Shown here: piece after piece, positions 1-64,000 of the stretch | Layout of the letters: each line of letters starts with the position of its first letter | Position numbering within the stretch: position 1 is the stretch's first letter | From: Streptacidiphilus rugosus AM-16 | GTDB lineage: Bacteria; Actinomycetota; Actinomycetes; Streptomycetales; Streptomycetaceae | Direction: 5' to 3' | Assembly (NCBI RefSeq): GCF_000744655.1 | Contig: NZ_JQMJ01000004.1 | Coordinates: 1,302,001-1,366,000 of the forward strand | DNA length: 64,000 nucleotides | Translations under genes and position numbers: made by a program | The notes under the pieces: model-generated | Database searches by the model: none | Told to the model about the DNA's origin: nothing | The model's input: the letters and a program-made list of their open reading frames with translations, nothing else

Positions 1-585
1 GATCTCCCGGTCGGGCCGCCAACCGTCCTGCACGACGGTGTCCATCGCCACCTGGTGGAACTGCCGCAGCAGGAGTTGGAGCCGGATCCGCGCGCGGACC
101 GGGTCACCGGTGCGGGCGAGGTAGTCGGGGACCGCGTCGACCAGCCGCTCGACTGCCGCCGACCGGCCGCGGGCGACGGTGCCCTCGACAGCCATCGCCT
201 CGTTGAGCGCGGCCAGCAGCCGGGCGTGCGACTCGTACCAGGCCAGGGACGCCGCCAGCCAGCGACGCAGGCTTGCGGGCGAGGTCAGGGCCTTCGGGAG
301 CGTCGCGTAGATCCCGCGGTCGGACGGGGTGACCCGGTCCAGCAGCGCGGCGGCGGCCTCCGCCTTGGAGCGGAAGTGGATGTAGAAGGTGGCCCGGCTG
401 GTCCCGGCGCGCCGGACGATCTCGTCGACGGTCGCGGCCGCGTAGTCGGTCTCCTCCAGCACCTCGCGCACCGCGTCGAGCAGGCGCTTGCGGGTCAGCT
501 CCCGGTACTCGCTGCGCAACGAGCCGCCCCGCGGCGAAGCGGGTCCCCCCGCGGAGGAGGCGGAGGCGGCGGAGGATGGAGTCAC
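1..585 (-). CDS. TetR/AcrR family transcriptional regulator (C-terminus cut off by window edge)
   Basis: 195 codons are visible from a GTG at 585; the gene continues beyond base 1. After a Ser/Ala/Gly-rich leader of about 20 residues comes a TetR-type DNA-binding domain. Its helix-turn-helix lies at about residues 50-72, with the core AGTSRATFYIHFRSKAE. The following helical part is the ligand-binding and dimerisation domain (motifs LAWYESHARLLAALNEAMA and VDAVPDYLARTG). There is no Shine-Dalgarno, but a TAGGGT hexamer ends 6 bases before the GTG, which suggests a leaderless transcript and supports this start. The target is unknown; the alpha/beta hydrolase behind it is on the same strand and ends 143 bases upstream of the start, so the two need not be related. 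Confidence 0.88.
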   Translation of the reverse strand, partial: MTPSSAASASSAGGPASPRGGSLRSEYRELTRKRLLDAVREVLEETDYAAATVDEIVRRAGTSRATFYIHFRSKAEAAAALLDRVTPSDRGIYATLPKALTSPASLRRWLAASLAWYESHARLLAALNEAMAVEGTVARGRSAAVERLVDAVPDYLARTGDPVRARIRLQLLLRQFHQVAMDTVVQDGWRPDREI

Positions 586-591
586 CCCGTC

Positions 592-597
592 ACCCTA
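592..597 (-). promoter_or_regulatory. -10 element of a leaderless promoter for the TetR gene
   Basis: On the minus strand TAGGGT is followed by 6 bases and then the GTG start codon. No ribosome-binding sequence fits between them. The same spacing recurs at six other genes in this window. Confidence 0.4.
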
Positions 598-728
598 TCC
601 CGTGGCCCCGGCCCAGCAGCCCGGACCGCCCCGACCCACGGCACCGGGCGCACTGCTCGGGAGGAACGGCCTCGCGAGCCGTGCGCCGCACCAGCCGGCG
701 TGCCCGCAGTCCGGGGGACCGTCTCCGC

Positions 729-1517
729 TCACGCCGGTGAGACCGCGGCCCGGCTCGCGGGCTCTGCCAGAAACGCCGCGACCTCGGCGGCGAACCGCTC
801 CGGAGCGTCGTGGTGCACGACGTGGCCGGCCGCGAGCTCGACCAGCCGGGCCCGCAGCCCGGGCCGGGACACCATCGCGCGGGCCTGATCGGCCGTCAAC
901 TCGTCACTCAGGGTGCCGCGAACGAGCAGGGTGGGGCAGGAGACCGCCGTCCAGTCCCCCCGGTGATCGCCGTTGAGCGCCTTCTGGGACCGCACCGTGT
1001 CGTCGAGCCCGAAGGAGAACCCCCACCCCGCGTCGGTCTGCCGGAACGCGCACTCCAGATACGGCGCGGTCCGGCCCAGCGCCGCGACCAGCGCCTCCCG
1101 GGACGGGGCGGACGCGGGCAGGCGCGTGGTGAACGACCAGTCGCAGTCGACGACCGCCCCGATCTCCTCCACGACCAGCGCGCTGACACGGTCCGGATGA
1201 CGGGCGGCGAACTGGTAGGCGTTCACCCCGCCCAGCGAATGCCCCAGCACCGGCACCGCTCCGACCCCCAAGTGCCGGTGGAAGGCGACGAGGTCGGCGA
1301 CGTAGTCCTCCCGCTCGTAGCTGTCGGCTCGATCGGATTCACCATGGCCGCGCTGATCGAGCGCGACGACCCGCCACCGGGGCGCCAGCGCCCCGGCGAG
1401 CGGCGCGAACGCCGCCGCCTCGTTGTAGTGCCCGTGCAGAGCCAGCAGCGGCTCTCCCGGACCGCCGAAGTCCAGAAACGACAGCTTCCGCCCGCCCACC
1501 GTGAAGTACTCCCGCAT
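729..1517 (-). CDS. Alpha/beta-fold hydrolase
   Basis: 262 residues. Canonical alpha/beta hydrolase motifs appear in order: oxyanion-hole region LLALHGHYNE (about 25-33), VVALDQRGHGES (50-61), nucleophile elbow GHSLGG with Ser94, and a C-terminal catalytic His in AAGHVVHHD (about 229-237). The acid is probably the Asp in GTLSDELTA. No signal peptide or membrane segment, so a cytoplasmic serine hydrolase (esterase, lactonase or epoxide-hydrolase-like); the substrate cannot be read from sequence. The frame is open upstream to 1766, but the ATG at 1517 is preferred: it starts where family similarity starts (MREYFTVGGRKLSFLDFGG) and lies 7 bases after a TAGGAT -10 box. Confidence 0.9.
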   Translation of the reverse strand: MREYFTVGGRKLSFLDFGGPGEPLLALHGHYNEAAAFAPLAGALAPRWRVVALDQRGHGESDRADSYEREDYVADLVAFHRHLGVGAVPVLGHSLGGVNAYQFAARHPDRVSALVVEEIGAVVDCDWSFTTRLPASAPSREALVAALGRTAPYLECAFRQTDAGWGFSFGLDDTVRSQKALNGDHRGDWTAVSCPTLLVRGTLSDELTADQARAMVSRPGLRARLVELAAGHVVHHDAPERFAAEVAAFLAEPASRAAVSPA

Positions 1518-1524
1518 GACGCGG

Positions 1525-1530
1525 ATCCTA
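1525..1530 (-). promoter_or_regulatory. -10 element of a leaderless promoter for the alpha/beta hydrolase
   Basis: TAGGAT on the minus strand, 7 bases before the ATG at 1517; no Shine-Dalgarno. No convincing -35 at 16-18 bases was found. Confidence 0.4.
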
Positions 1531-1799
1531 GGACCAGGCACCGACACCCCCGGTGCGGCGACGCGCCGCCCCGCGTGTTCCTCCGTCAGGACCTGCCCTG
1601 GCCGACGGCGCCCCGTCAGCCAGGTGTGACGCTCCGCCAGCGGGTCCGCGACCGCACCGACGAGGGGCCGGCCCGTGTGGGCGCCCCTGCGCTCACGCCG
1701 TCGGGCAGCGGCCCTCATGCCCCGATATAGAAGGATAATCCAGGCATCTCCACCTATCATTCGCAAGACGCTCGTATGACTACGGTGTGACCTCTCACC
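1531..1799. other. Non-coding gap between divergent genes
   Basis: The 317-base interval between the two divergent starts (1518-1834) holds the two promoter elements listed beside it. I see no further gene, RNA or repeat in it. Confidence 0.5.
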
Positions 1800-1828
1800 T
1801 TGGCCTTGTGCGGCTTTGACCGTAGTCT
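1800..1828 (+). promoter_or_regulatory. Leaderless promoter for the acyltransferase
   Basis: TTGGCC (1800-1805), a 17-base spacer and TAGTCT (1823-1828), followed by 6 bases and the GTG start at 1835. Confidence 0.45.
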
Positions 1829-1834
1829 CCCCGG

Positions 1835-3133
1835 GTGATTGACGTCCGAACGATCGAACCTCGTCCCGAACCGGCAGCTCCGGTCCTCGACGGCGCGCCG
1901 GCGCCGAAGGCCGCCGCGCGATTGGGGTGGCTCGACGCGCTTCGTGGCATCGCCGCTCTCCTGGTGGTCTTCCAGCACACCGGTTCCACGCTGCTGCCCC
2001 CGCTCTACCGTCAGACGCACGCCGTCTTCGACGCGGGGATATGCGGGGTCTTCCTCTTCTTCCTGGTGAGCGGGTACATCGTGCCGGCCTCGCTGGAGCG
2101 GAAAGGCGATCTGCGCGGCTTCTGGATCGGGCGGTACTTCCGCATCTATCCGCTGATCACGGCCGTGGTCGTGGTCGGCGCCCTCTGTCTGCCGGTCAAG
2201 GTGGGCGCGGTGAGCGGCCAGTGGCACACCCAGCCGTGGCTGCTGGCCGGCGCGAACGGCCCGCTGCTCGCGGAACTGCTCGGGGTGGGCAACACGATGC
2301 GGGTGTCGTGGACGCTCGCCTACGAGATGGCTTTCTACTTCCTCGTCTCTGGGCTCTTCGCGCTCGGCTGGCACCGGCGCAGCGCGCCCGTCGCGGTCGG
2401 CTTCGGAACGCTCGCGGTGGTCGCGGGGGCCGCGCTGCCGATGGGTCTGCTCAGCCACGGCCCGACGGCGACGGCGCGGACCGTGGTGGCGACCGACGTG
2501 ATCGTGGTCCTGGCGATGGGCCTGGTCATCCTCGGCGGTCGCGGCCTGCGCCGCACGGGCGTGCTGACCCTGAGCGCCCTCGCGCTCGTGCTGGTCCTGG
2601 TGAACAGCGGCATCGTCCCGTTCGAGTCGATGATGATCCTGGCGACGATGTTCGCCGGAACGGCCATCTACCGCGCCGAGCACGGGCAGATCAAGCGGTG
2701 GCACGGCGTCCTCTCCTCCGCGCTCGTCCTGACGGCGGGGCTGGTCTCCGGACTCCTGTACGACGGCCGCTACCTCCGCTTCACCTGGACCGAGACGGTC
2801 ACCAGCTGGTGCACCGCGATCATCGGCGCGTGGCTGCTCTTCGGCCTCGGCCTGCTGGTCCGGCACCGCCGCATCCCGCGCGTCCTGAGCTGGCTCGGCG
2901 CGATCAGCTACGCCTGCTACCTGCTCCATGTTCCGGCGTTCGTCTGCCTGGAGTGGATCCGCCGCCGACACGGGTTCACGGTCCACGGTCCGGTCCAGCA
3001 CCTCACCTACACGGCGCTCTTCCTGGCGATCCTGCTCGCCTCGTCCTACGCGGCCCATCGACTGATCGAGCTCCCTGGCCAGCGCCTGGGACGTCGCGCC
3101 GCCAACTGGATCTCCGCCCGTCGTCCGGCCTGA
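1835..3133 (+). CDS. Acyltransferase 3 family membrane protein
   Basis: 432 residues. After about 30 hydrophilic residues comes the family signature LDALRGIAALLVVFQHTG (about 33-50) with the conserved Arg and His of acyltransferase 3 (OafA/NodX-type) proteins. About ten hydrophobic segments follow, including VFLFFLVSGYIVPASLERK and, near the C-terminus, SYACYLLHVPAFVCLEWI. These integral membrane enzymes transfer acyl groups to cell-surface carbohydrates, macrolides or lipids; the acceptor here is unknown. It starts with GTG directly downstream of a promoter, so it is probably translated from a leaderless message. It stands alone, with no biosynthetic partner beside it. A second member of the family lies at 17244-18407. 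Confidence 0.9.
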   Translation: MIDVRTIEPRPEPAAPVLDGAPAPKAAARLGWLDALRGIAALLVVFQHTGSTLLPPLYRQTHAVFDAGICGVFLFFLVSGYIVPASLERKGDLRGFWIGRYFRIYPLITAVVVVGALCLPVKVGAVSGQWHTQPWLLAGANGPLLAELLGVGNTMRVSWTLAYEMAFYFLVSGLFALGWHRRSAPVAVGFGTLAVVAGAALPMGLLSHGPTATARTVVATDVIVVLAMGLVILGGRGLRRTGVLTLSALALVLVLVNSGIVPFESMMILATMFAGTAIYRAEHGQIKRWHGVLSSALVLTAGLVSGLLYDGRYLRFTWTETVTSWCTAIIGAWLLFGLGLLVRHRRIPRVLSWLGAISYACYLLHVPAFVCLEWIRRRHGFTVHGPVQHLTYTALFLAILLASSYAAHRLIELPGQRLGRRAANWISARRPA

Positions 3134-3250
3134 CGCCCTCGGGCGACCACGGCCGATGACCGGCCCGGGGCTGGGCAGGAAGGCGTACTTCCCGTCCCCG
3201 GCGGGCGCGGCCATGCTGGGGCGAGGTCACGACAGGGGTGGGGGGACACC

Positions 3251-3442
3251 ATGGCGCGGACGGCACGGACGGGGCCCCGGGCGCGGGACAGTTGGGGGTG
3301 CTGCGCGGGGATGGTGCTCGGGGTGGTGCTGATGTTCGCGCTGCTGATCGGCGGGGTCATGCTCCTGATCGAGTTCACGCCGTGCGACGCCAAGTGCAAG
3401 GCGGCGCCGTCGGAGCCGTACCAGGGTGGCGGTGGCGGCTGA
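3251..3442 (+). CDS. Small single-pass membrane protein, uncharacterised
   Basis: 63 residues. A short basic N-terminus (ARTARTGPRAR) precedes one hydrophobic helix at about residues 19-41 (GMVLGVVLMFALLIGGVMLLI), then a short tail with two Cys (PCDAKCK) and a terminal Gly run. The Arg-rich start favours the N-terminus inside and the Cys-containing tail outside, where the two Cys could form a disulfide. A G-rich Shine-Dalgarno (GGGGGGACACC) sits just before the ATG. I do not recognise the family. The intact start, ribosome site and transmembrane helix argue that it is real, but short ORFs in such GC-rich DNA are common. Confidence 0.55.
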   Translation: MARTARTGPRARDSWGCCAGMVLGVVLMFALLIGGVMLLIEFTPCDAKCKAAPSEPYQGGGGG

Positions 3443-3471
3443 AGCGCCGCCGGCGCGGTCGGCGCGGCGAA

Positions 3472-3477
3472 CTACGC
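3472..3477 (+). promoter_or_regulatory. -10 element of a leaderless promoter for the phzF-like gene
   Basis: TACGCT followed by 7 bases and the ATG at 3485; no ribosome-binding site is present. Confidence 0.35.
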
Positions 3478-3484
3478 TGCGGGT

Positions 3485-4330
3485 ATGCGAATCCGAGTGA
3501 TCGACGCGTTCACCGACGTCCCCTTCGCCGGCAACCCCGCCGCGGTCTGCCTGCTGCCCGCCGGGCCGTGGCCGGACGGGGCGTGGATGCGGGGGCTGGC
3601 CGCCGAGATGAACCTGTCCGAGACGGCGTTCGCCCGGCCGCTGGAGAACGGGCGGTGGGCGCTGCGCTGGCTCACGCCCGCCGTGGAGGTGGACCTCTGC
3701 GGGCACGCCACGCTGGCCACGACGCACGCGCTGCTGAGTGACGGCCTGGTCCCCGACGGCGGGCAGCTCGTGTTCGAGTCGAACAGCGGGATCCTGCGGG
3801 CGGAGGTCGCCCCGGACGGGATGATCACGCTCGACTTCCCCGTCAACCTGCCGACCCCTGCGGTCGCGCCCGCCGGACTCGCGGCGGCGCTCGGTACCGG
3901 CGACTGGAAGGACGTTCGGGCCACCGGCGCGCTCGGCGACCTGGTGGTCGAGCTCGCGGACGAGGCGGCGGTACGGGAACTCGTCCCCGACCACACCCGG
4001 CTGGCCGCTATGGGGGCCGCCGTGGCGCGCGGGGTCGTCGTCACCGCTCCGGCGGCCGCCCCGGAGGAGTCAGGCTACGACTTCGTCTCCCGCTGGTTCG
4101 GCGTCGGCGTGGACGTCGGCGAGGATCCGGTGACCGGCAGCGCCCACACCGCTCTCGCGCCGCTCTGGGCGGAACGCCTGGGCAGGAAGGAGCTGACCGG
4201 CCGCCAGGTCTCCCCGCGCGGCGGCAGCGTCCGGGTGGGCCTGCGGGGCGACCGGGTGCTCCTCAGCGGCCGCGCGGTCACCGTCTGGGACGGCACGTTG
4301 ACGGCCGCGGCGGCGCCCCCGTCGCGGTGA
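3485..4330 (+). CDS. PhzF family isomerase (phenazine biosynthesis-like fold)
   Basis: 281 residues, usual length for the family. It opens with IRVIDAFTDVPFAGNPAAVCL. The catalytic Glu of PhzF corresponds to Glu46 in NLSETAFA. VDLCGHATLATTHAL (about 73-87) and GEDPVTGSAHTALAPLW (about 213-229) are the two glycine-rich signatures of the duplicated diaminopimelate-epimerase-like fold. PhzF itself isomerises dihydro-hydroxyanthranilate in phenazine synthesis. No other phz gene is nearby, so this is one of the many stand-alone PhzF-like proteins of unknown substrate. Its stop lies 3 bases from the stop of the convergent gene at 4334. Confidence 0.93.
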   Translation: MRIRVIDAFTDVPFAGNPAAVCLLPAGPWPDGAWMRGLAAEMNLSETAFARPLENGRWALRWLTPAVEVDLCGHATLATTHALLSDGLVPDGGQLVFESNSGILRAEVAPDGMITLDFPVNLPTPAVAPAGLAAALGTGDWKDVRATGALGDLVVELADEAAVRELVPDHTRLAAMGAAVARGVVVTAPAAAPEESGYDFVSRWFGVGVDVGEDPVTGSAHTALAPLWAERLGRKELTGRQVSPRGGSVRVGLRGDRVLLSGRAVTVWDGTLTAAAAPPSR

Positions 4331-4333
4331 CGG

Positions 4334-5119
4334 TCAGGTCGGCAGCCAGCTGACGTGGCCGGCCAGCAGCACGTAGCCGACGAAGGCGACCGTGTCGATC
4401 AGCGTGTGCGCGATCGCCAGTGGGGCGACCCGTCGCCAGCGCGAGTAGAGCCAGCAGAAGATCACACCCATGATCACGTTGCCGACGAAGCCGCCGACCC
4501 CCTGGTACAGGTGGTAGGACCCGCGCAGCAGCGCGCTCGCCGCGACGGTCGCGGGCCAGGACCAGCCCATCTGACCCAGCCGGCGCAGCATGTAGCCGAC
4601 GACGATGACCTCCTCGACCACCGCGTTCTGCGCGGCGGAGAGGATGAGCACCGGGATCCGCCACCACACGTCCGGCAGCGCGCTCGGCACGACCGTGAGG
4701 TTCGCCCCCGAAGCCCGCGCGCCGAGGTACAGCAGCAGCCCGGAGCCGCCGATCACGGCGGCGACGAGGACGCCCCTGCCGAGGTCGCGCCAGCGCTGGG
4801 TCAGGTCGAAGCCGAGCGCCCGGATCGAGGAGCCCTCGCGCACCAGCAGGTAGGCCACGAGCACGACCGGCACCAGGGCCGAGGCGATGTTGAACAGGTG
4901 CCAGGTCAGATCCAGCCACGGGCGGCCCGGGGTGATGGAGCCGTTGAGGGTCGCGTGCTGCGCCTTGAGCGAGACGGGGGCGGTGAGGGACCCGACGAAG
5001 TCGATGAACGCGGAGACTCCGCTCGCGCCGAGCGAGAGGGCGAGAACCAGGATCAGCTCCTGGCCCAGCAGTCGCCGCGTGAGGCGGATCGGCGCGGGAA
5101 GCGTCTCGGTGCTGCTCAC
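4334..5119 (-). CDS. CPBP family intramembrane metalloprotease-like protein
   Basis: 261 residues, about six to eight hydrophobic segments. The three CPBP (CAAX protease/bacteriocin-processing, ABI) motifs are present: a glutamate pair Glu169-Glu170 in AVVEEVIVVGYMLRRL, His203 in GSYHLYQG, and His238/Asp242 in IAHTLIDT. The Arg that usually follows the glutamate pair (EExxxR) is replaced by Val174, as far as I can align it. Members process or modify membrane substrates, and some give immunity to self-made peptides. No bacteriocin or precursor gene is visible near it, so the substrate is unknown. ATG at 5119 is the most upstream sensible start. Confidence 0.88.
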   Translation of the reverse strand: MSSTETLPAPIRLTRRLLGQELILVLALSLGASGVSAFIDFVGSLTAPVSLKAQHATLNGSITPGRPWLDLTWHLFNIASALVPVVLVAYLLVREGSSIRALGFDLTQRWRDLGRGVLVAAVIGGSGLLLYLGARASGANLTVVPSALPDVWWRIPVLILSAAQNAVVEEVIVVGYMLRRLGQMGWSWPATVAASALLRGSYHLYQGVGGFVGNVIMGVIFCWLYSRWRRVAPLAIAHTLIDTVAFVGYVLLAGHVSWLPT

Positions 5120-5383
5120 GGGGGCGACTCCGGCGGGTTGCTCTGACCGCAGCGCCGACGACGTCGGCGGCTGCTCTGGCGGTTCGCCCGATCATCGCAC
5201 AGCAGCCTGGGAGTTGATCCGCGCCCGTGACGTGCCCCCGACGCGCCGGTTCCGGGCGGCCGACGGCCGGCCGGGACCGATCGTGGAGATCGGCCGGGCC
5301 GCGCCCGCGGGATGCGCGCAGCGCGCCTCGGCCGGGCGCCGGCGGCGGTCGGCGTCCCCGTCCGACCGGTCTGGGACCGGGCC

Positions 5384-6886
5384 TCAGTGCAGGGGCCAGG
5401 TGTGGACCGGTTCTCCGGAGCGCATCAGCTCCATGTAGCGGCGTGTCATCGCCAGCAGCGCCGGGCCGCGGTCCAGACCGTGCCGGTCCACGCAGTCGTG
5501 GAAGACCGTGGTCTGCCATGCCGCGCCGTTGATCCCGGTGCGGCACCGGCCCTCGATGACGCCGAGGTAGTGGTCCCGGTCGACCGCCTCCACGCCCCAG
5601 GCGTCCAGACCCTTGGCGGCCAGCGGCAGCAGCTCGTCGCGGACCAGGTCGCGCGCGGGTACGCGGGCGAGGCCGCTGCCGCGTCGGCCGCCGCCGCGGG
5701 GCCACCACAGCTCGGCGTCGATGCCCAGCCGCGCCGCGGTGTGGAAGTTCTCCGTCGCCAGCTCGAACGGCAGCCGCTGCCAGACCGGGCGCGGCTGGTC
5801 GGCGAGCGAGCGGACCAGGCCGTAGTAGAAGGCGGCGTTGGCGAGGGTGTCGACGACCGTGGGCCCGGCCGGCAGCGCCCGGTTCTCGACGCGCAGGTGC
5901 GGGACGCCGTCGGCGATGTCGTAGACGGGCCGGTTCCAGCGGTAGATGGTGCCGTTGTGCAGGCGCAGCTCCCGCAGCGCGGGGACGCCCCCGGCCGCGA
6001 GGGTCTTCTGCGGGTCCTCCTCGTCGCAGATCGGCAGCAGCGAGGGGAAGTACCGCAGGTTCTCCTCGAAGAGGTCCACGACGGAGTCGACCCAGCGCTC
6101 GCCGAACCAGGTGATCGGCCGGACCCCCTGCGCCTTCAGCTCGTCCGGACGGGTGTCGCACGCTTGCTCGAACAGTACGGGCCGCGTCTCCCGCCACAGC
6201 TCACGACCGAACAGGAACGGAGCGTTGGCCCCCATCGCAAGCTGTGCGCCGGTCATCGCCTGCGCCGCGTTCCAGACCCCCGCGAAACGGCGCGGCGTCA
6301 CCTGCAGATGCAGCTGCAGGGAGGTGCAGGCGGCCTCGGCGACGATGGAGACCGAGTCGGCGCGCAGCCGTTCGACCCCCTGGATGTCCAGGCTGATGTC
6401 CTCCCCGCGGGCGGCGAGTATCCGGTCGTTGAGCAGGCGGTATCGGTCCCCGCGGGAGATGTTGTCCAGCACCGCGTGGTCCAGCGTGAGCGTCGGCAGG
6501 ATGCCGACCGTGACGATCCGCGCGCCCGCGCGCTGCGCCCTGCGGTCGGCGTAGCCGAGGCCGACCACCAGCTCCTCGCGCAGTTCCTCGAAGACCCGGC
6601 CGCCGAGCCGGTGCGGGGCGATGTTGACCTCGATGTTGAACTGGCCCAGCTCGGTCTGGAAGTCCCCGCTGGCGATCGACTCGAGGACCTCCTCGTTCCG
6701 CATGACCGGCAGCCCCGTGTCGTCGGCGAGGTTGAGTTCGATCTCCAGTCCCATCATCGCGCGGGCCCGGTCGAAGCGGTCCCCGGCGAGCAGCTGCTCG
6801 AGCGCTTCCACGCACTGTCGCAGCTTGCGGCGGTAGAGTTGACGGTCCGCCAGGTCCGCACTGCCGGCGGCCACCTTCTCCCCCAT
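5384..6886 (-). CDS. Glutamate-cysteine ligase family protein (GCS2/EgtA-like)
   Basis: 500 residues. It resembles a conserved Streptomyces protein of about 505 residues annotated as glutamate-cysteine ligase: GLEIELNLAD (about 46-55), LGQFNIEVNIAPHRLGGR, TSLQLHLQVTP, MGANAPFLFGRELWRETRP, RYFPSLLPICDEEDP and LRLHNGTIYRWNRPVYD. GCS2 enzymes join glutamate to the amine of cysteine or related amines with ATP. In actinomycetes, which use mycothiol, relatives such as EgtA feed ergothioneine synthesis, but no egtBCDE genes are adjacent, so the exact substrate is open. The frame is open upstream to 7024. The ATG at 6886 is chosen because GAGGGAGGGG lies just before it and the conserved MGEKV-type start fits. 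Confidence 0.88.
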   Translation of the reverse strand: MGEKVAAGSADLADRQLYRRKLRQCVEALEQLLAGDRFDRARAMMGLEIELNLADDTGLPVMRNEEVLESIASGDFQTELGQFNIEVNIAPHRLGGRVFEELREELVVGLGYADRRAQRAGARIVTVGILPTLTLDHAVLDNISRGDRYRLLNDRILAARGEDISLDIQGVERLRADSVSIVAEAACTSLQLHLQVTPRRFAGVWNAAQAMTGAQLAMGANAPFLFGRELWRETRPVLFEQACDTRPDELKAQGVRPITWFGERWVDSVVDLFEENLRYFPSLLPICDEEDPQKTLAAGGVPALRELRLHNGTIYRWNRPVYDIADGVPHLRVENRALPAGPTVVDTLANAAFYYGLVRSLADQPRPVWQRLPFELATENFHTAARLGIDAELWWPRGGGRRGSGLARVPARDLVRDELLPLAAKGLDAWGVEAVDRDHYLGVIEGRCRTGINGAAWQTTVFHDCVDRHGLDRGPALLAMTRRYMELMRSGEPVHTWPLH

Positions 6887-7275
6887 GGGGTGCCCCTCCC
6901 TCGGTCGGCGGTAGAGGGAGCCTTCCCCGAAGGCGTGATCGACAGTCCGGCAGAACGCGCGAAAACGGCATGTGCCAATAGGGGGCCGGGTACACGAACC
7001 GCCCGAAATCTCCCTTGCGACCATGCACGGACAGTAGTAGAAGAGTCACGCCGTGCACCCGTTCGTATAGACTCGCGAGATACAGGAACGCATGGCCCGA
7101 CGCCGCCGATGCCTCCGACCCTGCACGGAGGCCCGGCCCCCTCGGGCCTGCCCTGCACCACGATCTGAACAAACCGCACCCGCGCATGCCCTCCGCCTGC
7201 GCTCCCAGTACGCCCGAGCAGCTCCCGCACCACCACCGCCCCGCCTGTCTCTGCTGCCACGAGAGGCGAATCGAC
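6887..7275. other. Divergent intergenic region
   Basis: 389 bases between two divergent starts. A TATAGA at 7066-7071 could be a -10 for the rightward gene, but no good -35 accompanies it and the leader would be about 195 bases. No RNA element was recognised. Confidence 0.35.
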
Positions 7276-7893
7276 ATGTCCTTGCAGCTGCCCCAGCCGC
7301 CAGCCGCGGCCCTTCGCGCCGTCCTCGGCGCCCTGGACGCCCTGGACGACCTGGACGCCCTCAGCGACGCCCTTCCCGTCCGCGCCTCGGCCGTGCGACG
7401 AGCCACCGGGCCGCGCACCCCCGCGCATCCGCTGCCCGTCCATCTGCTCGACCCGATGACGGCGGACGGCGCGGTCGCGCCACTGGCCGCCGCCAGGCGG
7501 ACCGGCTGGCGCTTCCTGATCAAGGCGGGAGAGGAGGTCGTGGCCGCTGCGGACACGCTGGAACTGACGGCCGACGAGTCCGGCGAGACGCACACCTTCG
7601 CCTACTTCGCCGAGGGGCCCTACCCGGCGTCCACGCTGCGCGCGCTGCAGCAGGCCCGCCTGCACGCGGCCGGCACGCCCACGACGTACCTGCCCCGCTT
7701 GCTGTCGGTGCCGGGCCACTACATGACAGCCCTTTGGCTGCACCCGGTGTTGTCCCCCACGCCGACGCCCGACCTGCTGATCCCGCTGGTCCCCGCGCCG
7801 CTCGGGGTGACGGCGCACATCCCCCACCACGCCGAGGAACTGCTGGCCCTGCTGGCGCTCACGAACGGCGCACTCCTCACCAGTACGGCCTGA
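7276..7893 (+). CDS. Conserved-looking cytosolic protein of unknown function
   Basis: 205 residues; I do not recognise a domain. The N-terminus is Ala/Leu-rich (LRAVLGALDALDDLDALSDALPVR) and likely helical. A mixed region follows with TGWRFLIKAGEEVVAAADTLELT, TFAYFAEGPYPASTLRALQQAR and HPVLSPTPTPDLLIPLVPAP. There is no signal peptide or convincing membrane helix. A GAGAGG ribosome site stands 9 bases before the ATG, and G/C third-position bias is normal. The frame is open upstream to 7015, but that part reads as low-complexity shadow. A perfect 17-bp hairpin follows the stop, so it is probably a single-gene transcript. Confidence 0.72.
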   Translation: MSLQLPQPPAAALRAVLGALDALDDLDALSDALPVRASAVRRATGPRTPAHPLPVHLLDPMTADGAVAPLAAARRTGWRFLIKAGEEVVAAADTLELTADESGETHTFAYFAEGPYPASTLRALQQARLHAAGTPTTYLPRLLSVPGHYMTALWLHPVLSPTPTPDLLIPLVPAPLGVTAHIPHHAEELLALLALTNGALLTSTA

Positions 7894-7911
7894 TCCGTCG
7901 GCACCACTGAC

Positions 7912-7954
7912 ACCACCCGTTGTGACCATGCCGCATCTGGTCACAACGGGTGGT
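7912..7954 (+). terminator. Perfect 17-bp hairpin terminator
   Basis: Arm ACCACCCGTTGTGACCA (7912-7928), 9-base loop, exact complement at 7938-7954, then a short TTT run (7954-7956). It lies 19 bases after the stop at 7893. Confidence 0.75.
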
Positions 7955-7979
7955 TTCTGCTGCTCGGAGCGGATCGTTC

Positions 7980-7993
7980 GTGACGCATGTCAC
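7980..7993. promoter_or_regulatory. Possible Crp-type operator
   Basis: GTGACGCATGTCAC is a near-perfect palindrome and matches the streptomycete Crp consensus GTG-N6-GNCAC. It lies 127 bases upstream of the DUF5999 start. Assignment to Crp is inference. Confidence 0.35.
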
Positions 7994-8119
7994 CAAATGG
8001 CTGCGCTTCCGCACCATAATCCGGAGACTGAGAACCAGCGCGACCGGCCCATCGTCCTACCCGGCGAGAAGGCACTTCACACCCCGCGCCGCAAACCGGC
8101 TTTGGAAAGGTACGAAGCT

Positions 8120-8311
8120 ATGTGCCAGCACCGTCCTGAGTGTCCGTCCGCCGGCTCGCCGGACCGCGAGGCAGCCGCGGTCGTCGCGAGCCACCCGGAG
8201 CAGGGCTGGAGCCTGCTGTGCAACGGCATCCTGCTTTTCGAGGACACCGGCGAGATCCTGCCGGACGGCAGCGTCATCGCCCCCCGCCGCGCATACGCCG
8301 AAGCCGCGTAG
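8120..8311 (+). CDS. DUF5999 family protein
   Basis: 63 residues beginning CQHRPECPSAGSPDREAAAVV and continuing HPEQGWSLLCNGILLFEDTGEILPDG. This matches a small protein family widespread in Streptomyces (DUF5999) of unknown function. Three Cys (residues 2, 7 and about 34) with neighbouring His could bind metal, but that is inference. GAAAGG 10 bases upstream of the ATG serves as ribosome site and fixes the start; the longer open frame to 7922 crosses the terminator of the previous gene and is not coding. Confidence 0.85.
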   Translation: MCQHRPECPSAGSPDREAAAVVASHPEQGWSLLCNGILLFEDTGEILPDGSVIAPRRAYAEAA

Positions 8312-8338
8312 CGGCTGCGCCGCCAGGCGCAGGACGCA

Positions 8339-8441
8339 AGGGGCGCGAGGAACTGCGCGAGCAACCACCCTGTGCGGATGACCCTGCTCGCCGAGCGACT
8401 CACCACCTGGGGTGGCTTGTCGCGCAGTTCCTCGCGCCCCT
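8339..8441. repeat. 103-bp long-hairpin intergenic repeat, copy A
   Basis: Outer arm AGGGGCGCGAGGAACTGCGC is mirrored exactly at the right end (GCGCAGTTCCTCGCGCCCCT), with partially paired inner arms. It lies between the convergent DUF5999 and gcvP stops. Same family as the elements at 13214, 18419 and 25058. Confidence 0.8.
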
Positions 8442-8495
8442 GGATGTTGCAACCGGCTCGCCGTCGCAAAGCGAGCCTCGCGCCCCTGATGACGC

Positions 8496-11378
<2,883 letters not shown>

Positions 11379-11431
11379 GGGGAGTGTGGCCTCCTGGTCG
11401 GACCCGATGGGCGCTGTGGACGCCCGGACGA

Positions 11432-11632
11432 CCTCCCCCTCTGTCATGGAACCTGAGAGCTTCACCGGCCGGAGCCGGCTTTCACCGTCGGTGAGTACCG
11501 CCCCGAAACTGCCGACGCGGTACTGCTTTCCAGAGTGACCTCGCGTGCGCGGTACTTCGGCCTGAGAGATTCCGGGGAGGATTTGCTCCTTCGGCGCCGC
11601 TCGCCCTGATGGACGATCGGACTCTCCCGCGC
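11432..11632 (-). promoter_or_regulatory. Tandem glycine riboswitch controlling gcvP
   Basis: Read on the minus strand, the first aptamer shows GCGGGAGAGTC, the core GGCGCCGAAGGAGCAAAT, then TCTCTCAGGCC and CACTCTGGAAAGC. The second shows CACCGACGGTGAAAGCC, then GAAGCTCTCAGGTTCC and ATGACAGAGGG. These are the two conserved aptamer cores of the glycine riboswitch in cooperative tandem form. The element ends about 55 bases before the gcvP start. Glycine binding normally activates such genes. Confidence 0.92.
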
Positions 11633-11652
11633 ATGCTCGACGGTCAACGGCC

Positions 11653-11658
11653 AGCCTA
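11653..11658 (-). promoter_or_regulatory. -10 element upstream of the glycine riboswitch
   Basis: TAGGCT on the minus strand, with TTCGTC 16 bases upstream of it, starts transcription about 15-20 bases before the first aptamer. Confidence 0.45.
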
Positions 11659-11847
11659 CCAGCGCGCTTCCCGCGACGAACGGGGCGCAGATCACACCCG
11701 GGCCACCCGGCATGAACCCGGACGGAGCAGCGACACACCCGGTGGAGCTGCGTACGTTCGACAAAGCGATCATTGTGCCTTTTCGTATGAGTTGAGCACG
11801 TTCGTCAGTTGAACAGACCGGCGCGGCCGATGGAGGAGTGGAACAGC

Positions 11848-13148
11848 GTGCAGACCGAGATCGACCCCAGGGATCTGATCGGCCACAAGGCCGTGGACAA
11901 GAACGGCGAGAAGATCGGCACGGTGGACGAGGTCTACCTCGACGACGCCACCGGGGAGCCCGAGTGGGCGGCCGTACGGACCGGCCTCTTCGGCCGTGAC
12001 GCCTTCGTCCCGCTGACGACGAGCGAGTTCGTCTCCGACGAGCTGCGCGTGCCCTACGAGAAGTCGCAGGTGAAGGACTCCCCCGACTTCGGCGTCGGCC
12101 AGCACCTCTCCCCGGCGCAGGAGCTCCAGCTCTACCGCTACTACGGGCTCGAGGTGCCCACCGGCAACGGCCAGCACGCCGCGGACTCCGGCGCCCGCCT
12201 GGCGGACAAGCCCGCGCAGGCGACGGTGATGACCGCGACTCCGGCGGCGGCCGCCGGTACCGCCGCTGCCGCGACTGCGGCGACCGCGGCGGCGGCTGCG
12301 AAGCACAAGAACGAGCGCGAGGAGAAGCCGGTGGAACGGACGCTGACGGGCACCCCGGTGGTGGAGCCGCTGTCCGGTGCGGGCCGCACCGCCGCGTTCG
12401 TCACCGGCGGGGCTCCGAAGACCGGCACCTCGGCCCCGGCTCCGGCAGCCGCGGCGGCTGCCGCCGCCCCGGCAGCGGCGGCGGTGTCGACCCCCGCGCC
12501 CGCGCCGACGGTGCAGCAGACGCCGCCGGCCGCGCCGTTCCCCGGCGCGGACGCGCAGCGACGCCCGGACCCGCTGACCGACCCGCTGCCGGGACTGGCC
12601 GCTCCGCAGAAGTCGGCCGGTGCGAAGGACCCGGTGCCGGACCCGGTCGAGTTCGTCTGCCGCGAGGAGCGGCTGGACATCAGCACCGAGTGGCGCGTGC
12701 TGGGCCGCGCGCGGCTGCGCAAGTACGTCACGACCGAGCAGGTCGAACGCCGCGTCCCGGTCGTCCGCGAGCGGATCCGCGTGGAGCGCGTCCCGGTCAG
12801 CGCGGAGGAGCGCGCGCAGCTGACCGAGGAGGAGATCGCGGAGAGCGTGGAGGAGGTGACCCTCCACGAGGAGCGCCTGGTCGTGAAGAAGACGATCGTG
12901 CCGGTGGAACGGATCCGCCTGGTGACCGAGCGGATCACCGAGGAGGAGGTCGTCCGCGAGGAGCTCCACCGCGAGCACATCCAGGTCCAGGACGGCTCGC
13001 GCCCTGCGGGCACCCCGGTCACTCCCCCCGCCGCCGGCGCCCCCGTCGGCGGCCCCCACTGGCCGGCACGCCGGCCTCCCCGGCAGCCCGCCCCATGGCC
13101 CCGGTCGGCCCCGCGGCGGACCTCCCCGACCACGCGATGGGCATGTAG
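11848..13148 (+). CDS. PRC-barrel and DUF2382 (YsnF/AvaK-like) stress protein, apparently frameshifted near its C-terminus
   Basis: GTG start with GGAGGAG 9 bases before it. Residues 1 to about 90 form a PRC-barrel (DLIGHKAVDKNGEKIGTVDEV...YLDDATGEPEWAAVR). A long Ala/Pro linker follows to about 270, then a DUF2382 domain (about 275-385) rich in charged repeats such as LTEEEIAESVEEVTLHEERL. The family is linked to general stress in actinobacteria; the biochemical role is unknown. In the starting frame no stop occurs until 14850, antisense across all of dinB, which is not believable. One extra base in the CCCCC run at about 13060-13064 would restore a natural end (GTPASPAARPMAP...DHAMGM, stop 13146-13148). 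The interval is one base short of a multiple of three, consistent with a missing base. Confidence 0.75.
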
Positions 13149-13158
13149 CCACCCCCTC

Positions 13159-13213
13159 AGGGGCGCGAGGAACGGCGCGCTACCGCCAAAGAGAGGGCGC
13201 GTTGCAACCACCC
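13159..13213. repeat. Solo left arm of the long-hairpin repeat
   Basis: AGGGGCGCGAGGAACGGCGCG occurs here and again 55 bases downstream at 13214, where the complete element begins. It looks like a partial duplication of the element's left arm. Confidence 0.6.
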
Positions 13214-13316
13214 AGGGGCGCGAGGAACGGCGCGACAAGCCACCGGCATGCAGATGGTCCTCAGTGAGCAGGGCCATCCGCACAGGGTGGTTGCTCCCGC
13301 AGTTCCTCGCGCCCCT
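13214..13316. repeat. 103-bp long-hairpin repeat, copy B, overlapping the 3' end of dinB
   Basis: Left arm AGGGGCGCGAGGAACGGCGC, right arm ending CAGTTCCTCGCGCCCCT, inner stem around GATGGTCCT and AGGGCCATC. The dinB stop (13261-13263) lies in the central loop, so the right half is translated as the end of dinB. Confidence 0.75.
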
Positions 13317-14769
13317 GGGGGCTGCTCGCCTGCAGAGCGCCGCGGCTGTCCGGCGTTGCCGGGTGGAGCGGGAGGGCGGGGGCGGGGGTGAGGGCCGGGT
13401 CGTCCACCGGGAAGGTGCGGACGCGGCCGACCGGGGAGCCCGGGGATTCGAAGCGGAGCGTCACGCGGCCCACGCCGCTGCCCTGGACCCAGCCGTGGCC
13501 GAACTCGGCGTGCTCCGCGTCCTGCCCCGGCATCCAGCGGCGGCCGGTCAGTTCCCCGCCGGGGTGGAACGCCCGCGGGCCGGTCGGGCCGCCGTACGCG
13601 GGCTCGGCCGGCTCGGCCCCTTCGCTCGCCTCCGCCGCGTCGGCCAGCTCCGCGAGTTCCTCGTACTCCTCCATCTCCTCCCGCTGCGCCTGCGCGAAGA
13701 GATCCTCCTGCGTCCAGTCCGCCAGCCCGGTGACACCGACGCCGAGCAGGCGAATGCCGCCCAGCAGTTCGACGGAGTCGACCAGGCGGCGGGCCATCTG
13801 CGCTATCACCAGCGGGTCGTCCGTCGGGGCCGGCAAGGTCTCCGAGCGGGTCAGCGTGCTGAAGTCGAAGCGGCGGATCTTGACGACCACCGTGCGCCCC
13901 GAGCGTCCCGCCGCGCGGAGCCTGCGGACGCAGCGGTCGGCCAGCCGGTCCAGCTCCTCCATGATCCGGTCGCGGTCGCCGAGGTCGACCTCGAAGGTGT
14001 CCTCCACGGAGACGGACTTGGCGTCCCGGTCGGGGACGACCGGCCGCTCGTCGCGGCCCTGGGCCAGCTCGTGGACGCCCGCGCCGTGCGCGCGGCCCAG
14101 CAGATGGACCAGTTCCTCCTGGGAGAGCGCCGCCACGTCGGAGACCAGGGTGAGGCCCGCGCGGCGCAGCGTCTCCGCCGTGGCGGGGCCGACGCCGGGC
14201 AGCGCGCGGACCGGGAGCGGTTGCAGGACCTCGCGCTCGCGGCCGGCCTCGATCAGGACGAGTCCGTCCGGCTTCGCCTGCTCGGAGGCGATCTTGGCGA
14301 GGAACTTCGTCGTGGACAGGCCGACCGACGCGGTCAGGCCGACCTTGGCGGCGATGTCGGCCCGCAGGTCCTCCCCGAGCGCGCGGGCCAGCTCCGCGCC
14401 GCCCGACTCCAGCAGCCCGCCGTAGGGCCCGGCGGCGAGGTCGACGAAGGCCTCGTCCAGGCTCAGTGGCTCCACCAGGGGCGAGAGCTCCCGCAGCAGC
14501 GCCATCACCTGGTCGCTGATCTGCCGGTAGAGCTCGAACCTGGGGATCAGGAACGCGGCGTTGGGCGCGAGTCGGCGCGCGTGGGCCATCGCCATCGCCG
14601 AGTGCACGCCGAAGCGCCGCGCCTCGTAGGAGGCGGTGGCCACCACCCCGCGTGCGCCGAGCCCGCCGACGACCACCGGCTTTCCGCGCAGGCTCGGCTT
14701 GGACGCCTGCTCCACCGAGGCGAAGAAGGCGTCCATGTCGAGGTGCAGGATCGACGGGACGGACCGCAT
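13261..14769 (-). CDS. dinB: DNA polymerase IV (Y-family, translesion)
   Basis: 502 residues. Y-family motifs: ILHLDMDAFFASVEQ (about 7-21, metal-binding Asp), ATASYEARRFGVHSAM, LSLDEAFVDL with the catalytic Asp-Glu, GLTASVGLSTTKFLAKIAS, and the helix-hairpin-helix LPGVGPATAETLRRAG. The little-finger domain follows (SVSVEDTFEVDL). It copies past damaged bases with low fidelity. After about residue 345 there is an acidic, low-complexity extension (EEMEEYEELAELADAAEASEG), then a tail. The last about 18 residues (QGREELREQPPCADGPAH) are encoded by the right half of a dispersed repeat. No clear sliding-clamp motif was seen at the very end. ATG at 14769 matches the usual protein start; the ribosome site is weak. 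Confidence 0.93.
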   Translation of the reverse strand: MRSVPSILHLDMDAFFASVEQASKPSLRGKPVVVGGLGARGVVATASYEARRFGVHSAMAMAHARRLAPNAAFLIPRFELYRQISDQVMALLRELSPLVEPLSLDEAFVDLAAGPYGGLLESGGAELARALGEDLRADIAAKVGLTASVGLSTTKFLAKIASEQAKPDGLVLIEAGREREVLQPLPVRALPGVGPATAETLRRAGLTLVSDVAALSQEELVHLLGRAHGAGVHELAQGRDERPVVPDRDAKSVSVEDTFEVDLGDRDRIMEELDRLADRCVRRLRAAGRSGRTVVVKIRRFDFSTLTRSETLPAPTDDPLVIAQMARRLVDSVELLGGIRLLGVGVTGLADWTQEDLFAQAQREEMEEYEELAELADAAEASEGAEPAEPAYGGPTGPRAFHPGGELTGRRWMPGQDAEHAEFGHGWVQGSGVGRVTLRFESPGSPVGRVRTFPVDDPALTPAPALPLHPATPDSRGALQASSPQGREELREQPPCADGPAH

Positions 14770-14814
14770 GGCCCGATCATCGCGCACGGGTACGACAACG
14801 GCCCGCAGGCGGGT

Positions 14815-14844
14815 TTGACAGCTCCGTGCGCCGCTGACTACTTT
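14815..14844 (+). promoter_or_regulatory. Promoter of the GntR-ABC transporter operon
   Basis: TTGACA (14815-14820), an 18-base spacer and TACTTT (14839-14844). The -10 overlaps the palindrome that follows, so a bound repressor would block it. Confidence 0.7.
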
Positions 14845-14863
14845 CACTAATCAATTAGTGAAA
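14842..14863. promoter_or_regulatory. Palindromic operator, probably for the adjacent GntR protein
   Basis: Perfect inverted repeat: TTTCACTAAT, a 2-base centre, then ATTAGTGAAA. It covers the -10 and ends 11 bases before the GntR start. Such AT-rich symmetry stands out sharply in this GC-rich sequence. Confidence 0.75.
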
Positions 14864-14874
14864 GGGGTACCACG

Positions 14875-15276
14875 GTGGAGTTCCGTCTGCGCCGCGGCAG
14901 CGGCGTCCCGGCCTACCAGCAGATCGTGCAGCAGATCGAGCAGGCCCTGCGGGTCGGCACGCTGCGCCTCGGGGACAAGCTGCCCACGGCACGCGAGGTG
15001 GTCGCGGCCACCGCGGTGAACCCGAACACCGTGCTGCGGGCCTACCAGGAACTGCAGCGCGCCGGTCTGGTCGAGTCCCGCCAGGGGCTGGGCACCTTCG
15101 TGGTGCGCACCCTCGGCCGCGCCGACAGCGCCGCCGACTCCGGGCTCCGCGAGGAGCTGGAGGCCTGGGTCGCCAGTGCCCGCGAGCACGGTCTCGAACG
15201 CGAGGACGTGCTGGCCCTGGCCGCCTCGGTCGTCGACGCGCAGTTCCCCTCCCCGGTGACCGGGGAGGGGAAGTGA
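14875..15276 (+). CDS. GntR family transcriptional regulator, YtrA subfamily
   Basis: 133 residues. The N-terminal winged helix is typical of GntR: GVPAYQQIVQQIEQALRVG, LGDKLPTAREVVAATAVN and PNTVLRAYQELQRAGLVES (to about residue 65). A short helical C-terminal tail without an effector-binding FadR or HutC domain follows, which marks the YtrA subgroup. YtrA regulators usually head an operon for an ABC transporter and repress it, as here. GTG start, with AAAGGGG 7 bases upstream. The stop overlaps the next start by four bases (GTGA), so translation is coupled. The inducer is probably a cell-envelope or peptide stress, by analogy only. Confidence 0.92.
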   Translation: MEFRLRRGSGVPAYQQIVQQIEQALRVGTLRLGDKLPTAREVVAATAVNPNTVLRAYQELQRAGLVESRQGLGTFVVRTLGRADSAADSGLREELEAWVASAREHGLEREDVLALAASVVDAQFPSPVTGEGK

Positions 15277-16190
15277 TAGCCCGCTCCCCCACTGCGCTGG
15301 AGACGATCGGGCTCACCCTCCGCCACGGGCGGCGCACCCTGCTCGACGCCTGCTCGCTGCGCGTCCCGCGCGGTGCGGTCTGCGGCCTGGTCGGCCCCAA
15401 CGGTGCGGGCAAGAGCCTGCTGCTGTCCGCCGCCGCCGGTCTGGTCGCCCCGCAGGAGGGCGAGGTCACCGTGCTCGGCCTGCCGGCGGGCGACGCGCAG
15501 GTGCTGCCCGAGGTCGGCTTCGTCGACCAGCAGCGGAGCCTGTACCGGCGGATGACCGTGGCGGAGCTGCTGGAGACGGGACGGCGCACGAACGTCCGCT
15601 GGCAACCGGCGCGCGCACAGGAGCTGCTCGACCTCGGCCGGGTGCCTCTCGGCTGCGGGATCGGCGCGCTCTCCGGCGGGCAGCGCACCCTCGTCGCCGT
15701 GGCCCTGGCCCGCGCCAAGGCGCCGAAGCTGCTGCTTCTCGACGAACCGCTGGCCGACCTCGACCCGCTGGTGCGACGCGCCGTCATGGGCCTGCTGCTG
15801 ACCGACGTCGCCGACGAGGGCGTCACCGTGCTGCTCTCCACCCACATCCTCACCGATCTCGACGAGGTCGTGGACCATCTCGTCCTCCTGGACGGCGGGC
15901 GGGTACGCCTGGCCGGCGAACTGCCGGAGCTGCTGGCGGCGCACCGGTACCTCGACCGTGGCGCCGACGACGCCCGACCCTGGCCGGGCCTGCTGGTCGA
16001 GCAGACCGGAGCCGGAGCCGGAAGCAGCGCCCTGGTCCGCCTGGAGCAGAGCGCCGCCGAGGCCGTCGGTGCGGACGCCCGTCCGACCCTGGAGGAGCTC
16101 GTCCTCTCCTACCTGCGCTCCCCCGGAGCGGACCGCTGGCTCTCCCCCGGGATGCGTCCCGACCCGGCCCGGGGAGTGCTGATCCCGTGA
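15273..16190 (+). CDS. ABC transporter ATP-binding protein
   Basis: 305 residues. Walker A GPNGAGKS (41-48), Q-loop in VGFVDQQRSLYRRMTV, signature LSGGQRTLVAVALARA, Walker B LLLLDEPLADLDP and the H-loop in VLLSTHIL are all intact, so it should hydrolyse ATP. The C-terminal about 80 residues are an accessory region typical of exporters of the drug/lantibiotic type. It pairs with the membrane protein that follows and overlaps both neighbours by four bases. The substrate is unknown. Confidence 0.95.
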   Translation: MIARSPTALETIGLTLRHGRRTLLDACSLRVPRGAVCGLVGPNGAGKSLLLSAAAGLVAPQEGEVTVLGLPAGDAQVLPEVGFVDQQRSLYRRMTVAELLETGRRTNVRWQPARAQELLDLGRVPLGCGIGALSGGQRTLVAVALARAKAPKLLLLDEPLADLDPLVRRAVMGLLLTDVADEGVTVLLSTHILTDLDEVVDHLVLLDGGRVRLAGELPELLAAHRYLDRGADDARPWPGLLVEQTGAGAGSSALVRLEQSAAEAVGADARPTLEELVLSYLRSPGADRWLSPGMRPDPARGVLIP

Positions 16191-17179
16191 GCGCACCCAT
16201 GCTCCAGTTGGTGCCGCTGCGGGTGCGCCGGATCCCGGAGCGGCCCGCGCGCATCAGCCTCCTGGTCCTGGCCGGGCTCGCGCTGCGACGTCACCGCCGG
16301 ACCCTCGGGGTGGTCGCCCTGGCCCTGCTCGTCCTCATGCTCTGGGCCGTGTGGACCGCGCAGTCGGTCGCCACCGCCCACGACGCGTGGTTCGCCACCG
16401 ACTGCCGCGGCACCGGCCTCACGAGCTGGTGCCAGGCGGCGGGTGACGACCTCGCCCACGCGGTGCAGTCGGCGCAGTACCTGCAGATCGCCCTGGTGGC
16501 CGTGCCGGCCCTGATCTGCGGGCTGCTGGGAGCGCCGCTGTTGGCCAGGGAGTACGAGCAGGGCACCCACAGGCTCGCCTGGACCCAGTCCGTCCCGCGC
16601 GGCCGCTGGCTCACCGCACAGCTCGCGGTGCTCGGCAGCGCGTCCGCGCTGGTCGGCGCCGCGGCGGCACTGCTGGGCACCAGGCTGCACCAGGCCGCCG
16701 ACCCGGCCGTCCTCCGGGAGTCCTCCGGCTTCGCGCCGCTCCCGTTCAACTCCTTCGGCCCGGTCCTGACGGCCGGGACGGTGCTGGCCTTCTCGATCGG
16801 CGTGCTCTGCGGCGCCCTGTGGCGGCGGACCCTGCCGGCCATCGCCACCACGGCAGTGGGCTACGGCGGCATCGTTCTGCTCGTCACCGCGCTCCGGGGC
16901 CGCCTCCAACCCTCGCGGACGATCTTCCCGCCGCACGGGTACGACCTGCGCCCGGACGACTGGCTGACGGCCGACGGCGTCGTCACCGCGGACGGCCACC
17001 GGCTCTCCTACGCCCAGTGCCCGCAGAGCGGTTGCCCGGCCGGTTCACGGACCTTCGAGGTCTACCACAGCGCGGCCCAGCTCTGGCCGACGCAGTGGAC
17101 CGCCGCCGGGATCATGCTGGCCCTCGCCGTGCTCGCGCTGCTGCTGAGCTACCGCGCCGTCGGCCGCAGAACCCTGTAA
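16187..17179 (+). CDS. ABC-2 type transporter membrane subunit
   Basis: 330 residues with about six hydrophobic segments, among them TLGVVALALLVLMLWAVW (about 44-61), a second near LQIALVAVPALICGLLGAPLL, and a last one at GIMLALAVLALLLSYRAVG. A large extracytoplasmic loop lies between the last two (DLRPDDWLTADGVVTADGH...). The phrase LLAREYEQGTHRLAWTQSVPR is typical of ABC-2 permeases (PF12679-like) next to GntR/ATPase pairs in actinomycetes. GTG start overlaps the ATPase stop (GTGA). The three genes form one operon, a presumed exporter whose regulator sits first. Confidence 0.9.
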   Translation: MSAPMLQLVPLRVRRIPERPARISLLVLAGLALRRHRRTLGVVALALLVLMLWAVWTAQSVATAHDAWFATDCRGTGLTSWCQAAGDDLAHAVQSAQYLQIALVAVPALICGLLGAPLLAREYEQGTHRLAWTQSVPRGRWLTAQLAVLGSASALVGAAAALLGTRLHQAADPAVLRESSGFAPLPFNSFGPVLTAGTVLAFSIGVLCGALWRRTLPAIATTAVGYGGIVLLVTALRGRLQPSRTIFPPHGYDLRPDDWLTADGVVTADGHRLSYAQCPQSGCPAGSRTFEVYHSAAQLWPTQWTAAGIMLALAVLALLLSYRAVGRRTL

Positions 17180-17243
17180 CCCCCGCCCTCGGCTCCGCCG
17201 ACCCACCCTCGTCCACGCGTCCGCGCCGGAGGAGCACTTCGCC

Positions 17244-18407
17244 ATGCCCTTTTCCACTCTCACCGAACCGCTGCGCACGCCCTCGACGCGACCGCGTCCC
17301 GCCGGGGGACCCACCCGCCTGGCGGCCGTCGACGGACTGCGACTGCTCGCCGCGGCGGCCGTGGCCGCGTACCACTACCTGGGCACGCCCACGCCCGACT
17401 TCTGGGGCAAGGGGCGCGACCTGCCGCAGGCCGCACCGCTGACGCACGCCGTCAGCGGCTACGGGTGGCTGGGTGTGGAGGCGTTCTTCCTGATCAGCGG
17501 CTTCGTCATCTGCATGAGCTGCTGGGGCCGCACCCCGGCCCAGTTCGCCGTCTCCCGTGTCGCACGGCTCTTCCCGCTCTACTGGACGGTCGTGCTGCTG
17601 ATCGCCCTGGTCGGCGCCGCCGCCGTCCTGGCAGGGCAGCACTCGGGCACCCCGACGGACCTGCGCACCAGCATCGGCAATCTGACGATGATCCCCGGCC
17701 CGCTCGGTCTGCAGGCCACCGACGGCGTCGCCTGGACGCTGTGGGTGGAGGCCCGCTTCTACCTGCTGATGGGCGTGCTGCTGCTGGTCGGCCTCACCTA
17801 CCGGCGCGCCGTCGCCTTCGGCTTCCTGTGGCTCACCCTGGCCGCGATCGGGCGCGAACTCCACTCGGCCGTCCTGGACGAGTTCCTGCTCGGCCGCTAC
17901 GCCGGGCTCTTCGTCACCGGCATCGCGCTCCACCTGATGCACCGTTTCGGCCCGAACCTGCTGCTGTGGCTGATGGCCGGCTTCGCCTGGTGCTACGCCC
18001 TGACGGTGCTGCACGACCGGGTGGCCGAGCACGCCGTCCCCGCGGGACGCGGGGCGAGCCCGAACTGGGCGGTCAGCGCGGCGGTGCTCACCGTCTTCCT
18101 GCTGCTGCTCGCACTGGCCGGCCCGGGGCCGCTACGGCGGGTGCGCGGCCGCGCGCTCGTCCACGCGGGCGCGCTGACCTACCCGTTCTACCTGGTCCAC
18201 CAGAGCCTGGGCATCCCGGTCGCCCGCGGCGTCCTGAAGGCCCTCCCGGGCCTGGGGCTGCTCCCCGCGATCTCCCTCGGCCTCGGCTTCTCGCTGCTGC
18301 TGGCGGCGGTGCTGAACCACCTGGTCGATCGCGGCCTGGGCCGCGTCCTCCGCCGGCAGCTCACCGCCGCACTCGACCCGGCACCCGCAGTTCCCGCCTC
18401 GCACTAG
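17244..18407 (+). CDS. Acyltransferase 3 family membrane protein
   Basis: 387 residues. Family signature LAAVDGLRLLAAAAVAAYHYLG (about 26-47) with Arg and His, then WLGVEAFFLISGFVICMS and FAVSRVARLFPLYWTVVLL, and about ten membrane segments to the end (TYPFYLVHQSLGIPVAR). A GGAGGAG ribosome site precedes the ATG. It lies 64 bases after the ABC operon and could be cotranscribed with it. It is about 45 residues shorter than the paralogue at 1835. Acyl acceptor unknown; a surface glycan or lipid is the usual target. Confidence 0.9.
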   Translation: MPFSTLTEPLRTPSTRPRPAGGPTRLAAVDGLRLLAAAAVAAYHYLGTPTPDFWGKGRDLPQAAPLTHAVSGYGWLGVEAFFLISGFVICMSCWGRTPAQFAVSRVARLFPLYWTVVLLIALVGAAAVLAGQHSGTPTDLRTSIGNLTMIPGPLGLQATDGVAWTLWVEARFYLLMGVLLLVGLTYRRAVAFGFLWLTLAAIGRELHSAVLDEFLLGRYAGLFVTGIALHLMHRFGPNLLLWLMAGFAWCYALTVLHDRVAEHAVPAGRGASPNWAVSAAVLTVFLLLLALAGPGPLRRVRGRALVHAGALTYPFYLVHQSLGIPVARGVLKALPGLGLLPAISLGLGFSLLLAAVLNHLVDRGLGRVLRRQLTAALDPAPAVPASH

Positions 18408-18418
18408 TTGCACCACTC

Positions 18419-18521
18419 AGGAGCGCGGGGAACTGCGCGACAAGCCAGCGGCGCGCGGATGGTCCTCACGGCGCAGGGCCATCCGCACCGGGTGGTTGCT
18501 CGCGCAGTTCCTCGCGCCCCT
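18419..18521. repeat. 103-bp long-hairpin intergenic repeat, copy C
   Basis: Left end AGGAGCGCGGGGAACTGCGC, right end GCGCAGTTCCTCGCGCCCCT, inner arms GGATGGTCCT and AGGGCCATCC. It lies between convergent stops at 18407 and 18536 and may act as a bidirectional terminator. Confidence 0.8.
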
Positions 18522-18535
18522 GAGGTGAGCGCAAC

Positions 18536-19273
18536 TCAGGGCTTGGGGGCGAGCGTGGCCAGGGTGGTGACCCGCGGTCCGAGCAGGTGGGGGTCCGGGT
18601 GGAAGAGTTCGTCGATCAGGACCGCCTTGTCCGCCGAGGCGATCTCGCGGACCGCGCCGTAGTCCCACGTGGCGTCATGCGGTTCGGGCACCCCGACGCC
18701 CCACGCGTCGATCCCGGCGGTCCGGCACAGCGCGACCGCACGGCGGATCGCGTACTCCTGGTTGACCAGCAGCGCGCGGGTCACCCCGAAAATGCGGTGC
18801 GCACGCGCACAGGAGTCCCAGGTGTTCAGGCCCGCGTAGTCCCGGACCACCCGGTTCGCCGGCACCCCGTGGGCGATCAGGTAGTCGCGCATCGCGTCGG
18901 GCTCGTCGTAGGTGACCCGCGAGTTGTCCCCGCTGACCAGTACCGCGTCCGCCTTGCCCGCCCGGTACAGCGCGATCGCCGCGTCCAGCCGGTGGGCCAG
19001 GTAGGGAGAGGGTCTGCCGCCGTCGAGGCCGGCGCCGAAGACCACCACGACCGGCTCGCGCGGGGCGTCGGCGACCGTGGTGAGGCGCGCCCCGCCCTGC
19101 CACCACACCACCGCCGTCGGCACCAGTACCGCCAGTGCGGCCAGGCAGCTCAGCTGGAACAGGCGGCGCTGTCCGCGCCGCCGGCGCAGTGCCCCGCGCA
19201 GCGGTCGCCACAGCGCCGACCACAGCCGGTGGATCCAGCCCCGTACCGCCCGCACTGCCCGCACCACACGCAC
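18536..19273 (-). CDS. SanA/ElyC/YdcF (DUF218) family membrane-anchored protein
   Basis: 245 residues. A basic N-terminus (RRRRGQRRLF) and one membrane helix at about 40-58 (LSCLAALAVLVPTAVVWW) anchor a DUF218 domain outside. Motifs: VVVVFGAGLDGGRPSPYLAHRLD, ALYRAGKADAVLVSGDN, EPDAMRDYLIAHGVP, YAGLNTWDSCARA and LLVNQEYAIRRAVALCR. E. coli SanA and ElyC relatives influence envelope barrier and peptidoglycan or enterobacterial common antigen metabolism; no enzymatic activity is settled. GTG at 19273 with GGGGGAGG about 12 bases upstream. Confidence 0.9.
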   Translation of the reverse strand: MRVVRAVRAVRGWIHRLWSALWRPLRGALRRRRGQRRLFQLSCLAALAVLVPTAVVWWQGGARLTTVADAPREPVVVVFGAGLDGGRPSPYLAHRLDAAIALYRAGKADAVLVSGDNSRVTYDEPDAMRDYLIAHGVPANRVVRDYAGLNTWDSCARAHRIFGVTRALLVNQEYAIRRAVALCRTAGIDAWGVGVPEPHDATWDYGAVREIASADKAVLIDELFHPDPHLLGPRVTTLATLAPKP

Positions 19274-19328
19274 TGCCGCGCGCCTCCCCCGTCGGACGAA
19301 TGATCTTCCGAGGAGGCGGACGCGCGGA

Positions 19329-19976
19329 TCAGCCCGCGCGGTTGCGGCGGCGGGCCAGTTCGTCGGCGGGGTCGAAGCCGATCAGGTTCTCGCCCGTGTC
19401 GGTCCGCTCTCCGTGGAGGCGGCTCAGCGTGGACTCGACCTCGCGCCAGACCGCGCCGACGGCGATGCCGAAGATCCCCTGGCCGCCCTGGAGCAGTTCG
19501 ACGACCTGGTGGGCGGAGGTGCACTCGTAGACCGTGGCGCCGTCGCTCATGAGCGTGATGCCGGGGAGGGCGTCCTGCGGGCGCTGGGCCAGATGGTCGA
19601 CGGCCGTCCGGATGCTCTGCAGCGAGACGCCCGCGTCGAGCAGCCGCTTGACGACCTTGAGGACCAGGATGTCGCGGAAGGCGTAGAGCCGCTGCGTGCC
19701 CGAGCCCTGGGCCGGACGGACGCTCGGCTCGACCAACCCGGTACGGGCCCAGTAGTCCAGCTGGCGGTAGGTGATCCCGGCCGCGGCACAGGCGGTGGGC
19801 CCGCGGTAGCCGATCAGCTCCGGGCTGGGCATCACGTCGTCCTGCGGATCCGCAGGCGGCGGCACCGTCGGCATGCCCTCCCACCCCGACCGGGCCGCAC
19901 GCGACAGCGTCCGGACCGGGGAGTGGATGGGGCAGGAGCCGCCCGTGGCTGTTCTGTCACCCGTGCTGCTCAACAC
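19329..19976 (-). CDS. MerR family regulator, likely orthologue of mycobacterial Rv1830 (McdR/ResR)
   Basis: 215 residues. The N-terminal MerR-type winged helix carries GYRGPTACAAAGITYRQLDYWARTGLVEPSV, followed by QRLYAFRDILVLKVVKRLLDAGVSLQSIRTAVD. The C-terminal part (DGATVYECTSAHQVVELLQGGQGIFGIAVG) is typical of this actinobacterial group. In mycobacteria the gene with the same neighbours (Rv1830) influences cell division and antibiotic recovery. The order nuclease, MerR, FHA matches that locus. GTG start behind GGACGGAGG. About 48 residues precede the HTH and are probably disordered. Confidence 0.88.
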   Translation of the reverse strand: MLSSTGDRTATGGSCPIHSPVRTLSRAARSGWEGMPTVPPPADPQDDVMPSPELIGYRGPTACAAAGITYRQLDYWARTGLVEPSVRPAQGSGTQRLYAFRDILVLKVVKRLLDAGVSLQSIRTAVDHLAQRPQDALPGITLMSDGATVYECTSAHQVVELLQGGQGIFGIAVGAVWREVESTLSRLHGERTDTGENLIGFDPADELARRRNRAG

Positions 19977-20255
19977 GACCCTCCGTCCTTTCGACTCCGG
20001 AACCGCCGCAGCGGGGCGCGGGGTGGCGCACCCGTGACGTTCTCAGTCGAAGGTAGGCAGTAGCCAGGAGCGCGTCAACGATCGCCACGCTCGGCGTGGG
20101 GGGTGTCGTCAGTCTCGCGGGTGGTTTTGCGTGTCCGGTACGGGGGTAATTCCGCCCGAATGACGGGTGGCAAACCCACTCGTTGGGGCCGCTTGGCCCA
20201 ATCCCGGGGTTTGCCTCCGGACGCCGCGCGTGGCGCGGACGACACCGGAGGGAAG

Positions 20256-20732
20256 CTACTGGGATCCGCTGCTGCCGAAGTCCTCGGGGGAGATCTGGTC
20301 GAGGAACTCGCGGAACCGCTCGACCTCGTCCTCCTGCTCGTCGGGGATCGCGATGCCCGCCTCGTCCAGGACGCCGTCGGCGCCGTAGATCGGCGTTCCG
20401 GTGCGCAGGGCGAGCGCTATCGCGTCCGACGGGCGGGCGCTGACCTCCACCCCGCTGGCGAAGACCAGTTCGGCGTAGAAGACCCCCTCGCGGAGGTCGG
20501 TGATCCGCACCGCCGTGAGCTGCTGGCCGACGGCCTCCAGCACGTTGCGGAAGAGGTCGTGCGTGAGCGGCCGCACAGGGGTCATGCCCTGCTGTGCGAA
20601 AGCGATGGCCGTGGCCTCGCCGGGCCCGATCCAGATGGGCAGATAGCGATCCCCGCCGACCTCGCGCAACAGCACGATCGGCTGGTTGGAAGGCATCTCC
20701 ACCCTGACACCCACGACGTCTAGCTCGTTCAC
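20256..20732 (-). CDS. Bifunctional nuclease family protein (DUF151)
   Basis: 158 residues, one BFN/DUF151 domain: NELDVVGVRVEMPSNQPIVLL, YLPIWIGPGEATAIAFAQQG, RPLTHDLFRNVLEAVGQQL, VFYAELVFASGVEVSARPSDAIALALR and TPIYGADGVLDEAGI. An acidic tail (IPDEQEDEVERFREFLDQI) ends the protein. Plant homologues show RNase and DNase activity; the actinobacterial role is uncertain. Equivalent of Rv1829 in the conserved neighbourhood. GTG at 20732 is chosen because the family begins with this NELDV segment; the frame is open further upstream only as shadow. Confidence 0.92.
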   Translation of the reverse strand: MNELDVVGVRVEMPSNQPIVLLREVGGDRYLPIWIGPGEATAIAFAQQGMTPVRPLTHDLFRNVLEAVGQQLTAVRITDLREGVFYAELVFASGVEVSARPSDAIALALRTGTPIYGADGVLDEAGIAIPDEQEDEVERFREFLDQISPEDFGSSGSQ

Positions 20733-20860
20733 ACCTGCAACCCTAGGGCGCGCGCGGCGGATACTCCAGTTGTCCAGGTCCCTCGCCCGCGCTTTCGAGC
20801 CGCCGGCCCGGCGTGTCGGACATCCCCGCGGCTCGAAAGGGCGCCCGGGCACGGCTCGGA

Positions 20861-21673
20861 TCAGAGGCCGGGGCGGGCCCGCAGCCCTGCCTGGACCAGG
20901 GCGGCGTGCAGCCGGACCGAGAGGTTGGCCAGCTCCCTGGCCATCGCGGCGGCGTGCGCACGGGTCTGCGGATTGCGGTGCCGACGCAGCGGCGCGACGA
21001 TCTGCTCGACCAGCCCGACCTCGCGGTCGGCGGCCGCCCTGACCGCGCGCAGATGCCGCGGCTCCAGCCCGAAGCGGCCCAACTCGGCCACGAGTCGCGC
21101 AACTTGCAGCATGTCTCCGTCGAAGCCGCCGTCCGGCTCGGCGGTGACCAGACCGTAGGACTCCCACTCCACCAGCTGCGCGTCGGTGATCCCGGCAGCG
21201 GCCAGCAGCTCCGCCCGACCCAGACGCGGACCGGCGGACACCGGTCCCGGGGTGATCTGTCCGGCCTCGGGGGCGTCGAGTCCGTCGTCGGACGCTCCGC
21301 CGGGACCGGGCAGCGCGGGCGGGGCCTCGCCGCGGTCGAGGGCGGCGAGATGCTCCCTGATCACCCGTAGCGGGAGATAGTGGTCGCGCTGCATCCGCAG
21401 CACGTAGGCCAGCCGTTCCACATCGGCGTCGGTGAACTTGCGGTAGCCCGAGGGCGTGCGCTGCGGCTCGACCAGGCGTTCCGCCTCCAGGAAGCGGATC
21501 TTGGAGATGGTGACCTCGGGGAACTCCGCCTGCAGCTCCGTCAGCACCGCGCCGATGCTGAGCAGTTGCGGCCGGCCCATGGGAGCCCTGCCGTGGCGGG
21601 AGGCGCCGGACGCCGGACGGCCCGACGGCACGAACGGCGCCACCGCCCCGGGGATACCGCTGTCGGCTTGCAC
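20861..21673 (-). CDS. ftsR: MerR family regulator FtsR
   Basis: 270 residues. About 35 residues lead into a winged helix: LLSIGAVLTELQAEFPEVTISKIRFLEAERLVEPQR and GYRKFTDADVERLAYVLRMQRD, the hallmark of the FtsR/Rv1828 group. A second, helical half (GRAELLAAAGITDAQLVEWESYGL) resembles another HTH-like unit. FtsR activates ftsZ in Corynebacterium glutamicum, and this gene is next to the FHA gene as there. GTG start with AGGAGTGA upstream. The symbol rests on synteny plus family match. Confidence 0.87.
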   Translation of the reverse strand: MQADSGIPGAVAPFVPSGRPASGASRHGRAPMGRPQLLSIGAVLTELQAEFPEVTISKIRFLEAERLVEPQRTPSGYRKFTDADVERLAYVLRMQRDHYLPLRVIREHLAALDRGEAPPALPGPGGASDDGLDAPEAGQITPGPVSAGPRLGRAELLAAAGITDAQLVEWESYGLVTAEPDGGFDGDMLQVARLVAELGRFGLEPRHLRAVRAAADREVGLVEQIVAPLRRHRNPQTRAHAAAMARELANLSVRLHAALVQAGLRARPGL

Positions 21674-21713
21674 GACGGTTGACTCACTCCTCCCAGGGGC
21701 GGGGCACCGCTTC

Positions 21714-22550
21714 TCAGTACCCCGGGCGGGCGGCGAAGAAGACCAACCGGTACTTGCCGATCTGCACTTCGTCGCCGGTGTTCAGCGGCACCTCGTCGAT
21801 CCGCTCGCGGTTGACATAGGTGCCGTTCAGGCTGCCGACGTCCGCGACGGTGAAGCCGCCGGGGCCGCGCCGGAACTCGACATGACGCCGCGACACGGTG
21901 ATGTCGTCGAGGAAGATGTCGCTCTCCGGGTGACGGCCGGCCGTGGTCAGCTCGGTGTCCAGCAGGAACCGGCTCCCCGAGTTCGGACCGCGACGCACCA
22001 CCAGCAGCGCCGAGCCGGGCGGCAGGGCGTCGACCGCGGCCTGCGCCTCGGGCGAGAGCCCGGGGGTGACCGTCGCGGCGGTCTCCGGCTCGTACGACTC
22101 GAGGCCGGAGATCGAGATGGTGGACGTCTGCTCCGAAGGACGCTCACCGCCGACGCGGGCCCGCAGCGGGGCACCGCAGTTCGAACAGAAGCGGGCGGAC
22201 TCCGGGTTGTTGTATCCGCATCGGGTGCACACCGTCACGCCTGCGGCCTCCTGTCGCGGATCGCCTGACTGGCTTTGGGAGAACGGATCGGCCGCAAACC
22301 CTCCACCTGAGCTTGAGGGTACCGGCTGAGGTGCTATGCGTCCCTGACTCGGCGCGCCCGCGTGTCGGGCGTCCTCGTCGCGGAAGAGCGGCCGGTCGGC
22401 GGCGGGCTCGTAACTGTCGGCGTTGGGCGCCCCACGCATGCCAGGGACGCCGGCGCCGAACTCCTCGTCCGCCCTGCGGTGCCGGGCGGTGGGGGCCTCG
22501 ACCGCGCCCTGGCGGGACTTCCGGCCGAACAGCTTCGAGAACAGACTCAC
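21714..22550 (-). CDS. Zinc-ribbon and FHA domain protein, GarA/OdhI-like
   Basis: 278 residues. A low-complexity first third, then a zinc ribbon CTRCGYNNPESARFCSNCG (Cys pairs, about 106-124), a short stretch EQTSTISISGLESYEPE with Thr/Ser residues suitable for kinase phosphorylation, and a C-terminal FHA domain (about 170-270: GRHPESDIFLDDITVSRRHVE and SLNGTYVNRERIDEV). GarA/OdhI switch 2-oxoglutarate metabolism when phosphorylated by Ser/Thr kinases. This protein is about 115 residues longer than mycobacterial GarA because of the N-terminal part. The classic ETTS phospho-motif is not literally present. GTG start. Confidence 0.87.
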   Translation of the reverse strand: MSLFSKLFGRKSRQGAVEAPTARHRRADEEFGAGVPGMRGAPNADSYEPAADRPLFRDEDARHAGAPSQGRIAPQPVPSSSGGGFAADPFSQSQSGDPRQEAAGVTVCTRCGYNNPESARFCSNCGAPLRARVGGERPSEQTSTISISGLESYEPETAATVTPGLSPEAQAAVDALPPGSALLVVRRGPNSGSRFLLDTELTTAGRHPESDIFLDDITVSRRHVEFRRGPGGFTVADVGSLNGTYVNRERIDEVPLNTGDEVQIGKYRLVFFAARPGY

Positions 22551-22638
22551 GGGCGATTCCCCTTGCGAGACACGGACTCGCCCGTGGGGCGAGGTGGAGC
22601 CATCGTGGACAGGACTGGTGCGGACGGGACGTGGTTCA

Positions 22639-23472
22639 TCAATGCGTCGTGTGAGCGTAGTCAGGAGTGCTCAAAGGGATCAAGGCGGTCACAGCGAGTG
22701 TTTGCGAGCGCACCACCGTTGCGGCGCCTTGGTCCCGGGTCACCGACTGGACCACACCACCCGGAATGTTCAGCGCGGTGTCAAGATCCTGCGGGTTCCC
22801 GAGGACTGTGAAGACGTAGGGCTGCCGGACGGTGGTTCCGCTGATCGTCACCGAACCCTTGGCGGCATCCGAGAACCAGGTGCCGGCCACCACCCTGACG
22901 TTGTTGATCTGTACCGCCTCCGCCCCAGCCGCGCGCAGCTCCTCCAGCGTGTTGAGCAGCATAGCCGCCTGGACGTTGCCACCCGGGTCCTTGATGGTCA
23001 GGGTGACACCCGGGCCAGTCGCGGCGACCGTCCCGGCGAGCACGCCGAGGTCCTGCTCCTTCTGGCGCGTCTGCGCCTGCGCTTCCTTGGCCTGGTTGGA
23101 GCTGGTCTGCAGCTGGGTCAACGACGACTGCAGCTGCTGGCGTTCCTGGTCCAGCCGCTGCTGCCGGGCGCCGACCTCGTCGAGGATGCGCACCAGGTCG
23201 TCCTGTCGCGCCCCGCGCAGCTGGTTCTCCGTGGTGTTGGCCCGCACCTGGAAGGCGACGCCGAGACCGAGCGCGAAGAGCAGCAGCGCGACGATCAGCT
23301 GGGCGCGGTTGACCCGCGGCGGCCAGAGCGCGGCGGCGAGCCGCTGCCTGCCCGTGCGGGCGGCCGGCTCCGACTGCCCGGCCTGCTCGGCCTTATCGGC
23401 CTGCTCGGGTTCGGGCGTGTCGGCGTTCTCGGCCTTCCCGGCCTTCTCCGGCTCGGGGGACTCCTCGGTCAT
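22639..23472 (-). CDS. DUF881 family membrane protein (YlxW/YlxX-like), second copy
   Basis: 277 residues. An acidic, Glu/Pro/Ala-rich cytoplasmic N-terminus of about 50 residues, a membrane helix at about 58-75 (LIVALLLFALGLGVAFQV), a coiled coil (RQQRLDQERQQLQSSLTQLQ region, about 100-140), then the DUF881 fold: TGPGVTLTIKDPGG, LLNTLEELRAAGAEAVQINN and PYVFTVLGNPQDLDTAL. Function unknown; DUF881 proteins flank sbp in many Gram-positives near division or envelope genes. Equivalent to Rv1825. Confidence 0.9.
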   Translation of the reverse strand: MTEESPEPEKAGKAENADTPEPEQADKAEQAGQSEPAARTGRQRLAAALWPPRVNRAQLIVALLLFALGLGVAFQVRANTTENQLRGARQDDLVRILDEVGARQQRLDQERQQLQSSLTQLQTSSNQAKEAQAQTRQKEQDLGVLAGTVAATGPGVTLTIKDPGGNVQAAMLLNTLEELRAAGAEAVQINNVRVVAGTWFSDAAKGSVTISGTTVRQPYVFTVLGNPQDLDTALNIPGGVVQSVTRDQGAATVVRSQTLAVTALIPLSTPDYAHTTH

Positions 23473-23589
23473 CGCTTCACTCCTCTCGCCCGCTCGGTTC
23501 CGCCGGTCCTGATCATCCTGCCATCCGTCCTACCCCTGACGTTCACCACCTGCACTTTTCCTGTATCACAGAACGTCACGGCTGCCACA

Positions 23590-23922
23590 TCAGGCTCGGA
23601 AGAGGTGACGGCGGATCGCCGCCGCGTTCGAGAAGATCCGGATCCCGAGCACGACCACGACGCCGGTGGAGAGCTGCGAGCCGACGCCCAGCTGGTCGCC
23701 GAGGAAGACGATCAGCGCGGCGACGACGACGTTGGAGAGGAAGGAGACCACGAAGACCTTGTCGTCGAAGATCCCGTCCAGCATCGCCCTGACCCCGCCG
23801 AAGACCGCGTCCAGCGCGGCCACGATGGCGATGGGAAGGTACGGCACCCAGGCCGCGGGGATGTCGGGCTGCACGAAGAGCCCGACGACGACTCCGAGCA
23901 CCAGGCCCAGCACGGCGATCAC
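23590..23922 (-). CDS. sbp: Small basic protein Sbp (DUF1290)
   Basis: 110 residues with three hydrophobic segments: IAVLGLVLGVVVGLFV (2-17), a central stretch PYLPIAIVAALDAVFGGVRAML, and NVVVAALIVFLGDQLG followed by VVVVLGIRIFSNAAAIRRHLF. This is the conserved small integral membrane protein found between two DUF881 genes in Bacillus and actinobacteria; its molecular role is unknown. GTG start overlapping the preceding stop by four bases (GTGA), so it is translationally coupled. Confidence 0.93.
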   Translation of the reverse strand: MIAVLGLVLGVVVGLFVQPDIPAAWVPYLPIAIVAALDAVFGGVRAMLDGIFDDKVFVVSFLSNVVVAALIVFLGDQLGVGSQLSTGVVVVLGIRIFSNAAAIRRHLFRA

Positions 23923-24830
23923 GGTTGCTTGGTTCCTTCCGAGGAGGGCGAGGGATGTGCGTACTGCAGGGCGCCAACGGAGGCCGCCGGAAGATCCAGG
24001 TTTCCCTTGCCCGAGACCTGGTGCCGGATCTGGTAACTCTGGGCGAGCTGGTCCAGGTAGAGGCCGCCGTAGGCGTTCCCCTGGAAGGCCGACTCCATGC
24101 CCGGGCCGCCGATCGCCTGGAGTGTGTAGGGGAGGGTGAGCGGTCGGTCGTTCACCAGTATCGCGTCACCGGCCGCGCGGATCGCGGACAGGGTGGTCAG
24201 GCGCTGCCCGTTGATGGCGATCGCCTCCGCGCCGGACTGCCAGAGCGCGTTCACCACCAGTTGCAGGTCGCTGTCGCGCACCCGTCCGGTGTTCCCGAAG
24301 CCGGAGCCGGCGCGCGGGCTCGCGTTGTTGAGGTCCGTCCCTGCGGAGGCGGCGTCGTCGACCTGCACCTCGATCCCCGGCCCGCTCACCGCGGTCGTCC
24401 CGACGACCAGCTGGAGCTGTGCGAGACGCGCGCTCTCCTCGCTGCCGACCGCGGAGGCCCTCAGCTTGTCGAGCTGCGCCTGCAGTGTGAGGACCTGCTG
24501 CTGGGTGCCGTCGGCGGCGGAGGTGGACTGGTTGATCCTGTCGATCAACGCCTGGCGCTCCCGCGCGGCGACGGGAGCGCTCTGGTGCACCTGGGCGACC
24601 CCGATGCTGAGCACCAGCGCGACCAGCGCGAGCCCCACGCCGAACACCAGCCACCCCTGAATGCCACGGGGCAGCCGACTGCTCCCGTAGACGCCCTTGC
24701 GCCGGGCGGCCTCGGCGTAGCCCTCGTCGAGGCTGTGCTCCATGACGTTCGTCAGCAGCGACATGGACGCGTCGGGCCGCGCGAAGCGCGGGTCGCTGCG
24801 CTTGGCCTTACCGGCACCGTTCGTCGCCAT
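23919..24830 (-). CDS. DUF881 family membrane protein, first copy
   Basis: 303 residues. N-terminal cytoplasmic part (about 1-60, SLLTNVMEHSLDEGYAEAA), a membrane helix (about 64-83, LVFGVGLALVALVLSIGVAQV), a helical linker with QQVLTLQAQLDKLRASAV, then DUF881: VSGPGIEVQVDDA, LQLVVNALWQSGAEAIAING and YTLQAIGGPGMESAF. Equivalent to Rv1823. ATG at 24830; the ribosome site is weak, and the frame is open 16 codons further up. Confidence 0.9.
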   Translation of the reverse strand: MATNGAGKAKRSDPRFARPDASMSLLTNVMEHSLDEGYAEAARRKGVYGSSRLPRGIQGWLVFGVGLALVALVLSIGVAQVHQSAPVAARERQALIDRINQSTSAADGTQQQVLTLQAQLDKLRASAVGSEESARLAQLQLVVGTTAVSGPGIEVQVDDAASAGTDLNNASPRAGSGFGNTGRVRDSDLQLVVNALWQSGAEAIAINGQRLTTLSAIRAAGDAILVNDRPLTLPYTLQAIGGPGMESAFQGNAYGGLYLDQLAQSYQIRHQVSGKGNLDLPAASVGALQYAHPSPSSEGTKQP

Positions 24831-24901
24831 GCCGCATATCGTCCCATGTGCAAAGCAGAGACGATGCAATCCCCCCACGTGGGCAGCCGAGCAGCCCCAT
24901 C

Positions 24902-25057
24902 AGGGGCCCGCAGAACCCTGCGCGGACGAGCAACCACAACAGCGACGCGCGGAACCTTGCGCAGACGAGCAACCACAACAGGGGCGCGGGGAACCTTGCG
25001 CAGACGAGCAACCACAACAGGGGCGCGGGGAACCTTGCGCAGACGAGCAACCACAAC
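24902..25057. repeat. Tandem array of four 39-bp repeats
   Basis: Units start at 24902, 24941, 24980 and 25019. The last two are identical and the first two carry substitutions. Each begins with AGGGGCGCGGGGAACCTTGC and ends GAGCAACCACAAC. The unit is a derivative of the left arm of the long-hairpin element that follows immediately. Because 39 is a multiple of three, all frames read a 13-residue repeat that mimics protein coding. The 388-base gap between 24831 and 25218 holds this array, the next element and nothing else recognisable. Confidence 0.85.
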
Positions 25058-25157
25058 AGGGGCGCGGGGACTGCGCGAGAAACCACCCTGTGCGGATGGC
25101 CCTGTTACTGGAGGACCATCCGCACGGGGTGGCTTGTCGCGCAGTCCCCGCGCCCCT
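25058..25157. repeat. About 100-bp long-hairpin repeat, copy D
   Basis: Left end AGGGGCGCGGGGACTGCGCG, right end CGCGCAGTCCCCGCGCCCCT, inner stem GTGCGGATGG and CCATCCGCAC around a short loop. It lacks one A in each outer arm compared with copies A-C, a compensated change that preserves pairing. Confidence 0.8.
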
Positions 25158-25218
25158 GCGGTAGTGCAACTGCCCCTTCACCGGGAGGTGCCGCGGGCGC
25201 AAAGGTCTCCGCCGGAGG

Positions 25219-27717
25219 CTAGTCGCGGCCGGCGGATTCCACGACGGCGGCCCACTCGTCGAGCAGGGCCTGCGTCGAGGTGTCGTCCGGGCCTTCGGCC
25301 CAGAGGTGGGTGACGGCTTCGGCGGGGTCCGGGAGGACCATCGTCCAGCGGCCGTCGGGTTCCACCACGCGGACGCCGTCCGTCGTGTCGACCTCGCGTT
25401 CGCCCGCCGCCTCCACGACCTTGCGCATGACCATGCCCTTCGCGGCCCACGGGGTGGCCAGGTCACGGCGGTGCACATGGGCCCGCGGAATGCGCGCGTC
25501 GATCTGGCTCAGGGTGAGCTGGGTCCGGGCGACCAGACCCAGCAGGCGCACGAACGCCGCCGTTCCGTCGAAGACCCCGCTGAACTCAGGCACCACGAAC
25601 CCGCCGCGCCCGTCGCCCGCGAAGACCGTGCCGTCCGCCGACGCCGCGCGCGTCAGATCGTCCGGGGACGTCGTCGTCCACAGCACCTGGGTGCCGTGGT
25701 ACGCCGCGACCTGCTCGGCGATCCGCGTCGTGGCGACCGGCAGCGCGACCTTGCCGCTCCGGCCCTCCGCCGCGATCAGGTCGAGCATGACCAGCAGGGC
25801 CCGGTCGTCCTCGATGATCCGACCGCGCTCGTCCACGAAGGAGACACGCTCCCCCACCGGGTCGAAACGCACGCCGAACGCCGCGCGCGAGGAGGAGACC
25901 AGCTCGCCGAGCCTGACCAGGCCGACCCGCCGCTCCTCGATCGTCTCCGTCGGATGCGCCTCGTCCATGCCGGGGTTCACCGTCAGCGCCTCGATGCCGA
26001 GGCGGCCGAGGATGCTCGGCAGCAGCAGCGACGCGCTGCCGTGGGCGACGTCGACGACGACCTTGAGCTTCGCCTCCTTCATTCCGCGTGTGTCGACCGC
26101 ACGGAGCAGGCTTCCGGCGTAGGAGTCGAAGACCGTCGCCGGGAAGTTGAGGTCGCCGATCTCGCCGGGGAAGGCCCGGCGGTACTCCTGGCGGGCGTAG
26201 ACGCGGTCGAGCTTCCGCTGGCCGGCCTGGGACAGGTCCGCGCCGCGCTCGTCGAAGAACAGCACGTCGAGCGAGTCGGGGACTCCGGGCGTGGTCCGCA
26301 GCATGATCCCGCCCGCGCTGCCGCGGCCGGTCTGCTGGCGGGCGACGGGCATCGGAACGTTCTCCAGGTCGCGCACGTCGATCGCGCTCGCCTGCAGGGC
26401 CGAGATCATCGCGCGCTTGAGCGCTCGCGCACCACGGGAGTGGTCACGCGCGATGGTGACGGTCGCGCCCTTCTTGAGCGTCGTCGCGTAGGCGCCGGCG
26501 AGGCGCACCGCCAGTTCCGGGGTGATCTCGACGTTGATGATCCCGGAGACGCCGCGCGCACCGAAGAGGTGCTCCTGGCCCCGCGACTCCCAGATGACGG
26601 AGGTGTTGACGAAGGCGCCGGCCTCGATGGTCTTGAAGGGGTACACGCGGACATTGCCCGCGATGATCGACTCCTCCTCGATCAGGCACTCGTCGCCGAT
26701 GACCGCGCCGTCCTCGATCCTCGCGGCCCGCATGACATCGGTGTTCTTGCCGATGACGCAGCCGCGCAGATTGGTCTGCGGACCCACGTAGACGTTGTCG
26801 TGGATGACGGCCTTGTGCAGGAACGCCCCGCGCTTCACGACGACGTTGCTGCCGAGCACGGTGTGCTCGCGGATCTCGACGCCGCCCTCGACCTTCGCGT
26901 AGTCCCCGATGTAGAGGGGTCCGCGCAGGACCGCCTCACGGTCGACCTCCGCGCCTTCGGCGACCCAGACCCCCGGGGAGATCTCGAAGCCGTCGATGTC
27001 CACGTCGACCTTGCCCTCGAGCACGTCGGCCTGGGCCTTGACGTAGCTCTCGTGGGTGCCGACATCCTCCCAGTAGCCCTCGGCGACGAAGCCGTAGATC
27101 GGCTTGCCCTCCTTGAGGAGCTGCGGGAAGACGTCGCCCGACCAGTCGACGGAGGTGTCCGCGGCGACGTAGTCGAAGACCTCCGGCTCCATCACGTAGA
27201 TACCGGTGTTCACCGTGTCCGAGAAGACCTGGCCCCAGGTGGGCTTCTCCAGGAACCGCTCGACCTTGCCCTCTTCGTCGACGATGGTGATGCCGAATTC
27301 CAGGGGATTCGGCACGCGCGTCAGACAGACGGTGACCATCGCTCCCTTGGAGCGATGGAATTCCATGAGTTCGGTCAGGTCGAAATCGGTGAGCGCGTCG
27401 CCGGAGATCACCAGGAAGGAATCGTCCTTCAGTGCGTCCTCGGCGTTCTTCACGCTGCCGGCGGTCCCGAGCGGGGTCTCCTCGTTGGCGTAGGTCAGCT
27501 TCATGCCGAGCTCTTCGCCGTCACCGAAGTAGTTGCGCACCAGAGAGGCAAGGAACTGGACCGTCACGACGGTGTCGGTGAGACCGTGTCTCTTCAGCAG
27601 CCGAAGCACGTGTTCCATGATCGGCCGGTTCACCACCGGCAGCAGGGGCTTGGGCATGCTCGCGGTCATCGGGCGAAGACGGGTTCCTTCGCCCCCGGCC
27701 ATCACTACGGCCTTCAT
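25219..27717 (-). CDS. Sugar-1-phosphate nucleotidyltransferase with degenerate phosphomannomutase-like domain (mannose-1-phosphate guanylyltransferase type)
   Basis: 832 residues. Residues 1 to about 230: nucleotidyltransferase with the nucleotide loop [16 protein letters not shown], then [24 protein letters not shown] and [13 protein letters not shown]. About 250-370: left-handed beta-helix repeats ([20 protein letters not shown]). About 390-832: a phosphohexomutase-like region. It probably makes GDP-mannose or a related sugar nucleotide for envelope glycans. The mutase part lacks the phosphoserine motif ([12 protein letters not shown] in place of the usual TASHNP) and the DGDxDR metal loop reads AGDGRGG. 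It may be regulatory or structural rather than catalytic. GAGGAGGAG precedes the ATG; 16 bases separate it from the pgsA-like stop. Confidence 0.9.
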
Positions 27718-27733
27718 GTCGGCTGGCTCCTCC

Positions 27734-28342
27734 TCAATCGGGCAGGGCACTCGCCTTCACGAGACGGCGAGTTTGCACCGCGTACAGGATCCCTGCCCAC
27801 CAGTAGAGCGTCGTACCCCACCAGACGAACGCCCAACCGATGACGCTCGCCACAGTCCCGACCCAGTTGTCATAGGTCGTGAGCAGCAGCAAAGGGAACG
27901 CGTACATCAGATTGAACGTAGCCGCCTTTCCGATGAAGTTCACCTCGGGTGGGCCGTATCCGTGACGTCTCAGGATCGGCAGCAGGGACGCGATGAACAC
28001 CTCACGCGCCAGAAGGATCACCGTGAGCCACCAGGGCATGATCCCGCGCCAGGTGAGACCCACGATGGTGGAGAGCACGAAGAGGCGGTCCGCGAGCGGG
28101 TCCAGCAGCTGACCCAGCCGGCTGACCTGACCCCAGCGGCGGGCGAGCTTGCCGTCGAGGTAATCGCTCACTCCGCTGAGCATCAGGATCCCGATGGCCC
28201 AGCCGTCGTTCGTGGGCCCGCCGAACTCCGGCCAGAGCACCAGCCACAGGAAGACCGGCACGCCCACCAGGCGCGCCATGCTCAGCAGATTGGGGATGGT
28301 GAGCACGCGGTCGGTCTGGACACGCGTCTCCTGAACCTCCAC
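27734..28342 (-). CDS. pgsA: CDP-alcohol phosphatidyltransferase (PgsA family)
   Basis: 202 residues with about five membrane segments. The catalytic CDP-OH-P motif DG-x2-AR-x8-G-x3-D-x3-D is intact in [15 protein letters not shown] followed by [12 protein letters not shown] (about 65-90). The enzyme joins a CDP-diacylglycerol phosphatidyl group to a small alcohol at the membrane. Glycerol 3-phosphate (PgsA) is the usual acceptor, although this locus corresponds to mycobacterial pgsA2, whose acceptor is less certain. GTG at 28342 follows a strong AGGAGG. It is the first gene of the minus-strand block and lies just past the rRNA terminator. Confidence 0.85.
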
Positions 28343-28408
28343 CCGGGGGCCTCCTGTAGAACACTTCGAACGATGCAGCCCGACTCTAACGCAGTTCACG
28401 CGCAGCAC

Positions 28409-28445
28409 AGTGAAGCCCCCTGACCTATGGTCAGGGGGCTTCACT
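28409..28445 (-). terminator. rRNA operon terminator
   Basis: Perfect 17-bp stem AGTGAAGCCCCCTGACC with loop TAT and exact complement, just downstream of 5S rRNA on the minus strand. Being symmetric, it could also work in the other direction. Confidence 0.8.
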
Positions 28446-28453
28446 GGAATGGT

Positions 28454-28573
28454 TGTTCGGCGGCGTCCTACTCTCCCACAGGGTCCCCCCTGCAGTACCA
28501 TCGGCGCTGTGAGGCTTAGCTTCCGGGTTCGGGATGTAACCGGGCGTTTCCCTCACGCTATGACCACCGAAAC
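28454..28573 (-). rRNA. rrf: 5S ribosomal RNA
   Basis: Minus strand begins GTTTCGGTGGTCATAGCG and ends GGACGCCGCCGAAC, with GGTACTGCAGGGGGGACCC in between: the standard streptomycete 5S. Ends are accurate to a few bases. Confidence 0.95.
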
Positions 28574-28632
28574 ACGGTGAAACAAGCGGTGATCGCTGTC
28601 TCAGAACAGCACAGTGGACGCGTAGCAACTAT

Positions 28633-33485
<4,853 letters not shown>

Positions 33486-33591
33486 TGCTTTACATTCGCG
33501 TAGAGCGGTGCAGCACCTGCCGGAATGAGCAGGTCAGCACACAGCGTCCTCGCTGAAAATTTGTTCTCAAAAGTAACTGGCGTTGACTTTT

Positions 33592-33614
33592 GGCACGCTG
33601 TTGAGTTCTCAAGG
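33592..33614 (-). promoter_or_regulatory. rRNA leader box-A-like/processing element
   Basis: CCTTGAGAACTCAACAGCGT on the minus strand, the conserved leader sequence of actinobacterial rRNA operons, related to the copy in the 16S-23S spacer. Confidence 0.6.
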
Positions 33615-33677
33615 AACGGGGCGCTTTCCGCGCCGTCTTCCGTGTTTTCGTCCCGGTCGGCGCCGGGCACAAGGAAG

Positions 33678-33706
33678 AAGTTACATGGCCCGCTGCGGGC
33701 GAGCAA
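33678..33706 (-). promoter_or_regulatory. Candidate rRNA operon promoter
   Basis: On the minus strand TTGCTC (33701-33706), a 17-base spacer and TAACTT (33678-33683), about 190 bases before mature 16S. Streptomyces rRNA operons usually have several promoters; others may lie between here and 33850 but I could not assign them. Confidence 0.4.
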
Positions 33707-33909
33707 ATCGGCGCAGGTCACCCGAATGACGTAGAGTCTCATCAAGCGCGCAGTGGTCTAGACCTCTCGCGCGCGACCACCCGCTGCGAGGCACAGACTC
33801 GGGACCTTCGTACCCAAGTGTCCGTAGTTGCCATGATTTAGGCTGACTTCGACGTGCCGGCCCCACAGGCCGCGCGCCCTGGGTTCCGCCACTTAGGAGG
33901 CTCAAGACC

Positions 33910-34359
33910 ATGACGACCGTGACGTCCCCCCTGGCCGGCGAGGCCATCGGGCTCGCGAACGTGCCCGACCCCGTCTTCTCCGGCGCCATGGTCGGGCCGG
34001 GCACCGCGATCAAGCCGGCGGCCGGTCCCGGCGCTGCGGTCTCGCCCGTCGACGGAACCATCGTCTCCATGCACCCGCACGCGTTCGTCGTCCTCGACGA
34101 CCAGGGGCACGGCGTCCTCACCCACCTGGGCATCGACACCGTTCAGCTCAACGGCGAGGGCTTCGAACTGCTGGTGGAGAAGGGGGACACGGTCAAGCGC
34201 GGTCAGCCCGTGATCAGGTGGAACCCGACCGCGGTCGAGGCGGCAGGGAAGTCGTCCATCTGTCCGGTCGTCGCCCTGGAGGGCACGCCCGAGCAACTGT
34301 CGGAGGTCAGGGACAACGGGGCGGTCGCCGCCGGCGACGCGCTCTTCACCTGGCAGTAG
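33910..34359 (+). CDS. crr: PTS system glucose-type EIIA component
   Basis: 149 residues, a single IIA-Glc domain. The phosphoacceptor His corresponds to His72 in LTHLGIDTVQL, and the supporting catalytic His to His57 in HPHAFVV; their spacing equals that of E. coli His75/His90. It accepts phosphate from HPr and passes it to sugar-specific IIB domains; in Streptomyces, Crr with PtsI and PtsH serves N-acetylglucosamine and fructose uptake. AGGAGG lies 9 bases before the ATG. ptsI follows after 51 bases; ptsH is not in the window. Confidence 0.95.
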   Translation: MTTVTSPLAGEAIGLANVPDPVFSGAMVGPGTAIKPAAGPGAAVSPVDGTIVSMHPHAFVVLDDQGHGVLTHLGIDTVQLNGEGFELLVEKGDTVKRGQPVIRWNPTAVEAAGKSSICPVVALEGTPEQLSEVRDNGAVAAGDALFTWQ

Positions 34360-34410
34360 TTCAGCGATACACCAGACGTTCGACGGCGACTCAAAGCGGA
34401 GACCGGTGAG

Positions 34411-36096
34411 ATGACAGAGACCCTGCAGGGCGTGGGCGTCAGCCACGGCGTGGCGATCGGACAGGTGCGGCACATGGGCACCGCGGTGCTGGAGCCGGAG
34501 GCCAAGCAGATCCCCACCGGGGACGCCCCGCGCGAGCAGGCTCGGGCCAGGCAGGCGGTCGACGCCGTGGCCGCCGATCTCCAGGCGCGCGGGAACCTCG
34601 CCGGCGGCGAGGCGCAGGCCGTGCTCGAGGCCCAGGCGCTAATGGCGCAGGACCCCGAGCTGATGGCGGACGTCGAGCGGCGGATCGCCGTGGGCAGCAG
34701 CGCGGCGCGCGCCGTATACGACGCGTTCGCGGCCTACCGCGCGCTGCTCGCCGCGGCGGGCGACTACCTGGCGGGCCGGGTCGCCGACCTGGACGACGTG
34801 CGGAACCGGATCGTCGCCCGGCTGATGGGCGTGCCGATGCCGGGCGTCCCCGACAGCGACGAGCCCTACGTGCTCTTCGCCCGGGATCTGGCGCCCGCCG
34901 ACACGGCGCTGCTCGACCCGACGCTGGTGCTCGGCTTCGTGACCGAGGAGGGCGGGCCGACCAGCCACAGTGCCATCCTCGCCCGCGCGCTCGGCGTCCC
35001 TGCGGTCGTCGCGATGCCTGACGCCACCCGGATGGCCGAGGGCGTCGTCGTCGCCGTCGACGGCAGCACCGGCGAGGTCATCATCTCCCCCTCCGTGGAG
35101 ACGCAGGAGCAGCTGCGCGCCGAGGCGGCGGAGCGGAAGGCGGCGCTGGCGGCCTCGTCCGGTCCGGGGCAGACCTCGGACGGGCACCGGGTGCCGCTGC
35201 TGGCCAATGTCGGCGGTCCTGCGGACGTGCCCGCGGCGGTCGAGGCGGGGGCCGAGGGTGTCGGTCTCTTCCGTACCGAGTTCCTGTTCTTCGAAAAGCA
35301 CAGCCTCGACGACTCGAAGAAGGCGCCGTCCGAGGACGCGCAGGTCGAGGCGTACCGCAAGGTGCTGGAGGCCTTCCCCGAGGGTCGCGTGGTGGTGCGC
35401 GTGCTGGACGCGGGGGCCGACAAGCCGCTGGAGTTCCTCACTCCGGCGGACGAGCCGAATCCGGCGCTGGGCGTGCGGGGTCTGCGGTCGCTGCTGGAAC
35501 ATCCCGAGGTGCTGCGGACCCAGTTGCGCGCGCTGGCCCGTGCGTCCGAGGGGCTGCCGGTCTATCTGGAGGTCATGGCCCCGATGGTGGCCGACCGCCA
35601 GGACGCGAAGGCGTTCGCGGACGCGTGCCGTGAGGCGGGTCTGCGGGCGAAGTTCGGCGCGATGGTGGAGATCCCCTCCGCCGCGCTGCGGGCCAGGTCG
35701 ATCCTCCAGGAGGTCGAGTTCCTGTCGCTGGGCACCAACGACCTGGCGCAGTACACCTTCGCGGCGGACCGCCAGGTGGGCGCGGTGGCGCGGCTGCAGG
35801 ACCCGTGGCAGCCGGCCTTGCTGGACCTGATCGCGATGTCGGCCGAGGCGGCGAGGGCGACGGGCAAGAGCTGCGGTGTCTGCGGCGAGGCGGCGTCCGA
35901 CCCGGTGCTGGCGTGCGTGCTGACGGGTCTCGGCGTGACCAGCCTGTCCATGGGCGCGGCGTCGATCCCCTATGTGCGGTCGAAGCTGTCGAAGGTGACG
36001 CTGGCGCAGTGCGAGCGCGCGGCGGCCGCGGCGCGCGCCACCGACAACGCGGCGGACGCGCGGGCGGCGGCGAATCAGGTCCTGTCCGGCGAGTGA
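34411..36096 (+). CDS. ptsI: Phosphoenolpyruvate-protein phosphotransferase (PTS enzyme I)
   Basis: 561 residues, full length. The N-terminal HPr-binding and swivelling domains carry the active-site His186 in GGPTSHSAILARALGVPA. The C-terminal PEP-binding barrel shows GVGLFRTEFLF, EFLSLGTNDLAQYTFAADR and Cys491 in SCGVCGEAASDP. It transfers phosphate from PEP to HPr, the first PTS step in the cytoplasm. Probably cotranscribed with crr. Its last 22 bases overlap the 3' end of the convergent EamA gene. Confidence 0.97.
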   Translation: MTETLQGVGVSHGVAIGQVRHMGTAVLEPEAKQIPTGDAPREQARARQAVDAVAADLQARGNLAGGEAQAVLEAQALMAQDPELMADVERRIAVGSSAARAVYDAFAAYRALLAAAGDYLAGRVADLDDVRNRIVARLMGVPMPGVPDSDEPYVLFARDLAPADTALLDPTLVLGFVTEEGGPTSHSAILARALGVPAVVAMPDATRMAEGVVVAVDGSTGEVIISPSVETQEQLRAEAAERKAALAASSGPGQTSDGHRVPLLANVGGPADVPAAVEAGAEGVGLFRTEFLFFEKHSLDDSKKAPSEDAQVEAYRKVLEAFPEGRVVVRVLDAGADKPLEFLTPADEPNPALGVRGLRSLLEHPEVLRTQLRALARASEGLPVYLEVMAPMVADRQDAKAFADACREAGLRAKFGAMVEIPSAALRARSILQEVEFLSLGTNDLAQYTFAADRQVGAVARLQDPWQPALLDLIAMSAEAARATGKSCGVCGEAASDPVLACVLTGLGVTSLSMGAASIPYVRSKLSKVTLAQCERAAAAARATDNAADARAAANQVLSGE

Positions 36097-37112
36097 TCGG
36101 CGCGCGTGGTCAGCGGGCCCTCGTCCTTCGGGACGGGGGCCCGCTTCGTTGCGGACTCGGTGCTCACCACCACGAAGACTCCGGCGACGACGACGGCCCC
36201 GCCGACCGCGATGGACCAGGTGACGGGTTCGGAGAGGATCAGCCAGCCGAGGGCGACGGCGACGACGGGGTTGACGTAGGCGTAGGTGGCGACGAGGGAG
36301 AGCGGGGCCTTCTGCAGCAGCCAGGCGAAAGCGCTGAAGGCGACCAGGGAGCCGAAGACGACGAGGTAGGCCAGGGCGAGCCAGGAGTGGACGCTGACCG
36401 CGCCCGGGTTCAGGTGCTCGCCGCGGAACAGGCCGATGCCGAGGTCGCCGAGGCCGCCCGCGATCATCTCGTAGGCGCTGGCGGTGAAGGGGTTGGCGGG
36501 CATCGGCAGCCGTGAGGAGAGGAAGGAGCCGACGGACCAGAGCAGCGCGGCGGCGAGCACGGCGACGACGCCAGCGAACTGGACCGTCCCCGAGCTGCCG
36601 GGCAGCGTGAGCACCACGAGCCCGGCGAAGCCGAGCAACACGCCGGCGAAGGTCGCGGTGCGGGGCCGGTCGCCGAAGAGGGCGCGCAGCACGATGACCC
36701 AGAGGGGGACGCTGGCGACGAGCAGGGCGGCCAGGCCGGAGGGGATCCGGGTCTCGGCGAGGACGACGAGGCCGTTTCCGCCGACCAGGAGCAGCAGGCC
36801 GACCAGGACGGCAGAGGCGAGTCTGCGCCGGTCGACGCGCAGGGCGTCCGGGCCGAAGCGCCAGGCGACGATGCCGACGAGGAGCAGGCCCGCGGTGACG
36901 AAGCGGAGGGCGGCGGAGAGGAACGGGGGCATCGTCTCGACCACGATGCGGATGGCGAGGTAGGTCGAGCCCCAGACCACGTACACGATGGTCAGTGCGG
37001 TCCACAGGAGCGTCTGCGGGCTTCGGGCGGTCGCGGCGGCGGGGCCGGCCGGGGTCTCCGGGGCGTCCGGGGCGGAGCTGCCGGTCGTGACCGGGACCGC
37101 GCGACGTGTCAT
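36075..37112 (-). CDS. EamA/DMT-family transporter
   Basis: 345 residues, ten hydrophobic segments forming two EamA repeats. YVVWGSTYLAIRIVVETMPP followed by FLSAALRFVTAG is the classic start of the first repeat (about 42-72), and the second includes VGSFLSSRLPMPANPFTASAYEM and PLSLVATYAYVNPVVAVALGWL. Such drug/metabolite exporters move amino acids, amines or toxins; the substrate is unknown. Ribosome site GAGAGGGA before the ATG at 37112; the frame is open 25 codons further up without family similarity. Confidence 0.92.
   Translation of the reverse strand: MTRRAVPVTTGSSAPDAPETPAGPAAATARSPQTLLWTALTIVYVVWGSTYLAIRIVVETMPPFLSAALRFVTAGLLLVGIVAWRFGPDALRVDRRRLASAVLVGLLLLVGGNGLVVLAETRIPSGLAALLVASVPLWVIVLRALFGDRPRTATFAGVLLGFAGLVVLTLPGSSGTVQFAGVVAVLAAALLWSVGSFLSSRLPMPANPFTASAYEMIAGGLGDLGIGLFRGEHLNPGAVSVHSWLALAYLVVFGSLVAFSAFAWLLQKAPLSLVATYAYVNPVVAVALGWLILSEPVTWSIAVGGAVVVAGVFVVVSTESATKRAPVPKDEGPLTTRADHSPDRT
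36112..36145 (+). terminator. Terminator hairpin of crr-ptsI inside the EamA 3' coding end
   Basis: AGCGGGCCC-TCGTCC, tetraloop TTCG, GGACG-GGGGCCCGCT; a 15-bp GC stem 15 bases after the ptsI stop. On the other strand it encodes the tail of the EamA protein. Confidence 0.65.
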
Positions 37113-37259
37113 GGGTGTCCCTCTCTTACGTGCCTGTACAGCCATCCTTCCGCACCCGGCACTCGGGACGCCAGATGGAGAACGCAACCGTCTTGGATGA
37201 TGGGACGAGGTTTCTCAAGGAACGAGACATGATCTAACGTCAGCGGCAGGGAGGCTGAC

Positions 37260-38068
37260 ATGACCGATCATCAGAACCACTACACCCACGGATTCCACGC
37301 TTCGGTACTGCGCTCGCACCGGTGGCGGACGGTGGAGAACTCCGCCGCGTACCTGCTGCCGGAGCTGAAGCCGGGCCAGGACGTGCTGGACGTCGGCTGC
37401 GGGCCGGGGACGATCACGGCGGGGCTGGCCGAACGCGTGGGGCCGGGCGGGTGACGGCCGTGGACCGTTCGGCCGAGGTGCTGGCCGAGGCGGCGGCCGC
37501 GGTGCCGGAGGCGGCCGGCGTGCGCTTCGAGACGGCGGACGTGCACGCGCTGCCGTTCCCGGACGACTCGTTCGACGTCGTGCACGCGCACCAGGTGCTG
37601 CAACACGTGGCGGACCCGGTCCAGGCGCTGCGCGAGATGCGCCGCGTCTGCCGGCCGGGCGGTGTGGTGGCCGCGCGCGACTCGGACTACGCGGGCTTCG
37701 TCTGGTTCCCGCTACTGCCGGAGCTGGACGAGTGGAACGCGCTGTACCACCGGGTCGCGCGCGCCAACCACGGCGAACCCGACGCGGGCCGGATGCTGCG
37801 CGCCTGGGCCCTGGACGCCGGCTTCGCCGACGGTCGGATCGAGGCGGGCTCGTCCACCTGGTGCTTCGCCGACCAGGAGGACCGCGCGTGGTGGGGCGGG
37901 ATGTGGGCGGAGCGCATCCTCTCCTCCGGCATCGCCGAACAGGCGGTGGCGGAGGGCTTCGCCACCCGCGCGGACCTGGAGCGGATCAGCGCGGGGTGGC
38001 GGAGCTGGGCGGCCGACGGCCGTGGCTGGCTGAGCGTCCTGCACGGCGAGGTGCTGTGCCGGGCCTGA
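37260..38068 (+). pseudogene. Class I SAM-dependent methyltransferase, frameshifted (one base missing)
   Basis: Two reading frames together make one methyltransferase. The ATG frame gives HQNHYTHGFHASVLRSHRWR and the SAM motif DVLDVGCGPGTITAGLAER, then stops at 37452-37454 (VGPGG, stop). The next frame continues with VTAVDRSAEVLAEAAAAVPE, ADVHALPFPDDSFDVVHAHQVLQH and LREMRRVCRPGGVVAARDSDY to 38068. Adding one G in the GGG at about 37449-37451 joins them without loss (GPGG-VTAVD). Total length is one base short of a multiple of three. AGGGAGG precedes the ATG. All other motifs are intact, so either the mutation is very recent or it is a sequencing error. Substrate unknown. Confidence 0.85.
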
Positions 38069-38092
38069 CCGGCCGCCGACCTCGGGCCGCCG

Positions 38093-39124
38093 CTACCGGG
38101 TGACCTCGAAGGACAGGTGCGCGGACAGGGCGCCGAGGAAGTCGCCGGCGTCGAAGATCTCGCCGGCGGAGGCGACGCCGACCGTCCTGGTCCGTCCGTC
38201 GAGGATGCGGGCCACCGCCTCGACCGCGAGCGGCGCGCTGACGGCGTAGATGTCCTGGCCCCTGGCCACCGCCCGCCGCTCGACGCCGCCGGAGCGGACC
38301 AGGACGTCGACGAGGTAGGTCTGCGCGGACCGGCCGGCCGCGTCGACCGCCGTCGGCGCGGGCGTGTCGGGGGCGGAGAGATCCCTGGCCGCCTCGACCG
38401 TCATGTAGCAGCGCAGCTCGGGGACGGAGAAGTGGTGCGGGATGGTGACGGCGTCGGCCATGGTGAAGTCGCCGACGACGGCCCGCTCCCCCATCGGCGC
38501 GGGGAAGGTCCACCGCAGGGCGGGCAGTTCGTCCGTGTGGTACCGCAGCTCCCCGCCGCTGTGGCGGACGCGCCGGCCTGCGCGCCGGTCGTGGGAGACC
38601 TTGCCCGCGGCGCGGGTGCCCTCGGTGGGGTGCCAGCTGTTCAGACCGTAGGCGACGTGCACCTCGTCGGCCGCGGTCCAGTCGCCCATCGCCGCGGTGG
38701 CCAGCAGGTCGCCGAGTCCGCCGTAGAAGGCCATCGCGGGAACGACGGCCACCCCGGCGACGCGGGCGCGGTCCGCGAACTTCGTGAAGGTGTCGACGTT
38801 GGCCTCGATCTCGGCGGCCACGTCGACGTACGGGACGCCGGCCCGCAGCGCCGCCTCGATGACCGGGCCGGCCGTCGCGGCGAACGGGCCGGCGCAGTTG
38901 ATCACGGCGGCCGCGCCGGCCAGGGCGCGGTCGAGCGAGGCCGGGTCGTCGACCGAGGCGGGGCGGACCGCCGGCTCGGGGTCGGTCGCCGCCAGCGCCT
39001 TGAGCTTCTCCGGGTCGCGGCCGGAGAGCACGGGCAGGAACCCGCGCTCCCTCAGCTCCGCGACCACGAAGCGTCCGGTGTGCCCGTACGCGCCGAAGAC
39101 CGTCACCGTCTGTGCCGTACTCAT
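38093..39124 (-). CDS. Saccharopine dehydrogenase-like NAD(P)-binding protein
   Basis: 343 residues. N-terminal Rossmann fold with TVTVFGAYGHTGRFVVAELRERG (about 6-28), VLSGRDPEKLKAL, and VINCAGPFAATAGPVIEAALRAGVPYVDVAAE (about 75-106), as in trans-acting enoyl reductases and saccharopine dehydrogenase-like proteins. The C-terminal part holds RSAQTYLVDVLVRSGG. Likely an NAD(P)-dependent oxidoreductase or a lipid-linked reductase; the exact reaction is not visible. GGGGGAGC stands before the ATG at 39124. No partner gene identifies a pathway. Confidence 0.87.
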   Translation of the reverse strand: MSTAQTVTVFGAYGHTGRFVVAELRERGFLPVLSGRDPEKLKALAATDPEPAVRPASVDDPASLDRALAGAAAVINCAGPFAATAGPVIEAALRAGVPYVDVAAEIEANVDTFTKFADRARVAGVAVVPAMAFYGGLGDLLATAAMGDWTAADEVHVAYGLNSWHPTEGTRAAGKVSHDRRAGRRVRHSGGELRYHTDELPALRWTFPAPMGERAVVGDFTMADAVTIPHHFSVPELRCYMTVEAARDLSAPDTPAPTAVDAAGRSAQTYLVDVLVRSGGVERRAVARGQDIYAVSAPLAVEAVARILDGRTRTVGVASAGEIFDAGDFLGALSAHLSFEVTR

Positions 39125-39225
39125 GAGTTGCTCCCCCGCATCCCGCATGCGTCGTACCCGGATGATCGACTTCGGTCATCCTGGCAGGGCTGACGCCCCG
39201 ACACCAGGGCGACGCGGGAGAGCGG

Positions 39226-41199
39226 TCAGCGCCGGTACTGCTCGAAGGCCCGCAGCGCCTCGGGGTCGTCGATCGAGCCGGGGTTCACCGCCTTCGCCAG
39301 CGGGGTGCCGGCCAGGATCCGCTTGACCGGCACCTCGATGCGCTTGCCGGTCAGCGTGTGAGGCAGCGCCGGCACGGCGATGACCTCGTCGGGCACGTGG
39401 CGCGGCGACAACTGCGTGCGCAGGGCGTCGCGGACGGCCGCCCGCAGCTCGTCGTCGAGCTCGGCGCCCTCGGCCAGCACCACGAACAGCGGCATCCAGT
39501 AGCCGCCCTCGGGCTCCTCCAGGCCGATGACCAGGGACTCCTTGATCTGCGGCAGCCGCTCGACGACCTCGTAGATGTCGGCGGAGCCCATCCGGACGCC
39601 CTGGCGGTTGAGCGTGGAGTCGGAGCGGCCGTGGATGACGACGGAGCCGCGCTCGGTGACCGTGATCCAGTCCCCGTGACGCCAGACGCCGGGGAACATC
39701 TCGAAGTAGCTCTCCCGGTACCTGGCGTCCTCGGGGTCGTTCCAGAAGCGGATCGGCATGGAGGGGATCGGCTTGGTGACGACCAGTTCGCCGACCTCGT
39801 CGACGACCGGCTTGCCGCTCGCGTCCCAGGCCTCGACGGCCGCGGCCAGGCTCGGGGCCTGGATCTCGCCGAGGTGCACCGGCAGGGTCGGGACACCGCC
39901 GACGAAGCAGCTGCACACGTCGGTGCCGCCGCTGACGGAGGCCAGCCAGACGTCGGGGCTGATCTCGTCGTAGATCCAGCGGAAGCCGTCGGGCGGCAGC
40001 GGCGAACCGGTCGTGCCGATGGCGCGCAGCCGGGAGAGGTCGAGGTCGCGGCCCGGGTGCACCTCGGCCTTCTTGCAGGCCATGACGTAGGCCGCGGAGG
40101 TGCCGTAGACGGTGACGCCGGCCTCGGCGGCGATGCGCCACTGAGCGTCGGCCGCCGGGTAGCCGGGGCTGCCGTCGTAGGTGACGATGCTCGCGCCCAC
40201 CAGCAGGCCGGCGAGCAGGAAGTTCCACATCATCCAGCCGGTGGAGGTGTACCAGAAGAACCGGTCGCCGGGGCCGAGGTCGAGGTGGAGTCCGGCCTGC
40301 TTGAGGTGCTCGACGGTGATGCCGCCGTGGCTCTGCACGATGGCCTTGGGCAGGCCGGTGGTGCCGGAGGAGTAGAGCACCCACAGGGGGTGGTCGAAGG
40401 GCAGCTGCTCGAAGACCGGCACGGCGGGCGCGGCCGTCAGCGCCTCCCACTCCAGCGCCCCCTCGGGGGCCTCGCTGCCGAGCAGCGGGATGTGGACGAC
40501 ATGGCGCAGCGTCGGCAGCTCGCGGCGCAGTTCGGCGACGACCTCGGCCCGGTCGTGCTGCTTGCCGCCGTAGCGGTAGCCGTCGACGGCGAAGAGCAGC
40601 ACCGGCTCGATCTGCTGGAAGCGGTCCAGCACGCTGCGCGCGCCGAAATCGGGCGCGCAGGAGGTCCAGATCGCGCCGACGGCGGCGGTGGCCAGCAGCG
40701 CGACGGCGGCCTGGGGCACGTTGGGCAGGTAGGCGCTGACGCGGTCGCCGGGGCCGACGCCGAGGCGGCGCAGCTCGGCCGCGAGGGAGCCGACCTGGCG
40801 GCGCAGCTCGGACCAGGTGGTGACGCGGGGGGTGGGGCTGCTCTCGTCGACGTGCAGGATGGCCGGGGTGTCGGCGTTCTGCGGGTCCTCGCCGTGCCGC
40901 AGCACGTGCTGGGCGTAGTTGAGCCGCGCGCCGGGGAACCAGCTCGCGCCGGGCATCGAGGCGTCCGCGAGGACCGCGGTCGGCGGGGTGGAGAAGCGCA
41001 CGTCGTACCACTGGGTCAGGGCCGACCAGAAGTCGTCCAGGTGCTCGACGGACCAGCGGTGGAAAGGGGCGTACTCGCCCGCGACGGCCTTGGGCGCGCC
41101 GTAGTACTCGGCGGCGAAGCGCTGGAAGGCGGCGAGCCGGGAGGCGGCGGCCCGCTCGGGGTCGGGCGTCCACAGGGGTGCGGTCTGTTCGCTGCTCAT
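39226..41199 (-). CDS. Acetoacetate-CoA ligase (acetoacetyl-CoA synthetase)
   Basis: 657 residues, typical length. ANL-superfamily adenylating enzyme: P-loop YSSGTTGLPKAIVQSHGG (about 281-298), FFWYTSTGWMMWNFLLAGLL, the A5-type region SGGTDVCSCFVGGVPTLP, the hinge HGRSDSTLNRQGVRMG, and the catalytic lysine region LTGKRIEVPVKRIL. The N-terminal WTPDPERAAASRLAAFQRFA and AVGAIWTSCAPDFG are characteristic of the acetoacetate enzyme rather than acetyl-CoA synthetase. It activates acetoacetate with ATP and CoA for ketone-body or polyhydroxybutyrate-type metabolism. ATG at 41199. Confidence 0.94.
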   Translation of the reverse strand: MSSEQTAPLWTPDPERAAASRLAAFQRFAAEYYGAPKAVAGEYAPFHRWSVEHLDDFWSALTQWYDVRFSTPPTAVLADASMPGASWFPGARLNYAQHVLRHGEDPQNADTPAILHVDESSPTPRVTTWSELRRQVGSLAAELRRLGVGPGDRVSAYLPNVPQAAVALLATAAVGAIWTSCAPDFGARSVLDRFQQIEPVLLFAVDGYRYGGKQHDRAEVVAELRRELPTLRHVVHIPLLGSEAPEGALEWEALTAAPAVPVFEQLPFDHPLWVLYSSGTTGLPKAIVQSHGGITVEHLKQAGLHLDLGPGDRFFWYTSTGWMMWNFLLAGLLVGASIVTYDGSPGYPAADAQWRIAAEAGVTVYGTSAAYVMACKKAEVHPGRDLDLSRLRAIGTTGSPLPPDGFRWIYDEISPDVWLASVSGGTDVCSCFVGGVPTLPVHLGEIQAPSLAAAVEAWDASGKPVVDEVGELVVTKPIPSMPIRFWNDPEDARYRESYFEMFPGVWRHGDWITVTERGSVVIHGRSDSTLNRQGVRMGSADIYEVVERLPQIKESLVIGLEEPEGGYWMPLFVVLAEGAELDDELRAAVRDALRTQLSPRHVPDEVIAVPALPHTLTGKRIEVPVKRILAGTPLAKAVNPGSIDDPEALRAFEQYRR

Positions 41200-41307
41200 G
41201 CGCGGTGCTGGCCTCCGGTTCAGGCGCACCCGCACGTCGATGGGCGGGTGGGAACGCCTGTGCAGAATCTGCCACGAATCCGGGGGGACGCGCCAGAGAG
41301 AGCTCTT

Positions 41308-42630
41308 TCACTTCGGGAGCGATCCGGCGGTCGCGCACCCCCGGCGGCGGGGCGAGCGGCGGCGCCACGAGGCCTGGCCGGTGCGTGGGCCGTTCGAGGT
41401 GAGCAGCACGGGCACGCCGAGGGCGTCGCCGACGGCCTCGGGCCAGCAGCCCGGGCGGTGCAGAGTGGCGGGGCGGGCGCGCAGCAGGTGGGCGGTGAGG
41501 CGCTGCTGCCGGTCGAGGTCGCCGGGCAGTCCGACGGAGAGGTCGCGGACCGTGCCGCCCTCCAGCGTGTACGAGTCGCACAGGCTCAGCCGTGCGGAGC
41601 GTGCGGGGGCGTCGAGGTGGGTGACGGCCAGCGCATCGGCGCCGCCCGCGGCGGCCAGCGCGTAGCGGTGGGCGACGGCGTCGAAGTGGCCCCGGCGGAA
41701 GGCGCCCTGCCAACGGCCGGCCGCGTTGTGCGGCTCGGGCAGCTCCGCGTCGAGCGCGGGGTCCTCGGTGACCAGCGGGCCGGGGCCGTGCCGGGTGGTG
41801 CAGGTGCGGACGACGCCGAGGCGGAGGGCGTCGCCCGCGATGTCCGCTCCCGCCTCGGTCAGCAGGGCGTCGGCGTTGGCGAAGGTGGTGGTGGACCAGG
41901 TGGTGTAGGGGTGGAAGCCGTACCACTCGTCCAGCAGCACGCCCTGCGCGCCCTCGAGGACGACCCGCTCCCGGCGGAGCAGGTCCGGCAGGTGGGTCTC
42001 GTCGGTGAGGCGGACCCGCTCGGCGAAGGCGCTGAACGCGACCGCGCAGTCCGCCAGGGGCGGGCCGAACTCCCCGGCCACGCCCAGCTGTTCGGCCAGC
42101 CGTTCGCGCAGCCGCCGGAGCCGGTGGTGCAGCCGCTCCGGCTCGGCGCAGTCCCCGGCGACGGGCGCCTCCTCGGGGTGCGCGAGCGCGTACGCGGCGG
42201 TCTCGCCGATGCCCATGCCGCAGGAGCCGTGGCGTCCGGCTCCGCGGGCCTGTTCGCGCAGGCGGTTGGCGAGGGCGTGGTACGGGGTGGTGAGCAGGGC
42301 GCGGCGGTCGACGGTGAGGGCGCCGAGCGGATCGGGGACGCCCAGCGAGGCCAGGTGGCGGGCCTCGGCCGCGAGCGCGAGCGGGTCGACCAGCACGAAG
42401 CGGGACAGGTGGGTCCGCACGCCCGGTACCAGGCCGCCGGAGCCGAACTGGGCGAAGGTGTGGTGCCTGCCGTCGTCGGTCACCACGTTGTGGGCCGCCT
42501 GCGCCCCGCCGTTGAAGCGCACGACGGTGTGTGCGCCCATGGCGCGGCACAGGCGGTCCACGGTGGCGCCCTTGCCGGCGTCGCCGAACCCGAGGTCGAC
42601 GACGACGGCGTGGCGCTGTTCGATCGTCAC
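41308..42630 (-). CDS. Divergent adenylosuccinate synthetase (PurA) family protein in a four-gene operon
   Basis: 440 residues. The purA fold is recognisable: N-terminal VVDLGFGDAGKGATVDRL (cf. GDEGKGK; catalytic Asp17 kept, Glu replaced by Ala18), VRFNGGAQAAHNVV with His47 (cf. GGNNAGHT), GSCGMGIGETAAYALAH, VVLEGAQGVLLDEWYGFHPYTT, TRHGPGPLVTED (cf. TRVGxGPFPTE) and FDAVAHRYALAAAGGADALAVTHLD. PurA ligates aspartate to IMP with GTP. The changed loops suggest altered base or partner; housekeeping purA is probably elsewhere. GTG start overlaps the vWA stop by four bases. See the operon finding for context. Confidence 0.85.
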   Translation of the reverse strand: MTIEQRHAVVVDLGFGDAGKGATVDRLCRAMGAHTVVRFNGGAQAAHNVVTDDGRHHTFAQFGSGGLVPGVRTHLSRFVLVDPLALAAEARHLASLGVPDPLGALTVDRRALLTTPYHALANRLREQARGAGRHGSCGMGIGETAAYALAHPEEAPVAGDCAEPERLHHRLRRLRERLAEQLGVAGEFGPPLADCAVAFSAFAERVRLTDETHLPDLLRRERVVLEGAQGVLLDEWYGFHPYTTWSTTTFANADALLTEAGADIAGDALRLGVVRTCTTRHGPGPLVTEDPALDAELPEPHNAAGRWQGAFRRGHFDAVAHRYALAAAGGADALAVTHLDAPARSARLSLCDSYTLEGGTVRDLSVGLPGDLDRQQRLTAHLLRARPATLHRPGCWPEAVGDALGVPVLLTSNGPRTGQASWRRRSPRRRGCATAGSLPK

Positions 42631-43670
42631 AGCCGGGTGTTCCCCTGGCGACCGCCTCCGCCGTCGGTCCGGTCCGTGCCGTCGCTGCGGTCGCCCTGAG
42701 CCGCCCGGCTCTGGGAGCCGAGCAGCGAGACGCCGGAGACGGCGGTCTCGCCGCCGCGGCGGGCGACCTCCGCCAGGGCGCGGCCCACGCTGTCCCCGGC
42801 GCGGGAGCCGACGTCGGCGAGGTCGGCGAGGCCTTCGTCCAGGTCGATGGCCTCCTCGCCGAGCCCGATCGTGAGCGCGATGGTCTCGCACACCGCGTCC
42901 AGGTCGTCGAGTTCGATGACGTTCTGGTGGAGCAGCGACCGCCAGCGGCCGAGGACCTCGGGGTTGCCCGCGTAGGACGCTCCCGCGGGCAGGATGTAGT
43001 AGACGTGCCAGCGGCGCTGCAGCTCCGGCAGCAGCGCGGCGAGCGGCAGGTCCTCGGGGATCCGTTCGCCGAGGACCTCGCCGACCTCGCGTGCCTTGAC
43101 CTTGCCGTAGGGCAGCTCGTCGCCGATGAGGAAGAGGTAGCCGCGGCGGCCGCGCTTCTCGAAGCAGTCGGTGGCGGTGTGCCGGGCGATGGCGTACATG
43201 GCCAGCTCGTAGGACTCGTGCATCTGTCCTCCGCCACCGCCCTCGAGGAAGATGTTGCCGAGGTTGTCGTCCATCCGGTTGTCCGACTCGAACTGCCCCA
43301 GCTGGAGCGGGACCCGGTCGCAGGTGGCGTCGCCGACCGCGCCGAAGAGGATCTGCGGGTCGCGGGTGTAACCCTTGCGGAGCAACAGCCCGAAGAGTTC
43401 CGGCAGCTTGGTCTGCAGGACGCGCGGAACGGTGCCCATCGAACCGGTGACGTCGAACAGCACGGCGACGGCGAGCGAGTCGGGGTGTTCGACGCTGTCC
43501 CTGCTCTCACGCACGGTGAGGCCGAGCGGGTCCAGGCTCGGGTGGGCCCGCCAGGTGTGCCGGGCGCCGCGCCGGGCGCGGTCGCTGTAGTCGAACGCGC
43601 CGAGGCCGCTGGCGGCGCGGTAGTCGGCGGCTGCCGTGTAGACGTCGGTGTCCCAGCGTCCGCTTCCCAT
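42627..43670 (-). CDS. von Willebrand factor type A (vWA) domain protein
   Basis: 347 residues. The vWA domain spans about 65-265: AVAVLFDVTGSMGTVPRVLQ holds a MIDAS metal site of form DxTxS (Asp73, Thr75, Ser77); later landmarks are FGAVGDATCDRVPLQLGQFE, FLEGGGGGQMHESYELAMYA and RGYLFLIGDELPYG. N-terminal residues include TAAADYRAASGLGAFDYSD. A charged, Gly/Asp/Arg-rich tail follows (QGDRSDGTDRTDGGGG). No signal peptide or membrane helix, so cytoplasmic; vWA proteins of this type act as scaffolds in multi-protein assemblies. Third gene of the operon. ATG at 43670 with GGGGGAACC upstream. Confidence 0.9.
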   Translation of the reverse strand: MGSGRWDTDVYTAAADYRAASGLGAFDYSDRARRGARHTWRAHPSLDPLGLTVRESRDSVEHPDSLAVAVLFDVTGSMGTVPRVLQTKLPELFGLLLRKGYTRDPQILFGAVGDATCDRVPLQLGQFESDNRMDDNLGNIFLEGGGGGQMHESYELAMYAIARHTATDCFEKRGRRGYLFLIGDELPYGKVKAREVGEVLGERIPEDLPLAALLPELQRRWHVYYILPAGASYAGNPEVLGRWRSLLHQNVIELDDLDAVCETIALTIGLGEEAIDLDEGLADLADVGSRAGDSVGRALAEVARRGGETAVSGVSLLGSQSRAAQGDRSDGTDRTDGGGGRQGNTRL

Positions 43671-43768
43671 GGTGGTTCCCCCAGATGTCGTCGTTCGGTC
43701 GGAGCGGTCGGGCGGTCGGGCCGTCGTGCGCGGACGGCCGGCCGGATGGGAGGCCGCCGGACGGCGGG

Positions 43769-44845
43769 TCAGGCGACGGGCAGGTGCAGGGCCCGGAAGG
43801 TGCGCGGTCCGTACAGGTGCGCCAGCAGCTGGTCGAGTTCGCCCAGCAGCTTCCAGGCGTCGTGCGGGCGGCGCGGTTCGGCGGGCAGCATGCAGCCGGC
43901 CAGGAAGGCGCGCATCTCGCGCGGGGCGCGTCCGCCCATCAGTTCGGCGATGCAGTGGCTGGCCAGGTGGATGTCGGTGGCCTCGGTGACCGGCCGCCGG
44001 TCGGCGACCTCGGGCGGATAACGGTGCCGGTGCCGCTCGACCAGGGCCGGGGCGGGTGTGCGCGGGCCCGTGGTGGCGTAGCACCAGTCGACCAGGACCA
44101 GGCCGTGCTCCTCGAGTTGGACCAGGATGTGCTCGGGCAGCACCGCGCCGTGCCGTACCCCGGTGCGGTGCGCGTGGCCGAGGGCGACCAGCAGCCTGCG
44201 CCAGATCCAGGCGGCGTCGCGCGGGTCGAGCCCGGCCGGGAAGGCGGCGCGCAGTTCGGCGAGGGTGGTGAAGCCGTCGAGCCGCAGCAGCGCGTTGACG
44301 CGGCGCGGCGCGCCGGCCGGGTCGCTCGCGTCGGCGTGCCGGAAGCTCTCCAGCAGCGTGGGCACGTAGGGGCGGAAGCGCGGGTCCCCGTGCCGGGCGA
44401 GCCAGCCGAGTGCGTGGGCCTCGCGTTCCATCAGGTCGTTGTCAGCGGCGATCCGGGAGATCTTGAGGACGGCGTCGAGTTCGTGGCCGCCGTCGCGCGG
44501 GCGGGCGCGGGCGGCGCGCAGCACCGCGACGTCCCCGGTGCCGATCAGCTCGCCGATCCGGTAGCGGTGCCGACGGGTCGTCAGCAGGTCGGCGGGCTGG
44601 GCCTGCTGGGCGGCCCTGAGCCGGTTGAGCGCGGCGCAGGCGGCGGTCGCCTCGGCGCGGTGCCCGAGCGGTGCCGTGTCCGGGTGCAGCAGCCGGGCCA
44701 GGCGCCGGTACCGCCGGGCGGCGGTGGCGGCGTCGGTCGGATAGCCGCCGAAGAGGTCGTCCGGGCCGCGGGCGGTGGCGAGGGCGGCCAGCGCCTCCTC
44801 GTAGGTGCGCGGACGCGCGGGCCGGTCCTGGGCGGGGTCGGTCAC
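43769..44845 (-). CDS. J-domain fused to a Ser/Thr pseudokinase-like domain
   Basis: 358 residues. N-terminal J-like helices with the diagnostic HPD at 54-56 (AARRYRRLARLLHPDTAPLG). From about 94 a protein-kinase fold: HRYRIGELIGTGDVAVLRAA (glycine-rich loop) and AVLKIS with the ATP-contacting Lys128. The catalytic loop reads HGAVLPEHIL (232-241) where active kinases have HRDLKPENIL; the catalytic Asp is Ala234 and the Asn is His. The DFG site is DWC (253-255). DIHLASHCIAELM resembles the following kinase helix. I infer binding or scaffolding rather than phosphotransfer. GTG start overlaps the Nudix stop by four bases. Confidence 0.82.
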   Translation of the reverse strand: MTDPAQDRPARPRTYEEALAALATARGPDDLFGGYPTDAATAARRYRRLARLLHPDTAPLGHRAEATAACAALNRLRAAQQAQPADLLTTRRHRYRIGELIGTGDVAVLRAARARPRDGGHELDAVLKISRIAADNDLMEREAHALGWLARHGDPRFRPYVPTLLESFRHADASDPAGAPRRVNALLRLDGFTTLAELRAAFPAGLDPRDAAWIWRRLLVALGHAHRTGVRHGAVLPEHILVQLEEHGLVLVDWCYATTGPRTPAPALVERHRHRYPPEVADRRPVTEATDIHLASHCIAELMGGRAPREMRAFLAGCMLPAEPRRPHDAWKLLGELDQLLAHLYGPRTFRALHLPVA

Positions 44846-45678
44846 CGGATTCCCTCCTCGCGGTCGGGGCGCAGCAGCGCCGGGTGGAGCAGCCGCGCGT
44901 CGCCCGCGCGGTAGACCTTGGCGCGCGGTCCCCCGCGGGCGTTGCCGCGCTCGGCGGTCTCGCCGGTGCTCTCGACGAAGCCGGGGACGGAGAGCACCTT
45001 GCGGTGGAAGTTGCCGGGGTGGAGCTTCTCGCCCCAGATCTCCTCGTAGACGCCGCGCAGTTCCGGGATGGTGAACTCCGACGCGAGGAAAGCGGTGGCC
45101 AGCGGCGTGTACTCGACCTTGGCGCGGGCGCGCTCCAGCGCGTCGGCGAGGATCGCGGCGTGGTCGAAGGCCAGCCCACGTCCGGCGAGCGGGGCGCTGC
45201 GAGGTTCCCGGTCACCGGTCCCACCCCCGTGAGGACCGGCGACCGGAGTCCAGACGGCGCGGGCGGCGTCGCCGCCGGCGCGCGGGTCGGGAAGGTCGGG
45301 TGCGAAGGCCAGGTAGGCCACCGAGACGACGTGCATGCGCGGGTCCCGCCCGGGCGCGCCGTAGGAGCCGAGCTGCTCCAGGTGCACCCGCTCCAGGGCC
45401 TCCCCGGTGAGTCCGGTCTCCTCGGCCAGCTCCCGGGCGGCGGCAGTGTCGAGATCCTCCTCGCCCGCCTTGACGAACCCGCCGGGCAGTGCCCAGCAGC
45501 CCTGGAAGGGCGGCTCGGCCCGCTCCACCAGCAGCACGTTGAGCCTGCCCTGACGCATGGTCAGCGCGATGATGTCGACGGTGAGCGCGATCGGCGGAAA
45601 GGCGCGCGGGTCGTAGTCCCTGAGCCACGCGGCCTCGCCCTCGCGGGAGGTGTCGGATGCGGCCGGCTGCGGACTCAT
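44842..45678 (-). CDS. NrtR-like Nudix domain transcriptional regulator/hydrolase
   Basis: 278 residues. Nudix domain about 25-170; Nudix box GGFVKAGEEDLDTAAARELAEETGL (written here in two parts: GGFVKAGEEDLDT, AAARELAEETGL). Compared with the GX5EX7REUXEEXGU rule it carries one extra residue, so hydrolysis may be weakened, as in many NrtR regulators. The C-terminal winged helix (about 190-255) shows YTPLATAFLASEFTIPELRG and VYEEIWGEKLHPGNFHRKVL, typical of NrtR. Such proteins sense ADP-ribose or NAD-related nucleotides and bind palindromic operators. First gene of the four-gene operon. ATG at 45678; the frame extends 16 codons upstream through the inverted repeat, a less likely start. Confidence 0.87.
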   Translation of the reverse strand: MSPQPAASDTSREGEAAWLRDYDPRAFPPIALTVDIIALTMRQGRLNVLLVERAEPPFQGCWALPGGFVKAGEEDLDTAAARELAEETGLTGEALERVHLEQLGSYGAPGRDPRMHVVSVAYLAFAPDLPDPRAGGDAARAVWTPVAGPHGGGTGDREPRSAPLAGRGLAFDHAAILADALERARAKVEYTPLATAFLASEFTIPELRGVYEEIWGEKLHPGNFHRKVLSVPGFVESTGETAERGNARGGPRAKVYRAGDARLLHPALLRPDREEGIR

Positions 45679-45689
45679 CGGGGCTCCAG

Positions 45690-45726
45690 TTGTTCTCTCA
45701 GTGAGTATTTCTCGATCTGAGAACAA
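45690..45726. promoter_or_regulatory. Inverted repeat upstream of the NrtR-like operon, candidate operator
   Basis: TTGTTCTC (45690-45697) is mirrored by GAGAACAA (45719-45726), and the minus strand has a small inner palindrome ACTCACTGAG between them. It lies 12-48 bases before the start codon at 45678. NrtR-type regulators commonly bind such sites in their own promoter; the link is inference. Confidence 0.5.
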
Positions 45727-45804
45727 CGTAGCGTGCAGGGCACGGCTGCGCCAGCCCCCGTGCGGCGTTTTCCACCCGGGGCCGGTCGCGGCGCGGGAGC
45801 CCGG

Positions 45805-46371
45805 TCAGTCGCGCAGCGCGGCGACGACCACCAGCACCTCTTCCGTCAACTCGGGCCCCACCGGGCCGTGCTGGTACATCAGGCGGTACCACATCGCACC
45901 GAAGACCAGATCCACGACGGTGGCCACGGGCACCCGCCAACCGTCCGACCCCTGCCGCTCCAGCACCTCGGCGAGCAGGGCGCGCCGGCCGGCGATGTAG
46001 CCGCGCATCGTCACGGCCAGCGCGGGATCGGCGAAGGCGTCCGAGCTGAGCCCGAGCAGCACGTCCGCCACGGGCGCCCTCGCGGCCAGGGCGAACGTCC
46101 CGTCGAGGAAGGCGCGCAGATCGGCGACCGGATCCGGGCCGGGCGGCGGCGCGCCGTGCGCCGCGCCGATCTCGCCCATCGCCTCCAGCAGCACCGCACC
46201 GCGCGTCGGCCACCAGCGGTAGACGGTCTGCCGGCCCACCCCGGCGGCCTCGGCGATGGCCTTCATGGTCACGGCCGCGTAGCCGTCACTGACACAGAGC
46301 GCGAGCGCGGCGTCGAGGACCGCGCGGCGGGCCGCGTCGCTGCGGGGACGCCCCAGGGGCTTCTCGTTCAT
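45805..46371 (-). CDS. TetR/AcrR family transcriptional regulator
   Basis: 188 residues. HTH at about 28-60: LCVSDGYAAVTMKAIAEAAGVGRQTVYRWWPTR (split here: VSDGYAAVTMKAIAEAAG, VGRQTVYRWWPTRG). The C-terminal domain PVADLRAFLDGTFALAAR and LVFGAMWYRLMYQHGPVG belongs to the TetR_C_11-like group. It is divergent from the SDR gene, and the shared 75-base region carries two matching palindromes, so it very likely represses both itself and the SDR. ATG at 46371. Confidence 0.92.
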   Translation of the reverse strand: MNEKPLGRPRSDAARRAVLDAALALCVSDGYAAVTMKAIAEAAGVGRQTVYRWWPTRGAVLLEAMGEIGAAHGAPPPGPDPVADLRAFLDGTFALAARAPVADVLLGLSSDAFADPALAVTMRGYIAGRRALLAEVLERQGSDGWRVPVATVVDLVFGAMWYRLMYQHGPVGPELTEEVLVVVAALRD

Positions 46372-46384
46372 GGCCGGACTTTAC

Positions 46385-46425
46385 AAGACACGATGTCTCG
46401 ATACATAATCGAGACACAATGTCTC
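46385..46425. promoter_or_regulatory. Pair of TetR-type operators between divergent genes
   Basis: Site 1 AAGACACGATGTCTC (46385-46399) and site 2 GAGACACAATGTCTC (46411-46425) share the form GAGACA-N3-TGTCTC with centres 26 bp apart. The stretch between them also forms TGTCTCGAT/ATCGAGACA. The sites cover the region just upstream of both start codons. Confidence 0.75.
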
Positions 46426-46445
46426 GTAAAGGGAGTGCGAAGGAC

Positions 46446-47171
46446 ATGTCGGAGCGCGTGGTCATTCTTGGCGGCACCTCGGGGATCGGGCTGGCCGCCG
46501 CCGAACTGCTGCTGACCAGGGGGAACGAGGTCTGGATCGCCGGAAGGGACGAGGAGCGGCTCGAACGGGCCCTCAAGGCGCTGGACGTGCCCGCGGCGAA
46601 GGGCCGCACGGTGGACGCGACGGACGAGGAGCGGCTGGCGGCGTTCTTCGCGGAGGTGGGCCCGTTCGACCACCTCGTGGTCACCCTCACCGCCAACGGC
46701 GGCGTCACCTCACTCGCCGACCTGACGGCGTCCGAGCTGCGCCGCCACCACGAGGGCAAGCTGATCCCGCATCTGCTCGCGGTCAAGGCGGCCCTCGGCA
46801 CGCTGCGCGAGGACGGCTCGGTCACCCTGGTCGGCGCGATCAGCTCGCAGCTCAGCGCCGCCGGGCTGCTCGTGCTCGCCTCGGCGAACGCGGCCGTGGA
46901 GACGGCCTCGCGGATCCTGGCGGCCGAGCTCGCGCCGCGCCGGGTGAACGCGGTCTCCCCCGGCGTGATCGACACGCCGTGGTGGGACTGGGTCCCCGAG
47001 GCGGCCAGGACCGAGACGGTCGCCGGCGCGGCGGCCGGCACCGCGGTGGGCCGACCCGGCCGGCCGGAGGAGGTCGCGCACGCGATCGCCTTCCTGGTCG
47101 AGAACACCTACACCACCGGCGTGGTGCTGCCCGTGGACGGCGGTGCCAGGCTCGGCGTCCAGCGGGGATAG
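46446..47171 (+). CDS. Short-chain dehydrogenase/reductase (SDR) family protein, atypical active site
   Basis: 241 residues. NAD(P)-binding GGTSGIG at 9-15, VWIAGRDEERLERAL, and the end VSPGVIDTPWWDWVPE, then GRPGRPEEVAHAIAFLVEN and VLPVDGGARLG place it firmly in the SDR family. The usual catalytic YxxxK is missing: the segment reads LLVLASANAAVETASRI, with no Tyr or Lys in the expected places, although the Ser region (AISSQ) is kept. The start at 46446 (ribosome site CGAAGGAC) is preferred over the ATG at 46419, which lies inside the operator. Controlled by the divergent TetR protein, presumably induced by a small molecule. Confidence 0.88.
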   Translation: MSERVVILGGTSGIGLAAAELLLTRGNEVWIAGRDEERLERALKALDVPAAKGRTVDATDEERLAAFFAEVGPFDHLVVTLTANGGVTSLADLTASELRRHHEGKLIPHLLAVKAALGTLREDGSVTLVGAISSQLSAAGLLVLASANAAVETASRILAAELAPRRVNAVSPGVIDTPWWDWVPEAARTETVAGAAAGTAVGRPGRPEEVAHAIAFLVENTYTTGVVLPVDGGARLGVQRG

Positions 47172-47292
47172 GCTGGTCAGGGCGTTGGTCGGGCGGGTCT
47201 CCGGTACGTCGGGGGCCCGCCCTCCCAGTTCCACCCGCCGGCCCACCCGCCGCTCCGCTCCGCCGCTCCACCCGCCGCTCGGAGGATCCGTG

Positions 47293-48225
47293 ATGACCGT
47301 TCAGGGCTCGCTCGCCGCCGCTCTCGCCGACGGCGTGGTCGTGCTGGACGGAGGCATGTCCAACGAACTCGCTGCCGACGGGCACGACCTGTCCGACGCG
47401 CTCTGGTCCGCGCGGCTGCTGCGCGACGCGCCGGACGCCGTGGCGGCGGTGCACCGCCGCTACTTCGCGGCCGGGGCGCAGGTCGCGATCACCGCGAGCT
47501 ACCAGGCGAGCTTCGAGGGCTTCGCCCGCGCCGGGATCGACCGCGCCGAGGCGACGGAGCTGCTGCGCCGCAGTGTCGCGCTGGCGCGCGAGGCGGCGGG
47601 CGGGACCCCGGGGCGCTGGGTCGCCGCCTCGGTCGGTCCCTACGGCGCGGTGCTGGCGGACGGCTCGGAGTACCGGGGCCGCTACGGACTGAGCCGCGCG
47701 GAGCTGCGCGCCTTCCACGCGCCGCGCGCAGAGGTGCTGGCCTCGGCGGAGCCGGACGTGCTCGCCGTCGAGACCGTCCCGGACGTGGACGAGGCGGAGG
47801 CGGCGCTGGACGCCGTCGCGGGTCTGGACGTGCCGGTCTGGCTCTCCTTCAGCGCGGCGGGGGGACGCACCCGCGCGGGCCAGCCGCTGGCCGAGGCCTT
47901 CGCGCTGGCGCGGGGCAACGACCAGGTGCTGGCGGTGGGGGTCAACTGCCTGGCCCCCGAGGAGGCCGCCGACGCGGTGGCGCTGGCGGCGGAGGTCTCC
48001 GGCAAGCCGGTGGTGGTCTACCCCAACAGCGGCGAGGGCTGGGACGCCCGCGCCCGCGCCTGGTCCGGCCCGGCGACCTTCTCGCCCGACCGCGTCACCG
48101 CCTGGCTCTCCGCCGGGGGCCGGCTGGTCGGCGGCTGCTGCCGCGTCGGCGCCGACCAGATCGCCGCGCTGGCCGACCAGGTGGACGGTCACCGGAACGC
48201 GTCGGCACAGCCGCCTCGTCCGTGA
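47293..48225 (+). CDS. mmuM: Homocysteine S-methyltransferase
   Basis: 310 residues. Motifs of the MmuM/S-methylmethionine-dependent type: VVVLDGGMSNELAADGHDLSD, ITASYQASFEGFARAG, ASVGPYGAVLADGSEYRGRY, the zinc ligands Cys in GVNCLAPE and the pair in GGCCRVGADQI, and PVVVYPNSGEGWD. It transfers a methyl group to homocysteine to give methionine without cobalamin. GGAGG 7 bases before the ATG decides the start; the frame is open 50 codons upstream as a Pro/Arg-rich shadow. No transporter partner (mmuP) adjacent. Confidence 0.94.
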   Translation: MTVQGSLAAALADGVVVLDGGMSNELAADGHDLSDALWSARLLRDAPDAVAAVHRRYFAAGAQVAITASYQASFEGFARAGIDRAEATELLRRSVALAREAAGGTPGRWVAASVGPYGAVLADGSEYRGRYGLSRAELRAFHAPRAEVLASAEPDVLAVETVPDVDEAEAALDAVAGLDVPVWLSFSAAGGRTRAGQPLAEAFALARGNDQVLAVGVNCLAPEEAADAVALAAEVSGKPVVVYPNSGEGWDARARAWSGPATFSPDRVTAWLSAGGRLVGGCCRVGADQIAALADQVDGHRNASAQPPRP

Positions 48226-48361
48226 GAGCGGCCGCGCCCGTGCCTCGGCCGGGCGGTGCCCGCTGCCGACGCACGGAACATCCCGGATCGGACGGGGTCG
48301 ACGACGGCCCCGGACCGCCGCGAGCCTGCGCATTCGCCCGTGGCAGCCGGGCCGGGCTGAC

Positions 48362-48367
48362 TATGAT
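48362..48367 (+). promoter_or_regulatory. -10 element of a leaderless promoter for the GNAT gene
   Basis: TATGAT, 6 bases before the GTG at 48374; no Shine-Dalgarno. The closest to consensus of the leaderless set in this window. Confidence 0.55.
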
Positions 48368-48373
48368 CCGCGC

Positions 48374-49111
48374 GTGCCCACGATGACGATCGCCACCAGC
48401 AACGAGCGCCCCGACCTCCAGGAGCAGGCCAGGACGGCCCTGCGCGGCGGGTGGCCGACCTTCGTCCTGCACGACCCGCTCTCGAACGCCCATCGGGAAC
48501 GGGTCGGGGCCTACTTCGCCCACTTCGACGTGCTGCTCCTGGAGGGCGACGTGGTGGTGGCCGACGGACGCGCCGTCGCCCTGCGCTGGGACGGCGCGAC
48601 CGACACGCTGCCGGCGGGCTACGACGGCGCCCTGGTCGGCGCGGTGACAGAGCATGAGGCCGGGGTCGTGCCCGACACCCTCGCCGTCATGGCCGTCACC
48701 GTCCGGCCCGGTCGCACCGGCGCGGGGCTGGCGGGCCGGGTGATCACGGCGCTGCGCGAACGCGCCGTCGCGGCCGGCCTGGAGCGGGTGATCGCCCCGG
48801 TGCGTCCGGCCCTGAAGGCGCGGTACCCGCTGACCGCCATGGCGGACTTCGCCCGCTGGACCCGCGAGGACGGGCTGCACCTGGACCCCTGGATCCGCAC
48901 CCACCAGCGGCTCGGCGCGAGCATCGTGGGCCCGGCCCCGCGCTCGATGGTCGTCCCCGGCACCGTGGCTCAGTGGGAGCGGTGGACCGGGATGGCCTTC
49001 CCGCAGACCGGCCGCTACATCGTCCCCGACGCCCTCGATCTCGTCGAGATCGACCGCGAGCGGGACCAGGGCCTCTACGCGGAGACCAACCTCTGGATGC
49101 GGCACCTGTAA
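48374..49111 (+). CDS. GNAT-fold acetyltransferase-like protein
   Basis: 245 residues. The central stretch DTLAVMAVTVRPGRTGAGLAGRVITALRERAVAAGL (split: DTLAVMAVTVRPGR, TGAGLAGRVITALRE) corresponds to beta-4 and the acetyl-CoA loop of GNAT enzymes, although the loop is a loose version of Q/RxxGxG/A. The ends (PLTAMADFARWTRED, HQRLGASIVGPAPRSMVVPG) resemble a conserved actinobacterial N-acetyltransferase group. Substrate unknown. GTG start follows a TATGAT box by 6 bases, so leaderless. Confidence 0.8.
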   Translation: MPTMTIATSNERPDLQEQARTALRGGWPTFVLHDPLSNAHRERVGAYFAHFDVLLLEGDVVVADGRAVALRWDGATDTLPAGYDGALVGAVTEHEAGVVPDTLAVMAVTVRPGRTGAGLAGRVITALRERAVAAGLERVIAPVRPALKARYPLTAMADFARWTREDGLHLDPWIRTHQRLGASIVGPAPRSMVVPGTVAQWERWTGMAFPQTGRYIVPDALDLVEIDRERDQGLYAETNLWMRHL

Positions 49112-49244
49112 GCGCCGTCCGCCGCACCGAAGCCGCGCCGAAGCCGCAAGGAACGACCCGAACGGGCACGTCAGCGCGGTTCGTGCACGGGGCGGGGTGC
49201 GACGACCGCGCGGGATTCCTGGCAGACTCTGTAGCAAGCACAGC

Positions 49245-49265
49245 GTGGTCGACAATGCCGACCAC
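49245..49265. promoter_or_regulatory. GylR-type operator upstream of gylR
   Basis: GTGGTCG (49245-49251) and CGACCAC (49259-49265) form a perfect inverted repeat around CAATG. The core TCGACAATGCCGA matches the palindrome in front of glpF, so autoregulation is likely. Confidence 0.65.
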
Positions 49266-49289
49266 AGGTCACAACGTGGAGGTAGACCG

Positions 49290-50072
49290 ATGGCCGGGTC
49301 GATCCAGTCGCTCGAGCGGGCGGCAGCGATCCTGCGGCTGCTCGCCGGCGGCGAGCGGCGGCTCGGGCTGTCCGACGTGGCCACCTCGCTCGGGCTGGCC
49401 AAGGGGACCGCGCACGGCATCCTGCGGACCCTGCAGCAGGAGGGCTTCGTCGAGCAGGACCCCGACAGCGGCAAGTACCAGCTCGGCGCGGAGCTGCTGC
49501 GCCTCGGGCAGAGCTACCTCGACGTGCACGAGCTGCGCGCCCGCGCGCTGGTGTGGGCGGACGACCTCGCGCGGGCCGGCGGGGAGAGCGTCTACCTGGG
49601 CGTCCTGCACAAGCGCGGGGTGCTGATCGTGCACCACGTCTTCCGGCCCGACGACACCCGGCAGGTGCTGGAGGTCGGCAGCATGCAGCCGCTGCACAGC
49701 ACCGCGCTGGGCAAGGTGCTGGTCGCCTACGACCCGGTCGCCCGCGCCGAACTGCAGGAGGGCGGGCGCGAGGCGTTCACCGCGCACACCCGCACCGACC
49801 TGGACGCCATCGACGCCGAGGCCGCGGTCATCCGCGAGCGCGGCTGGGCCTCGGCCGTCGAGGAGACCTGGACCGGCGTCGCGTCGATCGCCGCACTGAT
49901 CCAGGACCGGCGCAGGAACCCGGTCGGGGCGGTCGCACTGAACGGCCCGGTCGAGCGCGTCTGCGCCGAGGGCGCGGACGGCACGCCGGGCGCGGTACGC
50001 CCGGCCCTGGTGGCCGCGGTGCGCGAGGCGGCCCGCTCCATCTCCAGGGACCTGGGCGCGCCGCGCTTCTGA
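49290..50072 (+). CDS. gylR: IclR family regulator of the glycerol operon (GylR)
   Basis: 260 residues. N-terminal winged helix (about 1-65): SIQSLERAAAILRLLAGGERR, LGLSDVATSLGLAKGTAHGILRTLQ. The IclR effector domain follows: YLGVLHKRGVLIVHHVFRPDD, PLHSTALGKVLVAYDP and RERGWASAVEETWTGVASIA. Position directly in front of glpF-glpK-glpD identifies it as GylR, the glycerol-3-phosphate-responsive repressor known from Streptomyces. ATG at 49290 with GGAGGTAG upstream; the palindrome precedes it. Confidence 0.95.
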   Translation: MAGSIQSLERAAAILRLLAGGERRLGLSDVATSLGLAKGTAHGILRTLQQEGFVEQDPDSGKYQLGAELLRLGQSYLDVHELRARALVWADDLARAGGESVYLGVLHKRGVLIVHHVFRPDDTRQVLEVGSMQPLHSTALGKVLVAYDPVARAELQEGGREAFTAHTRTDLDAIDAEAAVIRERGWASAVEETWTGVASIAALIQDRRRNPVGAVALNGPVERVCAEGADGTPGAVRPALVAAVREAARSISRDLGAPRF

Positions 50073-50184
50073 AGCGTGCCCCGGCAGGTTTTCTGACGGA
50101 TCATCATCCGCTTTCCGCCCGTCATATCGGGCCATTCGGCGTGTTTGCCCGCAACTCTTATGGGCGATTTGCCTAGGTTGGTCA

Positions 50185-50193
50185 GACAATGTC
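50185..50193. promoter_or_regulatory. Possible additional GylR half-site
   Basis: GACAATGTC, a core shared with the operators at 49245 and 50262, lies 125 bases before glpF. Flanks are less symmetric. Confidence 0.3.
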
Positions 50194-50222
50194 CTGTTCG
50201 CGGGATCTGCTCCCTGCGGGCC

Positions 50223-50252
50223 TTGACGTGCCGGGAACTCCACACGTAGCTT
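50223..50252 (+). promoter_or_regulatory. Promoter of glpF-glpK-glpD
   Basis: TTGACG (50223-50228), 18-base spacer, TAGCTT (50247-50252). The operator at 50262 lies right at the expected start of transcription. Confidence 0.7.
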
Positions 50253-50261
50253 TCGCACAGC

Positions 50262-50278
50262 GGTCGACATTGTCGAAC
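50262..50278. promoter_or_regulatory. GylR-type operator at the glpF promoter
   Basis: GGTCGACATTGTCGAAC holds the perfect 13-bp palindrome TCGACATTGTCGA, ten bases downstream of the -10. Binding here would block glpF transcription. Confidence 0.7.
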
Positions 50279-50309
50279 GCCAGCCGCAAACCGCACTCCG
50301 GGAGCCGCC

Positions 50310-51023
50310 GTGTCCAACAGCCACATCTTTCTCGGCGAAGTCATCGGCACCGCCGTCCTCATCCTGATGGGCGGCGGCGTCTGTGCGGCCGTGACGCTCA
50401 AGCGGTCCAAGGCCCAGGGCGCCGGCTGGCTGGCCATCACCTTCGGGTGGGGCTTCGCCGTGCTGATCGGCGCGTACACCTCCAGCAGCCTGTCCGGCGC
50501 CCACCTCAACCCGGCCGTCACCGTCGCGATAGCCGTGAAGACGGGCGACTGGAGTCACGTCCCGCTCTACATCGCCGGGCAGCTCGTCGGCGCGGTCATC
50601 GGCGCGACCCTGGTCTGGGTGACCTACCTGGGCCAGTTCAACGAGAACGACGAGCCCACCCTCGGGATCTTCGCCACCGGCCCGGAGATCAGGAACCCGG
50701 TCCAGAACGTGCTCACCGAGATCGTCGGCACCACCGTGCTCTGCCTGCTGATCCTCACCCAGGGCCTCAACAAGGAGCTCGGCCTCTCCGGCCTCGGCAT
50801 CCTGATCACCTCCTTCACCGTGGTCGGGATCGGCCTCTCGCTCGGCGGCCCGACCGGCTACGCGATCAACCCCGCACGCGACCTCGGCCCGCGCCTGGTC
50901 CACGCGCTCCTGCCGATCCCGAAGAAGGGCGACTCGGACTGGAGCTACGCCTGGATCCCGGTGCTCGGCCCGGTTCTCGGCGGTCTGCTCGCCGGTGCGA
51001 TCTACAACGGGGCCTTCGCATAG
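50310..51023 (+). CDS. glpF: Glycerol uptake facilitator (MIP/aquaporin family)
   Basis: 237 residues, six membrane helices plus the two half-helices with NPA boxes: [14 protein letters not shown] (first) and [16 protein letters not shown] (second; the Asp after NPAR is the aquaglyceroporin mark). N-terminal [18 protein letters not shown]. It lets glycerol enter by facilitated diffusion so that GlpK can trap it. GTG start after GGAGCCGCC. First structural gene of the gyl operon; glpK begins 70 bases after the stop. Confidence 0.95.
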
Positions 51024-51093
51024 TCCAGGCTGATACGCCGGAGATGGTTCACCCGCACGCCCCCCTGTTCTCCCCTTCGTCAACGAGGACGTC

Positions 51094-52635
51094 ATGACCA
51101 CCACCAGCAACAGCCGGTCCGGCCAGTACATCGCCGCGATCGACCAGGGCACGACCTCCAGCCGCTGCATCGTCTTCGGCGCCGACGGCCGGATCGTCGC
51201 GGTCGACCAGCAGGAGCACCGCCAGATCTTCCCCCAGCCCGGCTGGGTCGAGCACGACGCCGAGGAGATCTGGACCCGGGTGCAGTCCGTCGTCGCGGGC
51301 GCGCTCGCCAAGGCCGGACTGACCAGGGACGACATCCGCGCCATCGGCATCACCAACCAGCGCGAGACCACCGTGCTGTGGGACCGGCACACCGGCAAGC
51401 CGGTCCACCACGCCCTGGTGTGGCAGGACACCCGCACCGAGGAGCTCTGCAAGGAGCTGGGCCGCAACGTCGGCCAGGACCGCTTCCGCCGCGAGACGGG
51501 CCTGCCGCTGGCCAGCTACTTCGCCGGACCGAAGATCCGCTGGCTGCTGGACAACGTCGAGGGCCTGCGCGAGCGCGCCGCGGCCGGGGACATCCTCTTC
51601 GGCACCATGGACACCTGGGTCATCTGGAACCTGACCGGCGGCGTCGACGGCGGGAGGCACGTCACCGACGTCACCAACGCCTCGCGCACCATGCTGATGA
51701 ACCTGCACACGCTGCAGTGGGACGAGTCGATCGCGCAGTCCATGGACGTGCCGCTGTCGGTGCTGCCGGAGATCCGCTCCTCCGCCGAGGTCTACGGCGA
51801 GGCCGTGGGCGAGCTGGCCGGCGTGCCGGTCGCCTCGGCACTGGGCGACCAGCAGGCCGCGCTCTTCGGCCAGACCTGCTTCGACGAGGGCGAGGCCAAG
51901 AGCACCTACGGCACCGGCACCTTCCTGCTGCTCAACACCGGCGAGAAGGTCGTCAACTCCTACCACGGCCTGCTGACCACGGTCGGCTACCGGATCGGCG
52001 ACCAGGCCCCGGTCTACGCCCTGGAGGGCTCGATCGCGGTCACCGGATCGCTGGTGCAGTGGCTGCGCGACCAGCTCGGCATCATCTCCACCGCCGCCGA
52101 GATCGAGACGCTGGCCTCCACCGTCGAGGACAACGGCGGCGCGTACATCGTGCCGGCCTTCTCCGGCCTCTTCGCGCCGTACTGGCGCTCCGACGCCCGC
52201 GGCGCGATCACCGGCCTCACCCGCTACGTCACCAAGGGCCACCTGGCCCGCGCCGTGCTGGAGGCCACCGCCTGGCAGACCCGCGAGGTCGTCGACGCGA
52301 TGGAGAAGGACTCAGGCGTCACGCTCTCGGCGCTCAAGGTCGACGGCGGCATGACCAGCAACAACCTGCTCATGCAGAACATCGCCGACGTGCTCGACGT
52401 CCCGGTCGAGCGCCCCTACGTCGCCGAGACCACCGCCCTGGGCGCCGCCTATGCGGCCGGCCTCGCGGTCGGCTTCTGGCCGGACCTCGCCACCCTGCGC
52501 GCCAACTGGCACCGCGCCGCCGAGTGGACCCCGCGCATGGAGGACTCCGTCCGCGAGCGCGAGTACAAGAACTGGCTCAAGGCCGTCGAGCGGACCATGG
52601 GCTGGATCGACGAGGACTCCGCGCCCGGCCACTGA
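51094..52635 (+). CDS. glpK: Glycerol kinase
   Basis: 513 residues, full FGGY kinase. [17 protein letters not shown] (about 10-26), [91 protein letters not shown] and the C-terminal [20 protein letters not shown], then [18 protein letters not shown]. It phosphorylates glycerol to glycerol 3-phosphate with ATP in the cytoplasm; the product is the probable inducer sensed by GylR. A GC hairpin separates it from glpD. Confidence 0.97.
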
Positions 52636-52644
52636 CCGGCGGGT

Positions 52645-52677
52645 GCGGCGGGCCCGTCCACGGGGAGGGCCCGCCGC
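52645..52677 (+). terminator. GC-rich hairpin between glpK and glpD
   Basis: Perfect 11-bp stem GCGGCGGGCCC / GGGCCCGCCGC with an 11-base loop, starting 9 bases after the glpK stop. No T run follows. It may reduce read-through or protect the glpFK message. Confidence 0.55.
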
Positions 52678-52772
52678 GCCCCCGCACCGCACCGTCCCAT
52701 CGCTCGGTTCCACCGCACGGCTCCGCACCAGCCGCACGTCGCTCCACCCACACACCATCTGAGGGATCATCG

Positions 52773-54359
52773 ATGCACACCATCCCGACCCTGGGGGCCA
52801 ACCGCACGGCCGACCGCGCCCAGGCGCGCGAGCTGCTGAGCAGCGCCACCTACGACCTCCTGATCATCGGCGGCGGCATCCTCGGCACCGCCGTCGCCTG
52901 GACCGCCGCACAGTCGGGCCTCAGGGTCGCGATGGTGGACGCGGGCGACTTCGCCGGGGCCACCTCCAGCGCCTCCTCCAAGCTGGTCCACGGCGGGCTG
53001 CGCTACCTGCAGACCGGCGCGGTCAAGCTGGTCGCGGAGAACCACAAGGAGCGCCGCGCGCTCTCCACGGACGTCGCGCCGCACCTGGTCAACCCGCTCA
53101 CCTTCTACGTGCCGGTCTACAAGGGCGGTCCGCACTCCGCCCCCAAGCTCGGCGCGGGCGTCTTCCTCTACTCGGCGCTGTCCGCCTTCCGCGACGGCAT
53201 GGGCCACGTCTCCACCGCCGCGCACGCCGCCCAGCAGGTGCCGGCGCTGCGCACCGAGGGGCTGCGGTCGGTCGCGGTCTACGGCGACCACCAGATGAAC
53301 GACTCGCGCGTCGCGGTGATGACGGTCCGTGCGGCGGTCGACTCGGGCGCGGTGGTGCTCAACCACGCCGAGGTGACCGGCCTGAGATTCACGGGCGGCC
53401 GGGTCAGCGGCGCGGAGCTGCGGGACCGCCTGGACGGCGGCGAGTTCGGCGTCGACGCGCGTCTGGTGCTGAACGCGACCGGCCCGTGGGTGGACCACCT
53501 GCGGACCATGGAGGACGCCGGCGCTGCCCCCAGCATCCGCCTCTCCAAGGGCGCGCACGTGGTGGTCAAGCGCAAGGCGGCCTGGAACGCGGCGCTCACC
53601 ATACCGATCGACAAGTACCGGGTCTCCTTCGCCATCCCGTGGGAGGACCACGTCCTGCTCGGCACGACGGACGAGGAGTACACCGGCGACCCGGCGGACG
53701 TGCGGGCCACGGAGGCGGACGTCGACCAGATCCTCGGCGAGGCCGCGCACGCGATCCGCGACGAGCACCTGGACCGCGACCTGATCACCTACTCCTTCGC
53801 CGGCCTGCGGGTGCTGCCCGGCGGTCCTGGGCAGACGGCCGCGGCCAAGCGCGAGACGGTGGTCACCGAGGGCCGCGGCGGCATGCTGTCGGTCGCGGGC
53901 GGCAAGTGGACGACCTACCGTCACATCGGCCGGGTGGTCCTGGACAAGCTCGCGCGCGTGCCGGGAACCGGCCTGGCCGACGACATGTCGGAGATCCCGC
54001 GCACCATCCCGCTTCCCGGCGTGGCCAGCCCGAACGCGGTGGCCCACCGCCTGCTCGTGGACCGCGAGCCGGGCGCCAGGATGGACCCGCTGGTCGCCCG
54101 CCACCTGGCCACCCACTACGGCACGCTCTCCTTCGACATCGCCCGGCTGATCGACCAGGACCCGGAGCTCGGGCGCCCGATCCACCCGGACGGCCCGGAC
54201 GTCTGGGCCCAGGTCGCCTACGCGGCGGACCGCGAGTGGGCCGCGACCGCGGACGACGTGCTGCGCCGCCGGACGACGATGACGGTGCGCGGCCTGGACA
54301 CCCCCGAGGTCCGCGCCGAGATCGACGCCTTCCTGGGCGGACGGCCGACGCGGGCCTGA
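52773..54359 (+). CDS. glpD: Glycerol-3-phosphate dehydrogenase (FAD-dependent)
   Basis: 528 residues. The FAD dinucleotide-binding site DLLIIGGGILGTAVAWTAAQSGL is at about 27-49 (GGGILG), followed by MVDAGDFAGATSSASSKLVHGGLRYL (split: MVDAGDFAGATSSASSK, LVHGGLRYLQ), the membrane-type GlpD signature. Later motifs: NATGPWVDHLR, LSKGAHVVV, GTTDEEYTGDP, SFAGLRVLP and GGKWTTYRHIG. It oxidises glycerol 3-phosphate to dihydroxyacetone phosphate, passing electrons to menaquinone. GAGGGATC lies before the ATG. Last gene of the gyl operon; a terminator follows directly. Confidence 0.97.
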   Translation: MHTIPTLGANRTADRAQARELLSSATYDLLIIGGGILGTAVAWTAAQSGLRVAMVDAGDFAGATSSASSKLVHGGLRYLQTGAVKLVAENHKERRALSTDVAPHLVNPLTFYVPVYKGGPHSAPKLGAGVFLYSALSAFRDGMGHVSTAAHAAQQVPALRTEGLRSVAVYGDHQMNDSRVAVMTVRAAVDSGAVVLNHAEVTGLRFTGGRVSGAELRDRLDGGEFGVDARLVLNATGPWVDHLRTMEDAGAAPSIRLSKGAHVVVKRKAAWNAALTIPIDKYRVSFAIPWEDHVLLGTTDEEYTGDPADVRATEADVDQILGEAAHAIRDEHLDRDLITYSFAGLRVLPGGPGQTAAAKRETVVTEGRGGMLSVAGGKWTTYRHIGRVVLDKLARVPGTGLADDMSEIPRTIPLPGVASPNAVAHRLLVDREPGARMDPLVARHLATHYGTLSFDIARLIDQDPELGRPIHPDGPDVWAQVAYAADREWAATADDVLRRRTTMTVRGLDTPEVRAEIDAFLGGRPTRA

Positions 54360-54361
54360 CC

Positions 54362-54389
54362 GCGGGGCGCGGGACCCGACCCCGCTTTT
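54362..54389 (+). terminator. Terminator of the gyl operon
   Basis: GCGGGG (54362-54367) and CCCCGC (54380-54385) with an internal CGGGACCCG, followed by TTTT. It starts 3 bases after the glpD stop. Confidence 0.65.
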
Positions 54390-54416
54390 GAACACGTTCA
54401 AGAACAGGCGTAGGCT
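54388..54416 (+). promoter_or_regulatory. Promoter with overlapping palindrome for the epimerase gene
   Basis: TTGAAC (54388-54393), 17-base spacer, TAGGCT (54411-54416). The -35 is the left half of the perfect palindrome TTGAACACGTTCAA (54388-54401), a shape often bound by TetR-type repressors; no regulator gene is adjacent. Confidence 0.6.
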
Positions 54417-54449
54417 CCCTCCGAACCACAACGGAGGGGGCCTGGTGCC

Positions 54450-55439
54450 ATGAAGATCGTTCTTGCCGGGGGAACCGGACAGGTCGGCGGAATCCTCGAC
54501 CGCGCGCTGACGGCGGCCGGCCACGAGGTCCCGGTGCTGACCAGGCGGCCGACCCGGCCGCACGAGCTGTTCTGGGACGGACGGACCCTCGGTCCGTGGG
54601 CGGACGCGGCCGTCGACGGCGCCGACGCGGTGGTCAACCTCGCCGGTCGCAGCGTCAGCTGCCGCTACACGGCCGCGAACCTGCGGGCGATGATGGACTC
54701 CCGCGTGGACTCGGCCCGTGTGGTGGGCCAGGCGATCGCGGCAGCCTCCCGGCCGCCCGGGGTCTGGCTGCAGATGAGCACGGCGACGATCTACGCCCAC
54801 CGCTTCGACGCCGCCAACGACGAGGCGAGCGGCCGGATCGGCGGCGCCGAGCCGGACGTGCCCGGCTACTGGGAGTACAGCGTCAGGATCGCCCGCCAGT
54901 GGGAGCGCGAGCAGCAGCTCGCCGCCACCCCGCACACCCGCCGGGTCGCGCTGCGCTCGGCGATGGTGATGAGCCCGGACCGCGGCGGCGTCTTCGACGT
55001 CCTGCTCGGGATGACCAGGCTCGGCCTGGGCGGGCCCGTCGCCGGCGGGCGGCAGTACGTCTCGTGGATCCACGACGTCGACTTCGTCCGGGCCGTCCAA
55101 CTGCTGATCGCCCGCGAGGACCTGGAGGGCCCGGTCAACCTGGCCGCGCCGGAGCCGCTCCCCCAGCGCGACTTCATGCGCGCGCTGCGGGAGGCCTGGG
55201 GCATGCCGGTCGGCCTGCCGGCGACCGCGTGGATGGCCGAGCTCGGCGCACTCGCCCTGCGCTCGGACACCGAACTGCTGCTGAAGAGCCGCTGGGTGAC
55301 CCCGGGCCGCCTGTTGGACGCCGGATTCGCCTTCGAGCACGAGAGCTGGCCCGAGGCGGCCGCCGACCTGGTCCACCGCGTGCGGGTGCAGCGGGGAAGG
55401 GCGCGGACGCCGCTGCGGACCCTGCGGACCTCTCCCTGA
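54450..55439 (+). CDS. TIGR01777/SDR39U1-type NAD-dependent epimerase-like protein
   Basis: 329 residues. N-terminal Rossmann motif KIVLAGGTGQVGGILDRAL (2-20), then FWDGRTLGPWADAAVDGADA, VVNLAGRSVSCRYTAANLRAM, STATIYAHRFD, VALRSAMVMSPDRGG and SWIHDVDFVRAVQLLI. These are diagnostic of the YfcH/SDR39U1 group of atypical SDR proteins, whose activity is not established. A promoter with a palindrome lies 34-62 bases upstream, and a GGAGGGGG ribosome site precedes the ATG. Substrate unknown. Confidence 0.9.
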   Translation: MKIVLAGGTGQVGGILDRALTAAGHEVPVLTRRPTRPHELFWDGRTLGPWADAAVDGADAVVNLAGRSVSCRYTAANLRAMMDSRVDSARVVGQAIAAASRPPGVWLQMSTATIYAHRFDAANDEASGRIGGAEPDVPGYWEYSVRIARQWEREQQLAATPHTRRVALRSAMVMSPDRGGVFDVLLGMTRLGLGGPVAGGRQYVSWIHDVDFVRAVQLLIAREDLEGPVNLAAPEPLPQRDFMRALREAWGMPVGLPATAWMAELGALALRSDTELLLKSRWVTPGRLLDAGFAFEHESWPEAAADLVHRVRVQRGRARTPLRTLRTSP

Positions 55440-55448
55440 CCGGCCGGA

Positions 55449-56207
55449 TCAGGCCCGGCGCAGCCTGAGCACGGCGTAGAGGACCAGCGCCAGGCACGCC
55501 CCGGCGACCGCGCCGAAGGCGACGGCGGGGATCACCGAGGTGAGCGGCATGCCCGGCCGGACCCAGGCCGCGTAGCGGTACGCGGCGCCGGCCACGGCCG
55601 CGGAGACGGTGAGCAGCAGCGCGAGGCGGCGGTTCCCCTGCGGGTGCGCCGGCTCGGACGACCGCACTGCCGCGCGCCGCAGCTCCCGCCAGGCGTACCA
55701 CCCGAGCACGGCCAGGCCCAGCGCCGAGCAGCCGTACTGCAGCAGGGCGTACGGGGGTTCGCCGAGGACCCGGCCGGTCTGCAGGGCCGGGAGGAGCCGG
55801 GTGCCGAAGCGGTCGGGGTGGGTGAAGCCGTCCCAGCCGACGTGCGTGGCCGCCCCGAGTGCGGCCGACAGAAGGAACCAGGGAGTCCGCGACCAGGGCA
55901 CCCCTGCTTCCGACGGCGCCGTCAACTCCTCGGCCGCCGACGCCCACCGGCCCGGCAGCAGCCCGACCAGCGGCGCCCGCAGCACCAGGTGCCACGCCCC
56001 GAACAGCACGGCCGCGATCCCCACGTCCAGCGTCGGCACCGCCCACCAGCTGTGCGCCAGATCTCCCCAGGCGAAGGCCCCGGCGAAGTAGGGCACATCC
56101 GGCGCCATGGACCCGAAGACGAGCGCCGAGGCCACCAACCGCCCCCGTGCGCGGCCCCCGCGCAGGAACGGCAGCACGGCGGCGGGATGGCTGAGGGTGA
56201 ACGGCAT
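55449..56207 (-). CDS. DUF4184 family membrane protein
   Basis: 252 residues. PFTLSHPAAVLPFLRG at the very start, VFGSMAPDVPYFAG (about 30-43) and AATHVGWDGFTHPDRFG are the DUF4184 signatures; conserved His and Asp could bind metal as in related membrane hydrolase-like DUF457 proteins. About six hydrophobic segments. Function unknown. Its 3' end is convergent with the epimerase, 9 bases apart. Confidence 0.88.
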   Translation of the reverse strand: MPFTLSHPAAVLPFLRGGRARGRLVASALVFGSMAPDVPYFAGAFAWGDLAHSWWAVPTLDVGIAAVLFGAWHLVLRAPLVGLLPGRWASAAEELTAPSEAGVPWSRTPWFLLSAALGAATHVGWDGFTHPDRFGTRLLPALQTGRVLGEPPYALLQYGCSALGLAVLGWYAWRELRRAAVRSSEPAHPQGNRRLALLLTVSAAVAGAAYRYAAWVRPGMPLTSVIPAVAFGAVAGACLALVLYAVLRLRRA

Positions 56208-56240
56208 GCGCGCACGCTACCGGGTGGGCTCCCGGCTGTC

Positions 56241-56435
56241 ATGATCGAACCGGTAGCCTCCGGACCGCTCGCGGACGGCACCGGCGCCCCGTCCTGGGGA
56301 GGCTTCGGGCCACGGCCTACGGGTACACCGTCGATCTCACGCGCGCCCGAGGACGAGCGGGCCGCCCTCGCGCAGCAGCTGCGCGCCTGGGCGGGCGCGA
56401 AGTACAAGGTGCACGAGGGCGGCCTGGACGGCTGA
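56241..56435 (+). pseudogene. Short ORF, possible remnant of a larger gene
   Basis: 64 residues from an ATG without a good ribosome site. The second half, EDERAALAQQLRAWAGAKYKV, looks like a genuine helical protein end. The alternative frame just before it (TAYGYTVDLTRA) would join it smoothly if one C near 56342-56350 were removed. I do not recognise a family, and nothing upstream completes the gene. It could equally be chance. Confidence 0.25.
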
Positions 56436-56442
56436 CGCCTGC

Positions 56443-56844
56443 TCAGCAGGAGAAGTCGATCAGCGCGAACGTCGTGTAGTGGTCATCGGTGTAGTAGTCG
56501 AGCTGGTCCGGTTGGTCCACGACGATGCGCCGCGCACCGCGCGTCGCACTGCCCGGGGTGACCACGGTGTACTCGTGGTAGTAGCCGTAGGGCTCGCCGG
56601 GCAGCACGCCCTCGTTGTTGCTGAAGACGCTGTCGTCCTGCCGGTAGGGGTACGGGCCACCCTGGGCGATGAGGCCGAGGGTGTCGTCGGCCTCCGGCGG
56701 CAGCGCGGACTGGCAGACGGAGCCGCTGACGTCCGCGTGCGCAGTGGCGGCGGGCATCAGCACGGAGCCGCTCGCGACCAGGACGCCGACGGCGAGAGCA
56801 AGGGAGGTCGTGCGCGGGTTCCACGCGCGTAGAGAGATGGTCAT
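56443..56844 (-). CDS. Secreted guanyl-specific ribonuclease, RNase Sa family
   Basis: 133 residues. A signal peptide (hydrophobic LALAVGVLVASGSVLM, cleavage after AHA at 37) leaves 96 residues, exactly the length of mature RNase Sa. In mature numbering (minus 37) the catalytic residues match: Glu91 (54), Arg102 (65), Arg106 (69) and His122 (85); Cys44 and Cys133 give the Cys7-Cys96 disulfide. The segments SALPPEADDTLGLIAQGGP and YGYYHEYTVVTPGSATRGAR are near-identical in kind to RNase Sa. It cuts RNA 3' of guanosine outside the cell. No barstar-like inhibitor gene is visible nearby. Start at 56844 is chosen from the signal peptide. Confidence 0.95.
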   Translation of the reverse strand: MTISLRAWNPRTTSLALAVGVLVASGSVLMPAATAHADVSGSVCQSALPPEADDTLGLIAQGGPYPYRQDDSVFSNNEGVLPGEPYGYYHEYTVVTPGSATRGARRIVVDQPDQLDYYTDDHYTTFALIDFSC

Positions 56845-56958
56845 GACAAGGAGTGTCCGGGGCGTCCGTCCTGGCCGGAAGGGTTGCTGACAGCTCTTCA
56901 TCGGCTGTTCGCCGCACGGGGCCTGACCGAGCGGAAAGTGACCGGGCGGTGGCCGCCG

Positions 56959-57492
56959 TCAGTCGAAGGTGAGCCGCGGCAGCGCCTCGATGTCGATCCC
57001 GTACCGTCGGTAGACGCTGGTCGTGCTCTCGCTGGTCAGCTGCTCCAGGCCGAACCCCAGCGCGAGAGCGGTCGCGTGGACGTGTTCGACGCTGTCCCCC
57101 TCGATCTCCAGGTAGGACGGGATCAGCGGCCAGCGGTCGATCTCAATCGCGGCGCCGCCCAGCCGCCAGGACGAGCGGCGGTTCTCCTGGTAGGCCTTCG
57201 GCCGGTAGCCCAGCTTCCCGAGCAGCGTGTCGGCGGCGTCGAAGTCGCCCACGGTGGTCTCGGTCTCGACCACCCCGTCGATGCCGTCGGAGTGGACCTC
57301 CTTGACGCACAGGGTGATCTCGACGCCGGTGTCCCGCAGGCGGACCCATGCGTCGGATCGGCCGGGAATGTCGTAGACGTAACGCCGCTGGAACCGCTCA
57401 CCCAGATGCTCCGCCCCGGCCACGGCGAGGAGCTCCGCCATCGCCTCCGGGTCGACGTCGAGCAGCTTGGCCTCGAACTCCGTCGCGGTCAC
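56959..57492 (-). CDS. CYTH domain protein (class IV adenylate cyclase/thiamine triphosphatase-like)
   Basis: 177 residues. The ExExK metal/substrate motif is at the start: TEFEAKLLD (Glu5, Glu7, Lys9). Further CYTH residues: FQRRYVYD, AWVRLRDTG, ITLCVKEV, ETETTVGDFDAAD, RRSSWRLGGAAIEIDRWPLI and YLEIEGDS. The tunnel fold binds triphosphates; members are CyaB-type cyclases or (thiamine) triphosphatases. Actual activity cannot be told. GGAGGG 8 bases before the GTG at 57492 fixes the start. The membrane protein upstream (57522) is 29 bases away and on the same strand, so they may be cotranscribed. Confidence 0.9.
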   Translation of the reverse strand: MTATEFEAKLLDVDPEAMAELLAVAGAEHLGERFQRRYVYDIPGRSDAWVRLRDTGVEITLCVKEVHSDGIDGVVETETTVGDFDAADTLLGKLGYRPKAYQENRRSSWRLGGAAIEIDRWPLIPSYLEIEGDSVEHVHATALALGFGLEQLTSESTTSVYRRYGIDIEALPRLTFD

Positions 57493-57521
57493 GGTGGGTT
57501 GCCCTCCAGGTGGCACGGGTG

Positions 57522-58502
57522 TCAGTGGGGCAGGGAGAGCAGCGCGGTGTCGCCCACGGCGTGCGCGGTGCGCAGCACGGATTCCAGCCCTCCCGTGTCG
57601 TCCGGACGGCAGAGGTCGTCGGTCAGCAGGAGCAGGAGCCCGTCGCGCTGTCGCGCCAGGGCACAACCGGTGCCGTCCCCCGACGAAGCCCATGCTCCGC
57701 CGCCCCGCTCGCGGCACTGGGTGTACGTCAGTTCCGGGTCGGCGGCGCGCGCCTCCAGCAGGAGTGCGCACAGGCTCTGCGGCCCGGCGGCACGGACCTG
57801 AAGCGCGGCGGGCGAGGCGCTGATCGCGGAGCCGTCGTCGTACGTCACGTTCAACGTGCCCGCGCTGTAGTGGATCCCGTCCGGCTGCAGACCCGGCCAG
57901 TCGACCAGGACCATCAGCGGACGCGGCGGATCCCCGAAGGAGCGCAGCACCGCCGCGTCCGCGGCGCCGAGCGTCAGGCGGTTCGAGGGCAGCCACACCA
58001 GGGCCAGCGCCAGCACCGCCGCGGTTGCCGTCACACGTGCCCTGCGACCCGGCAGCGCCAGCGCGCTCACGGCGCCCAGCGCGACTCCGGTGACCAGCCA
58101 CGACAGACACATCATCGCGAAGCCGCCCACCGCCACGGGCGGCACCAGCCGGAGCAGGCAGCCGGTACCGGCCAGCAGAGCGGCCACCACCCGCACCGTG
58201 CGCCCGCCCAGGCCGGTGGCCTGCCGCGCCTGCCGGGCCGCGATCCCGTCGCGGAACCACAGCCGGCCGACGCCCATGGCCGTCCCGACGGCGACCGCCG
58301 TCGCACCGGTGCGGCCCAGCAGAAGTCCGAGCCCGGCCACCGCGACGGTGAACAACGGGCCCACCGACACCTCGGCCGCGGCCCAGCGGGCCACCCACGT
58401 CACCCGAGGCCGGGCGAGGAACCAGCCGACCACCCCCCGCCCCCACACCTGCTCCGGCCCGCCCGCGGCGACCTGTCCCTGCACGCCCACCCCCACGCCC
58501 AC
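57522..58502 (-). CDS. Polytopic membrane protein with extracytoplasmic C-terminal domain, uncharacterised
   Basis: 326 residues. I do not recognise the family. About five hydrophobic segments in the first 180 residues (e.g. SVGPLFTVAVAGLGLLLG, VAALLAGTGCLLRLVPPV, ATAAVLALALVWLPSN). A soluble C-terminal part follows with LMVLVDWPGLQPDGIHYSAG, Cys-containing SLCALLLEARAADPELTYTQC and a second Cys pair (TGCALARQ, DDLCRPDD), consistent with exported disulfides. GTG at 58502 is selected because GGGGGATC precedes it; three further in-frame GTGs follow within 18 bases. Upstream of the CYTH gene and probably cotranscribed with it. Confidence 0.68.
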   Translation of the reverse strand: MGVGVGVQGQVAAGGPEQVWGRGVVGWFLARPRVTWVARWAAAEVSVGPLFTVAVAGLGLLLGRTGATAVAVGTAMGVGRLWFRDGIAARQARQATGLGGRTVRVVAALLAGTGCLLRLVPPVAVGGFAMMCLSWLVTGVALGAVSALALPGRRARVTATAAVLALALVWLPSNRLTLGAADAAVLRSFGDPPRPLMVLVDWPGLQPDGIHYSAGTLNVTYDDGSAISASPAALQVRAAGPQSLCALLLEARAADPELTYTQCRERGGGAWASSGDGTGCALARQRDGLLLLLTDDLCRPDDTGGLESVLRTAHAVGDTALLSLPH

Positions 58503-58690
58503 TGATCCCCCGTCAGCACCAGCAGGATCGTACGGCAGACCCACCCACACGGGACGGGGCCCGGGACAGTCCGGCCCACCTGGCGACGAGGGCCCGCGAG
58601 GAGTCCCGGTCAGTCGCCTGCGCAACCGACAGGCAGCTCGGACTCCGTCGCCGGGCCCGAAATCGGGACGACAGCCCTCGCCGGGATCCC

Positions 58691-58696
58691 TAAGGT
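58691..58696 (+). promoter_or_regulatory. -10 element of a leaderless promoter for the double GNAT gene
   Basis: TAAGGT, 7 bases before the ATG at 58704. No ribosome-binding site. Confidence 0.4.
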
Positions 58697-58703
58697 GGCG
58701 ATC

Positions 58704-59675
58704 ATGACTGTCGAATCGCAGAACCTCGTGTGGCGTCCGATGGCCGTGTCCGACGGCGCGGCGATGGCCGACCTCCTGAACGCGATCGACGCGGAGGACC
58801 ACGTCTGGGGGCAGTACACCGCGGAGGACGCGGCCGAGGAGCTGGACTCTCCGGTCGTCGACCTCGCGATGTCCACGTTGGCGGTGTTCGACGGCGCGAC
58901 GATGCTCGGCTTCTCTGCGGTCCACTACAGGCCGACAGCCGAGATCGTCCACCGGGTGCAGGCGGCCGGCGCCGTCCGCCCCACCCACCGTCGCCAGGGA
59001 CTCGGAACGAAGCTCATGCAGCACGGGCTGGCGGCCGCCGAGGCGCTGCACGCAGCGCATCACCCCACGCTCCGACTGGTCGTCGAATCCGTCTACGGCG
59101 AGCACGTCGAGGGGGCCGTCGCGCTGTACCGTGCGGCAGGCATGACGGCGACGAAGTGGGGCCGGCACATGAGGCATCCGCTCGGCACCGCCGTTCCGGA
59201 CGCCCCTGTCCCCGACGGCCTGCGGATCGAGGGCTACACGGCCGGGACCGACGAGGAGTTCCGCGCGGTCCGCAACGAGGCCGCCCAGGACGTGGGCGGG
59301 TCGCAGCTCAGCGCCGAGGAGTGGAAGGTCTGGGCCGTGAACGCGAACTTCCGGCCCGAGTTGAGCTTTCTGCTGCGCGACGTCCGGACCGGGACGGCGG
59401 CCGGGGTCCTCCTGGTCGTCTCGTGGGAGGCGGACACGGCGGCGACCGGCATCCGTGACGCGTACTTCAGGGTCATCGCCACGCGGCCCGCGTACCAGGA
59501 GCGCGGCGTGGCCGAGGCCCTGATCTCGCACACGCTCCGGGCCGCAGGGGACCAGGGCTACGGACGGGCCAGTGTCAGGGTCGACGCCGACAGTTCGAGC
59601 AGGGACTTCGGGGTCTACGAGAAGGCCGGGTTCGTCACCCAGGACACCCAGGTCCACTACTGCATCGAACGCTGA
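58704..59675 (+). CDS. GNAT family N-acetyltransferase with two GNAT domains
   Basis: 323 residues. The first half has GNAT features: VWRPMAVSDGAAMADLLNAI, then VRPTHRRQGLGTKLMQHGLA (acetyl-CoA loop RRQGLG, about 98-106) and VEGAVALYRAAGM. The second half repeats the pattern: GLRIEGYTAGTDEEF, VIATRPAYQERGVAEALISHTL (loop QERGVA) and VRVDADSSSRDFGVYEKAGF. Both loops look usable. This layout is as in mycothiol synthase (MshD)-like double GNAT proteins, but the specific MshD motifs were not identified, so substrate is open. The ATG at 58704 is preferred over the GTG at 58695 because of the leaderless promoter. Confidence 0.88.
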   Translation: MTVESQNLVWRPMAVSDGAAMADLLNAIDAEDHVWGQYTAEDAAEELDSPVVDLAMSTLAVFDGATMLGFSAVHYRPTAEIVHRVQAAGAVRPTHRRQGLGTKLMQHGLAAAEALHAAHHPTLRLVVESVYGEHVEGAVALYRAAGMTATKWGRHMRHPLGTAVPDAPVPDGLRIEGYTAGTDEEFRAVRNEAAQDVGGSQLSAEEWKVWAVNANFRPELSFLLRDVRTGTAAGVLLVVSWEADTAATGIRDAYFRVIATRPAYQERGVAEALISHTLRAAGDQGYGRASVRVDADSSSRDFGVYEKAGFVTQDTQVHYCIER

Positions 59676-60049
59676 CGCACTCCACCCACAGCCCGCTGAC
59701 CCGCACCGGAGTCGACCGAGCCGTCGGAGGCTCGTGCGGCCGGGAGGCCGCTCGGTGAGGTCCGATCGACCTGACGTGGCGGCGCATGTGGGACCCCGGA
59801 ACGAATCCGGGACTGCCCCACAGCGGTGAGCGGGAACGACCGCCGTCATCGGCGCTGGCCCAAGGACCGACACCAGACGGTTCCTCACACCCGCTCGCAG
59901 CCCGCGGCACAGGTGACCCTGCCGGCTCCCGACCACCCTGCGGTGGCACCCCTCCCCGGTGACCGTGCCGCCAACGTGTGAGGTCAGCGAGGGGTCAGAG
60001 AGGGAAAGGTCACACACGTGAAGGGTGCAGTTCGTGAACGCGACTGTCC
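59676..60049. other. Intergenic region before mutAB with hairpin and GGTCA repeats
   Basis: No gene seen. A hairpin lies at 59788-59821 (inner stem CCCGGA/TCCGGG, loop ACGAA, outer GTGGG/CCCAC), possibly the terminator of the GNAT gene. At 59974-60019 ACGTGTG and CACACGT form an inverted repeat around three direct GGTCA copies (59982, 59993, 60008), close to the mutA promoter. Confidence 0.45.
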
Positions 60050-60055
60050 TAGCAT
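60050..60055 (+). promoter_or_regulatory. -10 element of a leaderless promoter for mutAB
   Basis: TAGCAT, 6 bases before the ATG at 60062, without a ribosome site. Confidence 0.45.
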
Positions 60056-60061
60056 CCAGCT

Positions 60062-61929
60062 ATGACGGTCCTGCCCGACGACGGGCTCTCCCTCGCCGCC
60101 GATTTCCCGGACACCACCCGTGCTCAATGGCAGAGCCTGGTGGAGAGCGTGCTGCGCAAATCCGGCAGCGACGCGGCCGGCCCCGCCGCTGAGGCGGAGC
60201 TGGCGACGCTCCTGGAGGACGGGATAACCGTCTCCCCGCTCTACACCGCGGAGGACGCGTCCGCTGCGCCCGGGTATCCCGGCTTCCCGCCGTTCGTGCG
60301 GGGCGGGCGGCCCGCGCCGAGCGGCTGGGATGTGCGCCAGCGCCACGAAGGCGGCGACGCCCGGCAGGTGAACACGGCGGCCTTGGCCGACCTGGAGAAC
60401 GGCGTCACCTCGCTGTGGCTGGGTGTGGGAGCCTCGGCTCTGCCGGTGGCCGGGCTGTCGAAGGCGCTGGAGGGCGTCTACCTCGATCTGGCGCCGATCG
60501 TCCTGGACGCCGGCGCGCAGACCGGCGAGGCCGCACGGGAGTTGCTGCGGCTCTTCGAGCGGCAGGGCGTCGCGCCGGAGTCGGCCAGGGGCAACCTCGG
60601 CGGCGACCCGCTCGGGCACCTGGCCCGGACCGGCACCGCCGCGTCGCTGGACGACGTGCTGGACCTGGCCCGCATCTGCGCGCAGCAGTATCCGGGCATC
60701 AGGGCCCTCACCGTGGACGCGCTGCCGTACCACGAGGCCGGAGCCTCGGCGGCCGAGGAGCTCGGCTGCTCGCTCGCCACGGGCGTCGCCTATCTGCGGT
60801 CGCTGACGGGGGCGGGCCTGTCGGTGGACGCCGCGTGCCGGCAGTTGGAGTTCCGCTACGCCGCGACCGCGGACCAGTTCCTGACGGTGGCGAAGCTGCG
60901 CGCGGCCCGCCGCCTCTGGTCGCGGGTGGCGGAGGTGTCCGGCGCCGCCCCGGCCGGTCCGGGCCAGGTCCAGCACGCGGTGACGTCGCCGGTGATGATG
61001 ACGCGGCGCGACCCGTACGTGAACATGCTGCGCACCACCATCGCCTGCGCGGCTGCCGGGATCGGCGGCGCCGACAGCGTGACCGTGCTTCCGTTCGACC
61101 ACGATCTCGGCCGGGCGGACGCGTTCGCCCGCCGGATCGCCCGCAACACCTCCTCGATCCTGCTGGAGGAGTCGCACCTGGGCCGCGTCGTGGACCCGGC
61201 CGGCGGCTCCTGGTACGTGGAGCGCCTGACCGACGAACTCGCGCACGCCGCTTGGGCGTTCTTCCAGGAGCTGGAGCGCGCCGGCGGCCAGGAGGCGGCG
61301 CTCGGCTCGGGCCTGGTGGCGGAGCGGATCGAGGCCACCTGGGCAGCCCGCACGAAGAAGCTCGCCCGGCGCAAGGAACCGATCACCGGGGTGAGCGAGT
61401 TCCCGAACGTCACCGAGAAGCCCGTCGTCCGTGACCCGGCCCCGCCGCACCGCCCCCTGGGACGCGCCGCGGCGGCCGGGCCCGGCCTGCCGCGGGTGCG
61501 CCGCGACGAGGCGTTCGAGGCGCTGCGGGCCCGCTCGGACGCGGCTCTCGCGACCGGCGGGGCCAGGCCGAAGGTCTTCATCGCCGCGCTCGGACCGGCT
61601 GCCGTGCACACCGCGCGGGCGGCCTTCGCCGCGAACCTGTTCCAGGCGGGCGGGATCGAGGCGGTCCACCTCCCGGCCTCCGTGGACGCGGACACGGCCA
61701 CGGACGCGTTCGCCGCCAGCGGCGCGACGATCGCCTGCCTGTGCTCGAGCGACGCCCTGTACGCCGAGCAGGCCGACGCGGTCGCCGCCGCGCTGCGCGA
61801 CGCCGGTGCGGCCAGGGTGTACCTGGCCGGCCGACCCGGCGAGTACGCCCATGTGGACGCCTACGTCTTCGCCGGCTGCGACGCGCCGGCCGTCCTCTCT
61901 GCCGCCCTCGATGTGACCGGAGCTCCGGC

Positions 61930-61933
<4 letters not shown>
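60062..61933 (+). CDS. mutA: Methylmalonyl-CoA mutase small (beta) subunit
   Basis: 623 residues. The N-terminal barrel is like MutB but degenerate: [13 protein letters not shown]-type segment ([20 protein letters not shown]), [29 protein letters not shown]-type segment ([18 protein letters not shown]) and [18 protein letters not shown]-type segment ([18 protein letters not shown]). The C-terminal B12-like domain (about 495-623, [21 protein letters not shown]) lacks the cobalamin-binding DxHxxG, as normal for the non-catalytic subunit. It pairs with MutB to interconvert methylmalonyl-CoA and succinyl-CoA. Stop and next start overlap (ATGA). Confidence 0.96.

Positions 61934-64000
<2,067 letters not shown>

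What the first reader, a model, noticed from the sequence alone, without database searches (positions are those of the whole stretch)
41308..45726. Four-gene operon: NrtR-like Nudix regulator, J-domain/pseudokinase, vWA protein and divergent PurA
Seen: four minus-strand genes, two of the junctions with 4-base stop/start overlaps (44842-44845, 42627-42630) and one 98-base gap, headed by an inverted repeat. Known: NrtR senses NAD-related nucleotides, J domains recruit Hsp70, vWA proteins scaffold assemblies, PurA condenses aspartate with IMP. Inference: the operon may encode a regulated, chaperone-assisted complex that makes or uses a modified purine or adenylosuccinate-like metabolite in response to NAD or ADP-ribose state. 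It is reminiscent of the vWA-plus-biosynthesis modules proposed for Ter-type stress systems, but no TerD protein is present. I know of no experimental description of this set.
Basis: partly seen in the sequence, partly recalled or inferred. Interest (0 to 1): 0.82.

Follow-up and report, generated by a model that had tools for sequence, protein, structure and literature searches.

The report
Phage-shared PurA-like, vWA, pseudokinase operon
A small gene set built around an unusual relative of a purine-making enzyme, with two helper-type proteins and usually a regulator related to NAD sensors, is kept together in many soil bacteria and also travels on plasmids and large phages; what it makes is unknown, but the enzyme has lost the parts that hold its usual amino-acid partner.

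Summary
Four minus-strand genes (41308-45678) encode an NrtR-type Nudix regulator, a J-domain/pseudokinase, a vWA protein and a divergent adenylosuccinate-synthetase homologue. The set is not strain-specific. All four sit together in nearly every one of 80 loci examined from five actinobacterial families, with no conserved fifth gene. The last three recur as a co-inherited trio (JK-vWA-PurA2) on alpha- and betaproteobacterial plasmids, in about 190 Bixzunavirus mycobacteriophages and in most of 47 metagenomic virus contigs. Vibrio and Rhizobium phages carry at least vWA-PurA2. The PurA homologue does not group with housekeeping purA or with PurZ; it forms a third branch. It keeps the phosphoryl-transfer residues (D13, K16, H41, Q224, mostly D333) but has family-wide lost the aspartate-binding loop (T300, T301, R303, R305) and the Arg143 clamp. 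In the bacteria the regulator's start follows a highly conserved tandem-palindrome operator, (CTC-N5-GAG)x2, that occurs once in the host genome. A few phages place NAMPT, Nudix or NADAR genes in or beside the trio, which supports a link to NAD/ADP-ribose. Chaperone action, product and physiological role remain inference. I found no description of the set in the open literature held here.

The parts
45689..45727 (-). Operator: GTTGTTCTC-AGATC-GAGAAATACTC-ACTGA-GAGAACAAC; two CTC-N5-GAG palindromes (45721-45711, 45705-45695), 16-bp period, directly downstream of a -10-like TACGTT (45730-45725) and upstream of the GGAG ribosome site
   Evidence: 65 of 76 leaders 12/12; shuffles never; one site in own genome; the -10 assignment is inference from the conserved TANGTT
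44842..45678 (-). NrtR-type regulator: Nudix domain with intact REUxEExGU segment plus NrtR winged helix (278 aa, ATG start)
   Evidence: (PF00293 2e-21, PF21906 3e-12), (3gz5, 5bs6)
43769..44845 (-). JK: N-terminal J-like domain (HPD at residues 54-56) plus a protein-kinase fold lacking the HRD aspartate (HGA) (358 aa, GTG)
   Evidence: pLDDT 90.6; PknB and other kinases
42627..43670 (-). vWA-like protein with MIDAS-type DVTGS motif, GGGGGQ loop and GDE (347 aa, ATG)
   Evidence: Foldseek: integrin I domains; phrog_2971 4e-73
41308..42630 (-). PurA2: third-branch adenylosuccinate-synthetase homologue (440 aa, GTG)
   Evidence: phrog_1211 1e-70; tree; residues

Best explanation
This is a conserved nucleotide-chemistry module. 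SHOWN: PurA2 belongs to a separate branch of the adenylosuccinate synthetase family; vWA and PurA2 are the near-constant core; JK is usually with them; the three are co-inherited in bacteria, plasmids and large phages; in Actinobacteria an NrtR-type regulator gene heads the operon behind a dedicated tandem-palindrome operator. INFERRED from residues: PurA2 still phosphorylates the 6-oxo group of a purine nucleotide with GTP, because catalytic Asp13, Lys16, His41, Gln224 and the guanine-reading Asp333 are kept (Asp333 in most). It then joins it to an amine other than L-aspartate, because T300, T301, R303 and R305 are replaced or lost, on a nucleotide whose 5'-phosphate is held differently (Arg143, Thr129 and Asn38 changed). 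INFERRED from domains: the vWA protein and the J-domain pseudokinase assemble, activate or target PurA2, or its client, with Hsp70. INFERRED from homology: NrtR represses the operon by sitting between the -10 region and the start codon and lets go when ADP-ribose or another NAD-derived nucleotide rises. Phages would carry the trio to make the same nucleotide product during infection, in a few cases together with NAD salvage genes.
For: Co-occurrence and operon geometry in 80 actinobacterial loci. No neighbour shared between families. Trio in virus contigs, phages and plasmids. Co-inheritance among 36 phage/plasmid loci: distance correlation 0.72-0.83, 0 of 999 permutations as high. Separate clade, SH-aLRT 99. 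Residue table: D13, K16, H41, Q224 kept in essentially all; R303 absent in all 129; T301 to Q in 128; V273 to H in all. Operator. NAD genes inside or beside the trio in viral loci L133, L136, L140, L148, NADAR near it in Vibrio phage L168 and a Ter-type PRTase and Nudix gene in Rhizobium phage L167.
Against: No product, substrate or ligand is shown. Most trio phages lack NrtR (3 of 38 have it) and NAMPT (6 of 38 over the cut-off), so NAD may be only a regulatory input in bacteria. JK is absent where there is no room for it in 4 bacterial loci and in about 12 of 47 virus loci, so it is not indispensable. Loss of the aspartate residues is read from sequence alignment around a gap, not from a structure. 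The J domain is below Pfam's cut-off.
Confidence: 0.45

Rival explanations
1. PurA2 is simply a second, stress-induced adenylosuccinate synthetase (IMP + aspartate + GTP) with an accessory assembly apparatus; phages carry it to boost adenine nucleotide supply.
For: PF00709 match over most of the length; catalytic Asp/His/Lys/Gln kept; 40 of 41 trio virus records lack a Lyase_1 gene, so host PurB would process adenylosuccinate.
Against: T300, T301, R303, R305, V273, R143 and N38, kept in all 14 housekeeping PurA aligned, are changed in both the bacterial and the phage members. It scores 147 bits against a 402-bit cut-off in NCBIfam and lies on a long separate branch. Host genomes always keep normal purA too.
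Confidence: 0.15
2. The set is an ADP-ribose/NAD-centred conflict system, like the ARG-centred operons with Nudix regulator and vWA chaperone of Iyer et al. 2022: regulator off by default, induced by ADP-ribose, partner proteins bind modified clients; phages carry it as counter-defence.
For: Same regulator type and vWA theme (PMC9503650). Patchy presence: 55 of 150 genomes of the host's family. NADAR in 16 of 41 trio virus records and NAMPT in 6 of 38, without a background rate. The trio is on mobile DNA.
Against: No ADP-ribosyl hydrolase, phosphatase, nuclease or other effector in the conserved cassette. PADLOC hits are only weak kinase matches. Neighbourhood is conserved within families rather than reshuffled. 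Position in defence islands was not tested.
Confidence: 0.22
3. PurZ-like function: the enzyme makes a 2-aminoadenine (Z) precursor for DNA, as the RefSeq name '2-aminooxy adenylosuccinate synthetase' of the phage homologues suggests.
For: PHROG name and RefSeq annotation.
Against: PurZ has Ser or Gly in place of catalytic Asp13 (PMC12884076); here Asp is present in all 128 sequences with a residue at that position. PurZ sequences lie outside the clade. PurZ NCBIfam score 35.5 against 300.
Confidence: 0.03
4. PurA2 is no longer an enzyme of metabolism but a GTP-dependent switch or scaffold subunit of a vWA/pseudokinase complex that remodels a client protein.
For: Partners are all of scaffold or chaperone type; substrate-contacting residues have changed while the GTP site is mostly kept.
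Against: Asp13, His41 and Gln224, which act in purine activation rather than GTP binding alone, stay invariant across very diverged phage members.
Confidence: 0.12

Closest known systems
Adenylosuccinate synthetase PurA (PF00709; E. coli PurA)
   Same: Fold family; GDxGKG loop; Asp13, Lys16, His41, Gln224, Thr239 and mostly Asp333
   Different: Aspartate loop (T300, T301, R303, R305), V273, N38, T129 and R143 changed throughout; separate clade; always additional to housekeeping purA
PurZ of Z-DNA phages (phiVC8, S-2L)
   Same: Divergent AdSS homologue encoded by phages; relies on host enzymes downstream
   Different: PurZ has Ser at Asp13; PurA2 keeps Asp; partners are vWA and pseudokinase
NrtR regulators (Rodionov 2008; Shewanella NrtR 3gz5, AraR 5bs6)
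   Same: Nudix plus winged helix; gene at head of operon; palindromic operator
   Different: Operator is a (CTC-N5-GAG)x2 tandem; regulated genes in Actinobacteria are not NAD genes; Nudix REUxEExGU segment intact; below NCBIfam NtrR equivalog cut-off (112 of 400 bits)
ARG-centred ADP-ribose counter systems (Iyer et al. 2022, PMC9503650 section 3.8)
   Same: Nudix-HTH regulator plus vWA chaperone-type protein in one operon
   Different: No ARG or phosphatase; AdSS-like enzyme and J-pseudokinase instead
Ter-type biosynthetic modules
   Same: vWA next to nucleotide-type enzymes; Rhizobium phage L167 has PRTase_3 and HAD genes upstream
   Different: No TerD in the cassette; enzyme is AdSS-like; link seen only in that Rhizobium phage group

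Membership tests
NrtR family | Nudix domain fused to NrtR winged helix | tested here: met
   PF00293 and PF21906 above cut-offs
NrtR family | Curated NtrR equivalog score | tested here: not met
   111.9 of 400 bits
NrtR family | Palindromic operator at own operon | tested here: met
NrtR family | Controls NAD metabolism genes | tested here: not met
   Cassette has none and the operator occurs once in the genome; NAMPT beside NrtR only in viral loci L133, L136, L140
NrtR family | Binds ADP-ribose or related nucleotide | not testable with these tools
   needs binding assay
Adenylosuccinate synthetase (PurA) | PF00709 and catalytic D13, K16, H41, Q224 | tested here: met
Adenylosuccinate synthetase (PurA) | Aspartate-binding T300, T301, R303, R305 | tested here: not met
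   replaced or absent in bacterial, plasmid and phage members
Adenylosuccinate synthetase (PurA) | Groups with housekeeping PurA | tested here: not met
   score 146.9 of 402
PurZ | Ser or Gly in place of catalytic Asp13 | tested here: not met
   Asp in all sequences with a residue there
J-domain protein | HPD between helices II and III | tested here: met
   HPD 54-56 between helices 39-53 and 60-82
J-domain protein | Pfam DnaJ above cut-off | tested here: inconclusive
   13.3 of 27.8 bits; 11 of 16 members match weakly
Pseudokinase | Kinase fold without catalytic HRD Asp | tested here: met
vWA domain | MIDAS DxSxS/DxTxS plus third Asp, vWA fold | tested here: met
   DVTGS and GDE conserved; integrin I-domain matches (model pLDDT 67)
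ARG-centred systems | ADP-ribosylglycohydrolase gene in the operon | tested here: not met
   no fifth conserved gene

The most novel reading that the evidence does not exclude
PurA2 makes a previously unknown N6-substituted purine nucleotide, possibly on a dinucleotide such as an NAD or ADP-ribose analogue, using a vWA/J-pseudokinase assembly found with no other enzyme, and phages and bacteria share this pathway in their contest over NAD or nucleotide pools.
Probability: 0.25. Interest if true: 0.93.

Novelty: new variant of a known kind. Interest (0 to 1): 0.74.

Why it matters
It adds a third branch to the adenylosuccinate synthetase family, after PurA and PurZ, with a fixed set of non-metabolic partners, spread through Actinobacteria, plasmids and large phages including the well-studied Bixzunavirus mycobacteriophages. 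The branch's RefSeq name ('2-aminooxy adenylosuccinate synthetase') points to Z-DNA chemistry, which the residues argue against. If PurA2 makes a new nucleotide, it opens a pathway at the meeting point of phage infection and NAD signalling, testable in tractable systems (M. smegmatis phages, Streptacidiphilus or Kitasatospora).

Tried and rejected
PurZ/Z-DNA: rejected on Asp13 and tree. Strain-specific curiosity: rejected, conserved in five actinobacterial families. Tight grouping with housekeeping purA: rejected. Fifth conserved gene: none across families (the first run, timed out and one search failed on a script error). RNA element in the leader: no Rfam hit. Operator in phage or plasmid loci: no 12/12 array found. 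Defence annotation: PADLOC gives only weak kinase matches. Published description: nine literature searches found none; subscription papers and preprints are not held. PDB sequence search for the vWA protein: no hit. NADAR and NAMPT enrichment in trio phages has no background set, so it is suggestive only.
Full report
OBSERVATION. The four minus-strand genes are as described, with exact GTGA overlaps at 44842-44845 and 42627-42630 and a 98-base gap. The first gene should start at ATG 45678. Domains: Nudix plus NrtR winged helix; a J-like/kinase protein; a protein with no Pfam hit but a vWA motif; and a PF00709 protein at 196.7 bits. The host genome also has a normal purA at 616 bits elsewhere.

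CONSERVATION. A scan of bacterial genomes with the PurA homologue (PurA2) gave 350 candidate loci; the best 80 were kept. In these 80, the vWA gene is present in 79, the NrtR gene in 75 and the JK gene in 74. Of the exceptions, five lie at contig ends; in four loci NrtR abuts vWA with no JK between. Stop/start overlaps recur. The loci come mostly from Streptomycetaceae, Micromonosporaceae, Thermomonosporaceae, Streptosporangiaceae and Frankiaceae. In a sample of them no flanking gene family was shared between taxonomic families, so the unit is exactly these four genes. Within the host's own family the vWA gene occurs in 55 of 150 genomes, and in every one of the 30 loci returned PurA2 is adjacent. 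In 118 genomes of the class, ten carry a second, roughly 163-196-bit PurA (one of them split into two pieces), always beside a roughly 600-bit housekeeping one. A phylum-wide sample found the vWA gene in only 2 of 396 genomes.

PHAGES AND PLASMIDS. PHROGs has families for all three downstream proteins. About 190 Bixzunavirus mycobacteriophages carry kinase, vWA, a small gene, then 'PurA-like adenylosuccinate synthetase' in that order. Rhodococcus and Tsukamurella plasmids have JK-vWA-PurA2-Nudix. Agrobacterium, Acetobacter and Rhizobium plasmids have JK-vWA-PurA2 with a divergent Nudix gene, and Variovorax the trio alone. A Rhodovulum plasmid has Nudix, JK and vWA but no PurA2 was found there. 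Vibrio and Rhizobium phages have vWA-PurA2. A virus-contig scan with the vWA alignment returned 47 loci, many from contigs of 100-437 kb; 44 have PurA2 and 35 have JK. Gene order varies (JK-vWA-PurA2 or vWA-PurA2-JK), so the association is not explained by one ancestral arrangement. Among 36 phage/plasmid loci the distance matrices of the three proteins correlate at 0.72-0.83, against a best permuted value of about 0.31.

THE ENZYME. In the tree, 66 PurA2 sequences from bacteria, plasmids and phages form one side of a branch (SH-aLRT 99, length 1.54) opposite 15 normal PurA and 2 PurZ. The bacterial sequences form a tight group with actinobacterial-type phage and plasmid sequences. The method was the quick one, and long branches make the placement of PurZ unsure. 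Residue counts over 81 bacterial and 48 phage/plasmid sequences against E. coli PurA: D13, K16, H41, Q224 and T239 kept in essentially all; D333 in all bacterial and 42 of 48 others. Changed throughout: N38 to Q, T129 to C (T or V in a few), V273 to H, T300 to W/F/Y, T301 to Q, R303 gapped, R305 to F or another mostly non-polar residue; R143 mostly acidic. From PurA enzymology (my own knowledge, plus the PurA/PurZ comparison in PMC8342488), these are the aspartate loop and the IMP phosphate and ribose contacts. The catalytic start of the reaction appears kept and the second substrate changed. PurZ has Ser or Gly at D13 (PMC12884076), so the phage RefSeq name '2-aminooxy adenylosuccinate synthetase' is probably misleading here. 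Only 1 of 41 trio virus records has a Lyase_1 gene.

THE PARTNERS. JK folds confidently (pLDDT 90.6): HPD lies between two N-terminal helices, followed by a kinase fold closest to PknB. The HRD motif reads HGA and the following Asn is usually His; the Lys is kept, hence pseudokinase. The vWA model is poor in parts (pLDDT 67) but matches integrin I domains. DVTGS and GDE are conserved, with GGGGGQ where a metal-binding Thr loop is usual. Some Bixzunavirus copies carry an in-frame insertion with intein hallmarks (first residue Cys, SN|C at the end) directly before the FIGDE strand, the kind of place inteins favour in active sites.

CONTROL. Upstream of the NrtR gene, 65 of 76 leaders contain CTC-N5-GAG-N5-CTC-N5-GAG perfectly and 6 more with one mismatch; shuffled leaders never match perfectly. 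The site follows a conserved TANGTT, likely the -10 element, and precedes the ribosome site, as expected for repression. In the host genome the strict pattern occurs once, so the regulator looks dedicated to its own operon. No such array was found in the phage and plasmid loci.

LINK TO NAD. Virus locus L133 has one run of genes NrtR, vWA, Nudix protein, NAMPT, PurA2, JK; L136 and L140 have NrtR and NAMPT, then vWA, Nudix (L136), PurA2 and JK; L148 has NAMPT nearby. Vibrio phage L168 has a NADAR gene close by, and Rhizobium phage L167 a PRTase_3, HAD and Nudix gene. Across whole virus records NAMPT occurs in 6 of 38, NrtR in 3 of 38 and NADAR in 16 of 41, without a background rate. This supports an NAD/ADP-ribose setting for some members only.

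VERDICT. A real, widespread and apparently undescribed module. The most likely role is synthesis of a modified purine nucleotide by a third-branch AdSS enzyme with vWA and J-pseudokinase partners, under NrtR control in Actinobacteria. What is shown is the association, the clade, the residue changes and the operator; chemistry, ligand, chaperone action and benefit are inferred. I file it as a new variant (AdSS-centred nucleotide modules, the kind to which PurZ belongs) rather than categorically new because no new chemistry has been shown.

Noticed in passing
L210:3001-4782 (Mycobacterium phage CharlieB gp252) and other Bixzunavirus records: The vWA gene carries an in-frame insertion of about 250 aa with intein hallmarks just before the conserved GDE motif; the whole ORF is annotated 'HNH endonuclease'.
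   Followed up: partly
L115, L167, L168 and many phage records: RefSeq calls the PurA2 homologues '2-aminooxy adenylosuccinate synthetase', the name also given to phiVC8 PurZ, although PurA2 keeps the catalytic Asp that PurZ lacks; probably a misleading transfer.
   Followed up: yes
L207 (Staphylococcus phage SA 1306 Kay, OR844989) and L208 (735-kb uncultured phage): Both records hold ordinary-looking PurA grouping with housekeeping enzymes; the first is an UNVERIFIED 282-kb clone and may be bacterial DNA.
   Followed up: no
window 39226-41235 (-): An acetoacetyl-CoA synthetase-like gene starts about 75-110 bases downstream of PurA2 on the same strand; not a conserved neighbour of the cassette in other families.
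   Followed up: partly
G346:C1:4223130-4234819: In this genome of the same class housekeeping purA lies about 9 kb from the PurA2 cassette.
   Followed up: no
Actinomadura leaders, e.g. L072 and L078: The operator array appears extended to three CTC-N5-GAG palindromes at the same 16-bp period.
   Followed up: no
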